64,000 nucleotides of DNA, from the NCBI RefSeq assembly GCF_029240175.1, contig NZ_JARBTM010000016.1, positions 62,001-126,000 of the forward strand, written 5' to 3'. The notes beneath the pieces were generated by a model. The model saw nothing but the letters and a program-made list of their open reading frames with translations, was not told where the DNA came from and ran no database searches. Positions 1-64,000 of the stretch are shown one piece after another (the first letter of the stretch is position 1; every line of letters begins with the position of its first letter). The stretch comes from Anaerosolibacter sp. Its GTDB lineage: Bacteria; Bacillota; Clostridia; Peptostreptococcales; Thermotaleaceae. Position numbers and translations under genes: made by a program.

Positions 1-36
1 CGTTTCTACTTGTATGGATGATGGAGGTCAGTATTT

Positions 37-2223
37 ATGGAAATCTATAAAAATCCTTCCTATTCTCCTAGGGAAAGGACCATAGACTTACTTAGTCGTA
101 TGACGATAGAAGAAAAGGTGGGACAAATGTGTCAGGTCGATGGGCGTCATGATCCTGAAACCTGGATCTATAAAAAGCATATTGGTTCTTTTCTTCATGT
201 GACGGGAGATGAACCTGCTCGATTGCAAAAAATGGCCCTTGAAACGAGGTTGGGCATTCCCATTCTCTTTGGCATTGACGCCATCCATGGTCATGCCTTT
301 CAGAGTGGCGCTACAGTATTTCCCTCCCAACTGGGTATGTCATCCAGCTGGAATCCTGAACTTCTAGAAAAAGTTGCTGCCATTACCGCTTGTGAGGTTA
401 TCCTTACAGGCCTTCATTGGACCTTTTCCCCCGTCCTTTGTATCGGCAGGGATGCTCGATGGGGCCGGGTTGATGAAACCTTTGGTGAAGATCCTTATCT
501 TATTGGCGTCCTGGCGAAAGCCATGATTCAAGGCTATCAGGGCAGTCAATTGTCCGATCCCTATAGTATCTTGGCCTGTGCCAAGCATTTTGCCGCCTAT
601 GGTGAGACCCAAGGGGGGCGTGACTCGTCTGAATCTGATGTATCAGAGCGGAAGCTTCGTTCTATCTTCCTTCCGCCTTTCCAGGAAGCTGTCAAAGCTG
701 GCTGCGCTACCTTTATGACAGGTTATAATGCCATTGATGGTATTCCTTGCTCAGCTAATCAATGGCTTCTTCATGATGTACTGAAAGAAGATTGGGGTTT
801 TCAAGGCTTCGTAGTGACCGATTGGGACAACATCGGCCATCTCCATGAAGATCATAAAGTGGCGGCTACCTTAGAAGAAGCTTGTAATATTGCCCTCACT
901 GCTGGAAATGATATGATGATGTCTACACCTACCTTCTATGAGCATGCCTTATCCCTTATAGAAAAGGGAATCATTTCCGAGTCTTTACTGGATGACGCCT
1001 GCAGCCGTATTCTGGAACTAAAATTTAAACTGGGCTTATTTGATCATAAACGCTTTCCAGATCAAGGGATGGCATCTACAATCCTAGGATGTACTGAACA
1101 TCGGAAAGCTGCCTATGACATGGCATTGGAGTCTATGGTATTGTTGAAAAACCAGAACAATATTCTTCCCCTCTCAAAGGAAATCAAAAAGATTGCCCTC
1201 ATCGGTCCAAACTGTGATGATGTGCAGGCCCAGCTTGGAGACTGGTCCTTTGGCGCCCGGGAATTGGCATATCCAGAAGTACCTACTTTAAATTATCATC
1301 CTGAATATGATCCAAGTCCTATCGTCACCATCTTAGAGGGCATCAAAAATAGATGTCCACATCAAGTTCAGATCGCCTATGAAAAGGGTTGTGACCTCTT
1401 GGATGAAAATAATCATGCCATTGAGGAGGCTGTGGAAGCAGCCCTGGCATCTGATGCCATCATCACCGTGGTAGGGGATACCAATGTACTCAATGGGGAA
1501 ATGAGGGATCGGGTAGACCTGCATCTCACCGGTGCCCAGCAAAAGCTATTGGAAGCCTTAAAGGCCACAGGCAAACCTCTAATTATTGTTCTTGTGAATG
1601 GAAAACCCTTGACCATTCCATGGATTGCCGAAAATGCTGATGCTATCCTTGAAGCTTGGAATCCAGGGATGGAGGGCGGCAATGGGGTAGCTTCGATCCT
1701 CTTTGGAGATTTTAATCCCTGTGGCAAACTGACCATTTCCTTCCCCCGTCATGTGGGTCAACAGCCCGTATTCTACAATCAGCTTCCCGGTTGGCATGGA
1801 AATACTTATGTAGAAATGACGGGAGAACCATTGTTTCCTTTTGGTTTTGGTCTATCCTATACCCAATATGAATATTCTAATTTGGTGGTTTCATCCTCAA
1901 GCCTAGGTGTGAATGATCACTTAACTGTTTCAGTGGATGTTCAGAACACAGGAAAATATGAGGGAACTGAAATTGTTCAGCTTTATATCAATGACATATT
2001 TAGTTCTGTCACCACGCCGATCAAGGAGCTGAAGGGATTCCAGCGCATACATTTGAAGCCCGGAGAAAAGGCTGCTGTTCATATCACTGTGCCAGTTGCT
2101 TCTCTTGGCCTGGTCAATCGAAAGTGCCAGTACGTGGTGGAGCCAGGTACCTTTGAAATCATGGTAGGCCCTTCATCCAGGGATACGGATCTTCTGAAAA
2201 CCATTTTTGAGGTTGTATCTTAA
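37..2223 (+). CDS. bglX: Glycoside hydrolase family 3 beta-glucosidase
   Basis: The 728-residue protein has the full GH3 layout: a TIM-barrel domain (about residues 10-330), an alpha/beta sandwich domain (about 370-600) and a C-terminal fibronectin-III-like domain (about 640-715). The nucleophile is probably Asp262 in the motif VVTDWD, and AKHFAAYGET and the GRDARWGR segment are typical family signatures. There is no signal peptide, so it should hydrolyse imported beta-linked gluco-oligosaccharides or glycosides in the cytoplasm. A GGAGG ribosome site lies 9 bases before the ATG. It is followed by a strong terminator and has no co-directional partner in the window; upstream genes lie outside. 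Exact substrate cannot be read from sequence, and other GH3 activities (xylosidase, glucosaminidase) are possible, though the three-domain layout favours beta-glucosidase. Confidence 0.93.
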   Translation: MEIYKNPSYSPRERTIDLLSRMTIEEKVGQMCQVDGRHDPETWIYKKHIGSFLHVTGDEPARLQKMALETRLGIPILFGIDAIHGHAFQSGATVFPSQLGMSSSWNPELLEKVAAITACEVILTGLHWTFSPVLCIGRDARWGRVDETFGEDPYLIGVLAKAMIQGYQGSQLSDPYSILACAKHFAAYGETQGGRDSSESDVSERKLRSIFLPPFQEAVKAGCATFMTGYNAIDGIPCSANQWLLHDVLKEDWGFQGFVVTDWDNIGHLHEDHKVAATLEEACNIALTAGNDMMMSTPTFYEHALSLIEKGIISESLLDDACSRILELKFKLGLFDHKRFPDQGMASTILGCTEHRKAAYDMALESMVLLKNQNNILPLSKEIKKIALIGPNCDDVQAQLGDWSFGARELAYPEVPTLNYHPEYDPSPIVTILEGIKNRCPHQVQIAYEKGCDLLDENNHAIEEAVEAALASDAIITVVGDTNVLNGEMRDRVDLHLTGAQQKLLEALKATGKPLIIVLVNGKPLTIPWIAENADAILEAWNPGMEGGNGVASILFGDFNPCGKLTISFPRHVGQQPVFYNQLPGWHGNTYVEMTGEPLFPFGFGLSYTQYEYSNLVVSSSSLGVNDHLTVSVDVQNTGKYEGTEIVQLYINDIFSSVTTPIKELKGFQRIHLKPGEKAAVHITVPVASLGLVNRKCQYVVEPGTFEIMVGPSSRDTDLLKTIFEVVS

Positions 2224-2286
2224 AAATAATCTTGATGACCTAAGAAAGGAATTTTAGGATATCACATAATTTAAAAAATAAAAGAA

Positions 2287-2327
2287 AACAGGCTGAGATA
2301 TTTTCAAAATATCTCAGCCTGTTTTTA
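2287..2327 (+). terminator. Rho-independent terminator after bglX
   Basis: A near-perfect 17-18 bp stem (AACAGGCTGAGATATTTT and its complement, almost no loop) is followed by a T run. It lies 63 bases after the GH3 stop codon. Confidence 0.85.
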
Positions 2328-2400
2328 TGTCAAAATTAATTGAATATTCACATTTTTGCTGGGTATATGATAAACAATAGCAAAGAAAGGGGGGAAGGTA

Positions 2401-2571
2401 ATGATCAAGGAAAAACTTTTTACATATTTGACAACATTTGCAGTGTCATCGGGCCCAATGGCCATCCTATTTAATAAGTATTCCATCAGTGGAATATTCT
2501 CGTTATTCTTCCTGACCGCATTGATTGGTATTGTATTTCTATTGGTAGGCAGTCAGTATGATCAATCATAG
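2401..2571 (+). CDS. Small hydrophobic membrane protein, unknown function
   Basis: This 56-codon reading frame (MIKEKLFTYLTTFAVSS...) has a strong ribosome site (AGGGGGGAAGG) directly before the ATG. The product has a charged N-terminus and two hydrophobic stretches (about residues 8-22 and 33-50), so it is predicted to sit in the membrane. It is convergent with the GNAT gene and overlaps its 3' end by 10 bases. I recognise no family. Good ribosome site and hydrophobic pattern make it likely to be real, but conservation was not checked. Confidence 0.55.
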   Translation: MIKEKLFTYLTTFAVSSGPMAILFNKYSISGIFSLFFLTALIGIVFLLVGSQYDQS

Positions 2572-2969
2572 ATTTTTTCCATAATAATATATTGTTGTCC
2601 TCCTTTTTCAAGGACACCACCCTTTTCCACAAGACCAAACCTACTGTAAAAGTAGGTTTTATTTTTTCTCGCATTGCACCATATGCTCTTTGCACCCAAT
2701 AGGGATGCCTCTTTAAGGGCATATTCCAACAGTGTACTGCCATAGCCTTTTCCCTGCTCCTCTTGGAGCGTTGCAAATTTCCGAAATTGGGCAACGTCAT
2801 CCTTCAAGAAAAGGGAAATTACCGTTGCCAGCTTGTCCTCCACAAATAGTCCCAAGTGAATACCTTCATCATCATCCTCAAGTTGAATGTATGCCCTATC
2901 TCGATCTGGCCATAACACCCTATGTCTTATATCCCAGACCTCTTCCTTATTCAGTTTCTTTATTTCCAT
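2562..2969 (-). CDS. GNAT-family N-acetyltransferase
   Basis: The protein (135 residues from the chosen start) shows the GNAT fold: the acetyl-CoA pyrophosphate loop is QGKGYG at residues 72-77, followed by helix GSTLLEYALKEA, and the C-terminal beta strand YFYSRFGLVEKG. It should transfer an acetyl group from acetyl-CoA to a small molecule or protein amine. The start MEIKKLNKEEV at 2969 is chosen because AAGGAG lies 10 bases upstream; an in-frame ATG at 2993 has the ribosome site inside its coding sequence. It follows the thioesterase gene closely (39 bases) and may be co-transcribed with it. The substrate is unknown. Confidence 0.85.
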   Translation of the reverse strand: MEIKKLNKEEVWDIRHRVLWPDRDRAYIQLEDDDEGIHLGLFVEDKLATVISLFLKDDVAQFRKFATLQEEQGKGYGSTLLEYALKEASLLGAKSIWCNARKNKTYFYSRFGLVEKGGVLEKGGQQYIIMEKIYD

Positions 2970-3008
2970 CCTTAAGCTTCTCCTTCCCATCATACCGTTT
3001 CTGCTATC

Positions 3009-3512
3009 CTATAGCTCTATTTCTTGAGGGTCTTTATCTGATAATACAATCTGCCATTCCTCATGGTCCACATCAAAGTTCGCGATCCTTTCGATGGGCA
3101 TTTTCATATATTTTCCCTTAGCAGTTACTGCCACCTCTCCGTTGGGCAATAGTATTTCTCCTGTCCCTTCGAACAACCTACTGGAATCCTTTGTAATTCT
3201 TCCCACTACCCGCAGTTCTTTATGGAGGGGTACAGGTTTCTTATACTTTACGTTTAATTCTACCGTGACACCCCAGATGTTTTCGTCCTTTATCATAATA
3301 GCCCGTCCAATGGTTTCATCCAGAATAGCCCCTGCAATACCTCCATGCATCCGCTCGGGATAGCTTTGATGCTCTTCGATAGGGGTAAATATAGCTGCCA
3401 ATTCCCCATTTTCCAACTCGTAAAATGATGTCTTTAAGCCTAGGTCATTTTTCAGACCACATACCAAACACTTTTTACTGTTTTGCTGTTTCCTTATTAC
3501 TCTATGTTTCAT
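3009..3512 (-). CDS. PaaI/YigI-type hotdog-fold thioesterase
   Basis: The 167-residue protein carries the hotdog signature: a central helix with HGGIAGAILDETIGRA, and a thioesterase-like beta sheet (VELNVKYKKPVPLHKELRV). An N-terminal CLVCG motif (Cys15, Cys18) with NDLGL is typical of a clostridial subgroup of PaaI-like proteins. The expected reaction is hydrolysis of an acyl-CoA thioester in the cytoplasm. AGGAGG lies 11 bases before the ATG. It is the likely first gene of a two-gene unit with the GNAT gene. The acyl substrate cannot be inferred. Confidence 0.87.
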   Translation of the reverse strand: MKHRVIRKQQNSKKCLVCGLKNDLGLKTSFYELENGELAAIFTPIEEHQSYPERMHGGIAGAILDETIGRAIMIKDENIWGVTVELNVKYKKPVPLHKELRVVGRITKDSSRLFEGTGEILLPNGEVAVTAKGKYMKMPIERIANFDVDHEEWQIVLSDKDPQEIEL

Positions 3513-3598
3513 TCTATCTTTATCCTCCTAATGATTGCTCAATAAATCCGTTATAAAAACAAAGACTAGGATTGCTCCTAATCTCTGTCTATATCCTG

Positions 3599-3946
3599 CT
3601 ATTTAGGCTCCACTTCCTGACCATACTCTTCAATGTTCTTACTCAATATCTCTGCCAATCCCACAAATTCCGCACCAATAGAATAGCTGTCTCCCTGTTT
3701 TTCAACACGAACAATTTTCAATACACCGTAAAAGAACTTTTCCTGGGTTAGCTCGATTTTGGCATCAAAATAATAATCAAGGGGCAATTCATCCTTGCAT
3801 CGAAAGCCCACACCCGATTTAGAAATATCTATGACCTCAATATGCTCATCAAGATTTGTAATGCCTAGATTATCTTGCTTAAATAGCGAAGATATGTTTA
3901 ATTCCAGCTTAAGGGGTAACCTTTTATTTCTCCTTCGTTCATCCAT
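3599..3946 (-). CDS. PilZ-domain c-di-GMP-binding protein
   Basis: The 115-residue protein is a stand-alone PilZ domain. It has the arginine-rich c-di-GMP-binding motif at the N-terminus (RRRNKR, residues 4-9) and the second binding motif DISKSGVGF near residue 40, followed by the beta-barrel strands. It should sense cyclic di-GMP and act on a partner protein not visible here. GGGGAG precedes the ATG. The window also encodes a GGDEF diguanylate cyclase about 10 kb away, so a c-di-GMP network exists in this organism. Confidence 0.88.
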   Translation of the reverse strand: MDERRRNKRLPLKLELNISSLFKQDNLGITNLDEHIEVIDISKSGVGFRCKDELPLDYYFDAKIELTQEKFFYGVLKIVRVEKQGDSYSIGAEFVGLAEILSKNIEEYGQEVEPK

Positions 3947-4093
3947 CTTTTCTCCCCGCCTTTATCCGTATTTTCAACCTGATTTGTCCTTGAAATACCA
4001 GCTGTTCTATTATTTCCAACAATGATTATTTCTATATATCTTCTGACAATCCTTCTTTTCTATAACATCTCCTGGTCAAAAGTCCTCCATTTC

Positions 4094-4594
4094 CTAATGT
4101 ATAATGGAGACAGCTGCCACATGGAGATAGTCATAAAACTTATATACCGTGATCAACATCACTGCAACCATGATCATATCTTCTTTTAAACTACCTGTAT
4201 CGATTTGAGCGAATCTAAACTTGGTTTTGTTTAGAGGGTACAGCAGGGGGCATCCTGCCGGTGTCAGCATATCCACCACGATATGGCCAAATAGCCCAAT
4301 AAACAATCCCAGCCAAAGATAGAAGAAGCCAGGAAACAGCTTTACCAACAGCACAGGCACCATAAATGCAAATATGGAATGGGTTGCAGTTCTATGCTTC
4401 CAGATTCTCCATAAGGGCATAATTTTTCCTGCCCAAGTTTTTTCGTGATCTGCATCTGGCAAGAGGGCACCAACAATCAGCCCGATGATGTAATCCGTTA
4501 AGTTTATATTTAGCGGTATCCTTAGTTTTTCCACAAGCAATAATCCCAGCAGCGTAGATATCATCACATGGGTTCTACCTCTGAAGACAACCAC
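4094..4594 (-). CDS. YdjM/DUF457-like membrane-bound metal-dependent hydrolase
   Basis: This 166-residue membrane protein has the family signature near its N-terminus (RTHVMISTLLG), followed by GALLPDADHEKTW, a histidine/aspartate-rich set including RTATHSIFAF, and GHIVVDMLTPAGCPLLYPL. These histidines and aspartates are the predicted metal ligands; three or four membrane helices separate them. The family is known from YdjM, a LexA-regulated inner-membrane protein, and its biochemical role is unclear. The only start that keeps the family N-terminus is GTG at 4594, but AGGAGG directly abuts it, so the true start may differ slightly. Confidence 0.8.
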   Translation of the reverse strand: MVVFRGRTHVMISTLLGLLLVEKLRIPLNINLTDYIIGLIVGALLPDADHEKTWAGKIMPLWRIWKHRTATHSIFAFMVPVLLVKLFPGFFYLWLGLFIGLFGHIVVDMLTPAGCPLLYPLNKTKFRFAQIDTGSLKEDMIMVAVMLITVYKFYDYLHVAAVSIIH

Positions 4595-4746
4595 CTCCTA
4601 AATGCAATTATTAAAGTATATTAGATGGTGGGCGATTTTATAGATTGTCCTTTGAAATTCCATCATTTAAAATACCCATAGCCCTTGTTTCTAGTATAAT
4701 TTCTATCTCCTTCTCATACACTGTACTGTTTGGAGGTGTTTTACCT

Positions 4747-4914
4747 ATGGCTGATCTTCAAGAGATGCTGGAGCATATTAATAAATTGCGTTGTATTCTA
4801 TATAAATTGATTGAGGAATCCCAAGAAAATCTGCAGGATGATGCTGTCCTCTCTACCAGCCGCATATTAAATTCTGATATTGCAGAATATAGCAGGCTTC
4901 GTTATAAAAGCTGA
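4747..4914 (+). CDS. Spo0E-like sporulation regulatory aspartyl-phosphate phosphatase
   Basis: The 55-residue protein matches the Spo0E family pattern: an N-terminal helix (LQEMLEHINKLRCILYKLI), a short loop, and the family's SxxLxxxI motif, seen here as STSRILNSDIAEY. Known members dephosphorylate Spo0A~P and delay sporulation. The ATG at 4747 is chosen because GGAGGTG lies 8 bases upstream and because Spo0E proteins are this short; the frame is open further upstream (to 4645) but that stretch lacks a ribosome site. Several residues differ from the classical motif, so activity is likely rather than certain. Confidence 0.72.
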   Translation: MADLQEMLEHINKLRCILYKLIEESQENLQDDAVLSTSRILNSDIAEYSRLRYKS

Positions 4915-5095
4915 TCTTATATTTCATATTATTTTGTTTTTCCTTTAAGCGGCATGGGCTTTTGCAGTTCTTGCTTTTCTTAGTTTTTTTGATTTTTACG
5001 TCATCCTAGATAAAATCCCAGCAGGTATGCTCTCCATTTTCATAGAATATATACATATACATTTTTCGTACTTTATCGGTTTAGGAGGTATTTTC

Positions 5096-5731
5096 GTGGA
5101 TGCCACCCATCAGCATGAAAAAAATGATGTTTTAAAGTTGCTTGCTATCATCTCTATGCTTATCGACCATATAGGCTATGGCCTATTTCCTAAGGTGATG
5201 GTGCTGCGCTATATTGGAAGGCTGGCTTTCCCTATTTTTGCTTACCACATCGCTATTGGCTGTCGATATACTAAAGATCTCCACCGATATATCTTGCGAC
5301 TATTCTCGTTTGCCCTGATCTCTCAAATTCCCTACACCATATACTTTAGACCTTCTCCCAATATCTTTTTTTCTTTGGCCTTTGGCGTAATGGTCATCCA
5401 AGCCTACAAGGAAAACAAGCCTTGGCTGGCGCTGTTGGTGGCTTTCATCGCTCATTTTTCAGGAGCCAGTTATGGGATCTATGGGCTTATGCTGATGTTA
5501 TTTTTCTACATCCATCAAGATAACTTGCAAAAGGCCATACTCCCTATTATCCTGATAACCCTGACCTATTGTGCCGTACCTCGTTATGGTTTTCAGATAT
5601 TTAGCTTATTCGCTTTAATTCCTATTTGTCATCCCTGGAACATAAGGCTCCATATCAACAAATATATTTTCTATTGGTTCTATCCAGCCCATATTCTTCT
5701 GCTATGGTTTATTAAGCAAGGATTAACATAA
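5096..5731 (+). CDS. TraX-family integral membrane protein
   Basis: The product (211 residues from a GTG at 5096) is a multi-helix membrane protein with the TraX-family signature: KLLAIISMLIDHIGYGLFP at the start, then RYIGRLAFPIFAYHIAIG, and a C-terminal YPAHILLLWFIK. Named after the F-plasmid pilin N-acetylase TraX, chromosomal copies in Firmicutes are common and probably acyl-transferase-like; their substrate is unknown. TTAGGAGG lies 8 bases before the GTG. The frame is open to 5027 but without a ribosome site there. Confidence 0.82.
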   Translation: MDATHQHEKNDVLKLLAIISMLIDHIGYGLFPKVMVLRYIGRLAFPIFAYHIAIGCRYTKDLHRYILRLFSFALISQIPYTIYFRPSPNIFFSLAFGVMVIQAYKENKPWLALLVAFIAHFSGASYGIYGLMLMLFFYIHQDNLQKAILPIILITLTYCAVPRYGFQIFSLFALIPICHPWNIRLHINKYIFYWFYPAHILLLWFIKQGLT

Positions 5732-5752
5732 TAATAAATTTTTTTCTGTACC

Positions 5753-5782
5753 TTGCACATGTACTCATACATATGGTAATAT
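5753..5782 (+). promoter_or_regulatory. Candidate sigma-A promoter for the tyrS T-box transcript
   Basis: TTGCAC (5753-5758) and TAATAT (5777-5782) are separated by 18 bases, just upstream of the T-box leader. A second possible -10 (TAAAAT, near 5787) lies close by. Confidence 0.55.
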
Positions 5783-5814
5783 AGGATAAAATATAGTCAT
5801 AATTGTATATATTT

Positions 5815-6037
5815 GCTTTGAAGGAGCACAGTAGCTGTCATGGTTACAACCCAGAGAGCAGATCGGTAGGTGAGAGATCTGTAGTACATGACCCAGTGAA
5901 ATACACTCTGGAGCTTCGAAGGCCAAACCTTCGACGGTTTCCATCCGTTATCATGGTTTGAGGCATGTTTATCATGTAAATTAAGGTGGTACCACGGGTT
6001 TTCTCGTCCTTACGGATGTAGAAGCCCGTTTTTTTAT
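5815..6037 (+). promoter_or_regulatory. T-box leader (tRNA-Tyr sensing) of tyrS
   Basis: The leader has the AGAGAG element of stem I (near 5853), a specifier loop GTGAAATACACTCTGG with the tyrosine codon TAC at 5902-5904, and the canonical T-box AAGGTGGTACCACG (5983-5996) that forms the antiterminator. The bulge TGGT would pair with an ACCA tRNA end. A GC-rich hairpin ending CCCGTTTTTTT (about 5994-6037) is the terminator. Uncharged tRNA-Tyr should stabilise the antiterminator and allow tyrS transcription. The specifier codon agrees with the downstream gene. Confidence 0.95.
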
Positions 6038-6062
6038 TTTATAACAAAGGAGGTTTTTATGT

Positions 6063-7289
6063 ATGGCAAATGTTTTTGATATCCTACAAGAACGTGGATT
6101 TATCAAGCAGACTACCCACGAAGAAGAGATCCGTGAGCTTCTCGGAAAGGAGTCTTTAACTTTCTATACAGGCTACGATCCTACAGCCGACAGCTTACAC
6201 GTAGGTCACTTCTTGCAAGTAATGGCCATGGCTCATATGCAGCGGGCAGGCCATAAGCCCATTGTACTCATTGGCGGCGGTACAACCATGGTAGGTGATC
6301 CTTCTGGAAAAACTGATATGAGAAAGATGCTTACCTTTGAAGAAATACAGCAGAATGCGGAACGCTTCAAGGTCCAGCTTTCTAAGTTCCTAGATTTCTC
6401 TGAAGATAAGGCTATCATGGTGAATAATGCTGATTGGCTGATGAATCTGCAGTATGTCCCATTTTTACGAGAGGTAGGCAGACATTTCTCTGTCAACCGT
6501 ATGCTGACAGCAGAATGCTTCAAAAGCCGTATGGAAAAGGGTTTATCTTTTCTAGAGTTTAACTACATGCTGATGCAGTCCTATGATTTTCTGGAGTTAT
6601 ACAGAAGATATGGGTGTAAACTTCAGCTGGGCGGTGATGATCAGTGGTCCAATATCATTCAGGGCGCTGACCTCATTCGTAGATCTGAAGGCGCTGCCGC
6701 CTATGGCATGACCTTCACCCTTTTAACCACCAGTGAAGGAAAAAAGATGGGCAAGACAGAATCTGGTGCCCTTTGGTTAGATCCAGAGAAAACCTCACCC
6801 TATGAGTTCTACCAATACTGGAGAAACGTGGATGATGCTGACGTAGAAAACTGCTTAGCCTTGTTAACCTTCCTGCCGATGGAAGAAGTTCGCCGTCTCG
6901 GTGCATTAGAAGGCTCAGAAATCAATCAGGCGAAAGCAATCCTTGCCTTTGAGGTAACAAAGCTTGTCCACGGAGAAGAAGAAGCAAGAAAAGCTGATGA
7001 AGCAGCAAAGGCTTTGTTTGGCGGTGGTGCATCTTTGGAGAACGTTCCTTTCACAGAGATTCCCCGCTCTGAATTCACAGAGGGTATGGATGTTATGGCG
7101 TTACTGACAAAAACAAACTTAATTCCATCCCGAAGCGAGGGTCGTCGTCTTGTACAGCAGGGTGGCCTCGTAATTGATGATATAAAAATAACCGATCCTC
7201 AAAAAATCATCCATGAAGATGATTTCAAGGATGGTACTTTGATGATCCGTAAAGGCAAAAAGGTATACCATCAGGTTCGTCTTGTATAA
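6063..7289 (+). CDS. tyrS: Tyrosyl-tRNA synthetase
   Basis: The 408-residue protein charges tRNA-Tyr with tyrosine. It has the class I signatures: a HIGH-like motif HVGH starting at residue 46 and a KMSKS-like motif KMGKTESG, plus a tyrosine-binding stretch [12 protein letters not shown]. The C-terminal S4 RNA-binding domain covers about residues 345-408. The length fits the TyrRS family. The ATG at 6063 has AAAGGAGG 7-8 bases upstream. It is preceded by a T-box leader with a TAC specifier and followed by a perfectly symmetric terminator shared with the convergent gene. Confidence 0.97.
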
Positions 7290-7330
7290 CATAAAAAAAC
7301 CGCTTAACAGCGGTTTTTTTATGTTATACA
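7283..7330. terminator. Shared bidirectional terminator between tyrS and the GAF gene
   Basis: A 22-bp perfect inverted repeat with a TAAC loop (core AAAAAAACCGCT/AGCGGTTTTTTT) works on both strands. The stop codons of both convergent genes lie inside its arms. Confidence 0.9.
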
Positions 7331-7824
7331 ATCTTAGACCAATCCATATATTTATTCAATGTATCCACAAACTTCTGAAGGCCCTTGGCATCGGCTTCAT
7401 CAAATCGCTCCTTGATCGGGCTGTCTATATCCAATACCCCCATGAGCTTTCCTTCATGGACAATGGGCACCACAATCTCTGACTGGGATGCAGCATCACA
7501 GGCTATATGTCCTGGGAATAAATGGACATCCTTTACCACTTGGGTTTCCAAGTCTCTGGCTGCTGTACCGCATACCCCGTTTCCTATAGCAATATGGGTG
7601 CATGCAGGCTTACCTTGGAAAGGTCCCAATACCAGTTCTCCATTTTTATATAGATAAAAGCCTGCCCAGTTGATTTCATCCAGCAGTAACCATAATAGGG
7701 CAGATGCATTGGAAAGATTGGCCAGCCAGTCGGGCTCCTCGCAGATCAATCCTGTAAGCTTTAAATTCATATAATTATAAAATTTTTCTTTGTCATCGGT
7801 GACAATTCTTTTTATATCATTCAC
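7324..7824 (-). CDS. msrC: Free methionine-(R)-sulfoxide reductase, GAF domain
   Basis: The 166-residue protein is a single GAF domain of the fRMsr (YebR/MsrC) type. It has the family motif NWAGFYL and three cysteines at residues 75, 85 and 109; the spacing of 10 and 24 residues equals that of the catalytic cysteines of the Escherichia coli enzyme. It should reduce free methionine-R-sulfoxide in the cytoplasm. A GTG at 7824 is the best start because GGGGAGG lies 8 bases upstream; an in-frame ATG at 7851 would put that site inside the gene. It is the last gene of an operon after diaminopropionate ammonia-lyase. Confidence 0.88.
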   Translation of the reverse strand: MNDIKRIVTDDKEKFYNYMNLKLTGLICEEPDWLANLSNASALLWLLLDEINWAGFYLYKNGELVLGPFQGKPACTHIAIGNGVCGTAARDLETQVVKDVHLFPGHIACDAASQSEIVVPIVHEGKLMGVLDIDSPIKERFDEADAKGLQKFVDTLNKYMDWSKIV

Positions 7825-7841
7825 GTACGTTTCCTCCCCTT

Positions 7842-9047
7842 TTATCCCCATAAAATTCTTCTGTAGCTTTCGGGATCGGTATCCCCTTCCGTACTAATCA
7901 CAAGAATTCTAGCATCCTTTGTAATCTTTAAAACTTCTAATAGATGTTCATATCGCTGATCTTCTCTTAACATATTCATAAGTCCTATCCCTACAGCTCC
8001 CGATTCTCCTGATATGATCTTCATGTCCCCGGGCAGGGGATTGGCCAATACGCGGATTCCCTTTTCCGCTATATAATCGCAGCAGGAAAAATATGCATCG
8101 GAATAGTCTCTCAAAATCTCCCAACCAATGGGATTAGGCTCTCCACAAGCCAATCCTGCCATGATGGTGTTTAAATCTCCTGTTACAGCATGGGGCTTTC
8201 CGTCTCCTATTTGGGCAGATTTATAAATACATGCCGCTTTCTCCGGCTCCAAAATGATGGTAATGGGTCGATCTTCCCCAAATAGTGCCGCATAGTAACC
8301 TTGAATTGCTCCTGCAAAGGAACCTACACCCGCCTGAAGGATGATATGGGTGGGTTTCTCAATCCCCTGTTCTTTCAGCTGTTCTTGGACTTCGGCCCCT
8401 ATGGTTCCATATCCCTGCATGATCCAGCCAGGAACTTCCTCATACCCTTCCCAAGCTGTATCTTGAATCACATGCCAGCCAAACTTCTCAGCATTTTCCG
8501 CAGCCAGCCTTACTGCATCATCATAGTTTAGATCTGTGATACTGGCTTCAGCCCCTGTGGCTAGTATGGCATTCAATCTTTCTTGAGATGATCCCTTTGG
8601 CATGTACACCACTGCTTTTTGACCCAGCTCCCTGGCTGCCCAAGCCACAGCCCTGCCGTGGTTGCCATCGGTGGCCGTGGTAAAAGTAATCTCTCCCAGC
8701 TTATCTCTGGTTTCCTTTGCCTTTAATCTTTCAAAAGAAAGCTCCTTGATATCTGTATTTAGTTTGTTCGCTAAGAATTTGCCAATGGCATAGGATGCTC
8801 CCAATACCTTGAAGGCATTGAGCCCGAATCGATAGGATTCATCCTTGACCCAAAGCTTATCTACCTCTAGATAGGCTGCCAATTGATCCAAGCTGATACA
8901 AGGGGTTGGTTGGTAGCTTTCAAACTTCCGATGAAAGTTCCTTGCTTGGTCAATTTCATCTGTTGATAAAAAGCCCGGGTTTGCTTTTTTATCCTGGGTA
9001 TTCCGAGCCTGACGGTTGATAATCCACTGTAATTCCCCTGACCTCAT
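7842..9047 (-). CDS. dpaL: Diaminopropionate ammonia-lyase
   Basis: The 401-residue protein is a fold-type II PLP enzyme. Lys80 in FGLNAFKVLGASYA is the expected PLP lysine, ATDGNHGRAVAWAAR and the glycine-rich HIILQAGVGSFAGA segment bind the substrate and phosphate. It converts 2,3-diaminopropionate to pyruvate and two ammonia molecules. The length and N-terminus fit the YgeX family. GGGGAG lies 6 bases before the ATG. It sits 17 bases downstream of a methyltransferase gene and just before the GAF gene, all on the same strand, so the three are probably one transcript. No YgeW/YgeY-type purine-catabolism neighbours are seen here. Confidence 0.94.
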   Translation of the reverse strand: MRSGELQWIINRQARNTQDKKANPGFLSTDEIDQARNFHRKFESYQPTPCISLDQLAAYLEVDKLWVKDESYRFGLNAFKVLGASYAIGKFLANKLNTDIKELSFERLKAKETRDKLGEITFTTATDGNHGRAVAWAARELGQKAVVYMPKGSSQERLNAILATGAEASITDLNYDDAVRLAAENAEKFGWHVIQDTAWEGYEEVPGWIMQGYGTIGAEVQEQLKEQGIEKPTHIILQAGVGSFAGAIQGYYAALFGEDRPITIILEPEKAACIYKSAQIGDGKPHAVTGDLNTIMAGLACGEPNPIGWEILRDYSDAYFSCCDYIAEKGIRVLANPLPGDMKIISGESGAVGIGLMNMLREDQRYEHLLEVLKITKDARILVISTEGDTDPESYRRILWG

Positions 9048-9064
9048 ATGCCACTCCCCTATTC

Positions 9065-10234
9065 CTAAAATATCTCCTTTAATCTTTCTGCCAATGCCCT
9101 TTCCATATACGGATCAATCTGCCAAAAGGCCTTAAACCTCTTATATTCTTCCACAGCATGGGCAGGAATCCTGCCTGTTTTTACTGCCCGAATCAATAAA
9201 TTTTTCGGTGTATGCTCCATATCAATAAACTCCAACATCTGGGTTGAATAACCCATGAGTTCCAACAGGTTTGCCCGCACGCTGTCTGTAATCAAGCTGG
9301 ATAATCTTTCTTTAATAATGCCGTGCTTTTCCATAGGTGCCATGATTTCATTGTGAATCTGGGGCAGAAGCTCATGCTGACAACAGGGTACCGATAATAT
9401 CACATCGGCATCCCATTCGATGGCTTTTACCAGAGCCGCATCGGTGGCAGTGTTGCAGGCGTGGAGACTCACCACCATATTTACCTTCTCTTTTCCCTGG
9501 AATTTTCCAATATCTCCAATAAGAAACTGTAAATCTTCATATCCCAATTCCTTTGCCACAGCATTACAGTGGTTGACCACATCCTTCTTCAGGTCTAAAC
9601 CAATGATATTTACCTTCAGCTTCCGTATATCAATCAAGTAATGGTACAACGCAAAGGTTAAATAAGACTTTCCACAGCCGAAATCAATAATATGAAGGGG
9701 CTCTTCCTTCCCTTCCAGGGCTGGCATCACATCCGCCACCATCTCCAAGAAGCGGTTGATTTGTCTGAACTTATCATACTTGTTTGCCAATACCTTTCCT
9801 TTTTCATTCATGACCCCCAGGCGAATAAGAAACGGATTGGGTGCATTGTCAGGGATAATATATTGCTTTTTCCGATTATGGGCCAATTCTGTCTGCTCCT
9901 TGGTCGCTTTCTTCTTTAAAATATTGGCCTTCATCTTCTTACTGATTAATATCTGGTAATCTGCTTCCATGGTATAGCATTGCCCTTGCTTGAAATAGTT
10001 CTCCAGAAGCTCCATAACCTTTGTTATCGTTTCCGTGGAACTAAGATTTTCATGGGTAACCTTCTTTTCATAATGGTATGTAAATTGATATCGCCGCTCA
10101 CCCTTGAGGATTACCGGACGGAGATTCACTTTTTGAAAACCTTCAGGATCCTTCTTTCGCACATTGCTAAGTACCATGTCGATGAGGATTTCATTTTCTA
10201 TGATTCGTTCCACTAGTTCCCGTACATTCTCCAT
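9065..10234 (-). CDS. SAM-dependent methyltransferase (Methyltransf_32 type)
   Basis: The 389-residue protein has a class I methyltransferase domain in its middle. The SAM-binding motif I is IIDFGCGKSYLTFAL (about residue 182), the acidic motif II is IIGLDLK, and motif IV is VVSLHACNTATDAAL. This pattern resembles the family that includes eukaryotic GSTCD-like proteins. The N-terminal 150 residues look like a separate substrate-binding region with basic stretches. RNA or protein methylation is possible, but the substrate is unknown. It is probably the first gene of the operon with diaminopropionate ammonia-lyase. Confidence 0.82.
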   Translation of the reverse strand: MENVRELVERIIENEILIDMVLSNVRKKDPEGFQKVNLRPVILKGERRYQFTYHYEKKVTHENLSSTETITKVMELLENYFKQGQCYTMEADYQILISKKMKANILKKKATKEQTELAHNRKKQYIIPDNAPNPFLIRLGVMNEKGKVLANKYDKFRQINRFLEMVADVMPALEGKEEPLHIIDFGCGKSYLTFALYHYLIDIRKLKVNIIGLDLKKDVVNHCNAVAKELGYEDLQFLIGDIGKFQGKEKVNMVVSLHACNTATDAALVKAIEWDADVILSVPCCQHELLPQIHNEIMAPMEKHGIIKERLSSLITDSVRANLLELMGYSTQMLEFIDMEHTPKNLLIRAVKTGRIPAHAVEEYKRFKAFWQIDPYMERALAERLKEIF

Positions 10235-10350
10235 TTTCCTGGCTCTTCCTTTCTCTTTGGTCTATTTACTATTATATATCATATTGCCATATTTAAACAT
10301 AAATGCTGTGAAATTAGGTATCTCATCATGAATGACATGATTGTAGGATA

Positions 10351-10660
10351 TTGCGTGGCAAAGCTACGCGAGGTTGAGGCTGAGGTTAAGGTTGTAGGGA
10401 ACAGATATATCTGTTCCGCTGTAGGGGTGATTCACGAATCGCTCGAAGACCCAAGATCCAACCTTTCTGTCATCCAGAACGTAGTGAAGGATCTGGGGTT
10501 AGGTCTTTGAGATGCTTCACTGCGCTCTGCATGATAGGGGTTATAGCATTATCATGAATGTTTGGTGCTCACGAAATAATTAGGCGAACACTGTTCGCCG
10601 CTACGCTTTTAACCTTAACCTCAACCTTAGCCTATGCGACATTTATGGCGCATCTTTCAT
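10351..10660. repeat. Composite palindromic repeat island A
   Basis: This 487-base gene-free interval holds a mosaic of modules. A small terminal hairpin (GCGTGGC/GCTACGC) and a purine-rich tail (GAGGTTGAGGCTGAGGTT) lie at the left; the reverse complement of that tail (AACCTTAACCTCAACCTTAG) and a second small hairpin lie at the right, near 10611-10660. Between them are three palindromes: GGAACAGATATATCTGTTCC after gtag (10397-10417), a gtaggggtgattcac hairpin (10421-10443) and GGCGAACACTGTTCGCC (10583-10599), plus a copy of the TCATCCAGAACGTAGTGAAG module (near 10470). The open frame inside it is not a credible gene. Confidence 0.8.
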
Positions 10661-10694
10661 CTAACGCGACCCTTTAATATGGTTTTGAAACATA

Positions 10695-10721
10695 AAAATG
10701 AACCCCCGAAGGAGCTCATTT
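10695..10721 (-). terminator. Probable terminator of the DUF2680 gene
   Basis: On the minus strand an imperfect hairpin (AAATGAGCTCC-TTCG-GGGGTTCATTT) is followed by a short T run directly after the stop codon. Confidence 0.5.
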
Positions 10722-11060
10722 CTACCAGCTGTTTGTTCTTGGTGCTGCGCCGTTAAATCCTCTCATCATTCCACCGCCAAAACCTCTGCCGCCTCTGCCA
10801 AATCCGCAGCCATTCGGGAAGTTGAAGCCATTCTCTTGATGATACTTTTCCATGGAATCAAATCTTTCCATGTAAAGCTTTCCTTGCTCCGCTGTGATTT
10901 CCTTTGCATCTACTGCTTTCTGTACTTGATCCTTTTTCCACTGGATCATTTCTGTGAACCATGCTGGTGTTTCTACAGCTGTATCAGCCTCAGCAAAAGC
11001 CACCAAACCTAACGATAACACCATCACTGCCACAATCGATACCATAAGTATTTTTTTCAT
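10722..11060 (-). CDS. Secreted DUF2680 (YckD-like) protein
   Basis: The 112-residue product starts with a signal peptide (MKKILMVSIVAVMVLSLGLVAFAEA, cleavage probably after the second Ala-x-Ala-like site near residue 22-24). The mature part carries the DUF2680 pattern: WFTEMIQWKKDQVQKAVD, then EITAEQGKLYMERFDSM. The C-terminus is glycine/arginine rich (GFGRGGRGFGGGMMRG), suggesting a flexible extracellular tail. The ATG at 11060 has AAAGGG 8 bases upstream; a GTG three codons earlier is less well placed. The function of this family is unknown. It is monocistronic as far as can be seen. Confidence 0.78.
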   Translation of the reverse strand: MKKILMVSIVAVMVLSLGLVAFAEADTAVETPAWFTEMIQWKKDQVQKAVDAKEITAEQGKLYMERFDSMEKYHQENGFNFPNGCGFGRGGRGFGGGMMRGFNGAAPRTNSW

Positions 11061-11164
11061 TTCCTTCACCCTTTCTTTATTTTATGACTTTATTATAAAA
11101 GCCAATTGTGAAGGAATTATGAAGGGAAATTTTTTTCTAAAATAATGTGTATATTTTGTTTCCA

Positions 11165-12607
11165 CTATATTCCCATGGAAATATATTTCGTTTCCAAAAA
11201 TGCCTCTAGTCCATGATGACCGCCTTCTCTTCCTAAGCCACTTTCCTTAAACCCTCCGAAGGGTGCTTGGGCTGTGGAAGGCAATCCATCATTTAAGCCT
11301 ACAATTCCATACTCTAGCTTTTCTGAAACACGAATCCCACGAGATAGAGACTCTGTAAACAAATAGGCTGCTAATCCATAATTTGTGTTGTTGGCTGCGC
11401 GAATGGCTTCTGCCTCATCCTTGAAGGTGACAATGGGCATAACAGGCCCGAAGGTTTCTTCTTTCATGATCAGCATATCCTCTGTCACATGGGAAAGAAC
11501 GGTGGGTTCAAAGAAATATCCCGCATCTTCTGCTTCGATATCATGATAACCCTTGCCCCCAGCTTCTATCTTCGCACCCTTCGCCACAGCATCCTCAATA
11601 TGCTCCCTTACCTTTTCATAGCCTTTTTTATCGATCAATGGTCCGATATTGACCCCTTCCTCTAGACCATATCCAACCTTATAATGCTTTAGCTTATCTC
11701 GCAGCTTCTCTACAAAGGTCGCAGCAATACTTTCCTGCACATAGAAGCGATTAGAAGCTACACATACCTGCCCACAATTTCTAAACTTTGATGCTGCCGC
11801 CCCTTCCACAGCTTTGTCAAGGTCTGCGTCATCAAAAACAATGAATGGTGCATGCCCGCCAAGCTCCATGGATACACGCTTCACCGTATCGGCAGATTGC
11901 TTCATCAGCACCTTTCCCACCTCTGTGGAACCTGTAAAAGTAATCTTTCTAACCCTTCCATCCTCCATGAATGCTTTCCCGATAGCACTGGCTGAGCCTG
12001 TGACAATATTTACAGTTCCCTTTGGGAAGCCGGCTTTCTCAAATAACTCAAATAGCTTCATGGCTGTCAGCGGTGTTTGGGTAGCTGGTTTCAATACCAC
12101 CGTGCACCCAGCTGCCAGGGCTGGTGCCAGCTTTCTGGTTACCATGGCCGCAGGGAAATTCCAAGGTGTAATGGCGGCTACTACGCCCACAGGCTGCTTT
12201 AGCACCATGATTCGTTTGTTTTCCTTCCATGCAGGGATGGTTTCTCCATAAATTCTTTTTGCCTCTTCTCCATACCATTCCACAAAGCTTGCAGCATAAA
12301 GGACCTCGCCCAATGCCTCTTGAAGAGGTTTCCCTTGCTCTAAGGTCATGATTCTTGCCAGGTCTTCCTTTTCCTCAATCATTAGATCGTATAATCTTTT
12401 TAAATAATTTCCCCGTTCATTGGCAGGTAAGACAGCCCATGGTTCAAAGGCTTCTACTGCTGCATCTATGGCTTGCTTTGCTTCTGTTTCTCCTCCATTT
12501 GGTACTGTCCCCACAATATCCCCTGTGCCTGGATTGATGACATCAATCTTATTTAGGCCCTCTATCTCCATCCATGTACCATTTATGTATAATCCATAGT
12601 CTTTCAT
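11165..12607 (-). CDS. gabD: NAD(P)-dependent succinate-semialdehyde dehydrogenase
   Basis: The 480-residue protein is a full-length aldehyde dehydrogenase. The catalytic glutamate lies in SMELGGHAPFIVFDDADL and the nucleophilic cysteine in NCGQVCVASNRFYV, with the cofactor loop FTGSTEVGKVL. The pattern GGHAPFIVFDDADLD and the C-terminal PFGGFKESGLGREGG match the GabD/SSADH subgroup, which oxidises succinate semialdehyde to succinate. AAGGAGG lies before the ATG. No 4-aminobutyrate transaminase is adjacent, so the physiological source of the aldehyde is open; glutarate semialdehyde is an alternative substrate. Confidence 0.88.
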   Translation of the reverse strand: MKDYGLYINGTWMEIEGLNKIDVINPGTGDIVGTVPNGGETEAKQAIDAAVEAFEPWAVLPANERGNYLKRLYDLMIEEKEDLARIMTLEQGKPLQEALGEVLYAASFVEWYGEEAKRIYGETIPAWKENKRIMVLKQPVGVVAAITPWNFPAAMVTRKLAPALAAGCTVVLKPATQTPLTAMKLFELFEKAGFPKGTVNIVTGSASAIGKAFMEDGRVRKITFTGSTEVGKVLMKQSADTVKRVSMELGGHAPFIVFDDADLDKAVEGAAASKFRNCGQVCVASNRFYVQESIAATFVEKLRDKLKHYKVGYGLEEGVNIGPLIDKKGYEKVREHIEDAVAKGAKIEAGGKGYHDIEAEDAGYFFEPTVLSHVTEDMLIMKEETFGPVMPIVTFKDEAEAIRAANNTNYGLAAYLFTESLSRGIRVSEKLEYGIVGLNDGLPSTAQAPFGGFKESGLGREGGHHGLEAFLETKYISMGI

Positions 12608-12792
12608 AAGCAGCCTCCTTCTTTTTGATATTTCTTCTATCCTTGATTATATCAAACCTTGCAATTTCTGTCTTGACTGAAAATCCAACTATATTTTTCA
12701 TCCTATTCTAAAAGAAACTTCTGTATTTTTGTTTTATTTCTTTTTCCAGCGGTATACATTTATATAAATATGTATGAAGGGAGTTCGGAAAC

Positions 12793-13287
12793 ATGAAAGG
12801 AAATTTTGATGCCTCAAAATTGCTTCAAACTTTGATATTACTAGAACAGACAGGGTACAGCTTCTACCTGGAAATCGCTTCTCAAATGGAGGACAGCAAA
12901 GCAAAGAACCTTTTTGTAAAGCTGGCCCAGGATGAGCAAAAGCACGAGCAAATCTATACAGACTTATTAACCAATCTTCAAAAAAACCAATCAACGGAAG
13001 TAGATGTAGAAGACGCAGAATATTTAGAGCTTCTCATCTCTACAAACTTCTTTGTTACCAACCCTGAGGAAATAGAAAAGGCTAAAAAATCCTATGCAAA
13101 AGAGGATGCTTTAGCCATTGCGGAGCAGCTTGAAAGAGATACCATTATCTTCTTGTATGAATTAATGCAGCTCAATGTGGATTTAGATGTAAAAGAAATT
13201 CAATTTGCCTTAGCAGAAGAAAAACGACATCTTAAGTCCATTCTTCAAAGAGAATTCGAATCCGCTATTCCTCTTCTAGGGTTATAG
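12793..13287 (+). CDS. Rubrerythrin-like ferritin-family diiron protein
   Basis: The 164-residue protein is a four-helix ferritin-like domain. The predicted iron ligands are Glu18 (LLEQTGYSFY), Glu48 and His51 (DEQKHEQIY), and in the second half the ERD and EEKRH motifs. It lacks the rubredoxin zinc/iron ribbon of classical rubrerythrin, so electrons must come from a separate protein. Such proteins reduce hydrogen peroxide or store iron in anaerobes. AAGGGAG lies 9 bases before the ATG. It is followed by a strong terminator hairpin. Confidence 0.82.
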   Translation: MKGNFDASKLLQTLILLEQTGYSFYLEIASQMEDSKAKNLFVKLAQDEQKHEQIYTDLLTNLQKNQSTEVDVEDAEYLELLISTNFFVTNPEEIEKAKKSYAKEDALAIAEQLERDTIIFLYELMQLNVDLDVKEIQFALAEEKRHLKSILQREFESAIPLLGL

Positions 13288-13326
13288 TATCTACATAAAT
13301 GCTTCAGATCAAGACCGAGAAAAATT

Positions 13327-13440
13327 GTAGGGGCAGGGTTATCCTGCCCCTTTTTTACATCATTCACCAAATACCAGCTGGTTTGCCTTTGTGGCCTATG
13401 GGCGGGGAAACCCGCGCCCCTACGCACCTTAACCTCAATC
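13327..13440. repeat. Palindromic repeat island E, including a terminator
   Basis: Two inverted gtaggg modules face each other. The first (GTAGGGGCAGG-gttat-CCTGCCCC, 13328-13350) is followed by TTTTTT and can terminate the rubrerythrin-like gene. The second (GGGCGGGGAAACCCGCGCCC then CTAC, 13399-13422) is inverted. It ends in the pyrimidine-rich tail ACCTTAACCTCAATCTTAC next to the GGDEF gene stop codon. Confidence 0.75.
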
Positions 13441-13445
13441 TTACT

Positions 13446-15191
13446 TTATATCTCTACGCCACATACCCGATTGCGTCCTTGGTCTTTCGCATGGTATAAT
13501 TCCCGATCAGCGGCCTCGATCAGTTCATAGATGCTGCTTTCCTTTGACGGAACTACATTGGCTACTCCCATGCTAATGGTAATATTCCGTCCCGCATGGG
13601 ACTGAGGATGATTAATCTCTAAGTTTTCAATGGCTTCCCGCATTTGCTCCGCAATCACAATGCTTCCTGCATAATCAGTGTTCGGCAAAATAATGGCGAA
13701 CTCTTCACCGCCATGTCTCCCGATAAAGTCCGAAGAACGCTTCAATGTATTGGTTAAGGTCTTTGCCACATCTCGCAGGCAATCATCACCCATGGGATGT
13801 CCAAAATAATCATTGAAATTTTTAAAATGATCCACATCCACAAATATCAAAGATAAGGGTACGCCCTCCCGCAAACACCGATTCCATTCCTTTTCTAAGG
13901 TATTGTTAAAACTCCTTCGGTTCGGTATCCCTGTTAACTCATCAACAAAGGACATCCGCTCCAGTTCTTTATTCACCTGCTCTAAACGTTCCTGCAGCTC
14001 TTTTCTTTTTAAAATTTCTTTTTGTAATTCCTTATTGATGGCTTCTAATTGTTCTGCTTTGCTTTCAATGTCTTCATTCTTCTGCTTCAACTCAATATTT
14101 TTTAAAAGATTAATCTCCGATTCTTTCTGAATTTTATCCACCTGATATTCTATGGTTAAAATCTTCAATTTTTCCTCAAGATTATCTGTGATAACCTTCT
14201 TCTCCATATCACGGTATATTTTATAGTGGTATAGGGCCTGGGCCAAATCCCCTCGTTCCTCATGATACTGAGCCAAATATGCATGTACCGTATAGATCTT
14301 CTTATTGGCAGTCGCTTCTTCTGCCATCGTTAGCGCCTTTTGAAGAAAATCAAGGCCTTCTTCATATCGTCCTTCTTTTGCATAGTAGCTTCCTAAATTC
14401 AATAAAACATCCACCTGATAAAACTTATTCTCATACTTTCTTAATATATTCAGACTCTGAAGATAATACTCCAGTGCGATCTCCTTTTGTCCAAGCTTCT
14501 CATAGACTTGTCCAATGGTGTTCAGCACTTCCCCTTTGCTGATATGATCACCGATTTTCTCACTGATTTTCAGGCTCTCTTCATAGCTATTTAAAGCATT
14601 TTCATTTTGTCCAAGGCTGTTGTAGATATGACCGATATTCATACGGATGACAGCCACATTGTAGATCTTATTAATTTTCTCGCTAATTACAAGGGCTTTA
14701 TTATAATTCTCCAATGCTTCTGAGTATTTTTCCAACTCTCGGTAGATTTCTCCGATATTATTCAATGTACTAGCCTGCAGCTCCTCATTTTGAATCTCCT
14801 GAGCAAATCTCAAGCTTTCTCCAAAGTACTCCAATGCCTGCTCATATCGACTAAAATAAAAATAGTTTATTCCCACAAGGTTTAATGCCCGCATCTCACC
14901 TTCCCGATCTCCAAGTTCTCGAAAAATAGTCATGGCATCCAATGCATTTATCATACAACCATCATAATTGGACAAACTCCGGTTTGCATAGCTCATCATC
15001 AAAAGACTTCTGGCTATGCCCCACGTATAGTTTCTTTTCTTCGCCAAAGCATAGGCCTGTTCTGCCAATGCCAAGGCCCTCTTTGGGTTTCTGATATTGA
15101 TCTCCTTGGAAACATTGTTTAGCCGATCTACTTTTTCTTCATTCTCCGCAGTACATATCCCCGCTTCTATCTCACTTAAGTTAGAAGTCAT
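13446..15191 (-). CDS. TPR-repeat diguanylate cyclase (GGDEF)
   Basis: The 581-residue protein has a long array of tetratricopeptide repeats (about residues 25-345, repeated A..Y..AL..Y..AL units), a coiled coil (about 350-415) and a C-terminal GGDEF domain. The active site is GGEEF in GRHGGEEFAIILP and the substrate loop is DVDHFKNFNDYFGH, so it should make cyclic di-GMP. There is no membrane segment; the TPR array is the likely sensor or partner-binding part. The ATG at 15191 follows AGGGGG; the TTG at 15242 has no ribosome site. A stand-alone PilZ protein in this window is a possible effector. Confidence 0.93.
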   Translation of the reverse strand: MTSNLSEIEAGICTAENEEKVDRLNNVSKEINIRNPKRALALAEQAYALAKKRNYTWGIARSLLMMSYANRSLSNYDGCMINALDAMTIFRELGDREGEMRALNLVGINYFYFSRYEQALEYFGESLRFAQEIQNEELQASTLNNIGEIYRELEKYSEALENYNKALVISEKINKIYNVAVIRMNIGHIYNSLGQNENALNSYEESLKISEKIGDHISKGEVLNTIGQVYEKLGQKEIALEYYLQSLNILRKYENKFYQVDVLLNLGSYYAKEGRYEEGLDFLQKALTMAEEATANKKIYTVHAYLAQYHEERGDLAQALYHYKIYRDMEKKVITDNLEEKLKILTIEYQVDKIQKESEINLLKNIELKQKNEDIESKAEQLEAINKELQKEILKRKELQERLEQVNKELERMSFVDELTGIPNRRSFNNTLEKEWNRCLREGVPLSLIFVDVDHFKNFNDYFGHPMGDDCLRDVAKTLTNTLKRSSDFIGRHGGEEFAIILPNTDYAGSIVIAEQMREAIENLEINHPQSHAGRNITISMGVANVVPSKESSIYELIEAADRELYHAKDQGRNRVCGVEI

Positions 15192-15324
15192 CCTATTTTC
15201 CCCCTGTGTACTTAAAATTACCCCGTATCCTAAATATGACAATCCATTAATAGTATATTACATAAAACATGATTTGAAAATTCCAAAAATATAATTTCTG
15301 TAATTGAGCCTTTGTTCTATACCA

Positions 15325-16551
15325 TCATTTCATGGTGCCGATTTGTTTTATCTCAGCCTTGAAATTGACGATGGGCTCTACTTGCTTAAAGAGTTCCTCC
15401 CAGTTGCCCTCGATTTCAGCCCAATATCTAGGGTCATACTTTCTCATAATTCTGTTGAAGTGAAAGATATCTGCTCCAAATTCCTTTTGAACATATTTTA
15501 TAGTACTTGTCATCCTTCTTTTCATATCTACCTCTACTTTTTTCTCTACCACCTCAATAAAAGATTTGTCGAGGGCAACATCATGATGTCCTTGGAATTT
15601 TTCTGACATGTTAAGGGTAGCTTCAGCATCTATTTTCATTTTGATGCCATCGTCCTCTATGATTGGCGTTACCTTAGTCTTTGCTTTTATTACTTCTAGA
15701 CTTACAAGTCCTCCTCCCTCCTTATCCTCTGGCATATTGACTACTACTAACCCTCCCTTTACTGAATCCCTAATCCACTTTAAGCTGATGGTATCAATTT
15801 CTCCTAACCATCCCACCATCTTATCTCCCTTGAAAACAGCACTCCCCGCATCTTTGATTTCATCTTTCGAGGAGGTGACTCTCGGGAGTACAAAGTCCGT
15901 TTTTGTATGTATGCTTTTTGAAACCTCCCCTAAATCTGTCACATGCAAAATTCTGGAGGTTTTTTCTGCATTCATAGGTAATCTTCCTAAATAAACACTG
16001 GGAAAATCAGAAATTCTTGGCTGTACATCTAATATGTACTTTGCTTCATGGGGTGTAATGAAAATTCTTGTTCTTCTTCTCATCTCATGGTCCCTAAAAA
16101 ACATATCTAGAATCTGACTTAACCCCTCTTTGGCCACATCTTCATTAATAATAATAGCCTGTAAATGTTCATAATAAGGTGGATAATCGAGACGAGTGGA
16201 AAATTCTCTATTGACCTCCATAAAACTGTTTCCTCGTATGGTCAAGTCCCAGGTTACTTCTTCCCCACTACCACCGCCGCTTCCAGCACCCGATGGTTGA
16301 TTTCTGGCATTGGCGAGGATAGGTACTTGTATGGTATAGCTATATTTAGGTTGTCCTTTTTGAACTGGCATTTCTTCCATATCTCTTTCACTTAAATATT
16401 CGTCCATTGACTCCTGTCCTTTTGGAAGCGGTGATGCTTTGTCTATGGCTATTCCTAAAACATAACCCCTCTCTTGTATTTCCTGATTGTCCCAGCATCC
16501 TGTAAGAAAATATACTGCCATAAGTAATAAAATAAGCTTCTTATTTTTCAC
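15325..16551 (-). CDS. gerAC: Spore germination lipoprotein, Ger(x)C family
   Basis: The 408-residue protein is the C subunit of a nutrient germinant receptor. It has a lipoprotein signal with lipobox LTGC (Cys19), the family start WDNQEIQERGYVLGIAIDKA, and the conserved C-terminal domain (about residues 220-400, ending in GADIFHFNRIMRKYDPRYW). It should be lipid-anchored on the inner spore membrane. The start overlaps the end of the B-subunit gene by 11 bases, as expected for a translationally coupled operon in the order A-B-C. Confidence 0.94.
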   Translation of the reverse strand: MKNKKLILLLMAVYFLTGCWDNQEIQERGYVLGIAIDKASPLPKGQESMDEYLSERDMEEMPVQKGQPKYSYTIQVPILANARNQPSGAGSGGGSGEEVTWDLTIRGNSFMEVNREFSTRLDYPPYYEHLQAIIINEDVAKEGLSQILDMFFRDHEMRRRTRIFITPHEAKYILDVQPRISDFPSVYLGRLPMNAEKTSRILHVTDLGEVSKSIHTKTDFVLPRVTSSKDEIKDAGSAVFKGDKMVGWLGEIDTISLKWIRDSVKGGLVVVNMPEDKEGGGLVSLEVIKAKTKVTPIIEDDGIKMKIDAEATLNMSEKFQGHHDVALDKSFIEVVEKKVEVDMKRRMTSTIKYVQKEFGADIFHFNRIMRKYDPRYWAEIEGNWEELFKQVEPIVNFKAEIKQIGTMK

Positions 16552-17650
16552 CTTTTTTCTTCCTTTCCTTTAGAAGGGTAATCATGACAATTGCTGGTAT
16601 AAAGCCAAGTATCAACACTCTACCAAGGATCTGAATGTACTCTCTATATATCTGCTGCTCAATTACATCCTTAGGGAGAAATGCAAATGCAGCCAATACA
16701 ATAATTTGCACATAACGACTGAATCGATCCTTTAGGGTACCTGCTTTTGTTTTAAAGAGTGCCCGGGTATTTAGATAGCTGGAATAAAATGATAATACCA
16801 ATAGCATAAATACGATAATGATCCACATGGTAATAAGAAGACTTTCTACCCTTTCAAACAATTGAACCTCAACCTGGATAGATTTGATCAATGTAATGGT
16901 TGGATATAATAGCCATGCCATTTCGTCATCTCCAAAAACAAGCACACATAGAAATACAATGGCTGCATATACGATGATAGGAATACCTACGCCCACAACA
17001 ATCCACTTTTTTACGCTTTGAGGTTCTTTAAAATAAGGCATGATATATGTAAGGATGGTAAATCCATAAAATGCGTCCAGAGCTGGAATAGTACCTTTTA
17101 TGATAGGCATAACACCTAACCCAAATGGGTTGATAAGGTTTGTTTTGTCTATCTTTGTGATGGGCAATAACAACAGGATAGATATCAGTAACACTAGGAC
17201 TGGAAGTAGTATATTGATTAAGGTGGATATGGACTTCAGACCATTGTCAAAGGCATAAAAGGATACACCTATCATAATAATCACGATGGCATAAAAAGGC
17301 GTCTCTGGTAGGAGGTACAATTTTAATGTATCTCCAAACAATCGGAGTCCCATCCCAGCTGCTCCCAGTATATGTATGCTTATGGCAAATATCCCCAATG
17401 TCCCGATATATTTTCCAAAGGTAATCAAAACAATTTCTGAACCATTTTTTCCAGGGTACTTGATACCAAACCAATACATCATAAAAGATAGAATCAATGT
17501 GATAAAACCAGCCATCAAAACTGAAACCCATGATCCCAAGTCCATCCTTGCTGCCAATATTCTAGGCAAGGTCAGTATCCGTACACCAAAAATAGACATA
17601 ATCAAAAATGTTGCCATGTCTATACTGCTCAGTTCAAATTTATTTTTCAT
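16541..17650 (-). CDS. gerAB: Spore germination protein, GerAB-type permease subunit
   Basis: The 369-residue protein has about ten membrane helices and belongs to the APC-like endospore germination permease family, the part of the receptor thought to bind the germinant. The start MKNKFELSSIDMATFLIMS is chosen because GGGGAG lies 7 bases before its ATG. Conserved family features include ILTLPRILAARMDLGSWVS and the PFYAI region. It overlaps the A-subunit stop codon by 11 bases and is overlapped by the C-subunit start. Confidence 0.93.
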   Translation of the reverse strand: MKNKFELSSIDMATFLIMSIFGVRILTLPRILAARMDLGSWVSVLMAGFITLILSFMMYWFGIKYPGKNGSEIVLITFGKYIGTLGIFAISIHILGAAGMGLRLFGDTLKLYLLPETPFYAIVIIMIGVSFYAFDNGLKSISTLINILLPVLVLLISILLLLPITKIDKTNLINPFGLGVMPIIKGTIPALDAFYGFTILTYIMPYFKEPQSVKKWIVVGVGIPIIVYAAIVFLCVLVFGDDEMAWLLYPTITLIKSIQVEVQLFERVESLLITMWIIIVFMLLVLSFYSSYLNTRALFKTKAGTLKDRFSRYVQIIVLAAFAFLPKDVIEQQIYREYIQILGRVLILGFIPAIVMITLLKERKKKGEK

Positions 17651-19226
17651 CTTGATTCTCCCCACTACTTTTATTGTTGACCTGTCTCACAGTATCTTGG
17701 GGCTTCAAAAGCTCTGGTCGGTCCTTCATCAAAGAGGCAGGTACTTTAACCATCGTATCCTTTAAATCCCTTAGTCGATAGGGTGAGAAGTCCTCAAAAT
17801 AGCCTACCCCGAAGGTCTCGATAGCTGACATGTGGGATAATATGGCAAGAGCTAACATAACAATGCCAAAAAAACCGAAGGTTGACCCTGCAATGATGAA
17901 GGGTATTCTTAGGGTTCTGGTGGTAAGATTGGCATTATAGTTTGGCAGTGTAAAGGATGCTATGGCCGTTAAAGCTACAATAATCGTAACGATAGGGCTT
18001 ACCAAGCCTGCTTGTACAGCGGCTTGTCCGATGACAATTCCACCTACGATACTTACCGTTTGTCCAATGGCTTGGGGAAGTCTTAGTCCTGCCTCCTGCA
18101 TAATTTCTATGACCGATTCCATAATAAACACCTCCACAAAGGTAGGAAAAGGCAGCGCTACCCTGGTGGTGGTAATGGCCAATGCTAATCTAGGCGGAAG
18201 CATACCAGGGTGAAAATTGGTGATTGCCACATAGAGTCCCGGCAAACTAGCTGATAGAAAATAACAGAAATACCTTGTGAATCTGACCAAACTAGCAACC
18301 AACGGTCTAGTATAATAGTCATCAGATGCATCCAAATACATAGAAAAGGTAGATGGAACCAAAACTGCAAAGGGAGATCCATCAACCAAAATGGCAATTC
18401 TGCCTTCGAAGATCGCTGCACATGCCTTATCTGGGCGCTCTGTATTCACCGATTGAGGAAATATTGTCCATTTTCGTTCCTCAATCAAATACTCTAGCTG
18501 GCTGCTATCCAGGAGACTGTCCACATCCACTTTTTTTATTTTTTCTATGACTGACTGCGCAAGGCCGTCCATGATCACGCCTTTTAAGTATACGACTGCA
18601 ACATCTGTCTTGCTTCTTCTTCCCACCTTGAGCATCTCGATGGCCAAGTTCGGATCACGAATTCTTCTTCGAATAGATGTAATATTGTTTTGCAAGGTCT
18701 CAACAAAGCAATCCTTAGGCCCCTGCACATTTGCTTCTGTGGTGGGCTCACTGATTCCCCGGCTCTCCCATCCCTTACTGCCAATGATAAGCCCTCTGTT
18801 TTGACCTTCAAGGAAAAGAAGGGTATCACCCGATAACAGCTGCAGCACCAGTTCATCAAAAGTCTCTGCTTCTTTGATTTCTGCTGCCGAGATAAAACTA
18901 TCCCGGATCTCTTCAAAGGATAGCCGTCTCCCATAGTTCTCTGGCGCCATATCTATCAAGATAGGCTTTATGAGGTGTTCGTTTACCACATTTCTATCCA
19001 CCATGCCGTCTACAAAGACGATCATAAGATTTTGCTTGGTTGCCCGGATGGTTATATTTCTGATGATAATGTCCTTTGTATGGGTGAATACCTGCTGAAG
19101 ATAATCTCTATTTTCTTTTAAGCTTTTAGAAACATATCTCTCCTTAAATTCCTCGTATTGAAATAGCTTATCTTTTTCTACAGCCTTCTTTCTAAACACT
19201 CCCTTGATTTTATCTATCAATCTCAT
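17640..19226 (-). CDS. gerAA: Spore germination protein, GerAA-type subunit
   Basis: The 528-residue protein has a large soluble N-terminal domain (about 1-260), then about five membrane helices and a short C-terminal tail. Family signatures include NRDYLQQVFTHTKDIIIR, QLEYLIEERKWTIFPQSVNTERPD and a membrane region with QAIGQTVSIVGGIVIGQAAV. It forms the channel-like part of the germinant receptor. The ATG at 19226 (MRLIDKIKGVFRKK) looks natural for the family; an in-frame ATG at 19280 with AAGG upstream is an alternative. It is the first gene of the gerA-type operon. Confidence 0.92.
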   Translation of the reverse strand: MRLIDKIKGVFRKKAVEKDKLFQYEEFKERYVSKSLKENRDYLQQVFTHTKDIIIRNITIRATKQNLMIVFVDGMVDRNVVNEHLIKPILIDMAPENYGRRLSFEEIRDSFISAAEIKEAETFDELVLQLLSGDTLLFLEGQNRGLIIGSKGWESRGISEPTTEANVQGPKDCFVETLQNNITSIRRRIRDPNLAIEMLKVGRRSKTDVAVVYLKGVIMDGLAQSVIEKIKKVDVDSLLDSSQLEYLIEERKWTIFPQSVNTERPDKACAAIFEGRIAILVDGSPFAVLVPSTFSMYLDASDDYYTRPLVASLVRFTRYFCYFLSASLPGLYVAITNFHPGMLPPRLALAITTTRVALPFPTFVEVFIMESVIEIMQEAGLRLPQAIGQTVSIVGGIVIGQAAVQAGLVSPIVTIIVALTAIASFTLPNYNANLTTRTLRIPFIIAGSTFGFFGIVMLALAILSHMSAIETFGVGYFEDFSPYRLRDLKDTMVKVPASLMKDRPELLKPQDTVRQVNNKSSGENQDEK

Positions 19227-19317
19227 GCAATCATTCCCCACATTATATAGATACAATTCTATTTTCCTCATGGTAGCCATGTTTTATGCCTTGATAAGCT
19301 CAAAAGAAACCAATCCT

Positions 19318-19356
19318 GAAGTACACTGTAGGGAACGATGCCCTCATCGTTCCGAA
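19318..19356. repeat. Single gtaggg palindrome module I
   Basis: GTAGGGAACGATG-ccct-CATCGTTCC (19328-19353) is one copy of the modular palindrome found in several gene-free intervals of this window. Confidence 0.7.
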
Positions 19357-19389
19357 AAAGAAAAACTCCTGAAAAAAATCAGGAGTTTT
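19357..19389 (-). terminator. Terminator of the ABC exporter gene
   Basis: On the minus strand, a 10-bp stem (AAACTCCTGA/TCAGGAGTTT) with an AT loop is followed by a T run. It directly abuts the stop codon at 19388. Confidence 0.85.
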
Positions 19390-21121
19390 ACGCAATATCT
19401 GGAATGAAGCCATCAAATTGGGCTTTATATAATCGGGAATAGATTCCCTCTTTTTGAATCAATTGATCATGACTGCCTTCTTCCACGATGCCTTCGTCCG
19501 TAAGTACCATGATTCGGTCAGCCCTTCGGATGGTTGCCAGTCGATGGGCAATCACAAGGGTCGTTCTATTCTCAGAAAGCTGAAACAAGGATTCTTGAAT
19601 CACTTTTTCTGTCTCGTTATCCAGGGCAGAGGTTGCTTCATCCAGGATCAAAATCGGTGGATTCTTCAAAAATATCCTGGCAATGGAAATCCTCTGCTTT
19701 TGTCCCCCAGAAAGCTTTACGCCCCGCTCGCCGATATACGTATCATAGCCATTTTCCAACGCCATGATAAATTCATGGGCATTGGCCCTCTTTGCTGCCT
19801 CCATAATTTCTTCGTCAGTAGCGCCAATTTTACCATAGGCGATATTCTCTTTCACTGTTCCAGAAAACAGGAACACATCCTGCTGCACAATCCCGATGTT
19901 CTCTCTTAGAGATCGCTGGGTAATCTTTTGGATATCCATATTATCAATCTCTATCTTTCCATCGGTGATCTCATAGAACCTTGGAATCAAACTACATAGG
20001 GTTGTCTTTCCTCCCCCAGAAGGCCCTACAAAAGCCACAGTCTCCCCAGGCTGAATCTCTAAGCTTATATTTTCCAACACCTTTGCCTTATTGTTATAGC
20101 TAAAGGTCACATCGCGAAAATTAATCTTTCCCTGTACCCTGCCCACTGCCTTGGCATCGGCATCATCTTTGATATCGGGATCTATATCCATGGTTTCCGT
20201 AAAGCGATGAAACCCTGCCATTCCTTTTTGGTAGTTCTCCACAAAGGCAGTAATTCTTCGGATGGGCTGCAGGAACATGGAGATATAGAGTAAAAATCCT
20301 ACCAATTCCCCCATGGTTAGCTGTCCGTAGTAGTAGAAAATCCCACCAAACACAATGACCGCCAGATTAATAATATTTGAAAAAAAGTTAATCCCAGAGA
20401 AGAACTGCCCCATGACTTTAAAGGCATTCTCCCTGGACTTTCTAAAATTTGCATTTCCTTCTTCAAACTTCTCCTTCTCATACCACTCATTGGTGAAGGA
20501 TTTTACTACCCTTACCCCAGAGATGCTGTCTTCCACCTGGGCATTGATATCCGCTACCTTCAGTCGCATATCTCGGAAGGAACTCTGCATCGCCTTATTT
20601 TTGCTAATGGCAAACCACAGCATGATAGGAATCAAAGCAAATACAATCAAAGCCAATGGCAAATGGATCGTAGCCAGGATAATGAATGATCCCAACAAGG
20701 TTACCGCTGCAATAAATATATCCTCAGGTCCATGGTGAGCCAGCTCTGAAATTTCATTCAGATCGTTTACCAATCTAGACATGATATGACCTGTCTTGGT
20801 GTTGTCAAAATAGGTAACAGACAGCTTATGGATATGGTCGAACAAATCCTTTCGCATGTCATATTCCATCCGTACCCCTAGCACATGACCATAATAATCT
20901 ACAATATAATTGAGTAACCCCCGGGCAATGTATAAAACAAACAATCCCAATCCCGCCCATAAGATCACTGGAAGATTTCTCTGGGGCAACAGATCATCCA
21001 CCATTTGTCTTACCACAATGGGAAAAACCAAATCCATCCCCGCCATGACAAAGGCACAGCCAAAGTCTAGGAAGAATAAAGGCAGATGGGCACGATAGTA
21101 TTTTGAAAATCGTTTTAGCAT
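19388..21121 (-). CDS. ABC transporter, fused permease and ATP-binding protein (exporter type)
   Basis: The 577-residue protein is a half-size exporter. Six membrane helices span about residues 15-300, followed by the nucleotide-binding domain: Walker A GPSGGGKTT, Q-loop QQDVFLFSGT, signature LSGGQKQR, Walker B ILILDEATSALD and switch histidine AHRL. It resembles MsbA/YfiB-like exporters, which work as homo- or heterodimers; no partner gene is adjacent, so a homodimer is likely. Substrate is unknown. It is transcribed away from the gerA operon only after a terminator. Confidence 0.92.
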   Translation of the reverse strand: MLKRFSKYYRAHLPLFFLDFGCAFVMAGMDLVFPIVVRQMVDDLLPQRNLPVILWAGLGLFVLYIARGLLNYIVDYYGHVLGVRMEYDMRKDLFDHIHKLSVTYFDNTKTGHIMSRLVNDLNEISELAHHGPEDIFIAAVTLLGSFIILATIHLPLALIVFALIPIMLWFAISKNKAMQSSFRDMRLKVADINAQVEDSISGVRVVKSFTNEWYEKEKFEEGNANFRKSRENAFKVMGQFFSGINFFSNIINLAVIVFGGIFYYYGQLTMGELVGFLLYISMFLQPIRRITAFVENYQKGMAGFHRFTETMDIDPDIKDDADAKAVGRVQGKINFRDVTFSYNNKAKVLENISLEIQPGETVAFVGPSGGGKTTLCSLIPRFYEITDGKIEIDNMDIQKITQRSLRENIGIVQQDVFLFSGTVKENIAYGKIGATDEEIMEAAKRANAHEFIMALENGYDTYIGERGVKLSGGQKQRISIARIFLKNPPILILDEATSALDNETEKVIQESLFQLSENRTTLVIAHRLATIRRADRIMVLTDEGIVEEGSHDQLIQKEGIYSRLYKAQFDGFIPDIA

Positions 21122-21263
21122 AATATTTCACCTTCTTTGAATAATGTTTCGTTTATCTAAATATCAACTAGAATATTATACCATATTTTTCTATTCGCTA
21201 CACTTTTCCAGCGTACTAATTTTATTTTCATCATTCTACGATAATCTTTCTGTATAAAAAATG

Positions 21264-21372
21264 CATCTAACGATGCCTTCGCTAGGGGAACCTAGTTCCC
21301 CTTCGACGGCTGCTAAGCAGCCTGAGCACCCCTCTGACTACGGCATGGGAAACTTCCCCTGCACCCCTGATT
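21264..21372. repeat. Structured intergenic repeat J
   Basis: The 381-base gap between two minus-strand genes contains a compact structured block. It has hairpins AGGGGAACCTAGTTCCCCT (21284-21302) and GGCTGCTAAGCAGCC (21308-21322), enclosed by ATGCC (21273) and GGCAT (21342), followed by CACCCC-rich sequence. The rest of the gap (21122-21263 and 21373-21460) shows only promoter-like AT-rich sequence. Confidence 0.6.
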
Positions 21373-21460
21373 TTATATTGTAAGATATTCCAAAATCCTT
21401 ATACTGCTTCTTCTTACTAAGGCTGATACTAAACAAAATCTATACTTTCTTATACAATAG

Positions 21461-21498
21461 AAAAATCTGAAAGGTTCTACTGACCTTTCAGATTTTTT
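21461..21498 (-). terminator. Terminator of the matrix operon
   Basis: A 15-bp perfect stem (AAAAATCTGAAAGGT/ACCTTTCAGATTTTT) with a 7-base loop directly follows the stop codon of the coiled-coil protein gene. Confidence 0.88.
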
Positions 21499-21503
21499 AA
21501 CGA

Positions 21504-23210
21504 TTATTCTTGTGGAAGATAAGTTTCCTCTTCATCTTCCTTTTTGATAATATCTAATTGGATATCCGATTTACCATCATTATAAATTACCTCTGGTTGT
21601 TCCTCTGTATCATCCGCTTCAGTTGTTTCAGTCTCAGGAACTGTATTCAAGTCCTCGGATTCTTTAGATGTCTCAACAACTATTGGGTTTGTCGTCTCGG
21701 CTCTTACTGGTTCCTGGTTTTCCCCTTGTTCTGTAGCATCTTCTTCAGGTTCTGTAGACTCTTGCTGCTGATCCTCTTGGGCCTCGTTAGCTGGTATTGT
21801 AACATCTATCGGTTCACCTTGTTCTGCATCTGTCTCCCCAGTATCAGGTAATTCTGGCACTTCCTCTGTTGGTGTAGTATCTGCTGAATCAGTTCCTTCC
21901 GTATCTTGCTGCGTATCCCCTGGCTGTTCAATAGGGTTTTCTTCCTCTTGTGGGGGCATCTCACCCACTAGGTCTGAAGGCTGCTCTACTTGTGTTTGCC
22001 CATTGCTTGCATCTGGCTGTGACGTAGTTGGTGCCTCTGTACCAGTGGATGGTGCAGTAACAACAGGATTACTTACGTTTCCAATCGCACCACCTGTAGA
22101 TGCTTGACTTCTTAACATGTCAATTTCTTGCTCCATAGCTATGAGCTCTTGCGTTAGGTATTGATTTTCACTAATTAGGGAATGAATGTCCCGTTGGTAT
22201 TCTTCATTTTGTAGTTTTAATTTATCGACCTGAGCTTGTAAATCTTCCTTTTCACTCAGTAGTGTTTCTTTTTCAACTTCTAGCTCATTCAGTTGAATAC
22301 TTAGCTCTGCTTCTATTGTCTTCAGTTGAGCGATTTCCTGTATTTTCTCATTTAATTGATGCACGAGATCTACTACTACATTATAGATGTCTTGTAGATA
22401 TTGGGATGCCTTAGGAATAATAATATCTAAAATCTGTTTTTGTTCCTCTGTGATGGCCAACGGACTGATGGGTACTTGAATTATTTCATTTTCCGCTATA
22501 TCATCCTCTATTAGCGTAGTATTGAATGCCCTTAGGGATATTTCTTCACTACCTAAGTCTGCTGTTAACAGATTAACGAGTTCCTCTTGAGACTGTTCTT
22601 CTTGGGTCCAGTTTGCCTCTTCCCAGGTTTTCTCTTGAGCAATATCGGTAATAAATCTCGTAATCTGTGCATCCCACTGGGATGAATCCGTTATATTTTT
22701 ACCTAATGCTTGATCTCTCAAATATTTCCCTGTGAAGGTAATGTCTATCTTTTCATCTATAAATTCGTTGAGATACTTTACATAGATACTCCCTTTGATT
22801 ATATCTCCGTTTTTTAATAAAGAGAATTTGCTTTGATCTACACAAATTTTGATATTGGCTTCAGCAATATCATTTCTTTTGACACGTATTGGATTGATAT
22901 GAATAATATATTCTGCGGCTTCCCCTTCTACTGCAAAATATAGAATAGGCTCATAAAAATCCAATTTTTCTGAATCTGCTCCCTTAAGTGTAATCTTTGT
23001 GGGATTCTCATTGCTAGGTGTTACAGCAAGTTCTGTAAAGATATCCGACGTGGATGCAGCACTGACCTCTATACTCCTACTCAATGTACTGCTAAACCAC
23101 GAGTAGGTGTCCATAGTTCCCATTAGAGCCATGCTTACCAAAAATCCTGACAGAAGACAACATATAACGCGAAACGTTAGAAATCGAATACTGTTCTTTT
23201 CTTTATTCAC
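21504..23210 (-). CDS. Coiled-coil surface protein with SipW-type signal peptide and acidic tail
   Basis: The 568-residue protein starts with a SipW-like signal peptide whose end reads GTMDTYSWFSS, comparable with the TYAWF motif of TasA/CalY proteins. Residues about 50-175 form a beta-rich domain similar in style to TasA. A strong heptad coiled coil covers about 270-365 (LNELEVEKETLLSEKEDL). The last 195 residues are low complexity, rich in Glu, Thr, Gln and Pro. An internal LPDTG pentapeptide occurs in this tail but no membrane anchor follows, so it is not a standard sortase signal. A GTG start follows GGAGG by 7 bases. It is the last gene of the matrix operon. I infer an extracellular accessory or spacer protein. 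Confidence 0.75.
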   Translation of the reverse strand: MNKEKNSIRFLTFRVICCLLSGFLVSMALMGTMDTYSWFSSTLSRSIEVSAASTSDIFTELAVTPSNENPTKITLKGADSEKLDFYEPILYFAVEGEAAEYIIHINPIRVKRNDIAEANIKICVDQSKFSLLKNGDIIKGSIYVKYLNEFIDEKIDITFTGKYLRDQALGKNITDSSQWDAQITRFITDIAQEKTWEEANWTQEEQSQEELVNLLTADLGSEEISLRAFNTTLIEDDIAENEIIQVPISPLAITEEQKQILDIIIPKASQYLQDIYNVVVDLVHQLNEKIQEIAQLKTIEAELSIQLNELEVEKETLLSEKEDLQAQVDKLKLQNEEYQRDIHSLISENQYLTQELIAMEQEIDMLRSQASTGGAIGNVSNPVVTAPSTGTEAPTTSQPDASNGQTQVEQPSDLVGEMPPQEEENPIEQPGDTQQDTEGTDSADTTPTEEVPELPDTGETDAEQGEPIDVTIPANEAQEDQQQESTEPEEDATEQGENQEPVRAETTNPIVVETSKESEDLNTVPETETTEADDTEEQPEVIYNDGKSDIQLDIIKKEDEEETYLPQE

Positions 23211-23239
23211 ATTTTCACCTCCTTCTCACAAAGTCCTCC

Positions 23240-24484
23240 TTATTCATTTCTTGTGTGTTGCTCATGATATCCCAAAAGCTTACAGATCATCACAAAGGCC
23301 TCTGCCCTAGTGATATCATGCTGAGGCTTAAAGGTATGGTCAGGATATCCCAAAATCACTTCATTGCTTACAGCCGTCTTTACATATTCTAACGCCCAAT
23401 CCGATATTCTATCCCTATCTGTAAATGTTAAAGCCCTTTCTATTTCAGCCTCCTTGTCAAAGCCTCGCATCAGTACCGTAGTCATTTCCTCCCTAGAAAT
23501 CTCTTTTCCAGGTCTAAATATTTTTCCTGGATAGCCTTTAAATATACCCTCTTCTGTGGTTGTTATGATGTAACCCCTTGCCCAGCCCGGAATAGGATCA
23601 AAGTATCCTGAGAAAAACTTATCTTGCTCCTCTAGCTTCAACGCCTTTCCTATAAGTACTGCTGTCTCTGCTCTAGTAATTTTTTCATCAGGCTTGATAG
23701 ATCCATCTGGATATCCTTGGACAATATCATGCTCTACCAGAGTCACAATACAATCATGGGCCCAATGCCCACCGATATCTGGAATAATATCTACAGGCTC
23801 TTCTTCAAATACTGGTTCATCTTCATTGTCTTTGTCATCCTCTGGCTGGTCTGAAACAGGATTCTCATGGGCATTGATGACAAAGTCCACCGTTGCCCTT
23901 ACGCCCTGCAATCGGTTGTCTGCCTCTTCTTTCATTTGCACAGTATATTCTAAGTCTATGAATTGATTCTTATTTATACTAAATTGATCTAGTAAAGATA
24001 AATTTGCACCTTTTCTTCCTGCAATATCTTCCTGATATAACATTTCTAGAAAACTTTTATTGTAGATTGTATTTGATATTAAAAAATTCGGAAATATACC
24101 CTTTTTAATCGTTAACTTCATGCTTTCAGCAAAGTATTCCCGTAGGCCTTGATCAGAAACAGTTACATAGCTTTGCCCCTCTAGCCTTTTAAGGCTCATT
24201 CGCAATGCAAGATTGTCTACTTGTATCCTTTGAGAGCCTCCATTATATATTCTCAAAATACCACTCCGGCTTTTTCCAGGTGCCCAAAGCCCTTCTGCGA
24301 CATTCCCTTCACTTTTAAAGATAGGATTTCCTAGGGTATTCTGATTATCATAAAGGTTAAGTATCACGTTGGGTTCTTTTTCTGCTCCATATGTAATAGT
24401 GCCTATTAATTGACTAAGTAATGCTACAAATATTAAGGCTATGGTCAGAATAGATGTTATGGCCTGAATATATCTTTTTCCCAT
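23240..24484 (-). CDS. TasA-like N-terminal domain fused to three SLH domains
   Basis: The 414-residue protein has a signal peptide (about residues 1-34), a beta-rich region (about 35-210) with the camelysin/TasA-like run APGKSRSGILRIYNGGSQRI, an acidic linker (about 212-238), and three SLH repeats (about 240-400). The SLH motifs HWAHDCIVTLVEHDIVQGYPDG, ITRAE-type and GYPDHTFKPQ elements bind secondary cell-wall polymer. I infer a wall tether for the fibre protein encoded upstream, a role comparable to TapA in Bacillus but by a different anchor. A ribosome site (GGGGAGGGGG) precedes the ATG. It is separated from the fibre gene by a strong hairpin. Confidence 0.8.
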   Translation of the reverse strand: MGKRYIQAITSILTIALIFVALLSQLIGTITYGAEKEPNVILNLYDNQNTLGNPIFKSEGNVAEGLWAPGKSRSGILRIYNGGSQRIQVDNLALRMSLKRLEGQSYVTVSDQGLREYFAESMKLTIKKGIFPNFLISNTIYNKSFLEMLYQEDIAGRKGANLSLLDQFSINKNQFIDLEYTVQMKEEADNRLQGVRATVDFVINAHENPVSDQPEDDKDNEDEPVFEEEPVDIIPDIGGHWAHDCIVTLVEHDIVQGYPDGSIKPDEKITRAETAVLIGKALKLEEQDKFFSGYFDPIPGWARGYIITTTEEGIFKGYPGKIFRPGKEISREEMTTVLMRGFDKEAEIERALTFTDRDRISDWALEYVKTAVSNEVILGYPDHTFKPQHDITRAEAFVMICKLLGYHEQHTRNE

Positions 24485-24560
24485 TCCTTTCCCCCTCCCC
24501 TCTTTTATAAATTCTAGAAAAACTTAGATTCTAAGTACTTCTGGAATTTATAAATTTTTA

Positions 24561-24590
24561 TAGATAGCCGAGCTTTTGCTCGGCTATCTA
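24561..24590 (-). terminator. Intercistronic hairpin between fibre and tether genes
   Basis: A perfect stem TAGATAGCCGAGC-TTTT-GCTCGGCTATCTA has only a weak T tract on the transcribed strand. It probably acts as a partial terminator or mRNA stabiliser, lowering expression of the two downstream genes relative to the fibre gene. Confidence 0.6.
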
Positions 24591-24652
24591 TATGATTTAT
24601 TTATGCTTTTTTTGCACTATTCATAAACTTGAAAAATAAACAATTATTGTTT

Positions 24653-25543
24653 CTACTGAACTTCAAACTTAATCCAATCTAAATAATAATCATTTTCAGG
24701 TCCTAGTCTTAATCCAGCCCAAACTTCTTCTGCAGCAGTAACAGTTACTGTGCGAGTTTCACCTTTTGGAACATTTACTAGATTGTATGATTCTCCTATT
24801 TCTTGATCTTTTAATTCTCCACCCTTAATTATTGTATCTGCCCATTGGCCCCTAGTTCCTGCTTCTCCATCTACTCTGTAATCAAAAGCATATGCACCTG
24901 TTGTAGGATTTACAAATTCAAATGTAATCTGATTTCCAGCTACTGTATAGTTAATGTGCGGTCTGTTTAAACCTGCATTTGTAGCATTTTGACCTGAGTC
25001 TATAGTCTTAACAAGTGCGTATGTATCCCAACCAGTCCCATTATTTTCAATTTGAGTTGCGTCAAATACAAAATTAAAGCTATCTAGTAAGTTTTGATAA
25101 TTATTATCTGCAGTTGTAGGAAGTTTAAATGTGAAAGTAACGTCTTTATTTCCACCTGCTGCAATTGTACCTAGTGAAACATTATTAAAACTATTAATTC
25201 CTACATATTCACCGCCATTAACCTTAACTTGTATATTATGTTGTCCGTTATACAATAAAGTGTTGTTATTAGATGTAGCACTTACCTTGAATTGGAATGG
25301 TATTGTACCAGTATTTTGAATGTTTATAGTTTTTTGTTGTTCCCAGCCTGGATATATATTTCGAACATCTACTACATTTTCTGCTACTTTATTAGCTCCT
25401 GGGCCAGTTATTTCTAATTCACCAGCTTCAAAATAGTTATTCTGGCTAGTAGCTGTGCTTGTAAACCATGCATAGGTTCCCATACCGATACCAAACATCA
25501 TAACACCGATTAATAAAATGCTTAATAAAACCTTTTTATTCAT
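24653..25543 (-). CDS. TasA/CalY-like fibre subunit with SipW-type signal peptide
   Basis: The 296-residue protein begins MNKKVLLSILLIGVMMFGIG followed by TYAWFTSTATSQN, the classic SipW-dependent signal end. The mature part contains the camelysin/TasA-like fold signatures: ITGPGANKVAENVVDVRNIYPG, the NTGTIPFQFKVSA strand and FTFKLPTTADNNYQNLLDSF. The C-terminal 100 residues form a further beta-rich domain. It should be exported, cleaved by the neighbouring SipW and polymerise outside the cell. The ATG at 25543 has GAGGAGG 7 bases upstream; an open frame back to 25651 lacks a ribosome site. It follows sipW by 205 bases. Confidence 0.85.
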   Translation of the reverse strand: MNKKVLLSILLIGVMMFGIGMGTYAWFTSTATSQNNYFEAGELEITGPGANKVAENVVDVRNIYPGWEQQKTINIQNTGTIPFQFKVSATSNNNTLLYNGQHNIQVKVNGGEYVGINSFNNVSLGTIAAGGNKDVTFTFKLPTTADNNYQNLLDSFNFVFDATQIENNGTGWDTYALVKTIDSGQNATNAGLNRPHINYTVAGNQITFEFVNPTTGAYAFDYRVDGEAGTRGQWADTIIKGGELKDQEIGESYNLVNVPKGETRTVTVTAAEEVWAGLRLGPENDYYLDWIKFEVQ

Positions 25544-25748
25544 TCCTAAATCCTCCTCAAATATTGTTTTTTTCTTTCTCTCTGTGTGATACAATAAACT
25601 AATAAGTATTTTTTTCTTTACTTCTTGGGTGATCTTAGCGGAGATACCCATTTTTTCTTTGCCTTTTTCTCATACTCCCCCCTATCAAATTATCTTTTGG
25701 CCACTATCACCAAATATGCTCTAACCATTAGTCCATCTTCTATTCCAG

Positions 25749-26312
25749 CTATACATCCATAGGATTTTTGGGATTGGTTTTATTTCCCTTGCCCAATTCC
25801 ATCCATATGTTTTTTAGCTCAGAAGCAATCAATAAAAATATAGGTACAATGATAAACAATATAAAACCCTTTGGACTTCTGGCAAAATTTGCGATGTATC
25901 CGCCCTTTGGGATATTGAATGCCAAACTTCCTAACAATTGTTCGTTAGTTACCAGGGCATGATCCTCCGTATTGTTGGCGTCTCCTTTGGTTCTAAAGCT
26001 TAGTTCCCCATTCTCCTGTATCACTTCAACCACCCTATGGGTGACCAAGGTACTTTGATCTACCCGATAGGTGACCACATCTCCAACTTCAACTTCTTTT
26101 GTTTCAATCTCCTTAACAAAGATCATATCTCCTGGCTCTAATAGTGGCATCATACTGCCTGTCAAAACAGACATAGGTTGGTACCCCACAATATTTGGTA
26201 TATAACCTGGATCTTTCTTAGACTGAAACATGGTAAATATGGCAAATCCAATAGCTACTACTAAGACAGCAGTTAATATATTCCCTGCCCATTTTAAAAC
26301 TGCCCTTATCAT
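25749..26312 (-). CDS. sipW: Signal peptidase I, SipW (ER) type
   Basis: The 187-residue protein has an N-terminal membrane helix (about 10-30), the catalytic serine in SVLTGSMMPLLEPGDMIFV and, in place of the usual bacterial lysine, a histidine in THRVVEV, which defines the ER/SipW class. The GDANNTEDHALVT stretch is also typical. A second hydrophobic segment lies near the C-terminus (about 148-168). It should cleave TasA-like precursors; three genes downstream encode secreted proteins of which two have SipW-like signals. It is the first gene of the operon and is preceded by a leader RNA with a terminator hairpin. Confidence 0.93.
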   Translation of the reverse strand: MIRAVLKWAGNILTAVLVVAIGFAIFTMFQSKKDPGYIPNIVGYQPMSVLTGSMMPLLEPGDMIFVKEIETKEVEVGDVVTYRVDQSTLVTHRVVEVIQENGELSFRTKGDANNTEDHALVTNEQLLGSLAFNIPKGGYIANFARSPKGFILFIIVPIFLLIASELKNIWMELGKGNKTNPKNPMDV

Positions 26313-26440
26313 CTGTTCTTTTCCCCCTTAGCATAAAAGATTACGTCTCTTCATCGGTTTAAATTATTACCTTATTTTTCCTTAATATACATATTGCTCT
26401 TCATTTAAAAACTCATAAGCTTATATTGGCCATAACCAAT

Positions 26441-26583
26441 AAAAAACCGCTCCTAATGCAATCATCTATGCATAAGGACCGGTTGCACTACTTACTCCAT
26501 ACATTCCAAGTGCCCAAATACAGAATGTACTTCACAGTTTTCCACACAGTTGTATGTTGTCATGCCACACTTCCCTTTCTAAT
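26441..26583 (-). promoter_or_regulatory. Leader RNA with attenuator hairpin upstream of sipW
   Basis: On the minus strand a long hairpin, pairing ACCG, TCCT and ATGCA with their complements across two single mismatches (26446-26483), is followed by TTTTTT (26446-26441). It lies 130 bases before the sipW start. Just upstream is a second stem TACATTC/GAATGTA (26499-26529) and a short cysteine-rich reading frame. The arrangement resembles a transcription attenuator. It does not match any riboswitch consensus that I recognise. The remainder of the 558-base gap contains only AT-rich sequence and the terminator of the neighbouring kinase. Confidence 0.6.
26492..26563 (-). CDS. Possible 23-residue cysteine-rich leader peptide
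   Basis: The short frame MTTYNCVENCEVHSVFGHLE plus three residues has an AAAGGGAAG ribosome-like site before its ATG and three cysteines. It ends inside the leader RNA just before the terminator hairpin, as in translated attenuators. It could also be a chance frame. Confidence 0.25.
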   Translation of the reverse strand: MTTYNCVENCEVHSVFGHLECME

Positions 26584-26700
26584 TATAAACAAGCTTTTTC
26601 CAGAATAAACCAAAATTGCGTTGTCGATTTTTATAATCTTTCTTCAAATTTTTTCATAGTTGTATAAGGTCACTTATAATTCGATTCTCGAGTATTTTCC

Positions 26701-26735
26701 AAAAAATAAACAGAGAATCCTCGGATTCTCTGTTT
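26701..26735 (-). terminator. Terminator of the PAS histidine kinase gene
   Basis: A 13-bp perfect stem (AAACAGAGAATCC/GGATTCTCTGTTT) with a 2-base loop is followed on the minus strand by TATTTTTT. Confidence 0.85.
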
Positions 26736-26870
26736 ACAATTGCTATACCATTTTTCTGTTTTTTTCTGCTGTAAATTTTGTCAATAATATTTTCTATTTA
26801 TCGGTACTTAAAATTCATTGTTTATTCGTATTACTTTATTTAGCATCCCTATACCTTTCCTTTAAAACGC

Positions 26871-28919
26871 CTATGCAGAATAAATATCTGCAAACTCTAC
26901 ATTGACTCTTTCTATGAGGCTTTGTCTCGTGCGGTCTCCCTTTGTTTGATTAATATCTTCTTCCAGCACCCATACAGGGAATTCGAGGATAAAGACACTT
27001 CCCTTGCCCTCTTCGCTTTCACATGAAATACTGCCTCCCTGCATCTCCACCAAGGATTTTACCAAAGAAAGTCCTATACCGCTTCCTTCGTGGTTTCTTG
27101 TAAGAGATTTATCCACCTGCCGAAATCTCTCAAAGATCATCTGCTGCTTATCCTTTGGTATACCAATGCCTGTATCCCTTACAACAATCTGTATTCTATC
27201 TCCTTTATCATAAATATGAACCTGGATTTCTCCACCTGACCTTGTAAATTTCACAGCATTGGACAGAAGATTTAGCATGATCCTTTCCATGCTATCAGGG
27301 TCACAGGCCACGATTTTTTCTTCCACATCTGTATCGAAGGTGAGGTTCATTCCCTTCCCTTCCACATAATCCGCCACCGATAGTGTTATATTCTCTACTA
27401 CACTGATAATATCATGATTTGCCAAATGAATTTGAAAATACCCTGAATCCATCTTGGTAATATCAATCAAGTTATTCACCAGTCGCAATAGTCTGTTGCC
27501 ATTTTGTTTCATCACATGTAGATATCTATGGAACTTTACGCGCTTCTCTTCATCTACGCATTGTTCTCCCATGATTTGAAGCAATTGCTGGGTGCCCAAT
27601 ATGACATTCAATGGGGTTCGCAGCTCATGGGATATGTTGGCGAAAAACTCCGTCTTCACGATATCATATTCTATGGCCTCACTAAGGAGCTTTGTATTCT
27701 CCTCCACATTTTTCTGTAACGCCTCTGCTTGTTTTTTTGCACTGATATCCTGTACAAAGACTAGAAACATATGCTTGTCTCTATAGGGAATGGTTGTTAT
27801 CGTCACCTCTACATCCACCGTGCTACCATCCAACCGTCGAAGACTTCTCTCAGCTAAGTACAAAAACCCACCTCGTTGATTCAAAAATGCTATGTGCTCT
27901 TTCATTTTTCCTTGACCTACTTCCTCTTCGATAAATGAAAGAATATTTCTTTTTAACACCTCATCAGAAGAATCAGCCCCTAGAAGTCTTACCCCTTCCT
28001 GATTCACAAAGTCCAACTTGTTTTCATCATGAATAAATATAGCAATGGGTGAAAGATCTATCACTGACCTATATCGTTCTTCACTTTCCTTTAACGCTTG
28101 TTCTGTCTCTTTTAGCTCAGTAATATCTTTTACATATGCTAGAAATCCTTTTGGATTATCAGTTTTATCTGTAATCAATGACGCATTTAGGTATACCCAT
28201 TTGATCTCTCCATTTTTAGCAATGTATCTTTTCTCTATTTCAATAGATTTTATCTGTCCTTTTGACACTTGTTTAAAAAGCCTCGCTTCCTTTTGTAGAT
28301 CATCCGTATGGGTAATATCTTTAAAGTTCATGGTGAGCAATTCCTTTTCTGTATAACCCACCAGTTTACAGAAGCCAGGCTGCACCTTCGTTATTTTTCC
28401 ATCTAAGCTGCTTTGTATTGCCATCATCACGGCATGCTGCTCTGCCCGATCCAGATCCCCTCGCATTACCTGTAACGCTTTGTATTTTGTTCCAAAAATA
28501 TGATGTAACAAGCCTACAGAACCTGCTATGCCATACATGCCGAAATGATTGATCATCAGTTCCAGATGGGCCTCCTTTCCCAAGGCCCCTGTACCCTCAA
28601 TGCTAAACAAGAAACAATAAAGCAGGCTTAATCCTACACTTATGCCTCCCATCCACAATCCACCTATAGAAAAGGTATAAATAATAAGCAGCGCTAGCAC
28701 TACTGTGATATCAATCCTCATATTGGTTTCTGAATAAATTAACTGAGTTAGCAACATCGCACATATGGTAAGGATTGGGCCGCTGCCATACTTTAGTAAC
28801 TTCCTTGTCGGTATAGTCTCATCATTCTCCATCTTTCTCTGTTTTGCTGTTAGCCACTCCCTTGCTGTCTTTCCCATTTTCAGCATGTAATTTAGCCCCC
28901 GCTCTATTTTTTCTTGCAT
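26871..28919 (-). CDS. Membrane-bound PAS-domain sensor histidine kinase
   Basis: The 682-residue protein has about four membrane helices (about residues 50-145), two PAS/PAC domains (about 160-275 and 285-405), and a histidine kinase core. The phosphorylated histidine is in FFANISHELRTPLNVILGT, and the ATPase domain has the N box LLSNAVKFT, the G1 box RDTGIGIP and the G2 box GSGIGLSL. No response regulator is adjacent, so it is an orphan kinase, as is common for the sporulation kinases that feed Spo0A in Clostridia. That target is an inference. The start is uncertain: the ATG at 28919 has no ribosome site, and one 11 codons downstream follows a G-rich stretch. Confidence 0.88.
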   Translation of the reverse strand: MQEKIERGLNYMLKMGKTAREWLTAKQRKMENDETIPTRKLLKYGSGPILTICAMLLTQLIYSETNMRIDITVVLALLIIYTFSIGGLWMGGISVGLSLLYCFLFSIEGTGALGKEAHLELMINHFGMYGIAGSVGLLHHIFGTKYKALQVMRGDLDRAEQHAVMMAIQSSLDGKITKVQPGFCKLVGYTEKELLTMNFKDITHTDDLQKEARLFKQVSKGQIKSIEIEKRYIAKNGEIKWVYLNASLITDKTDNPKGFLAYVKDITELKETEQALKESEERYRSVIDLSPIAIFIHDENKLDFVNQEGVRLLGADSSDEVLKRNILSFIEEEVGQGKMKEHIAFLNQRGGFLYLAERSLRRLDGSTVDVEVTITTIPYRDKHMFLVFVQDISAKKQAEALQKNVEENTKLLSEAIEYDIVKTEFFANISHELRTPLNVILGTQQLLQIMGEQCVDEEKRVKFHRYLHVMKQNGNRLLRLVNNLIDITKMDSGYFQIHLANHDIISVVENITLSVADYVEGKGMNLTFDTDVEEKIVACDPDSMERIMLNLLSNAVKFTRSGGEIQVHIYDKGDRIQIVVRDTGIGIPKDKQQMIFERFRQVDKSLTRNHEGSGIGLSLVKSLVEMQGGSISCESEEGKGSVFILEFPVWVLEEDINQTKGDRTRQSLIERVNVEFADIYSA

Positions 28920-29067
28920 TTCAAATAAGCTTATGTTATTTACTATATTTTCCTAATATTCGATATTTTCCGGTACTTTCCTCCTAGTTTTCTTAGGTTT
29001 TGAGTCCTATTTTTTCTTTCTTCCTATAAAATCTTCTTCTGCATTATTGTCATATAAAATCTAAAAG

Positions 29068-29099
29068 AAGCCTCTTCAGCAATCACACTGAAGAGGCTT
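29068..29099 (-). terminator. Terminator of the ABC-2 exporter operon
   Basis: A 12-bp stem (AAGCCTCTTCAG/CTGAAGAGGCTT) lies directly after the small membrane protein gene, with a weak T tract on the minus strand. Confidence 0.7.
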
Positions 29100-29102
29100 T
29101 CT

Positions 29103-29228
29103 TTAAAAGTCTTCTTTTTCTTCTTCCTGCTCTTTTCTTCGCTCCTGCCAGTTTCTTAGTATCCGCAGCTTAATAGGCACAGCGACCACTGCTAGGGCAA
29201 TCAGTAAAATCCACCACTTCATTTCCAT
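29103..29228 (-). CDS. Small membrane protein (41 residues) at the end of the ABC-2 operon
   Basis: The frame encodes one hydrophobic helix (WWILLIALAVVAVPIKL) followed by a strongly charged tail (RRKEQEEEKEDF). AGGAGGGG lies 5 bases before the ATG, a very good ribosome site. It starts 14 bases after the permease gene and sits before the operon terminator. The topology suggests a small subunit or regulator of the transporter. I recognise no family. Confidence 0.65.
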   Translation of the reverse strand: MEMKWWILLIALAVVAVPIKLRILRNWQERRKEQEEEKEDF

Positions 29229-29242
29229 CTTTACCCCTCCTC

Positions 29243-30247
29243 TTATATAAAGCTCTTCTTAATTCTATTTCTTAATAATAGAAACATCCCAAAGGTTAGA
29301 CCTAAAATCCATAGGCCATAGTAACCTATTTGCCCCCAAGTCATTGTGTTCCGAATGATGCCGTCAAAGCCCAGGAAAGACCAATAGGTTGGAAGCCAAT
29401 AGACAAATACCTGTTGACTTGGCGAAAGCATGAGCGCCCCAATCACTGATGCTGACAATGGTAGTAAAAGGATCTTCATGTTCGCAATACCTGATATTTG
29501 ATTGCTGCTAAATACACTGATCAGAAAACCCATCATGACTGTCAGCCCTGAACTAATCAAAGTCATAGCAAAGACCATGGCTTTATCCACATACCACATG
29601 TCTAAAAGCCACAGGATAACATACACAATCACCAAAGGAAGTAAAATGCCTATCATGCTTTTCCCTAAGATGAATTCCCATCTTCTCATGGGCGTTACAC
29701 TCAGAGCACTAAGGGTTTTTCCTTCCTTTTCTTCGATCATGTTAAAACCAATCACCGCTCCAGCCAAAATTAACGTAGTTAAAATTAATGATGCTGCTCC
29801 TACCCTTGCTATGGGTGATTGGGTATACCCCAAATCTCGGATAGAAAAGGTCATGGCTAGGGCCTCTTTGCTGAGGTAGTCCCGTAAAATCATTTCTGGA
29901 ATAACCTTGGTATCATGGCTCTCGTTTCCTTCTAGTACAATCTGGTAACTGCCGTTCTGGGCTTTGATGATGCCAGCAATGTCATCTGTACCGCGAACCC
30001 GCTTCTCTAAATCTTGAAAGTCTTGGTAAACCTCCACACTTCCATATTGGCTGATTGTCTTGTATATGCCCATATCCTTTGCTGTTTCTGCATCTACGGC
30101 AAACTGTAATGCCGCTGAATTGGCACTGGGGATAAACATCTTAAATATAATGGCCAGAATAATTGGTGCTGCCATCATATACAATAGGAGAAATTCCCGT
30201 ATGCTGCTGGATAAATCACGACGAAATATCATCCATACTCTTCTCAT
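29243..30247 (-). CDS. ABC-2 type transporter permease (second subunit)
   Basis: The 334-residue protein has one N-terminal membrane helix, a large extracytoplasmic loop (about residues 45-150) and five further helices (about 165-325), the layout of ABC-2 exporter permeases such as YhaP or NatB. The cytoplasmic EEKEGKTLSALSVTPMRRWEFILGKS segment is the family coupling region. It forms a heterodimer with the preceding permease and shares its ATPase. It starts 11 bases after that gene. The substrate is not clear; drugs or peptides are usual. Confidence 0.87.
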   Translation of the reverse strand: MRRVWMIFRRDLSSSIREFLLLYMMAAPIILAIIFKMFIPSANSAALQFAVDAETAKDMGIYKTISQYGSVEVYQDFQDLEKRVRGTDDIAGIIKAQNGSYQIVLEGNESHDTKVIPEMILRDYLSKEALAMTFSIRDLGYTQSPIARVGAASLILTTLILAGAVIGFNMIEEKEGKTLSALSVTPMRRWEFILGKSMIGILLPLVIVYVILWLLDMWYVDKAMVFAMTLISSGLTVMMGFLISVFSSNQISGIANMKILLLPLSASVIGALMLSPSQQVFVYWLPTYWSFLGFDGIIRNTMTWGQIGYYGLWILGLTFGMFLLLRNRIKKSFI

Positions 30248-30258
30248 TCTTATCCCTC

Positions 30259-31314
30259 CTAGTCCCTTTTCACGCTAAAACGATAGGCTGCAACTGCTGC
30301 CATATATCCTATAACATTGAAGATCATCAAACCCAAAGATGTCCAATATATGATTTCTCGACTACCTGTTGGAAACAAAATTTCTCTAGCTGTAAATAAT
30401 AACGAGTAGGTAGGAATCAACTTCACAAATCTTGGTGCAAAGCTGGGCATATAGTAAGACATAAAAGGCAGTGACAACACAATGCCTATAACAATAATCC
30501 AGATGCTGGCTTGGGAAATATTTTGAAAGAAGCTGGCCAGTATCAGTCCGCCTATAGCCGCCGCTATACTTCCCAAAATCACCAACGCCAGCATTCCTAT
30601 ATAGTCAACACCAGTACCCAGAGTAAGACTTACCAAGGTAATAGCAGATATGCATCCCAATAGTACCATCAATGTAATCTTTGCCATCAGATACTCTGGT
30701 ATCTTTCCTGGTGAAACCAAATATGCTCGAATGGTTCCCTCATCTTTCTCCATGAAAACAAGGGCAGCGATCAAAAAGAACCCCAGCAGCATGGACTCCA
30801 TGACAATAAAAATAGGAATCATCCCTAGATTGAATGGAATCCTCTCCACTTCTATATCCTTATTTAGGAAAATACGTTCTATTTCTATTTTTTGCTGCAT
30901 CCTGCTCCTCAAGTCATCTTTCATCGATAAGATCAATGTATTTCTAAGTTTTTCGTTCTCATGTCCCTGAAGAATAAACTGAATATGGGGTTGGTTATTT
31001 TCCTCCTTGATGACCATTCCCAAACTGTTAAAGTTGCTCTCCATATTCTTCGCTATATCCTCTATGGCTTCTACCCGCTGAATCTTGCTATGCTTCTCTT
31101 GGGATTGCAATATAGCTTCATCGATTACAGATTCCAGCCCTCCGTCATAATCCACATAATAATATACGGCTGGTTTGATAGATAATTCCTTTGGGATCAG
31201 AAAGTTCGTTAAACCCACAAAGAGCAGGGCAACCCCTAGAACAATGAGGAAGAAATAGTTCCTAAAAGCGGTCACAATATCTTTTGTTAATAGCCCACCA
31301 TATCTTTGAAACAT
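30259..31314 (-). CDS. ABC-2 type transporter permease (first subunit)
   Basis: The 351-residue protein has the same layout as its neighbour: a helix at about residues 20-40, a long outer loop to about 170, and five helices afterwards. The coupling segment is MEKDEGTIRAYLVSPGKIPEYLMAK. Its ATG follows the ATPase stop codon directly, so translation is coupled. The two permeases are only weakly alike outside this layout, as in other heterodimeric ABC-2 exporters. Confidence 0.87.
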   Translation of the reverse strand: MFQRYGGLLTKDIVTAFRNYFFLIVLGVALLFVGLTNFLIPKELSIKPAVYYYVDYDGGLESVIDEAILQSQEKHSKIQRVEAIEDIAKNMESNFNSLGMVIKEENNQPHIQFILQGHENEKLRNTLILSMKDDLRSRMQQKIEIERIFLNKDIEVERIPFNLGMIPIFIVMESMLLGFFLIAALVFMEKDEGTIRAYLVSPGKIPEYLMAKITLMVLLGCISAITLVSLTLGTGVDYIGMLALVILGSIAAAIGGLILASFFQNISQASIWIIVIGIVLSLPFMSYYMPSFAPRFVKLIPTYSLLFTAREILFPTGSREIIYWTSLGLMIFNVIGYMAAVAAYRFSVKRD

Positions 31315-32178
31315 TTATTTCAACCCCCTCCCGGTTACCTTAATAAAGATTTCTTCAAGGGTCGCTTCCTGGGAATGCATGGTTTCGATGGTTCCCTGGT
31401 TAATCAAATGGTTTAATCTCTGTCTATCTTTTTCTTCCAAGATAGACAAATACTCCTTCTTAAAGGTTTCTCCCATTCTGTGCTCCACCTGTACCATCTT
31501 TTCTCCGTATTGTAGCTTTAAATTTCTAGGAGAATCAATCAGCTCAATCCTGCCATCGTGGATAAATGCCACCCGATCACAAAGTTCATCGGCGATATGC
31601 ATGTTGTGGGTTGTTAAGAATATGGTGGCGCCTTCCTTTCTTTTTTGCCAAATGATCTCTTTGATGTTGCTGGCGGTAGTAGGGTCCAACCCAGATGTTG
31701 GTTCATCCAAAAACCACATTTTAGGTGTGTTCAGCATGGATCTGGCGAAAACCAATCGCTGCATCATTCCCTTTGAGTATCCCCCAGCCCTTTTTTTAGC
31801 CGCCTGCTCCAATCCAACCATCTTCAGGAGCTTCATAGGATCCTCTGTAGGCACACTGAACATCTTCCGGTAGAACTCTAGGTTTTCTAACCCCGTTAGT
31901 TTCTTATAAAGATTTGGCTGCTCGAAGGATACACCGATGAGATTAAACATTTCCTCCGTAGGCTTTCGAATATCCATCCCCGCAATGCTGACATCTCCTT
32001 TTTGAAGGGGCAATAACCCGATAAGAATTTTTTGGGTAGTGGATTTCCCCGCACCACTGGGACCTAAAAATCCAAAAATCTCTCCTTTTCCAATATCAAA
32101 GCTGATATCTTCCACTGCATAGGCACGATCATTGGTATAGGAATGATACAAATTCTTTACCTTAATCATTCTTTTCAC
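31315..32178 (-). CDS. ABC transporter ATP-binding protein (ABC-2 exporter)
   Basis: The 287-residue ATPase has Walker A GPSGAGKST, a Q-loop at VSFEQPNLY, signature YSKGMMQR (a variant of LSGGQ common in this family), Walker B MWFLDEPTSGLDP and the switch histidine TTHNMH. The C-terminal 70 residues form the DrrA-like accessory domain. It drives the two downstream permeases. The first codons overlap the TetR gene by 17 bases, so the regulator and the transporter are co-transcribed. Confidence 0.93.
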   Translation of the reverse strand: MKRMIKVKNLYHSYTNDRAYAVEDISFDIGKGEIFGFLGPSGAGKSTTQKILIGLLPLQKGDVSIAGMDIRKPTEEMFNLIGVSFEQPNLYKKLTGLENLEFYRKMFSVPTEDPMKLLKMVGLEQAAKKRAGGYSKGMMQRLVFARSMLNTPKMWFLDEPTSGLDPTTASNIKEIIWQKRKEGATIFLTTHNMHIADELCDRVAFIHDGRIELIDSPRNLKLQYGEKMVQVEHRMGETFKKEYLSILEEKDRQRLNHLINQGTIETMHSQEATLEEIFIKVTGRGLK

Positions 32179-32803
32179 CCTCCTTCTTTACCTTAATACC
32201 ATGCTCGATAACATACAACATCTTATCTAGGACCTCCATCATGTCCATCAGGTTTCCCGTATTCTTTTCCTTTAAAAAGTGTTCTGATATAGACAAACTC
32301 ATTGAAGCAATGAGCATCGCCACCAACTCCACATCAATTTTAGGATCTACCTCTCCTCTTTCAATTCCCTTTAACAGAAGTCCTTGAAAAACCATCTGAC
32401 TCTTTCCTTTGGAATCTCCAAACATTTCTTCCATCAGCTGCTGGTCTGCATCCTTCATAAATCGATCTGCGATGGCCGCAAGCTTTGGATGCTCTTGACC
32501 AAAACGAATACCCCCTATATATAACTCCCTTATGGTATGGAAAAAATCTAGTTTATCCAAATCCCCGATAATGTGGGTTAGATATACCATTTTTTCCTCT
32601 CCGCTTTTTTCCAAGATGTATTTGAACAAATCCTTTTTATCCTCAAAATACTGATAAAAGCTTCCTTTTGCAATTTCTGCCCTTTCAACGATTCTATTGA
32701 TGCTTCCCTTTTGGTAGGAATACTGGGCAAACTCATCAATGGCAGATTCCATGATTTTCTCTCTTTTTTCTTCGGGCAGATTAAAAAAAGTACTCTTTGG
32801 CAT
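32162..32803 (-). CDS. TetR-family transcriptional regulator of the ABC-2 operon
   Basis: The 213-residue protein has an N-terminal helix-turn-helix (AQYSYQKGSINRIVERAEIAKGSFYQYFEDK) and a ligand-binding C-terminal domain. The ATG at 32803 follows AGGAGG by 7 bases; an in-frame ATG at 32827 lies inside the first operator. It is the first gene of the exporter operon and probably represses its own promoter through three TGAC-N6-GTCA palindromes directly upstream. The inducer is likely a substrate of the exporter, but it is unknown. Confidence 0.9.
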   Translation of the reverse strand: MPKSTFFNLPEEKREKIMESAIDEFAQYSYQKGSINRIVERAEIAKGSFYQYFEDKKDLFKYILEKSGEEKMVYLTHIIGDLDKLDFFHTIRELYIGGIRFGQEHPKLAAIADRFMKDADQQLMEEMFGDSKGKSQMVFQGLLLKGIERGEVDPKIDVELVAMLIASMSLSISEHFLKEKNTGNLMDMMEVLDKMLYVIEHGIKVKKEGEKND

Positions 32804-32826
32804 GGTATTCCTCCTATTTTTCAACA

Positions 32827-32889
32827 TGACTTTAAGGTCATTTTATGTTTAAAAAAATGTGACCAGTTAGTCATATGACTCTATAGTCA
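32827..32889. promoter_or_regulatory. Three tandem TGAC-N6-GTCA operators
   Basis: Three 14-bp palindromic sites lie upstream of the TetR gene: TGACTTTAAGGTCA (32827-32840), TGACCAGTTAGTCA (32860-32873) and TGACTCTATAGTCA (32876-32889). Such sites fit binding by the adjacent TetR protein. Confidence 0.7.
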
Positions 32890-32980
32890 CATTGTATATT
32901 CTTTTTGTATTTTTGTCAAGTTCCCTATATATTTTTTCCCTTTTATGCTTAATTATTTATATGAATTTTTTCTGAAAAAA

Positions 32981-33085
32981 AACGGAACGCCACAGGGGGC
33001 GCTCCATTGCATCAAAATTTTTAATCCATGGGCGATTCGTGAATCGCCCCTACAACCTTAACCTTGCGTAACTTTGCTACGCGTC
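32981..33085. repeat. Palindromic repeat island D
   Basis: It contains a hairpin of the ACGGAACGCCACAGGGGGC type (32981-33005), a gtaggg module in reverse (GGGCGATTCGTGAATCGCCC then CTAC, 33030-33053), the pyrimidine tail AACCTTAACCTT and a small end hairpin (GCGTA-actttgc-TACGC, 33066-33082). It abuts the stop codon of the TelA gene. Confidence 0.75.
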
Positions 33086-33088
33086 AAT

Positions 33089-34156
33089 CTACATCGACAT
33101 TAGCTTATTCTTCAGTTCTCTCTCCATGTTTTGTAGTTCAGCTTCTGCTTCTTGTCGTTTGCTTCTTCCTTCTTCTTGAATTTGGATGACCTCTTCGATG
33201 GTATGTAATAAATCCTCATGAACCTTTTTCAAGGTCTCAACCTCTACAATCCCCCGCTCAGATTCCTTGGCAACGCCTATGGTACTATCCTTTAGCATTT
33301 CAGCATTCTTTAACAGCATATCATTGGTGGTTTCTGTTACTTCCTTTTGAAGCTGAAGTACCTTGTTTTGTCGAAGCAGTCCTAAAGCAATAATGATTTG
33401 ATTCTTCCATAGAGGAATAGTATTCAGCACAGAGCTTTGAATTTTTTCCACCATCACCTGATTGTTGTTCTGAATCAACCGGATCTGAGGTGCTGTCTGA
33501 ATTGCAATGGTACGGCTAAGCTGCAAATCATGAAGCTTTTTCTCAAAATGATTGACCAACTGGGACATGTCGTTGTACTGCTGTATGTCAAAGCCATCGT
33601 TGGTTTGCTCTCCTTTTTCCTTTAGCCTTGGCAATATTTCTTCATAGATTTCCTGGAGTTTTAGCTTGCCCGCAGCAATATACATATCCAGCTGCTGAAA
33701 GTATTCTCCATTTTTCTGATATAGATGATCAAACATGATGATGTCCCTGGTCAGCTGATCCTTCGCATGTTCCAATTCATTAACGATATTTTCTATATCT
33801 CCGCTAAGTTTTTGATACTTAGCAATAAACTTCTCTACCTCATCCACTGCAGATCCTAGAAGGGGAATTCTAGATAAAAAACCTTTCTTTCTAGGCCCAA
33901 GACCATCCACATTCAATTCTTTAATCTTGAACATGAGATTCTTCATAATTTCCCCTACATACCCTGCTTCCTTGGCTCGCACTTGAGACAGCATATTGTC
34001 TGTAAAGCTGGAGATATTCTTCTGGGCCTCTACCCCATATTGCAAAATAAAATGATTATCTTGTATATTAATGGTCTCAACGATTTCCTTGATTTTTTCC
34101 TGCTGCTCAGTTGTGTATTTTTGGATTTCTCCCCCATGAATCAACTGCTCTTCCAT
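33089..34156 (-). CDS. TelA/toxic-anion-resistance family protein
   Basis: The 355-residue protein is almost entirely helical and matches the TelA family pattern: NISSFTDNMLSQVRAKEAGYVG near the start, ending in long helices with alternating charges. Members were linked to tellurite resistance and to cell-envelope stress in Gram-positive bacteria, but the biochemical role is unknown. There is no membrane segment or signal. The upstream gene (XpaC-like partner) usual in Bacilli is absent. It is monocistronic. Confidence 0.85.
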   Translation of the reverse strand: MEEQLIHGGEIQKYTTEQQEKIKEIVETINIQDNHFILQYGVEAQKNISSFTDNMLSQVRAKEAGYVGEIMKNLMFKIKELNVDGLGPRKKGFLSRIPLLGSAVDEVEKFIAKYQKLSGDIENIVNELEHAKDQLTRDIIMFDHLYQKNGEYFQQLDMYIAAGKLKLQEIYEEILPRLKEKGEQTNDGFDIQQYNDMSQLVNHFEKKLHDLQLSRTIAIQTAPQIRLIQNNNQVMVEKIQSSVLNTIPLWKNQIIIALGLLRQNKVLQLQKEVTETTNDMLLKNAEMLKDSTIGVAKESERGIVEVETLKKVHEDLLHTIEEVIQIQEEGRSKRQEAEAELQNMERELKNKLMSM

Positions 34157-34250
34157 TCACCATGGCCCCTTTCTATGACATCCATATTATATATCCTTAT
34201 AGATAACCAACTTATTCCATATTTGTAGTTTATCACAAAATACCCAAAAT

Positions 34251-34288
34251 AATAAGTCTAGGAAGATTCTTCTCTTCCTAGACTTATT
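34251..34288 (-). terminator. Terminator of the GH18-SLH gene
   Basis: A 15-bp perfect stem (AATAAGTCTAGGAAG/CTTCCTAGACTTATT) with an 8-base loop lies just after the stop codon at 34296. Confidence 0.8.
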
Positions 34289-34295
34289 GCTCCAC

Positions 34296-35903
34296 CTATT
34301 TTTCCACGTATCTTGCGATACGATTCATCAATGATGCCATTTGTGCCCTAGTAATGGCTTCCTTCGGGCGGAAATTACCATCTGGATAACCGCTGAATAC
34401 ATTATTACCAGTCATCTGCATGATAGGTGCATAGGACCAGCTGCTATCAGCTACATCGGGAAACTTTTTTTCAAGGCTCGTTGATTCCTCTGGCTCAATG
34501 ATTACCTTGTTCAGCATGGCCGCCATCTGTTCCCTGGTTACCGGGGTATCAGGGGCGAATTTTCCATTGCCCACTCCTTGAATCAACCCATGCTGCTTCG
34601 CTGCTTCGATATCCTTCTTTGCCCAATGGTTATCAGGCACATCCTGAAAGCTTCTGATTCCTTCCACAGGCGCCAGTCCCATAACCCTTACCAAAGTGGA
34701 CGCTGCCTGGGCCCTCGTTAAAGAAGTGTTAGGTGAAAAGCTCGTGCTAGACATTCCTGTCATCCAGCCTTTATTTTCTACGGATAAAATATCCTCTTGG
34801 GCCCAATGGCCTTGAATATCTCCAAAATACTTTCCATTCAACCATAATCCATAATAATCCCAAGTGGTACCTAATTCATTGCCAAGACTCCAGCTGCCTG
34901 TGCCTTTTAATCCATACTTCTGTACCAATCGAAGTTTTGCCTTGATGGATGCCTCGTTCTCATACCAAACCGTGTAAGTACCCGGCGTTAATTCTTTACC
35001 AAAGGCATAGGCCTTCGGATCATTTGGACCTATAGTAACCCTCGCCATAGGAGATTGGGCTTTTTGATCGAAAGTCACTTGATGGCTATATTTACCAAGC
35101 AAACTATCTACCGCATTTAAGCTGATTCCATAACCCCCAAAGGATTCTCCATCCTTCCAATATCTCCCGTAAAAAGGAATACCCAGAACGATTTTCTCCT
35201 TGGGCACATGCTCTAAAGCATACTGTATGGATTTTTCCACAAAGCCTATGCTAGCCACTGGATTAATGGAACTCCCCGTATAGCTTTCATCGTAAGACAT
35301 TACCATCAAATAATCACTATGTTGGGCAAGGGCAGCATAATCATAGGATCCATGCCAACCCTTTTTCAATTTATTAGGGTTTGCCGCCACTGCAACTGAA
35401 ATAGACTTCTCAGCAGGGAGCTTATCTCTTAGATTCTTTACCAATGCCGTATAGTCATCTCGATCCTCTTCTGTGACATTTTCAATATCCACATTGATAC
35501 CATCTAAATCGTATTTCTCTATAGCCTTTACGAGATCTTCCACCAGCTTATCTTGATTCTTCAGAGCCAGTCTTCCTATCTCTCGATTCCAGTGGTTACT
35601 CAAAAAAGGAATGACTTTGACGCCCTTTTTGTGCATTTCCTTGATAAAAGCAGTATCTACTGCTCCTGTGATTTTAAGGCTTCCATCGACTGTAAGATCA
35701 AAATAACTGGGGGATACCTCTTGTAGTGTATTTTTTGTTTTCTCCACAAGGGATTTATACGTGCTAATATTTCCTCCATAAAGATAGGCCATATTCATTT
35801 TGCTTGCTTTTGCCTCCACAGGCACTGCCGCCATCATTGAAAATGTGATGATACATGCACTGCCCAGGGCGATGATCTTTCCAAGGGTGTTCTTTTGCTT
35901 CAT
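34296..35903 (-). CDS. Secreted GH18 glycosidase with three SLH domains
   Basis: The 535-residue protein has a signal peptide (about residues 1-30), a GH18 catalytic domain (about 34-355) and three SLH repeats (about 360-530). The GH18 active site is LDGINVDIENV, with the catalytic Glu as the last acid of the DxxDxDxE motif; SYD and YGRYW segments are also typical. It resembles YaaH/SleL-type N-acetylglucosaminidases and chitinase-like proteins that act on peptidoglycan. SLH domains should hold it to the cell wall. It could be a cortex-lytic or wall-remodelling enzyme. Confidence 0.92.
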   Translation of the reverse strand: MKQKNTLGKIIALGSACIITFSMMAAVPVEAKASKMNMAYLYGGNISTYKSLVEKTKNTLQEVSPSYFDLTVDGSLKITGAVDTAFIKEMHKKGVKVIPFLSNHWNREIGRLALKNQDKLVEDLVKAIEKYDLDGINVDIENVTEEDRDDYTALVKNLRDKLPAEKSISVAVAANPNKLKKGWHGSYDYAALAQHSDYLMVMSYDESYTGSSINPVASIGFVEKSIQYALEHVPKEKIVLGIPFYGRYWKDGESFGGYGISLNAVDSLLGKYSHQVTFDQKAQSPMARVTIGPNDPKAYAFGKELTPGTYTVWYENEASIKAKLRLVQKYGLKGTGSWSLGNELGTTWDYYGLWLNGKYFGDIQGHWAQEDILSVENKGWMTGMSSTSFSPNTSLTRAQAASTLVRVMGLAPVEGIRSFQDVPDNHWAKKDIEAAKQHGLIQGVGNGKFAPDTPVTREQMAAMLNKVIIEPEESTSLEKKFPDVADSSWSYAPIMQMTGNNVFSGYPDGNFRPKEAITRAQMASLMNRIARYVEK

Positions 35904-36008
35904 TTACATTCCTCCTGTATAAGCCTTCCTGTATATACCTTAATATACAGAGGGATATAAAAGCAATTCACAAATTATGTAAACCACCCGCAGGATCAAA
36001 AAAATAAA

Positions 36009-36049
36009 AGACCAAAAGACTTTAAAAAATTATAATGGGTCTTTCGGTC
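36009..36049 (-). terminator. Terminator of the DUF2500 gene
   Basis: On the minus strand, GACCGAAAGAC pairs with GTCTTTTGGTC across an AT-rich loop and is followed by TTTTATTTT. Confidence 0.75.
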
Positions 36050-36055
36050 CCTACA

Positions 36056-36433
36056 CTACCGTCTCTCAAAACCATGATATCGGGTGCCTTGGAACGTCAA
36101 CTTTCCATGATCCCCATCGGCAAGCAAGCCATATTCTTTGGTTGGTACATGAAGCTCCATGCGGTCGCCGCTTTCTACCTCAAAGGTTACATAGTAGCTT
36201 GTGCTACTGGAAGTAGACATATGATTGTTATGATTATGGGTATGCCTACTGGTATGGGCCCTTTTCGCAACGATTTTGGCGTCCACCGTCAATATGGGCT
36301 GTTTGTTGTTATAGCTCCATTCCTTGATCCCGCGGAAAATCGTGAACAGGATCATTCCAAATACAAAGATAAAAAATATCGGAACGATAATCGGTATGAT
36401 GGAAAACATATCAAATGGACCAGTATTATACAT
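36056..36433 (-). CDS. DUF2500 membrane-anchored protein
   Basis: The 125-residue protein has one N-terminal membrane helix (about residues 10-35) and a soluble domain of the DUF2500 family. Its pattern includes PILTVDAKIVAKR, a histidine-rich stretch (about 60-70, HTHNHNNH), YYVTFEVESGDRMELHVP and YGLLADGDHGKLTFQGTRY. The function of this domain is unknown. The gene is convergent with nothing and is transcribed alone. Confidence 0.83.
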   Translation of the reverse strand: MYNTGPFDMFSIIPIIVPIFFIFVFGMILFTIFRGIKEWSYNNKQPILTVDAKIVAKRAHTSRHTHNHNNHMSTSSSTSYYVTFEVESGDRMELHVPTKEYGLLADGDHGKLTFQGTRYHGFERR

Positions 36434-36616
36434 TTTTACGACCTCCCTTCTTCCAATATATTCGAATGACCGAATTGAATTTCCTTCATTGTTTTTAATT
36501 TTTCATATTTCCTTAATGTTCATAAATATTCCATTTTTGGGTTTTCATTCTATCCTAAGAAGTATATAATAGAAAAGTAGTGAAAAATTTCACATTTACA
36601 CATTGGAGGGAAAATC

Positions 36617-37975
36617 ATGTATAAAAAACTTACCACGCTACTCCTGACAGCGTTGCTCATCTTGGCGCTGCCACTATCGACCATGGCTGAAGGTGATACC
36701 CTGGCGATAAACCGCTTAGCCTTTCTTAAGGAAGTTCTCCAGATTACCCAGGTGGAGCTTCTTCAAGGTGCGTCCTCTACCTTTTCAGATATAACAAGCC
36801 CTGAGGACATTGCTTATACTGAAACTGCTTTTAAAAACGGTATTATGTCTGGCACCGAGAGCCTGTTCAAGCCACAAAATGCCATCACAAAGGAACAAGC
36901 AGTTATTGTGATGGTTCGCGCATTAGGTGGTCAAGGAAAAGTTAATAAATTGACTGCTGAAACCGTTCAGAATGCTCTTTCTTTTGCAGATAGCAATAGT
37001 ATTTCTTCTTGGGCAAAACCATATGTTGCCTTTGCTCTGTCTCAAGGGATCATTGAAAAGACTTCTGATATCTTCAATCCCCAGGCTCAGCTATCTCCAG
37101 ATGAAGCCGCAAGCATGTTGGAAAACTTAAAAGCTTTATATGCTTCCAGTTATACAAGAGAAGGATTGAGCGCATTTCAGATGCTAGACTCCGCCAGCAG
37201 CAAAATCAACAGTTTGTCTACCTACAAATATGGCGGTACCATGGATATGGAAGTAAACGCCAGTGTACCTGAACAAGGAAACCACAAGGTTAAAATGTCT
37301 ATGAAAATTGAAGGGGCTTTTGAGAAACCTCAAAAATCCTATGCTAAAACAACGCTAAATATGTTGGATACAGAAATTGCCACTGAACAGAGCACCGAGG
37401 TCTATACCGATGGTCAAAGCATGTTCTTGCGCATGCCAAATACAGATAAATGGACAAAGATGGATATCCAGCCGCTATTGAAGCAACTACAAAGCCTTAC
37501 AGGTAACATGGATATGACCAATGTAGGCCTTTCACAACAGCAAATGGAACTGTTTGGAATGTATGCAACCTATGATCCTGATACTATTGTAGATGAAAAG
37601 AATTATTATGTGATCGATATCACCGTAGATAAGAATGCTTTCAAAAAAATGCTTACAGAAATGATGAAAACCACATTTGACCTAATGCCTATGGAGCAAA
37701 GCAGTAACAGTGACACTACACCTGTCCCTAGCAAGGAAGAAATGACCCAAGTTATATACACCCTATTCGACAGCATGGACATCGAAGTCACCTATAAGTA
37801 TTTTATTGACCCTGAAACCAAACTCTTTAAAGACATGCAGATCTTTGAAACCATTACCATGAGTCAAGGACCAATCCATAATGTCACCACGGCCCAAGGA
37901 ACATTCCAATACTATGGGTTTGATGAAGCCGTGGTATTCCCTGTTATCACACCTGAAAATATCATTGCTCAATAA
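36617..37975 (+). CDS. Secreted SLH-domain protein with a lipoprotein-sensor-like C-terminal domain
   Basis: The 452-residue protein has a signal peptide (about 1-24, ending near MAEG), two degenerate SLH repeats (about 30-170: SDITSPEDIAYTETAFKNGI, then SSWAKPYVAFALSQGI), and a 280-residue C-terminal domain. The latter (from about residue 180) contains strands like YTDGQSMFLRMPNTDKWTKM typical of DUF6612 / LppX-like folds, which often bind hydrophobic ligands. GGAGGG lies 7 bases before the ATG, and a TATAAT -10 box is at 36565-36570. The protein is predicted to sit at the wall surface. Function is unknown. Confidence 0.75.
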   Translation: MYKKLTTLLLTALLILALPLSTMAEGDTLAINRLAFLKEVLQITQVELLQGASSTFSDITSPEDIAYTETAFKNGIMSGTESLFKPQNAITKEQAVIVMVRALGGQGKVNKLTAETVQNALSFADSNSISSWAKPYVAFALSQGIIEKTSDIFNPQAQLSPDEAASMLENLKALYASSYTREGLSAFQMLDSASSKINSLSTYKYGGTMDMEVNASVPEQGNHKVKMSMKIEGAFEKPQKSYAKTTLNMLDTEIATEQSTEVYTDGQSMFLRMPNTDKWTKMDIQPLLKQLQSLTGNMDMTNVGLSQQQMELFGMYATYDPDTIVDEKNYYVIDITVDKNAFKKMLTEMMKTTFDLMPMEQSSNSDTTPVPSKEEMTQVIYTLFDSMDIEVTYKYFIDPETKLFKDMQIFETITMSQGPIHNVTTAQGTFQYYGFDEAVVFPVITPENIIAQ

Positions 37976-37976
37976 T

Positions 37977-38009
37977 AAAAACTGGCTTCCCCGGAGGAAG
38001 CCAGTTTTT
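37977..38009. terminator. Bidirectional terminator at 37.98 kb
   Basis: The stem AAAACTGGCTTCC/GGAAGCCAGTTTT with a short loop lies between two convergent genes, directly against both stop codons. Confidence 0.88.
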
Positions 38010-38315
38010 CTACTGTCCGCTTCGATCTATCCTTTTTCTGTTTCTCATGGGAATGATATAGTCTATGATCACACCTGTGGCAATCCCCGATAAAAATCCT
38101 GCCATCAGCATGACACCGAGAATCACCCTAGCCAAGTCTTGAAAGCCTTCCGATGGCAGCGTCCGTGCCCCGTAGAAATTATAAACCGCAAAGATCAGTG
38201 CTGCCACCGTGGGAATATATTTGATATATTTGTTCTTAAAGAATCGATGCAGGAGATAAGTAACCAAAGAGAACATCCCTAAAATGATCAATATAATTCC
38301 AAGAAATCTAGGCAT
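38010..38315 (-). CDS. Small integral membrane protein, unknown function
   Basis: The 101-residue protein has three predicted membrane helices (about residues 4-22, 33-50 and 64-90) with positively charged loops (HRFFKNKYIKY and MRNRKRIDR). AGGAGG lies before the ATG (AACCTCCTTT on the other strand). It stands alone, convergent with the SLH gene. I recognise no characterised family. Confidence 0.68.
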   Translation of the reverse strand: MPRFLGIILIILGMFSLVTYLLHRFFKNKYIKYIPTVAALIFAVYNFYGARTLPSEGFQDLARVILGVMLMAGFLSGIATGVIIDYIIPMRNRKRIDRSGQ

Positions 38316-38497
38316 CCTTATTCAACCTCCTTTATATAAGTTACAGACTTATTATACCCATTATCGTCTATACAGTTAAGACGAAATATAGATAAAATAG
38401 TTTCATTATTTTTTCATTGAGAAAAAATGGAGGTTTTTAGTAAAATATTTCGAATATATATAGATATAGGTTTTCAATGCGTAGGATATGCACAAGT

Positions 38498-38520
38498 GTA
38501 GGGAACAGACATGCCTGTTC
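38498..38520. repeat. Single gtaggg palindrome module H
   Basis: GTAGGGAACAGACATGCCTGTTC is another copy of the modular palindrome, in the 5' region of a small membrane protein gene. Confidence 0.65.
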
Positions 38521-38561
38521 TGCATCTATATAGAAAAAATCACTGAATAGGGGTGAAGCGA

Positions 38562-38930
38562 ATGTCTCATAAAAAAGTCGAATACTATAATCGCAGGAAA
38601 GGTCCCGATGTTTGGGTAAAATTAGTGAACTGGCTGGGTATAACCGCCTGGGGCATCATGTTCTTTATCCTCTACATCACAGACCGGGCAAGACCGCCTA
38701 TGGAAACATTCTTTGACCGCCTTTTTAAGGTTCAAGTCCGTCAAACCTGGGACTTTGGCCTCCTACAGTATGCCCTTTATCTCATGATCACCCTTTGCGC
38801 TCTCTGTATCGTTGGGTTACTGATTAACGCCAAGCGACATCGTCGAAAAACCGATCGGTATAATATATCGTTGATTCTGATGATGGGTCTAGGAGTTTTC
38901 AGTATCGTCATGTACTTTGCGAATTTTTAA
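38562..38930 (+). CDS. Small membrane protein with basic N-terminus
   Basis: The 122-residue protein has three predicted membrane helices (about residues 20-42, 68-88 and 100-118). Its N-terminus is very basic (KKVEYYNRRKGPDVWVK). The start MSHKKVEYY at 38562 has AGGGGTG 6 bases upstream; a GTG at 38553 overlaps that site. It is convergent with the VOC gene through a shared terminator. I cannot assign a function. Confidence 0.68.
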   Translation: MSHKKVEYYNRRKGPDVWVKLVNWLGITAWGIMFFILYITDRARPPMETFFDRLFKVQVRQTWDFGLLQYALYLMITLCALCIVGLLINAKRHRRKTDRYNISLILMMGLGVFSIVMYFANF

Positions 38931-38962
38931 GAAGCGTCAAAAATATATTTTTGACGCTTCTT
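38929..38962. terminator. Bidirectional terminator between membrane-protein and VOC genes
   Basis: AAGAAGCGTCAAAAA pairs perfectly with TTTTTGACGCTTCTT, with a 4-base loop, between two convergent genes. Confidence 0.88.
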
Positions 38963-38974
38963 TGTTTATATTTG

Positions 38975-39349
38975 CTATTTTATTCGTTCCATGAGCTCGA
39001 TTCTCTCTCCATTAGGTCCCTGAATGAAAATAACCTTAAATTCCATGACTTCTATCACTGCATCCATTGTAAAGACAACATCCAATTCTCTTAATCGGGC
39101 AATTTCTTTTTCAATGTCATCCACAAAAAAAGCCATATGATCTACAGGGCCTACTGTGCGTGCCTCGTAGGCTTCTACCTTGGACTCTGTCAATTCGATT
39201 TCTGTGTCTCCAATCTTATAAAAAGCAAACTTCAGGCGTTCATGCTCAAAATCCCGAACGTGCTGCAAACCTAGTACCTCTCCATAAAATCTTTTAGATT
39301 CGTTAATATCCTTTACACGGACAGATACATGGGCTAAGCTTAAAAACAT
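38975..39349 (-). CDS. VOC-family protein (glyoxalase I-like)
   Basis: The 124-residue protein has two beta-alpha-beta-beta-beta modules of the vicinal oxygen chelate family. Expected metal ligands are His7 (SLAHVSVRV), a glutamate in TEIELTES, a histidine in GPVDHMAFF and a glutamate in ERIELMER. The layout and length match lactoylglutathione lyase or methylmalonyl-CoA epimerase-like proteins. Which reaction it catalyses cannot be told from sequence alone. It stands next to repeat island B, without other partners. Confidence 0.82.
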   Translation of the reverse strand: MFLSLAHVSVRVKDINESKRFYGEVLGLQHVRDFEHERLKFAFYKIGDTEIELTESKVEAYEARTVGPVDHMAFFVDDIEKEIARLRELDVVFTMDAVIEVMEFKVIFIQGPNGERIELMERIK

Positions 39350-39451
39350 ATGTATTCCCCTTTCTTTTTAAAGACTTTATTCTACTTTTTATCTTACTTC
39401 TTTTTGCTCTAAAATAAAAGGGTATAGGGATTATGGTGTGATAAATAAAGA

Positions 39452-39703
39452 ATGCGACACAAGGTCGAGATCAAGATTAAGCTAAAAATTCGTAGGGGTT
39501 GCATAGTATGCAACCCGATTTGGATCTAGTCTATTTTCCCGGGTCGCATACTATGCGACCCCTACCCAAAGAAGATAACAATATCCTTCACTACGTTCTG
39601 GATGATAGGTGAGTTGGGTTTTTGGGTCTGCGGGCGAACACTGTTCGCCCCTACCGCCATTACTCGATCTCAATCTTGATCTTGATCTATGCGACTATGT
39701 CGC
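39452..39703. repeat. Composite palindromic repeat island B
   Basis: In the 377-base gap between the VOC and M15 genes lies a mosaic: left tail GGTCGAGATCAAGATTAAG, GTAGGGGTTGCATAGTATGCAACCC (39491-39517), an inverted GGGTCGCATACTATGCGACCC then CTAC (39540-39565), a reversed TCATCCAGAACG-type module, GGGCGAACACTGTTCGCCC then CTAC (39631-39654), the tail CTCGATCTCAATCTTGATC, and a small end hairpin GCGACTATGTCGC (39691-39703). Confidence 0.8.
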
Positions 39704-39726
39704 TTCCCTAAAATGGGCCAAATGAT

Positions 39727-40665
39727 TTACTGCAACACCCTCTCAATGGCTTCTATATATGCTTTTATTCTATCATCTGTATAATCTACGCCATCATACC
39801 ATGGTTTCTGTAAGTTTGGCGACTCTGAGAAGTACTTCGCTTTTAGAATCAATTCGGGTCTATACTCGTAATGGAGAATATCAAAATGACTCCATTTTCC
39901 ACCCCATACGAAGCCATGGTTTTCAAAAATCTGTACCACCTCTCGAGGATACATATCCAAACGTTTTTGGCCTTCTTCCCTTGACACCCACTTCCAGTAA
40001 TCCCGATCATCCCGCTTTAAATCGACGGCTGTGCCGAAGGCATGGGGGCTCAGCTGGTTGGTTCCTGCAATGACACGGTAGTTATAGGTGCCATTCACCG
40101 GATATACAAAAGGATAGATGGACGGCTTTCTTTGTGCCAAAGCAGCAATTTCCTTCATGGCGCCTGCCAGAGCAGTGGATGCACCATTATTTTTGTTAAA
40201 TACAACGTTTTTCCCTCCTGCGGAGACAGACTTCAGATTTTCTTCTATCTGTTCCTTGGTTCCACCATACACTTCCTTTAACAAACCATAGACCCTAGCC
40301 CGCCCCGGATCAGTATTTTCATCCATCAGCTTCTGTATGTCCGTTAATGGATACTGCTGCTCCAGCATATCCTGCAAATCTGCATTGTTTAACTTTCCAT
40401 CAAAGCTTTTTGTTTTTTTATCATCATATACTATTCGTTTTCCTGATTTCATCACCACATATACCAAGCTGTCTTTTCCAACCTCCACACCTGTCATATC
40501 CTGAGGATATGCCATCATCAAACAAAGTAAATCCCTTTTCATCGTCACCTCATAGTCCTTTGTTTTCAGTTCTTCTCCTGCACGATTCTCTAAAGCCTGT
40601 CTTTCTATACACCCTCCTGTAAATAGCAAAGAAAGGAGGATAATTCCAACAATTAGCTTTTTCAT
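39727..40665 (-). CDS. M15-family peptidase, VanY-like lipoprotein
   Basis: The 312-residue protein starts with a lipoprotein signal (lipobox FTGGC, start MKKLIVGIILLSLL). The C-terminal domain (about residues 170-290) has the zinc-peptidase pattern of D-alanyl-D-alanine carboxypeptidases and endopeptidases: SPHAFGTAVDLKRDD with the ligand His and Asp, and WSHFDILHYEYRPE with the last His. It should trim peptidoglycan stem peptides outside the membrane. The N-terminal part (about 40-160) has no known family. The ATG at 40665 has GAAGG 5 bases upstream; an open frame to 40779 has no better start. Repeat islands flank it on both sides. Confidence 0.85.
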   Translation of the reverse strand: MKKLIVGIILLSLLFTGGCIERQALENRAGEELKTKDYEVTMKRDLLCLMMAYPQDMTGVEVGKDSLVYVVMKSGKRIVYDDKKTKSFDGKLNNADLQDMLEQQYPLTDIQKLMDENTDPGRARVYGLLKEVYGGTKEQIEENLKSVSAGGKNVVFNKNNGASTALAGAMKEIAALAQRKPSIYPFVYPVNGTYNYRVIAGTNQLSPHAFGTAVDLKRDDRDYWKWVSREEGQKRLDMYPREVVQIFENHGFVWGGKWSHFDILHYEYRPELILKAKYFSESPNLQKPWYDGVDYTDDRIKAYIEAIERVLQ

Positions 40666-40757
40666 ATGTCCTTCATCCCTTCTAAAACTTTGTCTCTCAT
40701 TAGTATTCTCTTTTTTCATCTTCTTACATCTGTAAATTGTTCTCAAAAATAAAAATT

Positions 40758-41001
40758 GCGACGTAGTCGCATAGATCAAGATCGAGATTGAGATTGAGAA
40801 AAATCCGTAGGGAACGCGCCCCCGTGCCGTTCCGCCATATTGTATCGTAATAATTCAAATGTTATTGCCATCCTACAAACGGAAGGCCACAGGGGGCCTT
40901 CCCTACAAGGGATGACAGATAAGTTAGATCTTGGGCCTTTAGGCCATTCGTGAATCTCCCCTACCGCCTTTACTCGATCTCAATCTTGATCTCGGCCTTT
41001 T
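40758..41001. repeat. Composite palindromic repeat island C
   Basis: This island has a left end hairpin GCGACGTAGTCGC (40758-40770), the tail ATAGATCAAGATCGAGATTG, GTAGGGAACGCGCCCCCGTG with CCGTTCC (40808-40830), a hairpin ACGGAAGGCCACAGGGGGCC with TTCCCTAC (about 40880-40910), a CATTCGTGAATCTCCCCTAC module (about 40945-40965), and the right tail CTCGATCTCAATCTTGATC. It mirrors island B across the M15 gene. Confidence 0.78.
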
Positions 41002-41043
41002 GATTCATCTAATAAACTGATATTTTCTTTATTATTCTTTATT

Positions 41044-41062
41044 AATAATGATTATCATTATC
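41044..41062 (+). promoter_or_regulatory. Fur box upstream of superoxide dismutase
   Basis: AATAATGATTATCATTATC matches 17 of 19 positions of the classical Fur consensus GATAATGATAATCATTATC. It lies 72 bases before the sodA start. Confidence 0.8.
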
Positions 41063-41133
41063 TTTATCGGGTAATTATGTCTTAGATCCATAAGAACGGT
41101 TTGATACAAACCTACAGGAAGGAGGAAATCATT

Positions 41134-41745
41134 ATGAAATATGAACTACCTAAACTGAAATACAGCTATGAGGCTTTAGAACCCCATATCGACGCAGCAA
41201 CCATGGAAATTCATCATTCACGACACCATGCAACCTATACAAATAATCTAAATGCTGCTTTAGAAGGTCATGAAAAACTGGCCAATATGGATATTGAAAC
41301 GTTGCTTCAATCCCTGGATCAAGTACCAGAAAATATTTATTGGGCTGTTCGAAACAATGGCGGCGGTTATTACAACCATTTACTCTTTTGGAACTTCATG
41401 AGTCCTCAAGGAGGCGGCACACCTAAAGGTCAGCTCGCCCTAGACATTCAAAACACCTTTGGCAGCTTTGAAAAGTTTAAAGAGCTTATTAACAAAGCTG
41501 CCGCAACGAGATTTGGCAGCGGCTGGGCTTGGCTCATCCTCAATAAGAATCATGAGCTTGAAGTAGTTTCCACAGCCAATCAAGACAGTCCTATTATGGA
41601 AGGCAACAAAATCTTGCTGGGCCTCGACGTTTGGGAACATGCCTATTATCTAAAATATCAAAACAAACGCCCTGATTATATCAATGCTTGGTGGAATGTA
41701 ATTGATTGGAACTATGTTGAAGAAAGATATAATACTTTTAGATAA
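41134..41745 (+). CDS. sodA: Superoxide dismutase (Mn/Fe family)
   Basis: The 203-residue protein converts superoxide to oxygen and peroxide. Metal ligands are His in [12 protein letters not shown], His in [10 protein letters not shown], and Asp and His in [12 protein letters not shown]. The NNGGGYYNH glycine and TANQDSP glutamine favour a manganese or cambialistic enzyme. The ATG at 41134 has AGGAGG 8 bases upstream; an open frame to 41101 lacks one. A near-consensus Fur box upstream suggests iron-responsive repression. No signal peptide, so it acts in the cytoplasm. Confidence 0.95.
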
Positions 41746-41758
41746 ATCTCCCCTTAAT

Positions 41759-41806
41759 AAATATAAGACCCGAAAAAAGGTTAACCTTTTTTCGGGTCTT
41801 ATATTT
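41759..41806. terminator. 48-bp perfect palindrome, bidirectional terminator
   Basis: The sequence is perfectly self-complementary, with core AAAAAAGGTTAACCTTTTTT and outer AAATATAAGACCCG/CGGGTCTTATATTT. It lies between convergent sodA and the FtsX-type gene. Confidence 0.85.
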
Positions 41807-41814
41807 ACTTATTT

Positions 41815-44403
41815 CTATTCTTCTCTTCCGATAGATTCGATAATATTCATCCTTGCTACTCGCTTCAATGGAACCAATGTGGACAACAACGTAATGATAA
41901 TGGTACCTACCCCTGCAATGAGAATAGGATTCGTTGGAAATATCCAAATCATCCCTTCGATTTCAATGGCAAATCGATATAACAAATAGGATAATCCAGT
42001 TCCTACGATACTTCCCCAGAAAGTTCCAATGATACCGTATAATATGCCTTCTGTAATGACCATTCCCTTCATCTGATCCATGGTCATCCCTGCAGCCCGC
42101 AGGGTCCCAAATTCTCGAGTTCTCAGAATTAGGTTTGTGCTGATGGTATTGATAATGTTTAGGGCTCCAATTAAAACAATGACGGCAACAAATCCGTACA
42201 ATAGTACAGATACTGCGATTTTGGCTTGCGCCTGCACTTCTGCCCTTTCGCCGTAATCAATCAATGAACCGCCCCTTACACCCTCAGCAATCTCTTTCAG
42301 TTTGGGTTTCAGGGTATCCTTGTCAGCGTCCTGATTCACCTCTATATCAAAGCCTGTGTAGTGATGGATGCCTGTAAGGCTTTGAAATACTTCTTCCGTA
42401 GAAATCACAGCAATATTGCCGCTTGGGTATGGATAAGACAGGGGCACCTTATCCAGTATGCCTACAATCTTCACCTTTTGCAGGCCATCCAAACCCGCAC
42501 CCTCTTTGTACAATTCTTCGTTTATATCTATATAGATATACTCTCCTACCTTCAAATCCGTCCCTTGAACAATGGCTGCATGATTGTCCTTCCCTCTTCT
42601 AATTTCTAAGTTTTGTACAATCAAAACACCCTTCTCCTGATTGATTTTTTCCCGGTCTGCTGTACCGCTTAACAATACCTTCTTAGCCTCTGCGAGGCCT
42701 AAATCATCATATCCCCAGAATGATGACCCTTGAAGGGGTTTAAAATAATCACTCCCCTTTAAGCTTTCTACCTTTCCTTGCCTGTAAACCAATTCTTTCT
42801 TATATTCTTCTTTCAGCTTATCTTGAGGAAAAGTTACCATAATAGATTTAAACTGATCTTTATATACCGTTTTCACACCAGGAATATCTTTTAGTTTCTC
42901 ATAATCACCCTCGTCGTAACCTCTTGTATCATTACCCATTTGTGTGATTTTATAGTCCTTTAAGAAGGCATCTTTGCCATGCATTCCTTGGAATGTATAA
43001 TGCACAAAGGAGTTAAATACAATAAAAATCACGATTCCGATACACATGGAAAAAACAGTGATGAAAAATCTCTTTCGACTCCTTCTCAGGTTTTTATAGG
43101 CCATCTCTCCGCCAATGCCTAGAAATCTTCTAATCAGCCTATAGCTTCGTGCTTTTCTGATAGCCCTTTTCTCCTTCTGACGGCTGGTAATGGCTTGAAT
43201 AGAGGATACCTTTCCTGCCAAATAGGCCGGACTCAATGCCGATAGAATCACGGCAATTACGCCAATGACAGCACTGCCTATCAACACTTTAGATGTAACG
43301 ATCACCTCCACTGCTGCCAATACAGAGTATTGGCTCATATTCAGCAGGGACAATACAATCTTTACCGCCAGGACCCCGCTGGCTAGACCTAATGGCAGCG
43401 CAATTAGTGCGATGATCAACGCTTCCCCCAATACAATTTCCCGTATTTGTTTGGGTGTAGTCCCTACAGACCGAAGAATGCCAAACTGTCGAATACGCTC
43501 CAGCACCGATATGTGAAATGCATTGTAAATCACTGCGGCTGTAGCTATTACGATCAAGCTAACCAAAAATACAATAACGTTATCAATTGCATCATTGCTC
43601 TTCTGATCTCTACTCTGTCTCAAAAGTAAAAGCAATCGATTGTTATCCTTCACTTGGGTTTGATCCACATTTATATTTTGAGCGATCTCAGCGATACTCT
43701 CTTGAATCGGTAGTCCCTCTTTGATAAGAATAAACCCATTATAGCGAACTTCATTATTCTCTCTCATTTTCTCTGCGGTACTTGGTATCACGATTCCTTT
43801 ACTAATGCCTCTCATTTGAGAGACATAATCGTTCTCTAGAATGCCTGTTAGGATAAATGGATGCGCTGTAGTCTGCTCAACCTTATTTTCCTGATTCCTC
43901 TTATCTCCAAAAATTTGTTCCAGCACTTCTTCTTCTGATGTATTTTGTACATTTAAGACAATGGTTTCCCCTAGCTTTGGCTTGTGGGGCATCTCTTGAA
44001 GCATCCACTTTTCAAGGGCGATTTCATTGTCTCCTTTAGGCATTTTTCCTTCTAAAAGGGTTAGATACATCATATCCCCCAGGTTGTTATCATATCCTTC
44101 AACCTTTATATAGGTATTTCTTAAAACAGGGGCCATCCCCCCCTCTACCTTGTAACCTATTCTCCCTACCCTGGTATGATTTTGTAATGTATGCAGCTGC
44201 TCTTTTGTGATATCCACCAGCTGGGTATGGTAATGACCATTGTTTTTTTTCACATCCTCAATATTTTTATGGTTTAAGCTCTCCATCATGGTTCCTATAG
44301 CCGTGATCAAAGCGATGGAAAGGATCACCCCAAGGATCGTCAGCAGGGTTCTTTTCTTTTGATTTTTCAAATATCGGAAGGTAAGGTTCCTGTAGCTTTT
44401 CAT
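41815..44403 (-). CDS. FtsX/MacB-type ABC transporter permease, duplicated
   Basis: The 862-residue protein has two FtsX-type halves: a first membrane helix (about residues 20-40), an outer domain, three helices (about 270-400), then a single helix (about 435-460), a second outer domain and three C-terminal helices (about 745-845). FtsX motifs include ERIRQFGILRSVGTTPKQI and TREFGTLRAAGMTMDQMKG. With the ATPase encoded just upstream it forms a mechanotransmission-type transporter, like those linked to antibiotic sensing and resistance. It overlaps the ATPase gene by 4 bases. Confidence 0.9.
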   Translation of the reverse strand: MKSYRNLTFRYLKNQKKRTLLTILGVILSIALITAIGTMMESLNHKNIEDVKKNNGHYHTQLVDITKEQLHTLQNHTRVGRIGYKVEGGMAPVLRNTYIKVEGYDNNLGDMMYLTLLEGKMPKGDNEIALEKWMLQEMPHKPKLGETIVLNVQNTSEEEVLEQIFGDKRNQENKVEQTTAHPFILTGILENDYVSQMRGISKGIVIPSTAEKMRENNEVRYNGFILIKEGLPIQESIAEIAQNINVDQTQVKDNNRLLLLLRQSRDQKSNDAIDNVIVFLVSLIVIATAAVIYNAFHISVLERIRQFGILRSVGTTPKQIREIVLGEALIIALIALPLGLASGVLAVKIVLSLLNMSQYSVLAAVEVIVTSKVLIGSAVIGVIAVILSALSPAYLAGKVSSIQAITSRQKEKRAIRKARSYRLIRRFLGIGGEMAYKNLRRSRKRFFITVFSMCIGIVIFIVFNSFVHYTFQGMHGKDAFLKDYKITQMGNDTRGYDEGDYEKLKDIPGVKTVYKDQFKSIMVTFPQDKLKEEYKKELVYRQGKVESLKGSDYFKPLQGSSFWGYDDLGLAEAKKVLLSGTADREKINQEKGVLIVQNLEIRRGKDNHAAIVQGTDLKVGEYIYIDINEELYKEGAGLDGLQKVKIVGILDKVPLSYPYPSGNIAVISTEEVFQSLTGIHHYTGFDIEVNQDADKDTLKPKLKEIAEGVRGGSLIDYGERAEVQAQAKIAVSVLLYGFVAVIVLIGALNIINTISTNLILRTREFGTLRAAGMTMDQMKGMVITEGILYGIIGTFWGSIVGTGLSYLLYRFAIEIEGMIWIFPTNPILIAGVGTIIITLLSTLVPLKRVARMNIIESIGREE

Positions 44404-45083
44404 CGTCTTACCTCCCGATTTCCCGTAATCATACCATCCTCTATGGTAATCACCCGATCTGCCTGGGATGCAATTTCTAAGTCATGGGTAATCATGACCA
44501 AGGTCTGATTGTACTTTTGAACCGACAGACGTAGCAATTCCAATACTTCCTTGCTGCTTTTGCTATCTAGATTTCCCGTAGGTTCATCGGCAAAAATAAT
44601 AGATGGTTTATAGGCCAATGCCCTACCGATAGAAACCCGCTGCTGTTGTCCACCGGAAAGTTGATTGGGATAGTGATGTTTTCGGTCTCTTAGTCCCAAA
44701 ATATCCATTAGCTCTTCCAGATATTTGTGATCTACATCCTTCCGATCCAATAGCAATGGCAAGGTGATATTTTCTTCTGCTGAAAGTACTGGAATAAGAT
44801 TATAAAACTGAAAGATAAACCCAATTTTTCTTCTTCTAAAAATTGAGAGTTCCTTTTCCGATAACCCGTAAATATCTATCCCATCCACAATAACCTTTCC
44901 GGAAGTAGGACGATCCAATCCCCCCAGCAGATGCAGCAGCGTACTTTTTCCTGATCCTGAAGGTCCAACCACCGCCACAAATTCCCCTTCACCAATGGTA
45001 ATATCTACATTACTTAATGCTTTAACTTGGGTTTCTCCCTTTCCATAGGTTTTGCTTAACCCAATCGTCTTTAATATATCCAT
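44400..45083 (-). CDS. ABC transporter ATP-binding protein (MacB/LolD type)
   Basis: The 227-residue ATPase has Walker A GPSGSGKST, Q-loop FQFYNLIP, signature LSGGQQQR, Walker B IIFADEPTGNLD and the switch histidine TH. The IGFIFQFYNLIPVLSAEENI and GNLDSKSS features are typical of MacB/BceA-like ATPases. The ATG at 45083 has AGGAG 9 bases upstream; an in-frame ATG at 45104 has none. It partners with the duplicated permease downstream. Confidence 0.94.
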   Translation of the reverse strand: MDILKTIGLSKTYGKGETQVKALSNVDITIGEGEFVAVVGPSGSGKSTLLHLLGGLDRPTSGKVIVDGIDIYGLSEKELSIFRRRKIGFIFQFYNLIPVLSAEENITLPLLLDRKDVDHKYLEELMDILGLRDRKHHYPNQLSGGQQQRVSIGRALAYKPSIIFADEPTGNLDSKSSKEVLELLRLSVQKYNQTLVMITHDLEIASQADRVITIEDGMITGNREVRR

Positions 45084-45104
45084 TTTCCATTCTCCTATCT
45101 TCAT

Positions 45105-45180
45105 ATTCTTGTAAGTATACTATACGATGTCTACCTTACAATCCGATGAATGGATATCTTACAGTTTTGTAAGATAAATT
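45105..45180 (-). promoter_or_regulatory. Promoter and inverted-repeat operators of the ABC operon
   Basis: On the minus strand TTGTAA (45141-45136) and TATACT (45119-45114) have a 16-base spacer. Upstream is the inverted repeat TATCTTACA-gttt-TGTAAGATA (45155-45176), with further TTGTAAG copies at about 45108 and 45135. The adjacent response regulator is the likely binder. Confidence 0.55.
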
Positions 45181-46433
45181 TAGATGATTCCTTTTAAGAA
45201 GCTAATTATAAATGTTGTTCCTCCACCTAGTTTGCTTTTAACGGCAATTCTCCCATGGTGGTTTTCGATGATCACCTTTGCCAAGGCCAGTCCAATGCCA
45301 GTACCGCTGCCTTGGATATTGTTCTTTCCTTTATAAAACCGTTCAAAGATATGAGGAAGATCTTCTTCCGCGATTCCCTCCCCATTATCTGCAATGGTTA
45401 CTCTCACCATAATAGGAGTCTCTGAAATGCCAATTTCTATTTTCCCACCATACTCCGTATGATCAATGGCATTCTTCACCATGTTGCTGATGGCCTCGGC
45501 AACCCAGTTAGGGTCATGGACAAAAAGAATATCTTCATCTGAGTTCTCGATTTCCAGAAACTGTCCTTTGGCTTCTGCCCTTGGCCGCAAGTGTTCTACC
45601 CCATCTTCTATAGTCTTTAGCATCGATGCTTCCTCTTTTTTAAATTCGATGGCGCCCGCTTCAATTCTAGCCATTTTTAAAAGACTTTTGATCAACCACT
45701 CCATTCGCTCCAGCTGCTGTTCTCCCTTCAGAAGAAACTGCCTTTGGGTATCCTGATCCATACCCTCATCCAGCATCAGCTCATGAAACATTTTTAAAGA
45801 TGCCAAGGGCGTTTTTAGCTGGTGGGAAATATCAGAAGTAATGTTTTTCAAGAAAATCTTCTCCATCTTTAATCTCTCTAGATTTCCTTCCAGCACCTTT
45901 GACATCTGGTTGAATTGATGGGCTAACTTGGCAAAAGCTCCTTCATCTAATTCTGGTAATCTGCTAGTAAAATCTCCTTCTACAATTTTCTCTGCTCCCT
46001 CTGATAACAGCCTAATCTTTTTATAAGTACCTCGAATAAACACCAAAGATGTTCCAAAAAACAAAAGAAACCCCATGAAAATGCCACCTATGCCCCACCC
46101 CAAGAAGCGTCCATAAAATTTCTGCGCCACGGGGGTGATTTGGGTGGGCATTCCTACAGTATAGCCATATTTTCTAGCGGCCTCCAACCCTGCGGTCACT
46201 TCATTCGTCGTGCTCTCATTCACAAATGCCGTTACAATTTCCTCTTTAAGTTCTGGATGTGTTGATATAAGCTTCCCCATGATCCCAATGTTTTTTTCTA
46301 TTAGTTCTCTATTGAAACGATCCCACAAGTTAAAGAAGACGGAGCCTCCTAGGACCAGTATAATCATCAGTATCACGGTAAACCGTAATAGCAGCCCTTT
46401 GATTTCAGGATTCTTCATCATATTCCCTTCCAT
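45180..46433 (-). CDS. Sensor histidine kinase of a two-component system
   Basis: The 417-residue protein has two membrane helices (about residues 12-32 and 115-137) around a small outer sensor domain, a HAMP linker (about 140-190), the dimerisation/phosphoacceptor domain with His in ITSDISHQLKTPLASLK, and the ATPase domain (VKNAIDHTE, ADNGEGIAEEDLPHIF, GSGTGIGLALAK). It signals to the response regulator encoded upstream. The start overlaps the regulator's 3' end region with AGAGGT before the ATG at 46433; a second start at 46421 is possible. The pair precedes an ABC transporter and probably regulates it. Confidence 0.93.
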   Translation of the reverse strand: MEGNMMKNPEIKGLLLRFTVILMIILVLGGSVFFNLWDRFNRELIEKNIGIMGKLISTHPELKEEIVTAFVNESTTNEVTAGLEAARKYGYTVGMPTQITPVAQKFYGRFLGWGIGGIFMGFLLFFGTSLVFIRGTYKKIRLLSEGAEKIVEGDFTSRLPELDEGAFAKLAHQFNQMSKVLEGNLERLKMEKIFLKNITSDISHQLKTPLASLKMFHELMLDEGMDQDTQRQFLLKGEQQLERMEWLIKSLLKMARIEAGAIEFKKEEASMLKTIEDGVEHLRPRAEAKGQFLEIENSDEDILFVHDPNWVAEAISNMVKNAIDHTEYGGKIEIGISETPIMVRVTIADNGEGIAEEDLPHIFERFYKGKNNIQGSGTGIGLALAKVIIENHHGRIAVKSKLGGGTTFIISFLKGII

Positions 46434-46436
46434 GAT

Positions 46437-47147
46437 CTACCTCTTTTCTTGATGCTTCTTGTTCCACTTATAGCCGACACCCCGAACGGTCACAATATAC
46501 TCGGGCTTCGATGGATTGTTTTCCAGCTTTTCTCTCAGTCTTCTTATATACACAGATACCGTGTTGTCATCTACAAAATCACCATCCATATCCCATAGCT
46601 TTTCCAGGATTTTTTCTCGCCCAAGAGTCTGTAGGGGATTTTGGATTAGGGCACTGAGCAGCTTGTACTCGGCTGGTGTCAATGGAATTTCTTTGTCGTC
46701 CCTTGTAACCTTGGTCTCTAAGGGATACAGCGTAATCTTTCCCGACTGTATCCATGGGACAATTTCTTCGCCCTTTTCCTGATGGCTGCCTTGGCGTCTT
46801 AGCACCGCCCGAATCCTGGAGACCAGCTCCTTCACCCGAAATGGCTTCGTCATATAATCATCCCCGCCAATGTCTAAGCCCAATACCACATTGACCTCTT
46901 CGTCACAGGCGGTCAGGAAAATAACAGGTGTTTTTGAAGCTTGTCGTATTTCCCTGCAGAAATTGTAGCCGCTGTCATCGGGCAACATCACATCCAATAG
47001 TATCAGTGCAAACTGGCCCTCGTGAAAAGCATTTTTGGCCGCTTCTATGCTATGCACCAGCCATACATCAAAGCCTTCCTTCTTTAAGGCAAATTCTATC
47101 CCCATGGCCAATGCCTGATCATCCTCTACTACCAAGATCCTTTCCAT
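46437..47147 (-). CDS. OmpR-family response regulator
   Basis: The 236-residue protein has a receiver domain (about residues 1-120) with the phosphoacceptor Asp in LILLDVMLPDDSG and the signal residues of EDDQ and TKPFRVKEL, and a winged-helix DNA-binding domain (about 140-232) with EYIVTVRGVGYKW. It is the first gene of the two-component operon and likely controls the neighbouring ABC transporter. The kinase starts 3 bases after its stop codon. Confidence 0.95.
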   Translation of the reverse strand: MERILVVEDDQALAMGIEFALKKEGFDVWLVHSIEAAKNAFHEGQFALILLDVMLPDDSGYNFCREIRQASKTPVIFLTACDEEVNVVLGLDIGGDDYMTKPFRVKELVSRIRAVLRRQGSHQEKGEEIVPWIQSGKITLYPLETKVTRDDKEIPLTPAEYKLLSALIQNPLQTLGREKILEKLWDMDGDFVDDNTVSVYIRRLREKLENNPSKPEYIVTVRGVGYKWNKKHQEKR

Positions 47148-47279
47148 TTCTATCCCGCCCCTTTTGATTTCTTTCTATATAATCCCATGATGTTTACGCA
47201 TAGGTCCTCGCTGTTGTATGATTTAAATTTTCCCTTTGCTAATATGTTTCTATACAGACATCCCTTTCCCTTTTTTCTT

Positions 47280-47320
47280 AGATCCTTCGACTCCGTTTCA
47301 CTTCGCTCAGGATGACAGTT
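47280..47320. repeat. Widespread GATCCTTCGACTCCG-type repeat K
   Basis: AGATCCTTCGACTCCGTTTC followed by ACTTCGCTCAGGATGACAG is a copy of a short repeat that also occurs, inverted, at 53224-53263. Similar strings are common in intergenic regions of many bacteria. Confidence 0.65.
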
Positions 47321-47354
47321 CATAGGTTAGGTTGCCACCACTGGGCAGAAAAAA

Positions 47355-47395
47355 TTAACAAGTCCCTGATATCATTGATATCAGGGACTTGTTAA
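47355..47395. terminator. Terminator of the FAD oxidoreductase gene
   Basis: A 20-bp perfect inverted repeat (core TCCCTGATATCA) with a one-base loop is followed on the minus strand by TTTTTT. It abuts the stop codon at 47402. Confidence 0.85.
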
Positions 47396-47401
47396 CTCAT
47401 C

Positions 47402-48805
47402 TTATTTTATATATCTGGCCATGAGAACACCCATGACAGATGCCATCATTAATCCTCTAGTCCAGCCGCTGGAGTCACCTAGGCAGTATAGTCCTTTTAT
47501 ATTGGTCTCAAAATTCTTATCAATTTTGATCTTGTTGCTGTAAAATTTGATTTCTGGTCCGTACAACAGGGTCTCACTGCTGGCAAAACCAGGCACTACT
47601 GTATCCATGGCCTTGATGAAGTTAAGAATATTCATCATGGGCCGATAAGGGATGGCCGAAGTCAAATCCCCTGCCACCGCATCGGGTAAGGTAGGCCGCA
47701 CGTTGGATCGGTCTAACTCATGCTGCCAGGTTCTCTTTCCATCTAGAATATCTCCATAGCGCTGTACAAGAATGTTACCATTTCCCAGCATATTTACCAG
47801 CTCAGCCACCTTCTTACCATACTGAATGGGCTGATTAAAAGGCTGAGAAAAGTTATGGGAACTCAATATGGCCAAATTTGTATTATTGGTCTTTCGATCC
47901 TTATAGGAATGACCATTTACGATGGCCAAGTCATTGTCATAGTTTTCTTGGGAAACAAAGCCTCCAGGATTTTGGCAGAAGGTTCTTACCTTGTTCTTAA
48001 AGGGTGCAGGATATCCAATGAGCTTCGATTCATAAAGGGCTTCATTTACCATCTCCATAATCTCATTCCTTACCTCTACCCGAACACCGATATCTACCGT
48101 GCCTGCACTATGCTGAATATCATGGGCTATACACATATCCTTCAGCCAGTCGGCCCCTTTTCTGCCAGATGCCACAATGACTTGATTTCCCTGAATGATC
48201 TCCCCTTCTGCTTTGGTCTTTGCATCGGCAACCAGCACGCCTTTTACAACGCCTTCCTCGATCAGCAAATCTTTTACCATGGTATCAAACTGAATCTCCA
48301 CCCCAGATGCCAGCAGATCATTTTGTATCTTTAGATAAATATCTTGGGCCTTCTCTGTTCCCAAATGGCGAATAGGACAGTCTACCAGCTTTAATCCAGC
48401 TTCGATAGCCTTTCTTCGTATAACTTTTACTTCTTCTGTGCTTTCTACACCCTCTATTTTCGTATCTGCCCCATATTCTAAATAAATCTGATCTGTGTAA
48501 TGGATAAACTCCTGTGCCATATCTATTCCAATAATATCAGGCAAATCACCACCAACTTCATAACTTAGAGACAGCTTCCCATCGGAAAAGGCGCCTGCCC
48601 CTGAAAACCCTGTGGTGATATGACAATAGGGTTTGCAATATACACACTGCTTTGTATGTTCCTTTGGGCAATGCCTTTTATCAATTCTCTTTCCCTTTTC
48701 TATAAGCAATATTTTCTTGTCTGATTTTTGTCTTACCAATTCCAATGCAGTAAAAATCCCTGATGGTCCCGCACCTACAATAATCACATCATACCTCAAT
48801 GTCAT
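47402..48805 (-). CDS. FAD-dependent oxidoreductase (COG2509 type)
   Basis: The 467-residue protein has an N-terminal FAD-binding Rossmann motif (VIIVGAGPSGIFTALEL), a cysteine-rich segment (RHCPKEHTKQCVYCKPYCH, about residues 44-63) and the family motif GFSGAGAFSDGKLSLS. The C-terminus has the second FAD-binding motif LYCLGDSSGWTRGLMMASV. It belongs to a conserved family of predicted dehydrogenases whose substrate is unknown. The start at 48805 is upstream of a purine-permease gene that runs in the opposite direction. Confidence 0.88.
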   Translation of the reverse strand: MTLRYDVIIVGAGPSGIFTALELVRQKSDKKILLIEKGKRIDKRHCPKEHTKQCVYCKPYCHITTGFSGAGAFSDGKLSLSYEVGGDLPDIIGIDMAQEFIHYTDQIYLEYGADTKIEGVESTEEVKVIRRKAIEAGLKLVDCPIRHLGTEKAQDIYLKIQNDLLASGVEIQFDTMVKDLLIEEGVVKGVLVADAKTKAEGEIIQGNQVIVASGRKGADWLKDMCIAHDIQHSAGTVDIGVRVEVRNEIMEMVNEALYESKLIGYPAPFKNKVRTFCQNPGGFVSQENYDNDLAIVNGHSYKDRKTNNTNLAILSSHNFSQPFNQPIQYGKKVAELVNMLGNGNILVQRYGDILDGKRTWQHELDRSNVRPTLPDAVAGDLTSAIPYRPMMNILNFIKAMDTVVPGFASSETLLYGPEIKFYSNKIKIDKNFETNIKGLYCLGDSSGWTRGLMMASVMGVLMARYIK

Positions 48806-48859
48806 CCACTCCCTCTATTGTATTTCATTTATTCGTACTTAAATCTATATTCAATATTT

Positions 48860-49130
48860 ATATTTCGTATATATTCGAACATTAATCTTTTTCACAAATT
48901 TATTGTACAGTTTTTTTCTTTCTTTGACCAGCATATTTTTGTTAAAAATATTATCTTTTCTGAGATCCTGCTCAAAAAAAATAATTTGTCGATTGTAAAC
49001 AATGAACCTTATGTATAATTTTTAATTATATTGTTCGTATTAGTACGAATATATATATTTATCCATTTTTTAAGTTCGTAAATTCTATTGACTTTTGCCC
49101 TAGAAGTGTATTATCATGGTACAGTCGAAC
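48860..49130. other. AT-rich divergent control region with CGAAC repeats
   Basis: The 514-base gap between the FAD oxidoreductase and the purine permease contains several CGAAC/GTTCG copies: CGAAC at 48876 and 49126, and GTTCGTATTAGTACGAA near 49033. They resemble PurR boxes (CCGAACAAT-like). A TTGACT box lies at 49088. The rest is AT-rich with no gene. Confidence 0.35.
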
Positions 49131-49142
49131 AATTTAATACAC

Positions 49143-49216
49143 AAGTCTAATATAATTCGTGAAATATGGTCACGAAGTCTCTACCGGCCAACCGCAAATT
49201 GCCTGACTATGGACTT
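49143..49216 (+). promoter_or_regulatory. Guanine-class purine riboswitch
   Basis: The aptamer has P1 (AAGTCT with GGACTT), P2 with TCGTG and CACGA around AATATGGT, the conserved junction CTACC, then ACCGCAAAT and TGACTATGG. The C in GACTATG (position 74 of the family numbering) indicates guanine or hypoxanthine rather than adenine. A hairpin (TAGATTTAT with ATAAATCTA, 49229-49272) follows and may be the regulated terminator. It controls the downstream permease. Confidence 0.92.
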
Positions 49217-49319
49217 ATCTTTTGAATTTAGATTTATGGGCGTATCCTCAAAAGGATTTTCCTATAAATCTATTTACACAATTCAGATGTAAGTCTATTC
49301 ATCAAAAGGAGGGCAACTC

Positions 49320-50678
49320 ATGGAAATTACAAAAACAAATCATTCTATTTCTCCATTGGAAAAAGCATTTCAGTTGAAAGAACACGGTACCACTGCAAAA
49401 ACAGAAATCATGGCAGGGATTACAACCTTCATGACAATGGCCTATATACTGGTGGTTAATCCAAGCATTTTATCGGCAACAGGTATGGATTTTGGTGCAT
49501 TGTTTACAGCTACCGCACTATCTTCCCTTGTGGCTACCCTTGTGATGGCGCTCTATGCCAATCTTCCCTATGCATTAGCACCTGCCATGGGACCCAATGC
49601 ATTTTTTGCATTTACCGTGGTCATTGGTATGGGTTATTCGTGGCAAACAGCTTTAACTGCAGTTTTCTTAGAAGGAATTCTGTTTATTATCCTAACTTTC
49701 TTTAATATTCGAGAGGCTATTGTGAATGCCATTCCATTAACACTAAAGAAAGCCGTATCTGTCGGAATCGGTTTATTTATTGCCTTTCTTGGCCTATATA
49801 ATTCTGGTATCGTTGTGACAGGGATGTTTCATGTGGGCGACGGAAAGCTTGATGGTGTACCTGTGGCTATTGGTCATATTACCTCTGGCTCAGGGTTGTT
49901 AGCCTTGATAGGACTTGCAATCACAGGAATTTTACTGGCTAGAAAGGTGAATGGTGCTCTTTTGTTGGGTATTTTGACCACCACATTGATTGGTATTCCC
50001 ATGGGTGTTACCCAGCTGCCTGAAAGTCTAAAATTTATTAGTGCCCCACCATCCCTAAATCCGATCTTGTTCCAATTTGATTTTTCAAATATATTCTCTA
50101 CAGAAATGCTGATTGTGCTGTTCACCTTTTTGTTCGTGGACATGTTTGATACAGTGGGCACTTTGGTTGGTGTTGCCACCAAGGCAAACATGCTGGATGA
50201 GAAGGGAAATGTTCCAAAAGCAAAAGAAGCTCTCTTCGCCGATGCCATAGGCACTACCTTTGGTGCAATCATTGGCACCAGCACAGTGACTACCTATGTG
50301 GAGAGCGCATCTGGCGTTGCCGCTGGTGGCAGAACAGGCTTAACAGCCCTATCCACAGCCTGCATGTTTGCTATAGCATTATTTTTATCCCCTTTGTTCA
50401 TCATGATTCCTTCAGCAGCCACGGCACCAGCCTTAATCCTCGTTGGATTGTTCATGATGTCTCCGGTAAAGGAAATTGATTTTGATAATTTTACCGATGC
50501 AATTCCTGCATTTCTAACAATTCTCATTATGCCTCTGACCTATAGCATTTCTGAAGGTATCATGTTCGGTATGATCAGCTATGTGCTATTAAAGGTCGCT
50601 ACAAACAAGCACAAGGAGATTTCTCCTTTGCTATATGTATTGACAGCTTTGTTTCTACTTAAAATTGCATTGGGTTAA
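49320..50678 (+). CDS. pbuG: NCS2-family guanine/hypoxanthine permease
   Basis: The 452-residue membrane protein has about 13-14 helices and the AzgA/PbuG-type signatures: the start KAFQLKEHGTTAKTEIMAGI, ALAPAMGPNAFFAF, MFDTVGTLVGVATKANM and TTYVESASGVAAGGRTGLTA. It should import hypoxanthine, guanine or related purines. GGAGGG lies 8 bases before the ATG. A guanine-type riboswitch directly upstream supports this substrate class. The 3' end has a perfect terminator. Confidence 0.93.
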   Translation: MEITKTNHSISPLEKAFQLKEHGTTAKTEIMAGITTFMTMAYILVVNPSILSATGMDFGALFTATALSSLVATLVMALYANLPYALAPAMGPNAFFAFTVVIGMGYSWQTALTAVFLEGILFIILTFFNIREAIVNAIPLTLKKAVSVGIGLFIAFLGLYNSGIVVTGMFHVGDGKLDGVPVAIGHITSGSGLLALIGLAITGILLARKVNGALLLGILTTTLIGIPMGVTQLPESLKFISAPPSLNPILFQFDFSNIFSTEMLIVLFTFLFVDMFDTVGTLVGVATKANMLDEKGNVPKAKEALFADAIGTTFGAIIGTSTVTTYVESASGVAAGGRTGLTALSTACMFAIALFLSPLFIMIPSAATAPALILVGLFMMSPVKEIDFDNFTDAIPAFLTILIMPLTYSISEGIMFGMISYVLLKVATNKHKEISPLLYVLTALFLLKIALG

Positions 50679-50684
50679 GGCAAG

Positions 50685-50727
50685 AAATAAAAAATCTCTA
50701 ATCATGCTGATTAGAGATTTTTTATTT
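50685..50727. terminator. Terminator after the purine permease
   Basis: A 20-bp perfect stem (AAATAAAAAATCTCTAATCA and its complement) with a 3-base loop serves the permease and the convergent zinc-ribbon gene. Confidence 0.9.
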
Positions 50728-50732
50728 GAAAT

Positions 50733-50978
50733 TTAAAGTATTTTTTGTAGTCGCTCTGCTTCAAATTGACGAATAGACTTTATATTTCCTTCATCAACAC
50801 ACAAAAGCTCTAACATATTATTTCGTACATTCATTACTTTTCCCTTTGTCTTTGTCCCAATTACATTTACTGGTGCTTTTTTTACGAGATCTTTTACGCT
50901 GGTGGAGTGACAATAGCTGCATTCTCCGTTAAAACTAGCGATTCTCCTGCAATCAACGCAGTAGTGAAGATTATTCAT
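50733..50978 (-). CDS. Small zinc-ribbon protein
   Basis: The 81-residue protein has two CxxC pairs, CVDC (residues 7-10) and CSYC (20-23), separated by nine residues, a compact zinc ribbon. The rest is a short basic and hydrophobic domain (VKKAPVNVIGTKTKGKVMNV). I do not recognise a family or an obvious partner. GGGGGCC precedes the ATG. It is transcribed alone, convergent with the permease. Confidence 0.68.
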   Translation of the reverse strand: MNNLHYCVDCRRIASFNGECSYCHSTSVKDLVKKAPVNVIGTKTKGKVMNVRNNMLELLCVDEGNIKSIRQFEAERLQKIL

Positions 50979-51112
50979 TCGTTTGGCCCCCTTTTTTTGT
51001 AATGAGATGAAGATTTGCTGCTTATAGATTATAAATATCGCTACTCTGTTTATATTATAGAAAATTATGAAAATTCCTTCTTATTTATATGATTTCCCAT
51101 AAATTTTCCTAT

Positions 51113-53059
51113 TCATCTCTCCACTTCTATTGTTACACCTTGTGTGTACCCTTTTTCCAGAAGCTTTTTCTTTTTTCGGTTCTCCTTGCTTTCCATTACA
51201 ATATCAAAGTCATAGTTCTCTGGATATAACTCTTCCCCTTCGATATAAAGGGATAGCCGTTTGTGGTTGATCTTAAACTTTTTCTTCATGACCATAACAC
51301 CAACCTCGCCTCGACTATTCTCCAATTCACAGACAATTCCCGTCCGGTTCATGGTGCTGATATGGACACAGTCTCCTATTTGAAATTTTGATCTTACCTC
51401 TTGCTTTTCTGCTGCCATTCTTCGTTTCTCAGCTTTTTTGCTTTTCTCCAACTGTTCTTCATGTTTTTCTATAATGGATAGATCAATCACACATTCTTCA
51501 TTGTCCCCTTGGGCACCATAGGTCTTCTCTTCTTTATAGGTGACTTGGTGGGCCCTTTCGATTAATGCCGGCTTCATCCCCAGCCTCAGGGCAATGTAGA
51601 AGGCATTGCTTTCTCCAGCCTTTCCAATCCTCAAGCGGTATAGGGGCTTTAGAGATTTGGTATCGAAGTCCATACAGCCATTGATAAATCCTTTGTGGGC
51701 CTGGGCAAAGTCTTTGATCTCACTGTAATGGGTAGTGGCAATGGTAATAGTACCTTTGCTATATAGCTCTTCTAATACAGCAATCCCTATGCCCATTCCC
51801 TCCCCAGGGTCCGTACCCGCACCGATCTCATCCAGTATGACCATGGTTCTTTGATCAGCGCAGGCTAGTATATTAATGATGTTTCGGATATGAGAGGAGA
51901 AGGTACTGAGACTTTGCTCAATGCTTTGCCCATCTCCGATATCTACCAAAACACTCACGAAGATGGCGAAGGTACTGCCTTCTTCCACAGGCACATGGAG
52001 ACCCGATTGAATCATCATGGTTAGAAGTCCCACGGTTTTTAACACCACAGTTTTTCCTCCCGTATTGGGTCCTGTAATCACAAGGCTTTGATATCTATCT
52101 CCTATTTCAAAATCTAAGGGAACTGCGCTGTTTCCTAGGAGAGGATGTCTGCCCTTCTTGATACAGATATAGTTTTGATCATTCAGAACTGCACTTCTTC
52201 CATCAATGGATTTGCTATATTTTCCTTTGGCAAAGAGGAAATCACAATACACCATGGTCTCTATATTGATGGCTATTTCCCTTTCATACTGAGACACCTG
52301 GACGGTAATGGTTGATAATATTTTATAGACTTCGTTCTCCTCGTCATGGCGTAGATCATTAAGCTCATCCTGAAGTTTCTTTACCTCGGCTGGCTCGATG
52401 AATACCGTAGACCCGCTGCCAGATGTATCCAGAACATTGCCTTCAACATTTCTTTTAAATTGGCTTTTTACGGGGATCACATATCTGCCGTCCCGCTGAC
52501 TGATCAGTTCATTTTGCATATAACCCTTGAATGCACTGTTCCTCAAATAAGCGTCCAATTTTGCCTTAATCTTGTCTTCCACAAGGACAATTCTTCTTCT
52601 AATTTTTCCAAGAGCACTGCTGGCTTGATCATCCACTCTGCCGCGAACAATGCATCGGTTGATTTCCTCAGTCACATCTTCCAATTCATGGATGGACAGT
52701 GTATACCCACTAATGGTTGGTGCTGCATATTCCTTATCCTTCATAAACCGCTTCAGCCTTTTACCCTCCTTCAAGAACCCAGCTATTTGTTCAAGCTCCT
52801 CTGGAGATAGGACGGCTCCTTTTTCAAGGTTCCCTTTTATTCTTTTCATACCGCTTAGGCTGTGTAGGGGAATACTGGAGCTAATATTTACGATAGCCCT
52901 GGCTTCTGTAGTTTCTTTTAGGGCTCTCTCTATTTGCTTCATGTCCACAGAGGGTTCCAGCTGATCGATCATTTCCTTGGCTTGCTCTGACACCGAAAAG
53001 CCCCTCAATCTTTCTTTTATTTTGTTGTATTCGAGTATTTCCATGGTATGTTTGTTCAA
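51113..53059 (-). CDS. MutS2-like ATPase lacking the Smr domain
   Basis: The 648-residue protein has the MutS2 core: a lever/clamp region (about residues 1-320, with KLQDELNDLRHDEENEVYKIL) and the ATPase domain with Walker A TGPNTGGKT (about 332-340), Walker B MVILDEIGAGTDPGEG and the switch TTHYSEIKDFA. After about residue 560 comes a KOW-like segment, but the C-terminal Smr endonuclease domain of typical MutS2 (about 780 residues) is absent. It is likely a branched-DNA-binding or ribosome-acting ATPase without nuclease function. A full-length mutS2 probably exists elsewhere in the genome. Confidence 0.8.
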   Translation of the reverse strand: MNKHTMEILEYNKIKERLRGFSVSEQAKEMIDQLEPSVDMKQIERALKETTEARAIVNISSSIPLHSLSGMKRIKGNLEKGAVLSPEELEQIAGFLKEGKRLKRFMKDKEYAAPTISGYTLSIHELEDVTEEINRCIVRGRVDDQASSALGKIRRRIVLVEDKIKAKLDAYLRNSAFKGYMQNELISQRDGRYVIPVKSQFKRNVEGNVLDTSGSGSTVFIEPAEVKKLQDELNDLRHDEENEVYKILSTITVQVSQYEREIAINIETMVYCDFLFAKGKYSKSIDGRSAVLNDQNYICIKKGRHPLLGNSAVPLDFEIGDRYQSLVITGPNTGGKTVVLKTVGLLTMMIQSGLHVPVEEGSTFAIFVSVLVDIGDGQSIEQSLSTFSSHIRNIINILACADQRTMVILDEIGAGTDPGEGMGIGIAVLEELYSKGTITIATTHYSEIKDFAQAHKGFINGCMDFDTKSLKPLYRLRIGKAGESNAFYIALRLGMKPALIERAHQVTYKEEKTYGAQGDNEECVIDLSIIEKHEEQLEKSKKAEKRRMAAEKQEVRSKFQIGDCVHISTMNRTGIVCELENSRGEVGVMVMKKKFKINHKRLSLYIEGEELYPENYDFDIVMESKENRKKKKLLEKGYTQGVTIEVER

Positions 53060-53139
53060 TTTGTACGCCTCCCTTTTTGATACGATATCTTTGATTCTAC
53101 ATGTTTTTGGTTTTGATTTTTAAAATAGACCTTTTCTAT

Positions 53140-53300
53140 TTCCTCGGTTCGCGGTGCTCGGTATACGGTGTCCGGTAAATACTCCTAGGGTCGTACTCAT
53201 GGGCGCCAACCAAATTTATGATCTGTCATCCTGAGCGAAGTGTAACGGAGTCGAAGGATCTCGTTTTTTGAGATTCTTCGCTACGCTCAGAATGACAATA
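53140..53300. repeat. Repeat block L with inverted GTCATCCTGAGCG units
   Basis: After a CGGTTCGCGGTGCTCGGTAT low-complexity stretch, TGTCATCCTGAGCGAAGTG with GTCGAAGGATCTC (53224-53263) faces GAGATTCTTCGCTACGCTCA with GAATGACA (53270-53298), making a long imperfect hairpin. These are common dispersed bacterial repeats. Confidence 0.7.
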
Positions 53301-53508
53301 GACTTTTTATAAGTTTCAATTTAAACCGATAACAAAATAACACCTCCAAAAAATATAAGGCTACAGATAAATACACTTTATCTACAGCCCTAGATCTTAA
53401 TACTTTTATTTGCTCAAAAATATACCACTGAAAAGTTTGTTTTCCCTCAAGATAGATCTGTATCCAGCTAACTTGCTAACCGCTAACGACTAACTTGCTT
53501 ATAGACGC

Positions 53509-53752
53509 AAAAAAGCCGTGCAGAGCACGGCATCTATAGCAAGTAAAGTTATACAGACCTATGTAGGGGTTAAAAAATCCAGCATAGGCTTGATGAGATT
53601 GGCTATTTCGTGTTCTTTATCTAACGTCATCTCAAGGTACAACAAATAGACCTGCTTAAACAGGTGTTTTTTGCTTTTCCTCAAGATTAACTATGCAATT
53701 TGTTAGATAAGAACACTCGCACTCATCAAATAAGCCCCTTTTTTTCTTAATT
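53509..53752 (-). ncRNA. Candidate structured non-coding RNA
   Basis: A minus-strand transcription unit of about 244 bases is predicted: promoter TTGATA-17-TAAAAT (53787-53759), and an intrinsic terminator GCCGTGC-TCT-GCACGGC followed by TTTTTT (53531-53509). Between are nested helices: TTGATGAG with CTCATCAA, GTTCTTATCTAAC with GTTAGATAAAGAAC, ATCTTGAGG with CCTTGAGAT (wobbles), apical ACCTG/CAGGT, and a separate CCTATG/CATAGG hairpin. No open frame fits. A 6S-like RNA or an unassigned clostridial RNA is possible; none is recognised with certainty. Confidence 0.6.
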
Positions 53753-53758
53753 ACCTAT

Positions 53759-53787
53759 ATTTTACACCAATCAAATAGGATTATCAA
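53759..53787 (-). promoter_or_regulatory. Promoter of the candidate non-coding RNA
   Basis: On the minus strand TTGATA (53787-53782) and TAAAAT (53764-53759) have an exact 17-base spacer. Confidence 0.65.
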
Positions 53788-53920
53788 TGTATTTTATTCC
53801 TATATTCCTAATATGTGCAATCATCTTTGCATTCATTCTTGTAAAAGTCTATCAAGAAGGAAATAATTGTATCCATATAGAATACCTATATTCATCATCA
53901 AATATAGAGGAGTGAAGGTT

Positions 53921-54997
53921 GTGGAAATTCTTCGGTTGGCAAAGGTTTTAACAAAAATGGAGGAAAGTAATATTCCCCAGATGATTATCTCTGATCCTGC
54001 ATCTATATTTTACCTTACGGGTAAGTGGATTCATCCTGGCAAGAGAATGCTGGCACTTTACCTGAATACCCGAGGCAATCACAAGCTGTTCATCAACGAA
54101 TTATTCCCAGTGTCTGAAGATCTAGGTGTTGAAAAAGTTTGGTTCAAAGATACCGACGAGCCTATACAGCTTTTATCTGGTTATGTAGATAAAGACAAAC
54201 CCATGGGCATCGATAAAAACTGGCCTGCAAAATTCTTACTCAGGCTCATGGAACTCGGGGGTGGCAGCTCCTTTATAAACAGCTCCCCTATCATAGATCA
54301 AATCCGAATGTCCAAGGATGCAAAAGAGATTCCATTGATGGAGGAGGCCTCCAAAATAAACGACCAAGCCATGGAGCGAATGGTAAATCTCATCCTTAAT
54401 AAGTATACAGAAAAGCATCTAAGTCAGCTGCTCCCAGGGATCTATGAAGATTTAGGGGGAGAAGGTCCTTCCTTTGACCCTATTGTTGCATACGGTGCCA
54501 ACTGCGCCAATCCCCATCATGAACCTGATTATTTCCAACTTAAAGAGGGTGACAGCATCATCCTCGATATTGGCTGTAAAAAAGCTTCCTACTGTGCAGA
54601 TATGACTCGGACAGTGTTTTATAAATCTGTGTCTGACAAGGCTAGGGAAGTATATCATATCGTAAAGGATGCCAACGAAAGGGCTATTGCCGCCGTAAAA
54701 CCGGGTGTAAGATTCTGTGATATCGATCATGCTGCTAGAAGCTATATCGAGGAAAAAGGCTATGGACAGTTTTTCACCCACAGAACAGGTCATTCTATTG
54801 GCATCGAGGTTCATGATTTTGGTGATGTATCTTCCATAAATACAGACCTCCTTACGCCTGGCATGATCTTTTCCATCGAGCCAGGAATTTATCTTCCAGG
54901 AGAATTCGGCGTAAGAATCGAGGATTTGGTATTGGTGACAGAAGATGGCTGCAAAGTGCTGAACAGTTATCCTAAAGACTTGATAGTTATAGAATAA
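53921..54997 (+). CDS. M24-family aminopeptidase (Xaa-Pro peptidase-like)
   Basis: The 358-residue protein has a creatinase/prolidase N-terminal domain (about 1-130) and a pita-bread catalytic domain. Metal ligands are the aspartates in LDIGCKKASYCADMTRT, His in HRTGHSIGIEVHDF, and glutamates in SIEPGIYLPG and VRIEDLV. It should cleave Xaa-Pro dipeptides or the N-terminal residue before proline. A GTG at 53921 has AGGAG 8 bases upstream; the frame is open from 53867 but without a ribosome site. It ends in a palindromic terminator shared with topB. Confidence 0.92.
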   Translation: MEILRLAKVLTKMEESNIPQMIISDPASIFYLTGKWIHPGKRMLALYLNTRGNHKLFINELFPVSEDLGVEKVWFKDTDEPIQLLSGYVDKDKPMGIDKNWPAKFLLRLMELGGGSSFINSSPIIDQIRMSKDAKEIPLMEEASKINDQAMERMVNLILNKYTEKHLSQLLPGIYEDLGGEGPSFDPIVAYGANCANPHHEPDYFQLKEGDSIILDIGCKKASYCADMTRTVFYKSVSDKAREVYHIVKDANERAIAAVKPGVRFCDIDHAARSYIEEKGYGQFFTHRTGHSIGIEVHDFGDVSSINTDLLTPGMIFSIEPGIYLPGEFGVRIEDLVLVTEDGCKVLNSYPKDLIVIE

Positions 54998-55033
54998 ACA
55001 AGGTTGCCAATTGGCAACCTTGTTTATTCTATA
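54988..55033. terminator. 46-bp perfect palindrome shared by M24 and topB
   Basis: The sequence is perfectly self-complementary with core AAGGTTGCCAATTGGCAACC. Stop codons of both convergent genes lie in its arms. Confidence 0.88.
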
Positions 55034-57215
55034 GCTTCAGCTTTGCCAGTGCATCGGCCAAGGCTGTATTGATAGGCTCTTCTTTACCTTTCTTTTGCTC
55101 GTTGAGATACTTTGATACATCTCTCTTGGAAACCTTGTTTTTATCCTGCTTTTTCCTTTCATTAAAGGCCGACAGCTTTTCCTTATGCCCACAGCCGCAC
55201 ACAAAGATCTGCCCTTCTCCTTCACCTCGGAGCTCCAGCTTCTTATGACAGTTTGGACAGCGGGCATTGGTTACCTTGGCAACACTTTTACGGTGACCGC
55301 ACTCTCGATCTTGGCAAACCAGCATTTTTCCTTTTTTCCCTTTGACCTCCAGCATATACTTTCCACATTCTGGACATCTATTCCTTGTGAGGTTGTCATG
55401 TTTAAAGGTTTCTTCGCTGTTCTTTATTTCGCTCACTACACTTTTTGCATAGCCTCTCATCTCTTGGATAAATGCGTTTCTATTCAAGGTGCCCTTGGCA
55501 ATGGCACCCAGCTTTTGCTCCCATTGGGCTGTCAATGCCGGAGATTTTAAATCCTCTGGTACCAATTCCAAGAGCTGCCTTCCTTTGGAAGTGACAAAAA
55601 TATCCTTGCCCTTCTTTTCAATCAGAAAGCTATTAAACAGCTTTTCAATAATATCTGCCCTGGTAGCTACAGTACCCAGCCCTCCTGTTTCACCCATGGT
55701 CCTAATCAAATCTTTAGGTTCATTGGCCATATATTTTGCAGGGTTTTCCATGGCTGAGAGCAAGGTTCCTTCATTAAATGGTGCCGGTGGCTTCGTCTCC
55801 CCTTTGGTTTGGGTAATGGATAGGATTTTCAAGCTATCTCCTTTGCTCACCCGGGGCAGGGTCTGCTCCGAAAGATGGTCTTGTTCTTCCTCATCATCAT
55901 AGTGCCCGCTGTAAACCTCCTTCCACCCAAGTGAAATCACCATTTTCCCTTTGGCTATAAACATTTCACTGCCAATTTGAGCCTTTATGGTTGTCTGCTC
56001 ATACTCGAAGGGTGAAGATAATACAGCCAGGAACCGTTTCACCACCAAATCATAGATTTTCCGTTCTCTATCATTGAGATCTCCTAGGAACACAGGCTGT
56101 TCTGTGGGGATAATGGCATGGTGATCAGATACCTTACTATTGTCTACAAAGCCTTTGCTGCCTTGTAGGGTTGTTCTCAAAAGCTTTCCAGCACTTCCTG
56201 CGTAAGGGCCGACACCACAGGCCTTTACCCGATCTCTCAAGGTTTCTACCATGTCTGTGGAGATATATCTTGAATCCGTCCTTGGATAGGTCAATACCTT
56301 ATGGCGCTCGTACAGGCTTTGCATAATCGACAGGGTTTCCTTGGCGGAATAATTGAAGATTCGATTGGCATCTCGCTGAAGCTCTGTTAAATCATAGAGC
56401 TGGGGCGCATAGTTCTTTTTATAAGCCTTATCGATATCTATAATCTTTCCATCTTGGTTTTGCAGGGAACGAATGATCTGGTCACATTTTTCCTTGTCAA
56501 AGGTTTTTATATCCTTGGTCTTGGCATCCTGCCAAGTAAGCTTTAGCTCTCTGGCAGCTGCAGTAATCCCATAAAAGCTTTTCGGCACAAATTTTTTTAT
56601 TTCCTCTTCTCGCTTCGCAATGATAGCCAGGGTAGGGGTTTGTACCCTGCCGCAGGATAGTTGGGCATTGTACTGGCAGGTCAGCGCTCGGGTTGCATTG
56701 ATTCCCACAATCCAGTCAGCTTCCGCCCGGGCCACTGCCGATGCATAAAGATTTTCGTAGACCTTGCCATCCTTTAAGTTTCGAAATCCTTCCTGAATCG
56801 CCTTATCTGTAACGGAGGATATCCAAAGGCGCTTGATAGGCTTTCTGACATGGGCTTTTTCCAAAATCCATCTCCCTACCAGCTCCCCTTCCCGGCCAGC
56901 ATCGGTGGCAATAACAATCTGGCTTACATCCTTTCGGTTCAATTGCTCCTTCACCGCATGAAATTGTTTGCCGCTTTGCTTGATTACCACTAGCTTTAGA
57001 TGCTCTGGCAGCATAGGTAGATCCTCAATCCTCCAGGTTTTGTATCGATCTTCATACTCCTCAGGGTCAGCTAAAGTTACTAAATGTCCTAGGGCCCACG
57101 TAACAATATATTTGTCACCCTCTAAATAGCCATTGCCCTTTTTACTGCAATGCAAAATCCTTGCCAAATCCCTTCCCACAGAAGGCTTCTCGGCCAGTAC
57201 CAAAGTTTTACTCAT
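55029..57215 (-). CDS. topB: DNA topoisomerase III
   Basis: The 728-residue type IA topoisomerase has a TOPRIM domain (about 3-145, TLVLAEKPSVGRDLARIL at the start), the catalytic tyrosine in LTYPRTDSRYIS, and the gate domains. The C-terminus has zinc ribbons (CPECGKYMLEV, then VCQDRECGHRK, and CPNCHKKL). It decatenates and relaxes DNA. The ATG at 57215 has AAAGGAA 8 bases upstream; an in-frame start at 57260 has none. Such TopB copies are normal chromosomal genes of Firmicutes as well as of conjugative elements; no mobile-element neighbours are seen. Confidence 0.95.
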   Translation of the reverse strand: MSKTLVLAEKPSVGRDLARILHCSKKGNGYLEGDKYIVTWALGHLVTLADPEEYEDRYKTWRIEDLPMLPEHLKLVVIKQSGKQFHAVKEQLNRKDVSQIVIATDAGREGELVGRWILEKAHVRKPIKRLWISSVTDKAIQEGFRNLKDGKVYENLYASAVARAEADWIVGINATRALTCQYNAQLSCGRVQTPTLAIIAKREEEIKKFVPKSFYGITAAARELKLTWQDAKTKDIKTFDKEKCDQIIRSLQNQDGKIIDIDKAYKKNYAPQLYDLTELQRDANRIFNYSAKETLSIMQSLYERHKVLTYPRTDSRYISTDMVETLRDRVKACGVGPYAGSAGKLLRTTLQGSKGFVDNSKVSDHHAIIPTEQPVFLGDLNDRERKIYDLVVKRFLAVLSSPFEYEQTTIKAQIGSEMFIAKGKMVISLGWKEVYSGHYDDEEEQDHLSEQTLPRVSKGDSLKILSITQTKGETKPPAPFNEGTLLSAMENPAKYMANEPKDLIRTMGETGGLGTVATRADIIEKLFNSFLIEKKGKDIFVTSKGRQLLELVPEDLKSPALTAQWEQKLGAIAKGTLNRNAFIQEMRGYAKSVVSEIKNSEETFKHDNLTRNRCPECGKYMLEVKGKKGKMLVCQDRECGHRKSVAKVTNARCPNCHKKLELRGEGEGQIFVCGCGHKEKLSAFNERKKQDKNKVSKRDVSKYLNEQKKGKEEPINTALADALAKLKL

Positions 57216-57294
57216 ATCAACATTCCTTTCCGAATCACTATCCTTCATAGTATAACACATTTTCCTAGGAACTTTTCAAAGATGGTAACGGACA

Positions 57295-57323
57295 ACAAAA
57301 AAACTGCCATGATTTGGGCAGTT
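57295..57323 (-). terminator. Terminator of the nag cluster
   Basis: On the minus strand AACTGCC-caaatcat-GGCAGTT is followed by TTTTTTT, a few bases after the nagB stop codon. Confidence 0.85.
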
Positions 57324-57329
57324 CCTATA

Positions 57330-58055
57330 CTAAAGAAGTTCCGCGGCAGCTTCGTCTAGGATAACTGTGGCATCCTGGTGGAGCTGTAGTATGGAGGCAG
57401 GTAGTTCCGGGGTGATGTTTCCACGGATCATGGCATGGATGGTCTTGGCTTTTTCAGCTCCGCTAGCCAGCAGGATGATTTTTTTGGAATGCATGATGGT
57501 TTTAATACCCATGCTGATGGCCTTATGAGGAACATCGTTGGGATTATCAAAAAATCTGGCATTGGCGTCTATGGTATCTTGATCTAAGGTCACGAGATGC
57601 GTAACCGCCTCAAACTTCACATCGGGTTCATTAAAGCCAATATGCCCATTGCGCCCTATCCCCAGCAGTTGAAAGTCAATTCCACCCTTTTTTTTGATTT
57701 CTTCTTCATATCTTTCGCATTCTCCTTCAATATCTTCTGTGATCCCGTTGGGTATGTGGATATTCTGGTTCTGTATATTGATATGCCGAAATAAATGCTC
57801 ATTCATAAAGTAATAGTAGCTTTGCTCATTGGTTCTTGAAAGGCCATGGTATTCGTCCAGGTTAAAGGTTACAATCTCTTCGAAATCAATGATTCCTTCT
57901 TGATACATCCGAACTAGCTCCTTGTAGGTACCAATGGGCGTCGACCCTGTAGCCAATCCAAGAACACTGTTGGACTTCAGTAAAATCTGCCCTGCCAAAA
58001 TACTGGCAGCCTTTTTACTGAGCTCATCATAATCTTTCGCAACAATGATTCGCAT
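57330..58055 (-). CDS. nagB: Glucosamine-6-phosphate deaminase, copy 1
   Basis: The 241-residue protein has the NagB signatures: FNLDEYHGLSRTNEQSYYYF, the LGIGRNGHIGFNEP loop with the catalytic Asp/His and ATGSTPIGTY. It deaminates glucosamine-6-phosphate to fructose-6-phosphate and ammonia. The ATG at 58055 has GGAGGGAG upstream and overlaps the nagA 3' end by 29 bases, so the two are coupled. A second copy lies at 62655-63419, about 60 percent alike by eye. Confidence 0.95.
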   Translation of the reverse strand: MRIIVAKDYDELSKKAASILAGQILLKSNSVLGLATGSTPIGTYKELVRMYQEGIIDFEEIVTFNLDEYHGLSRTNEQSYYYFMNEHLFRHINIQNQNIHIPNGITEDIEGECERYEEEIKKKGGIDFQLLGIGRNGHIGFNEPDVKFEAVTHLVTLDQDTIDANARFFDNPNDVPHKAISMGIKTIMHSKKIILLASGAEKAKTIHAMIRGNITPELPASILQLHQDATVILDEAAAELL

Positions 58056-59205
58056 CTTCCTTCTCCCTCCTGAAACACACTTGCCCTTCAACAATGGTGG
58101 TCAATACTTCAAAATCCTTATTGAAAATAATGATATCTGCATCCTTTCCAACGGCTATGCTTCCTTTTTGATCTTCTATTCCCAGGAGCTTCGCAGGATT
58201 TAGACTAGCCATATGAATGATTTCAGACAGATCACAATCTGTGTTTTCAAGAAAATTTTTCACAGCATGATTCATGGTCAAAATACTGCCCGCAAGGGTT
58301 CCATCTGCTAAACGAACAGCCTGATCGTCCACATTTACTGTCTGCCCTCCCAAATCATAGGTACCACACTTCAGACATGCAGCCCGCATGGCATCTGTAA
58401 TTAAGATGATTCTATCTGTTCCTTTCACCTTCCCTAAAATACTATAGATGCCTGGATGTATGTGAATATTGTCTGCAATGATCTCACAAAATATATCGCT
58501 TTTCAAAATGGCACCTACTACACCGGGATTTCTGTGGTGGAAACCTGTCATAGCATTGAACAAGTGGGTTGCACTACGTATCCCCACCTTGATGGCTTCC
58601 ATGGCTTCCTCAAAGGTAGCATTGGAATGGCCAATGGATAATACGACCTGGGGATGGGCCTTCATCTGATGTATAAACTTGTGCCCCTCATCCTGCTCTG
58701 GCGCCAAGGTGATGACACGGATTACGTCTAAGTATTCTGCAATCAAGCTATAGTCTGGCTTCAAGATATAGACCTCATTGTGGGCTCCTTTTCGTTCAGG
58801 ATGAATAAACGGCCCTTCCATATGGGCGCCCAAAACCCGTGCCCCCCTGCCATTTCTCTCCATACTGCGCCTGATATTCTCTAAAGCCTTATGGATTCTT
58901 TCCTTGGCCATGGTCATAGTGGCTGGCAAAAAACCCGTTACACCCCTTTCACATATGCCCATGCTGATATGGTCAATGGCATCTTCCTCTTCGTCCATGG
59001 CATCAAAGCCACCTGCCCCATGGATATGAATATCGATAAAACCTGGCGAGACATAGTTTCCCCTTGCATCCAACCACTCTAACTCCTCTTTTGGGTCCAC
59101 TGCATCTACCATTCCAAGAATTTTTTCATCGTAAAGAAGGACCTTTCCGTCCAGTATTTCGTCTTTTAAAATGATGCGACCGTTCTTTATTGCTTTCTTT
59201 GTCAT
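58027..59205 (-). CDS. nagA: N-acetylglucosamine-6-phosphate deacetylase
   Basis: The 392-residue amidohydrolase has the metal site residues HIHGAGGFDAMD, GAHMEGPFI, IGHSNATFEEA and ATHLFNAMTG, and the substrate residues ITDAMRAA. It removes acetate from N-acetylglucosamine-6-phosphate, feeding NagB. Its 3' end overlaps nagB copy 1. It is the third last gene of a minus-strand sugar cluster and follows mupG across a short gap that contains repeat module G. Confidence 0.95.
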   Translation of the reverse strand: MTKKAIKNGRIILKDEILDGKVLLYDEKILGMVDAVDPKEELEWLDARGNYVSPGFIDIHIHGAGGFDAMDEEEDAIDHISMGICERGVTGFLPATMTMAKERIHKALENIRRSMERNGRGARVLGAHMEGPFIHPERKGAHNEVYILKPDYSLIAEYLDVIRVITLAPEQDEGHKFIHQMKAHPQVVLSIGHSNATFEEAMEAIKVGIRSATHLFNAMTGFHHRNPGVVGAILKSDIFCEIIADNIHIHPGIYSILGKVKGTDRIILITDAMRAACLKCGTYDLGGQTVNVDDQAVRLADGTLAGSILTMNHAVKNFLENTDCDLSEIIHMASLNPAKLLGIEDQKGSIAVGKDADIIIFNKDFEVLTTIVEGQVCFRREKEDANHCCERL

Positions 59206-59244
59206 AAATTCTCCACCTTTGCCAACCTTCTTTTTTATCCTTGC

Positions 59245-59268
59245 GGAACAGCCATGGCTGTTCCCTAC
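59245..59268. repeat. Single gtaggg palindrome module G
   Basis: GGAACAGCCATGGCTGTTCC followed by CTAC is a reversed module with a perfect core, in the 68-base gap between mupG and nagA. Confidence 0.7.
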
Positions 59269-59273
59269 ACAAT

Positions 59274-60362
59274 TTACTTCTTCACAGCAAATTTGAACTT
59301 ATGCCACGGTTCTATCTTATCAATCAGATAGATTTCCTCCTCAGCAATTCTGCCTACCACATTGGTTTTTCCACTATTCTCCATATCCTTCAATGCCACC
59401 TGCAGCTCTCCTGCATAGCGGTCATACAAGGAGCTTTCAATCAGTATATCCCCTCTGCGAATCGATTTTATATGGGCAGCCTCAAAGTGATGGTTTTTAT
59501 ATTTTACCCTGCTTTGGGTGGAACGTATCATATAGTCGGATACATCCCCCCGATTAAAATGAACCTCATCTAAAATAATCTTTCTCTCAATATTTGAAAT
59601 CCCCTCTGTCAACACTGCTCTTAATGTGAGCATCTCCTTATTTAATTCACTTAACGTCCTTAACTCGTCTTCCGAGGCAAAGGCATTGGCAATGATTACA
59701 TCATCAATCAAGCCTGTATGAAATAGGTCTTTTGCCTGTACTTCAATAGGCAAATTTCTATGTTCTTCTAAAGTGCACAGTCCCTCATTCAGGGGCCACG
59801 GGCCAAAAGCTGCTTCTTTTGAAGATACAAAGGCAGCCGTTCGTATACCATAATCCTTGAATTGTTTCGAGCATTTCATGAAGTGCTTTCTGGAAAGCCC
59901 CGTATATCGGTGAGGATAGAAGTTATGACATCCAATAATATGTTCCTTATTCGGATGATAGGTTAAGATATTATCAACATACTTTGTTCCGCTGCTCATG
60001 TTTAGCTCTATTTTTAAGCCATAGGGATTGAAGGTCATGATACTTTCCTCCATTCCGCTAAAGCCAAGGTCCAATCTTATTCCTGAAACACCCAGGTCCT
60101 TAAAAAACTTTAAATCTCTATAGGATATGCTAAAATCTTCAAAAACCACAGGGCTCACATCGGCAATGATCTCCATACCTAAAGAACGTCCATGACCCAT
60201 GATTTCCTGGAACTCCTTTAAAACCTGCTCTTTATTTCCTTTTACAGAAATCAGACAGGTAAAAACTCTGGCAAAACCATATTGGGCTGCTAAGGATAGA
60301 TATTCTTTGTGTTCTTCCACGGCAGCCTGCTCAGGATATATAGAAATACCCAATTGTCTCAT
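59274..60362 (-). CDS. mupG: 6-phospho-N-acetylmuramidase, MupG family (DUF871)
   Basis: The 362-residue protein has a TIM barrel with the family start MRQLGISIYPEQAAVEEHKEY, NPYGLKIELNMSSGT and CHNFYPHRYTGLSRKHF, then a C-terminal cap domain. Known MupG hydrolyses 6-phospho-MurNAc-GlcNAc from wall turnover, giving GlcNAc and MurNAc-6-phosphate. Its place before nagA and nagB fits muropeptide recycling. The ATG at 60362 has GGGGGG before it; a GTG at 60404 is less likely. It follows the IIA gene closely. Confidence 0.87.
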   Translation of the reverse strand: MRQLGISIYPEQAAVEEHKEYLSLAAQYGFARVFTCLISVKGNKEQVLKEFQEIMGHGRSLGMEIIADVSPVVFEDFSISYRDLKFFKDLGVSGIRLDLGFSGMEESIMTFNPYGLKIELNMSSGTKYVDNILTYHPNKEHIIGCHNFYPHRYTGLSRKHFMKCSKQFKDYGIRTAAFVSSKEAAFGPWPLNEGLCTLEEHRNLPIEVQAKDLFHTGLIDDVIIANAFASEDELRTLSELNKEMLTLRAVLTEGISNIERKIILDEVHFNRGDVSDYMIRSTQSRVKYKNHHFEAAHIKSIRRGDILIESSLYDRYAGELQVALKDMENSGKTNVVGRIAEEEIYLIDKIEPWHKFKFAVKK

Positions 60363-60404
60363 GCCCATCCCCCCAAGATTTTTATCGGTATCAACCATTT
60401 CCAC

Positions 60405-60713
60405 CTATTTATCCATATGCTTATAAAGGTCTACAAATTCCGTTGCCAAATCCCGCAGAACGATGGCATTCATTAAATGATCCTGGGCATGAACCAATAA
60501 CAAGGATATCTCTACGCTTTTTCCTTGGGCCTCTGCCTGTATCAGCTTTGTCTGCTCACCATGGGCCAAGTCTAGTTTACGATTGGCATCCTCCAAGCAT
60601 GCGGAAGCTTGGGTAAAGTTTCCTTGCTTTGCATGGGCAATGGCCTCCATACTGGAACTCCTGGCTTCTCCGCTGTGTGAAATAATCGTAAAAATTGTTA
60701 CTTCAAAATCCAT
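60405..60713 (-). CDS. PTS enzyme IIA, lactose/cellobiose type
   Basis: The 102-residue helical protein has the active-site histidine in LLVHAQDHLMNA (His75). It should receive phosphate from HPr and pass it to a IIB of a chitobiose or muramyl-disaccharide system. The ATG at 60713 has AGGAG 9 bases upstream; a start at 60734 does not. The IIB is missing and the IIC next to it is broken, so this gene may now be without a functional partner or may serve another system. Confidence 0.88.
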   Translation of the reverse strand: MDFEVTIFTIISHSGEARSSSMEAIAHAKQGNFTQASACLEDANRKLDLAHGEQTKLIQAEAQGKSVEISLLLVHAQDHLMNAIVLRDLATEFVDLYKHMDK

Positions 60714-60768
60714 ACTGATTCGCTCCTCATCCATGATAGTTTAGAAAACTCATGTTAATTTTAAATTC

Positions 60769-61438
60769 TCATGTTATACTGTATTTCCTTCTTAATGCTT
60801 CAAGGACAGGAAGATAAAGGGCATTCATGATAGGGTCCATAATATTGCCCCCATGTAATCCGAAGAACCAGAAAAGGTTGATGAGTATTACCGCCGCCAT
60901 GGCTGACCCTACCCCTTGACTAAATCCTTGGAGAGGCTTTTGAATAAGGTTAAAGATAAGATCATATAAACTATTGCCTCCCAGTTTGGTGATCAAGTAT
61001 CCCAAAATGCCAAATACATATAAGGCAATAACACCAGGTATGACAGCTGCAAAGGCTCTCCCTACTGCCGGCGGAACGTTTTCCGGCATTTTAATCACAA
61101 GATTCTTTTTCATTAACTTTACAAAAATCTCCGTAGCAATAAGGGCAATAATAATACCTGTAAATAGTCCCGTTGCATTTAAATATCCCCAATGGATGTA
61201 TCCCCAGCCAGCCTCTCCATGGGCTTGAGGTGTTACGGCGATAAATGCACCTATGGAGATCAATCCAGCCGCTAAGCCATCGGAGTCATAGCTCTTTGCT
61301 AGGTTATATCCAATGGAAAATACAACGAGTAATGTCATGATGGCGAAAGTTCCCCACCAGATGTTTCCATTGATACCCGATAAATCACCCAAACCTGGCA
61401 CCAATTCTAGATGCGATGGGTACAAAGTGTCTTTCCAT
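60769..61438 (-). pseudogene. Decayed PTS cellobiose-type EIIC
   Basis: An open frame of about 215 residues encodes the middle of a cellobiose-type EIIC: PGLGDLSGINGNIWWGTFAIMT with membrane helices and ending FFGLHGGNIMDPIMNALYLPVLEA. Full EIIC proteins have about 430 residues. The N-terminal piece MERHFVPIASRIGA is present just upstream in another frame (61438-61397), with the following roughly 70 residues deleted. About 130 C-terminal residues are also missing; the frame ends in unrelated residues LRRKYSIT. Two deletions and a frameshift explain this. Confidence 0.75.
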
Positions 61439-61555
61439 ACTCACACTGGTACGGTCTATATGGAGAACTTCGCTGATTTCAAAAGCAGAGATCCCCCTCT
61501 TCATTTTCACTTCTAATTCTTCCAGCATTTTATATACCTTGTCTATCTTTTTCAT
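61385..61555 (-). pseudogene. Hybrid remnant: LevR-like N-terminus joined to EIIC start
   Basis: A 56-codon frame reads MKKIDKVYKMLEELEVKMKR and then GISAFEISEVLHIDRTSVS, the N-terminal helix-turn-helix of LevR-type sigma-54-dependent PTS regulators, and continues as MERHFVPIASRIGA, the start of a EIIC. The rest of the regulator and the IIB gene are gone. A ribosome site is present (GGGGGGATAGG). It marks the scar of a large deletion. Confidence 0.65.
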
Positions 61556-61613
61556 CCTATCCCCCCTTGCATGAAATGTTACGAAGATGTGCCAACAGAT
61601 CAGGGTCGAAGTC

Positions 61614-61687
61614 GTAGGGGTCGCATAGTATGCGACCCGAAAAAACAGCCTAGACCCAAGGCGGGTTGCATGCTATGCAACCCCTAC
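61614..61687. repeat. Paired gtaggg palindrome modules, island F
   Basis: GTAGGGGTCGCATAGTATGCGACCC (61614-61638) faces GGGTTGCATGCTATGCAACCC then CTAC (61662-61687). The two cores differ by complementary base changes in both arms. Confidence 0.8.
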
Positions 61688-61750
61688 AATTTTCAGATCC
61701 AATCTTAATTTTCTGCCTAACAAATTCCTACCCTATATCAATATATAGAA

Positions 61751-61789
61751 TGAGGTATACCAAATATTCATTTATTTCGGTATACCTCA
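61751..61789 (-). terminator. Hairpin after the HPr gene
   Basis: TGAGGTATACC pairs with GGTATACCTCA, with further AAATA/TATTT pairing inside. The T tract is weak, so it may be a processing or stabilising hairpin as well as a terminator. Confidence 0.55.
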
Positions 61790-61807
61790 CTTGTCAAAAC
61801 CATTATT

Positions 61808-62071
61808 TTACGCAGAAAGCTCCTTATCAAACAACTCTTTTATTGCTTCAATCGCATGGGTTTCATCGCTGCCATCCGCTGTGATGATCAGTTCATCGCC
61901 CTTTACTGCACCCATACTTAGAATTCCCATGATACTCTTGGCATTACAGCTTCGTCCCTTTTTTTCCAGTTCAATATGAGATTGAAACTTTTCTGCCAAA
62001 CGCATAAGTAGGGCGGCCGGTCTAGCGTGTAATCCTGTTTCGTGTTGTATAATCACCGTTATTTTCTCCAT
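61808..62071 (-). CDS. ptsH: HPr-family phosphocarrier protein
   Basis: The 87-residue protein has the phosphorylated His15 in ETGLHARPA and Ser46 in AKSIMGILSMG, the site of HPr kinase/phosphorylase that links to carbon catabolite control in Gram-positive bacteria. The fold and length are standard. AGGAGG precedes the ATG. It lies between the IIA-Glc gene and the decayed EIIC, inside the amino-sugar cluster, so it may be a cluster-specific HPr in addition to a general one. Confidence 0.93.
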   Translation of the reverse strand: MEKITVIIQHETGLHARPAALLMRLAEKFQSHIELEKKGRSCNAKSIMGILSMGAVKGDELIITADGSDETHAIEAIKELFDKELSA

Positions 62072-62115
62072 CGATCATTCCTCCTATTTTGTTTAAACCT
62101 CTTCGATCTGTCGTT

Positions 62116-62601
62116 TTACGCTTTTACTTCTACCTTTAAGATCTCACTTTCTCCCCGTTTACAAGGTCCAGCTGTCTTTGATATTTCATGGACCTTTTCC
62201 ATATTGGTGATGATTATTGGCGTAATGGTGGATTTGCCTGCTGCTTCGATGTAGTCTAGATCTACTTCAATTAAAGCATCTCCAACATCTACTTTGTCTC
62301 CCACCTTTGCAATTCTTTGAAATCCTTTCCCCTTTAGCTCCACGGTATCAATACCGATATGGATAAGCACCTCGGCCCCTTCACTGGTTTCAATGCCTAC
62401 TGCATGGTTTGTGTCGAAGATTTGTACCACTTTCCCACTGCAGGGTGATACAACCAAACCATTGGATGGTTTGATGGCAGCCCCGTCTCCCAACATCTTC
62501 TGCGAAAAAACCGCATCGGGTACTTCTTGTAGAGAAATCACTTCACCATCCATAGGTGCTATTATCGTCATGATCTTATTTTTCTTTAAAAATCCAAACA
62601 T
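62116..62601 (-). CDS. crr: PTS enzyme IIA, glucose type
   Basis: The 161-residue protein has the IIA-Glc fold with the two active-site histidines in TNHAVGIETSEG and EVLIHIGIDTVELKG. The start MFGFLKKNK at 62601 follows GGAGG by 6 bases. It should phosphorylate the IIB domain of the NagE-like EIIBC encoded upstream, which carries no IIA of its own in the visible part. It lies between nagB copy 2 and HPr. Confidence 0.92.
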   Translation of the reverse strand: MFGFLKKNKIMTIIAPMDGEVISLQEVPDAVFSQKMLGDGAAIKPSNGLVVSPCSGKVVQIFDTNHAVGIETSEGAEVLIHIGIDTVELKGKGFQRIAKVGDKVDVGDALIEVDLDYIEAAGKSTITPIIITNMEKVHEISKTAGPCKRGESEILKVEVKA

Positions 62602-62654
62602 TTTCATCCTCCTTTACAAACGCTAGTTTCCCTTTATTTATTTTGAAACCGCTG

Positions 62655-63419
62655 TTAGACGGCGAATTCTCTTGTTTGTTTTCCTTGCACAATCGTCAAC
62701 AGAGAGGCTGCTTCCTTTTCAAGAACCATGGTCACATCGGGATGGAGCTGTAGAATAGAGGCAGGTAACTCAGGTGTAATTTTTCCATAGATTGCATCAT
62801 AAATGGCCCGGGCTTTTTCAGCACCTGATGCCATCAATAAAATCTTCCGTGCACCCATAATCGTCTTGATCCCCATACTGATAGCCTGCTTTGGAACGTC
62901 CTCCATGGAAGGAAAAAATCTTGCATTGGCTTCTATGGTATCTTGGTCCAATTCTACCATATGGGTTCTGGCTTCGAACTTTACATCGGGTTCATTAAAC
63001 CCGATATGTCCATTTCTTCCAATACCCAGAACCTGCAAATCAATTCCACCTGCGTTTTTAATTTTTTCTTCATAGTGGGTGCATTCTTCTTCTATATCTT
63101 CGCACATCCCATAGGGAAGATGGGTGCGGCTTAACTCGATATGAATATGCTTAAATAAATTTTCATGCATATAATAGGCGTAGCTTTGAGGGTTATCATG
63201 GGATAGTCTATAATACTCATCTAAGTTAAAGGTGGTTATCTTACTCGTATCCAAGCTGCCTGCTTTATATAAGTCCACCAATTCCTTATACATGCCAAGG
63301 GGCGTTTCCCCCGTTGCAAAGCCTATAACACTCTCCGGCTTGAGGATCATCTGGCTGGCAATAATATTGGCTGCTTTTTTTCCCATTTCTTTATAGTCTT
63401 TTGCAATGATGATTCTCAT
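62655..63419 (-). CDS. nagB: Glucosamine-6-phosphate deaminase, copy 2
   Basis: The 254-residue protein has the same signatures as copy 1 (FNLDEYYRLSHDNPQSYAYY, LGIGRNGHIGFNEP). It has a 13-residue longer C-terminus (LTIVQGKQTREFAV). The ATG at 63419 follows GGAGG by 6 bases. It is adjacent to nagE, so it is probably the main deaminase for imported N-acetylglucosamine, while copy 1 next to nagA and mupG may serve wall recycling. That division is an inference. Confidence 0.95.
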   Translation of the reverse strand: MRIIIAKDYKEMGKKAANIIASQMILKPESVIGFATGETPLGMYKELVDLYKAGSLDTSKITTFNLDEYYRLSHDNPQSYAYYMHENLFKHIHIELSRTHLPYGMCEDIEEECTHYEEKIKNAGGIDLQVLGIGRNGHIGFNEPDVKFEARTHMVELDQDTIEANARFFPSMEDVPKQAISMGIKTIMGARKILLMASGAEKARAIYDAIYGKITPELPASILQLHPDVTMVLEKEAASLLTIVQGKQTREFAV

Positions 63420-63480
63420 GTTCATCCTCCAATCTATTGAACCATACTCATATAGATGACTTTCACCTTATAGTATATCT

Positions 63481-63512
63481 GCATGGCGCACTCCTTACGC
63501 AGCACGCCATGC
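63481..63512 (-). repeat. Intercistronic hairpin between nagE and nagB
   Basis: GCATGGCG and CGCCATGC pair around a 16-base loop with no T tract on either side. It lies directly after the nagE stop codon and may act in mRNA processing or stability rather than termination. Confidence 0.5.
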
Positions 63513-63525
63513 AGCATAAAATCCT

Positions 63526-64000
63526 TTATGCTTTTCTAGCCATTGTCTTTAAAGTGTCTTTGATCTCATCAGCAATCAGCTCCGCCTTTGTTCCTACAAC
63601 CACCTGGAGATTCTTATTGTTCGGTCTTAACACCCCGGAAGCGCCCAATGCCTTCATTTCTTCGTCCTTAACAATGGATGCGTCTCTCAAGGTGATTCTC
63701 AACCGTGTAATACAAGAGTCTATTTCCACAATATTTTCCGGTCCACCCAGTTTCTCTACATATTCTCTGGCCAGTCCCCCAATTCCTTTGTCTGCAATAA
63801 TTTCCGCTGCACTTCCCTCTTCATCATCCATTCTTCCTGGTGTAGGTAAATTCATAGCTTTGATGGCAAATACAAATACGAAATAATAAACTGCCATGAA
63901 TGCCAAGCCTACAGGAATCAGCATCCACCCGTTTGTAGCGAATTTCATGTTGAGTACAAAGTCAATCAAACCTGCTGAAAAACCAAAACCATGTTTAATA
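63526..64000 (-). CDS. nagE: PTS N-acetylglucosamine EIIBC, C-terminal part (partial)
   Basis: The gene runs off the window edge. The visible 158 residues hold the last membrane helices of EIIC (HGFGFSAGLIDFVLN, then a helix around LAFMAVYYFVFVFAI), a linker, and the complete EIIB domain with the phosphorylated cysteine in IDSCITRLRITLRD. It should import and phosphorylate N-acetylglucosamine or glucosamine with the IIA-Glc protein encoded downstream. The absence of a fused IIA fits the free crr gene. A glucose-specific EIIBC is the alternative; nagB next to it favours N-acetylglucosamine. Confidence 0.88.
   Translation of the reverse strand, partial: IKHGFGFSAGLIDFVLNMKFATNGWMLIPVGLAFMAVYYFVFVFAIKAMNLPTPGRMDDEEGSAAEIIADKGIGGLAREYVEKLGGPENIVEIDSCITRLRITLRDASIVKDEEMKALGASGVLRPNNKNLQVVVGTKAELIADEIKDTLKTMARKA

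What the first reader, a model, noticed from the sequence alone, without database searches (positions are those of the whole stretch)
21504..26583. A candidate S-layer-anchored TasA-type matrix system
One minus-strand operon encodes a SipW-type signal peptidase with the Ser-His site, a TasA/CalY-like subunit with a TYAWF signal end, a TasA-like domain fused to three SLH repeats, and a large coiled-coil protein with a SipW-like signal (TYSWF) and acidic tail. In Bacillus the fibre is tethered by TapA. Here SLH domains would tether it to the wall polymer, which is a different architecture. If confirmed, this would be a distinct clostridial biofilm or matrix apparatus.
Basis: partly seen in the sequence, partly recalled or inferred. 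Interest (0 to 1): 0.75.

Follow-up and report, generated by a model that had tools for sequence, protein, structure and literature searches.

The report
Riboswitch-controlled, wall-anchored TasA-type matrix operon
Some anaerobic bacteria appear to switch on, in response to the sticky-lifestyle signal cyclic di-GMP, a small set of genes that would build protein fibres like those in Bacillus biofilms but fasten them to the cell wall with a different, exchangeable anchor.

Summary
The four genes are real, correctly placed and in one minus-strand cluster. The SLH protein's N-terminal domain is TasA-like by profile and predicted fold (TasA crystal and fibre entries are the top PDB matches, Z 9.3-9.4, next 6.6). 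The fusion was found in 18 genomes; in all 17 where this can be judged it shares a cluster with SipW. It heads the cluster in 12 of 17 testable loci (13 with a sub-threshold hit). SLH fusions have a 6-11 residue leader (10 measured), TasA-like subunits 16-17 (8 measured), so they seem to lack the TasA donor strand: I read them as acceptor-only base subunits. In 4 of 14 SipW loci without the fusion, a related TasA-type domain carries an LPXTG sortase signal instead, so the anchor looks exchangeable. Proposed: c-di-GMP induces a TasA-type fibre tethered to pyruvylated wall polymer. Polymerisation, tethering and ligand response are inferred, not shown. New variant of a known kind; not found in the papers searched.

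The parts
26468..26551 (-). cyclic di-GMP-II riboswitch aptamer
   Evidence: RF01786, 72.0 bits, gathering 53.5, E 3e-14
26437..26484 (-). expression platform: intrinsic terminator hairpin 26445-26484 plus T-run; its 5' arm shares 17 bases with the 3' strand of the aptamer, so that bound aptamer and terminator should exclude each other (predicted ON switch)
   Evidence: hairpin -20.2 kcal/mol, 0 of 40 shuffles as good; terminator present in the ligand-free MFE fold
25749..26312 (-). SipW-type (Ser-His) signal peptidase, 187 aa
   Evidence: TIGR02228 116.5 bits over cut-off; NF046067 140.2, below 190
24653..25543 (-). TasA-like major subunit candidate, 296 aa, TYAWF signal end; about 110 extra C-terminal residues
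   Evidence: PF12389 and TIGR04088 over cut-off; profile of the family matches TasA 8aur E 1.8e-7
24559..24592 (.). hairpin between tasA-like and SLH genes; listed as terminator-like on the + strand only
   Evidence: 15-pair stem; a role in lowering or processing downstream mRNA is inference
23240..24484 (-). SLH fusion, 414 aa: TasA-type domain (about 23861-24382) and three SLH repeats (about 23297-23779)
   Evidence: hhalign to TasA-like family prob 96.6, E 5e-10; TasA top fold match; SLH E 3.5e-38
21504..23210 (-). SipW-type-signal protein, 568 aa: beta-sandwich domain (about 22700-23108), coiled coil (about 22098-22370), acidic Pro/Glu-rich tail; possible TapA-like initiator
   Evidence: directly after an SLH fusion gene in 9 of 9 loci that have it; signal and leader align with TasA-like proteins, hhalign prob 73; fold generic
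21461..21497 (-). predicted intrinsic terminator at the end of the cluster
   Evidence: 15-pair stem

Best explanation
A c-di-GMP-induced, SipW-dependent, wall-anchored TasA-type fibre operon. Shown by sequence: the aptamer, the terminator that overlaps it, the gene set and its conservation, TasA homology of both the free subunit and the SLH protein's N-domain, the short leader of the SLH protein, CsaB and many GGDEF genes in the genome. Inferred: when c-di-GMP rises, the aptamer folds, takes up the terminator's 5' arm and lets RNA polymerase read on. SipW removes the TYAWF-type signals of the TasA-like and coiled-coil proteins, leaving on the TasA-like protein a 16-17 residue aromatic leader that serves as donor strand. 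TasA-like subunits polymerise by donor-strand exchange as B. subtilis TasA does. The SLH protein has the TasA fold but seemingly no room for a donor strand, so it can only accept one: it ends the chain, and its SLH repeats hold that end on pyruvylated secondary wall polymer. The coiled-coil protein keeps a TasA-like leader on a beta-sandwich domain and is the likely initiator or opposite-end partner, as TapA is in Bacillus.
For: Riboswitch RF01786 72 bits, with overlapping terminator. Aptamer heads the cluster in 12 of 17 testable loci at gathering, 13 with L036 at 49.1 bits. In 10 genomes searched whole, 15 riboswitches pass the cut-off and 9 of them head this operon; about 0.015 genomes expected by chance in an 8-kb stretch, 9 of 10 seen. 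TasA fold and homology. Bridging proteins L034:6551-7204 and L027:7866-8501 have the TYAWF signal and the WYPG / N-x-x-QG core of the SLH protein. Leader 6-11 residues in 10 of 10 SLH fusions measured (of 18 found) against 16-17 in 8 of 8 TasA-like proteins; 11 TasA-like proteins of type B loci show the same long leader by eye. TasA's donor strand is residues 28-38 (PMC9674648, passages). LPXTG counterparts in four fusion-free loci. CsaB 307.8 bits, cut-off 213.1. [quoted passage not shown] difficile (PMC6200980, passages).
Against: No experiment. Four testable loci (G003, G013, G042, L046) show no c-di-GMP-II at the thresholds used, so the switch is not obligatory. Terminator overlap is weak in L034 (6 nt), and in L042 the hairpin is no better than shuffles (20 of 40). 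hhalign with only four pure TasA-like rows gave prob 37, E 4e-4: the homology leans on bridging sequences and on the fold. The N-domain profile found no TasA entry among PDB sequences at E 10, and the TasA-like HMM missed the fusion of L046 (12 of 13 loci hit). Cleavage sites of the SLH proteins are assigned by motif and eye; type B leaders reach 10-11 residues, close to the 11 of TasA's strand; two of 16 fusions with a readable start (G028, L042) have an aromatic residue at mature position 1 or 2. The fold of the coiled-coil protein is undecided. Promoter-like sites are at chance level (19 found, 19.0 expected). Class I switches, found at two related sortase-type loci, were 'off' switches in C. 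difficile, so c-di-GMP need not induce all such operons. Loci are related by descent, so counts are not independent.
Confidence: 0.7

Rival explanations
1. The SLH protein is a surface-layer-associated adhesin or lateral binding partner that merely uses a TasA-type sandwich; the fibre is not attached through it and it is not a chain end.
For: SLH proteins are common here (9 matches in the own genome, the fusion included). No tethering is shown. In C. perfringens BsaA polymers are mainly extracellular and said not to bind tightly to cell walls (PMC7395162, passages).
Against: The fusion lies in sipW clusters in 17 of 17 loci judged, and the N-domain HMM hit nothing in 66 loci of other SLH proteins; short leader; sortase-anchored counterparts in fusion-free sipW loci.
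Confidence: 0.15
2. The coiled-coil protein, not the SLH protein, is the base or anchor of the fibre, and the SLH protein builds a separate surface coat expressed at the same time.
For: It keeps the SipW-type signal and aromatic leader, and TapA, the Bacillus counterpart, also has a functional N-terminus, an Ig-type domain and a dispensable flexible C-terminus (PMC10151520, passages).
Against: No wall-binding or membrane part seen in it; found in 9 loci against 18 genomes with the fusion, and not in the type B operons proper.
Confidence: 0.12
3. The M73-type protein is a camelysin-like protease and the cluster is a secreted protease system, not a fibre.
For: PF12389 is named camelysin metallo-endopeptidase.
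Against: Match to the TasA fibre entry 8aur by sequence; several paralogous subunits in one operon (L034); that TasA belongs to the same family is recalled and fits PMC9674648 (passages).
Confidence: 0.04
4. The aptamer acts as an OFF switch or is a relic; the operon is controlled mainly by other regulators.
For: Four of 17 testable loci lack it; type B operons carry a HisKA_3 kinase and LuxR-type regulator (one locus scanned), as the C. perfringens operon carries a kinase and regulator.
Against: Aptamer 3' strand doubles as terminator arm, overlap of 13 nt or more in 12 of 13 aptamers; all four C. difficile class II switches are 'on'; position kept at the operon head with three different first genes (sipW, kinase, SLH fusion).
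Confidence: 0.1

Closest known systems
Bacillus subtilis tapA-sipW-tasA operon and TasA fibre
   Same: SipW-type peptidase, TasA homologue with SipW-type signal and donor-length leader; a further SipW-type-signal protein with a predicted beta-sandwich domain and a long tail.
   Different: No TapA homologue recognised; a TasA-fold protein with SLH repeats is added; a riboswitch at the head, where the Bacillus operon is controlled by SinR (PMC9674648 passage).
Clostridium perfringens sipW-bsaABCRSD
   Same: SipW plus TasA-like BsaA; kinase and regulator in the operon, as in type B loci here (PMC7395162, passages).
   Different: No SLH protein and no riboswitch of its own mentioned in the passages seen; BsaA polymers said not to bind tightly to cell walls; window subunit 24.4 bits against cut-off 60 for the BsaA family.
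Clostridioides difficile class II c-di-GMP riboswitch regulon (pilA1, CD2831, CD3246, CD3267)
   Same: Same riboswitch class, ON logic, surface structures as targets (PMC6200980, passages); the window genome's second copy also precedes a pilus operon.
   Different: Target here is a SipW/TasA-type operon, not a type IV pilus or adhesin.
SLH-domain surface proteins (Sap/EA1/SbsB type anchoring; recalled)
   Same: Three SLH repeats with ITRAE/ISREE motifs; CsaB encoded in the genome.
   Different: Cargo is a TasA-type domain.
Archaeal bundling pili AbpA/AbpX
   Same: TasA-related fold (PMC9674648 passage); AbpX matched weakly by the TasA-like profile, E 0.005.
   Different: Archaeal; no SLH anchor known to me.

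Membership tests
TasA / M73 (camelysin) family, protein 24653-25543 | Family profile over cut-off | tested here: met
   PF12389 41.7 bits, cut-off 22.5
TasA / M73 (camelysin) family, protein 24653-25543 | SipW-type signal peptide | tested here: met
   TIGR04088 32.2 bits, cut-off 19
TasA / M73 (camelysin) family, protein 24653-25543 | Sequence match to solved TasA | tested here: met
   profile A4 to 8aur_A, E 1.8e-7
TasA / M73 (camelysin) family, protein 24653-25543 | Donor-strand polymerisation into fibres | not testable with these tools
   leader of 17 residues compatible
BsaA family TIGR04090 (strict) | Score over curated cut-off | tested here: not met
   24.4 bits, cut-off 60
TasA-type domain in the SLH protein | TasA jelly-roll fold | tested here: met
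   AF2 model, Foldseek E 3.3e-5 to 5of2; Z 9.4, 3.3 A over 137 residues to 5of1_B
TasA-type domain in the SLH protein | Homology to TasA-like subunits by profile | tested here: met
   hhalign prob 96.6, E 5e-10 with bridging rows; prob 36.8, E 4e-4 without them
TasA-type domain in the SLH protein | N-terminal donor strand as in TasA | tested here: not met
   leader 6-11 residues in 10 of 10 measured against 16-17; aromatic start in 2 of 16 readable fusions; cleavage sites assigned by motif
B. subtilis tapA-sipW-tasA operon | TapA homologue | tested here: inconclusive
   no TapA family among the 25 of 48 NCBIfam families shown for 8 coiled-coil proteins, one row incomplete; TapA structures not among listed fold matches
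SipW (Bacillus equivalog NF046067) | Score over curated cut-off | tested here: not met
   140.2 bits, cut-off 190
SipW-type / ER-type signal peptidase (TIGR02228) | Score over cut-off, Ser-His site | tested here: met
   116.5 bits, cut-off 51.85; Ser53 and His92 read from the sequence, dyad rule recalled
SLH wall-anchored protein | Three SLH repeats; pyruvyl transferase CsaB in the genome | tested here: met
   PF00395 three stretches; TIGR03609 307.8 bits, cut-off 213.1
SLH wall-anchored protein | Binding to secondary wall polymer | not testable with these tools
   needs pull-down with wall polymer
c-di-GMP-II riboswitch | Aptamer over Rfam gathering score | tested here: met
   72.0 bits, gathering 53.5
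c-di-GMP-II riboswitch | Expression platform overlapping the aptamer | tested here: met
   17 nt overlap, -20.2 kcal/mol, 0 of 40 shuffles
c-di-GMP-II riboswitch | Ligand binding and response | not testable with these tools
   in-line probing or in vitro transcription needed

The most novel reading that the evidence does not exclude
TasA-type fibres of Gram-positive anaerobes have a dedicated, previously unrecognised base subunit: a TasA-fold domain with a groove but no donor strand, which can only cap a chain and which carries an exchangeable wall anchor (three SLH repeats in some lineages, an LPXTG sortase signal in others). Production of such fibres is under direct c-di-GMP riboswitch control, by class II (ON) switches at SLH operons and by class I switches of untested direction in at least two sortase-type loci.
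Probability: 0.5. Interest if true: 0.78.

Novelty: new variant of a known kind. Interest (0 to 1): 0.68.

Why it matters
How TasA-type fibres are fixed to the cell looks open even in Bacillus, where TapA, once proposed as anchor, now appears as a strand-donating initiator (PMC10151520 and PMC9674648, passages). This operon names a candidate base subunit whose loss of the donor strand is visible in sequence, and offers two natural anchor versions to test. It also links c-di-GMP directly, through RNA, to a protein-fibre operon in clostridia; the C. difficile targets named in the passages that I saw are pili and adhesins.

Tried and rejected
Coiled-coil protein as a TasA fold: its model (pLDDT 74.5, pTM 0.60) gave best Z 8.0 to a protease domain and many Ig- and PapD-like rows at 6.3-7.4; by the tool's own note that is common-arrangement level, so I do not call it TasA-like or TapA-like by fold. 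Neither TasA nor TapA was among the rows shown. Profile comparison of the SLH N-domain with it gave prob 0.2.

An internal LPDTG in the coiled-coil protein was considered as a sortase signal and rejected by eye: it is not near the C-terminus and no hydrophobic stretch follows.

Promoter search: 19 promoter-like sites against 19.0 expected, so no promoter is claimed.

A prior report of a riboswitch on sipW or tasA: searches returned none that I could recognise from listings, and passages of PMC7395162, PMC2614493, PMC8470499 and PMC6429828 held none. Absence in this library (PMC, CC0/CC BY/CC BY-SA) is not absence in print.

Camelysin protease reading: kept only as a rival at 0.04.


Full report
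WHAT IS THERE. The cluster runs on the minus strand from a c-di-GMP-II riboswitch (26551-26468) through sipW (26312-25749), a TasA-like gene (25543-24653), an SLH fusion (24484-23240) and a coiled-coil protein (23210-21504) to a predicted terminator at 21497-21461. The upstream histidine kinase gene (26871-28919) is followed by its own predicted terminator at 26737-26706. The aptamer scores 72.0 bits against a gathering score of 53.5.

GENE IDENTITIES. SipW-type peptidase: TIGR02228 over cut-off, Bacillus equivalog NF046067 below cut-off. TasA-like protein: Pfam M73 and the SipW-signal domain over cut-off; a profile of this family finds the TasA fibre entry 8aur at E 1.8e-7 and TasA 5of1 at 2.4e-7. 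SLH protein: three SLH repeats; no Pfam family at E 1 for the N-terminal 200 residues.

IS THE SLH PROTEIN'S N-DOMAIN TasA-LIKE? Yes, on three lines. (a) hhalign of ten orthologue N-domains against eight TasA-like proteins: prob 96.6, E 5e-10; with four 'pure' TasA-like rows only, prob 36.8, E 4e-4, so the link leans on bridging proteins. (b) Two such bridges, L034:6551-7204 and L027:7866-8501, carry both the TYAWF SipW-type signal and the WYPG / N-x-x-QG core of the SLH protein. An HMM of the SLH N-domain finds the L034 one at E 2.6e-9; an HMM of the TasA-like proteins, built from rows that include the two bridges, finds the SLH fusions of 12 of the 13 loci L034-L046 at E 5e-9 to 7e-4, not that of L046. 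(c) The AlphaFold2 model (14 sequences, pLDDT 80.6, pTM 0.78) has TasA as its best PDB match: Foldseek 5of2 E 3.3e-5 and 8aur E 1.2e-4; VIA-align Z 9.4, 9.3, 9.3, then 6.6 for a cannula protein. By sequence alone the N-domain profile finds no TasA entry in the PDB. Control: the HMMs of the SLH N-domain, the TasA-like and the coiled-coil proteins hit, among 2376 ORFs of 67 sources, only the window's own genes.

HOW WIDESPREAD. Among 98 relatives, ten genomes gave a near-full-length match to the fusion and G003 one cut by its contig end; G042 proved to be a twelfth on inspection. All 12 have SipW, which 35 of 98 have; all 12 within 35 of 98 has hypergeometric probability 1e-6, relatedness ignored. 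A scan of GTDB genome contigs, capped at 80 kept matches of 104, added six loci not among these (L034, L036, L038, L042, L045, L046), 18 genomes in all; the 18 proteins are distinct, the closest pair 75% identical. In 17 the sipW side can be read and sipW lies in the same cluster and strand (for G003 on contig C248, L175); L038 is cut off by its contig. One record is named Lutibacter although the genome tool places G009 in the window's family; I take that for a labelling problem.

TWO OPERON FORMS. Type A, as in the window: short SipW, TasA-like protein(s), SLH fusion, coiled-coil protein. The coiled-coil protein follows an SLH fusion in each of the 9 loci in which it was found (window, L023, L024, L026, L034, L036, L038, L042, L164). 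Type B: HisKA_3 kinase, LuxR-type regulator, small TasA-like and Ser-rich proteins, a 400-residue SipW, TasA-like protein(s), DUF5305, SLH fusion (families scanned for L029 only; the others by translation). G011 mixes the two (kinase and regulator before a type A set), L042 has the end of a type A set and then a type B set, and G013 shows no coiled-coil gene before its contig ends. L045 begins with the SLH fusion.

RIBOSWITCH. c-di-GMP-II heads the cluster at gathering in 12 of 17 testable loci (window; L023, L024, L025, L026, L028, L029, L030, L032; L034, L042, L045). L036 has one at 49.1 bits, E 9e-8, below gathering. None was found for G013 and L046, G042 or G003. In ten genomes searched whole, 15 hits pass the cut-off and 9 head this operon; the chance expectation for placement in an 8-kb stretch on the same strand is about 0.015 genomes. 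Of 23 SipW genomes without the fusion I examined 13: one has c-di-GMP-II at the locus (G064) and two have c-di-GMP-I pairs inside it (G072, G082) (11 genomes at gathering; G055 and G018 at E 0.1). Fisher test for class II, 12 of 17 against 1 of the first 11: p 0.002, again with relatedness ignored.

ON OR OFF. A terminator hairpin shares bases with the aptamer's 3' strand. The first script found it in 11 of 13 aptamers (12 at gathering plus L036); with a looser T-run rule the overlap is 13 nt or more in 12 of 13 and 6 nt in L034. Against 40 dinucleotide shuffles of the downstream part each, 11 of 13 were matched by 0-2 shuffles, L034 by 5 and L042 by 20. The ligand-free fold of the window leader contains the terminator. 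Ligand-bound aptamer should therefore prevent termination: ON. In C. difficile all four class II switches are 'on' (PMC6200980, passages; also PMC8470499, passages, for pilA1); class I switches there are 'off', so the two loci with class I switches may be regulated the other way, which I did not analyse. The window genome's only other c-di-GMP-II precedes what reads as a type IV pilus operon, and the genome has 25 GGDEF matches, one in the window at 13446-15242.

ANCHOR LOGIC. In TasA fibres residues 28-38 of each subunit fill a groove of the next (PMC9674648, passages). From the signal end to the first core strand there are 16-17 residues in 8 of 8 TasA-like proteins and 6-11 in 10 of 10 SLH fusions measured (the script picked the wrong motif for L026 and L032, which I corrected by eye to 6 and 10). 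Eleven TasA-like proteins of type B loci show a leader of the same length as TasA-like ones by eye. The aromatic start of the leader (WF, YF, YY) is present in the eight TasA-like proteins and, as WF, WL, YF or FY, in the eight coiled-coil proteins aligned; among 16 SLH fusions with a readable start only G028 (TF) and L042 (YD) have an aromatic residue there. So the SLH protein should be able to accept but not donate. TapA donates its N-terminus and has a complete Ig fold (PMC10151520, passages); the coiled-coil protein is laid out in a similar way, but its fold is undecided.

EXCHANGEABLE ANCHOR. Among 14 SipW loci (13 genomes) without the fusion, four (L165, L166, L167, L173) hold a protein with an ordinary signal peptide, a TasA-type domain and a C-terminal LPXTG, hydrophobic stretch and charged tail. 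Their leaders, judged by eye on the alignment, are about 9 residues in three and 12 in L167, not aromatic. Their N-domains align with the SLH N-domains (hhalign prob 96.3, E 1.5e-9) and with the TasA-like family (prob 95.3, E 2e-8). The one in L173 was already found by the SLH N-domain HMM at E 9.7e-7. The window genome encodes CsaB, needed for SLH attachment in other species (recalled).

WHAT IS SHOWN AND WHAT IS NOT. Shown: parts, homology, conservation, predicted fold, RNA overlap. Not shown: processing by SipW, polymerisation, which end of a chain the SLH protein occupies, wall binding, c-di-GMP response, any biofilm role.

NOVELTY. Ten text searches gave no paper that I could recognise as describing an SLH-anchored TasA-type protein or a c-di-GMP riboswitch on a sipW/tasA operon; I saw listings and, for eight papers, passages only (PMC7395162, PMC2614493, PMC8470499, PMC9674648, PMC10151520, PMC10903470, PMC6200980, PMC6429828). 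The kind (SipW/TasA matrix fibre) is known; the anchor, the acceptor-only base subunit and the riboswitch control make it a new variant.

Noticed in passing
window 13446-15242: A GGDEF protein with TPR repeats lies about 6 kb past the operon's end on the same strand; it could supply c-di-GMP locally.
   Followed up: partly
window 21296-21376: Clostridiales-2 RNA (RF02937, 79.7 bits) between the operon and the ABC transporter gene; also at L023:85-167 in the same-genus genome.
   Followed up: no
L033 about 8100-8190 (G000:C16:70106-70188): The genome's second c-di-GMP-II riboswitch precedes what reads by translation as a type IV pilus operon (PilB-, PilT-, PilC-like and pilin), as in C. difficile.
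   Followed up: partly
L165 and L166: Two SipW-TasA loci each carry two c-di-GMP-I riboswitches directly before TasA-like genes, together with an LPXTG-anchored TasA-type protein.
   Followed up: partly
L023 8078-8352: Tandem c-di-GMP-I riboswitches before a secreted protein that reads as transglutaminase-like, just upstream of the sipW operon of Anaerosolibacter carboniphilus.
   Followed up: no
window 24653-25000: The TasA-like protein has about 110 extra C-terminal residues; L026 and L024 have different ones, L034:5965-6480 and L027:7112-7747 none. A variable exposed domain on a fibre subunit is possible.
   Followed up: no
window 24559-24592: 15-pair hairpin between the TasA-like and SLH genes, without a T-run on the coding strand; it may set the ratio of subunit to anchor.
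   Followed up: no
L034 5965-9764: Four different TasA-like genes in one operon, one with the SLH protein's WYPG core but a full leader.
   Followed up: partly
type B loci, e.g. L029 4170-5384: SipW with an additional, roughly 270-residue, hydrophobic N-terminal part and no Pfam family there at E 0.01.
   Followed up: no
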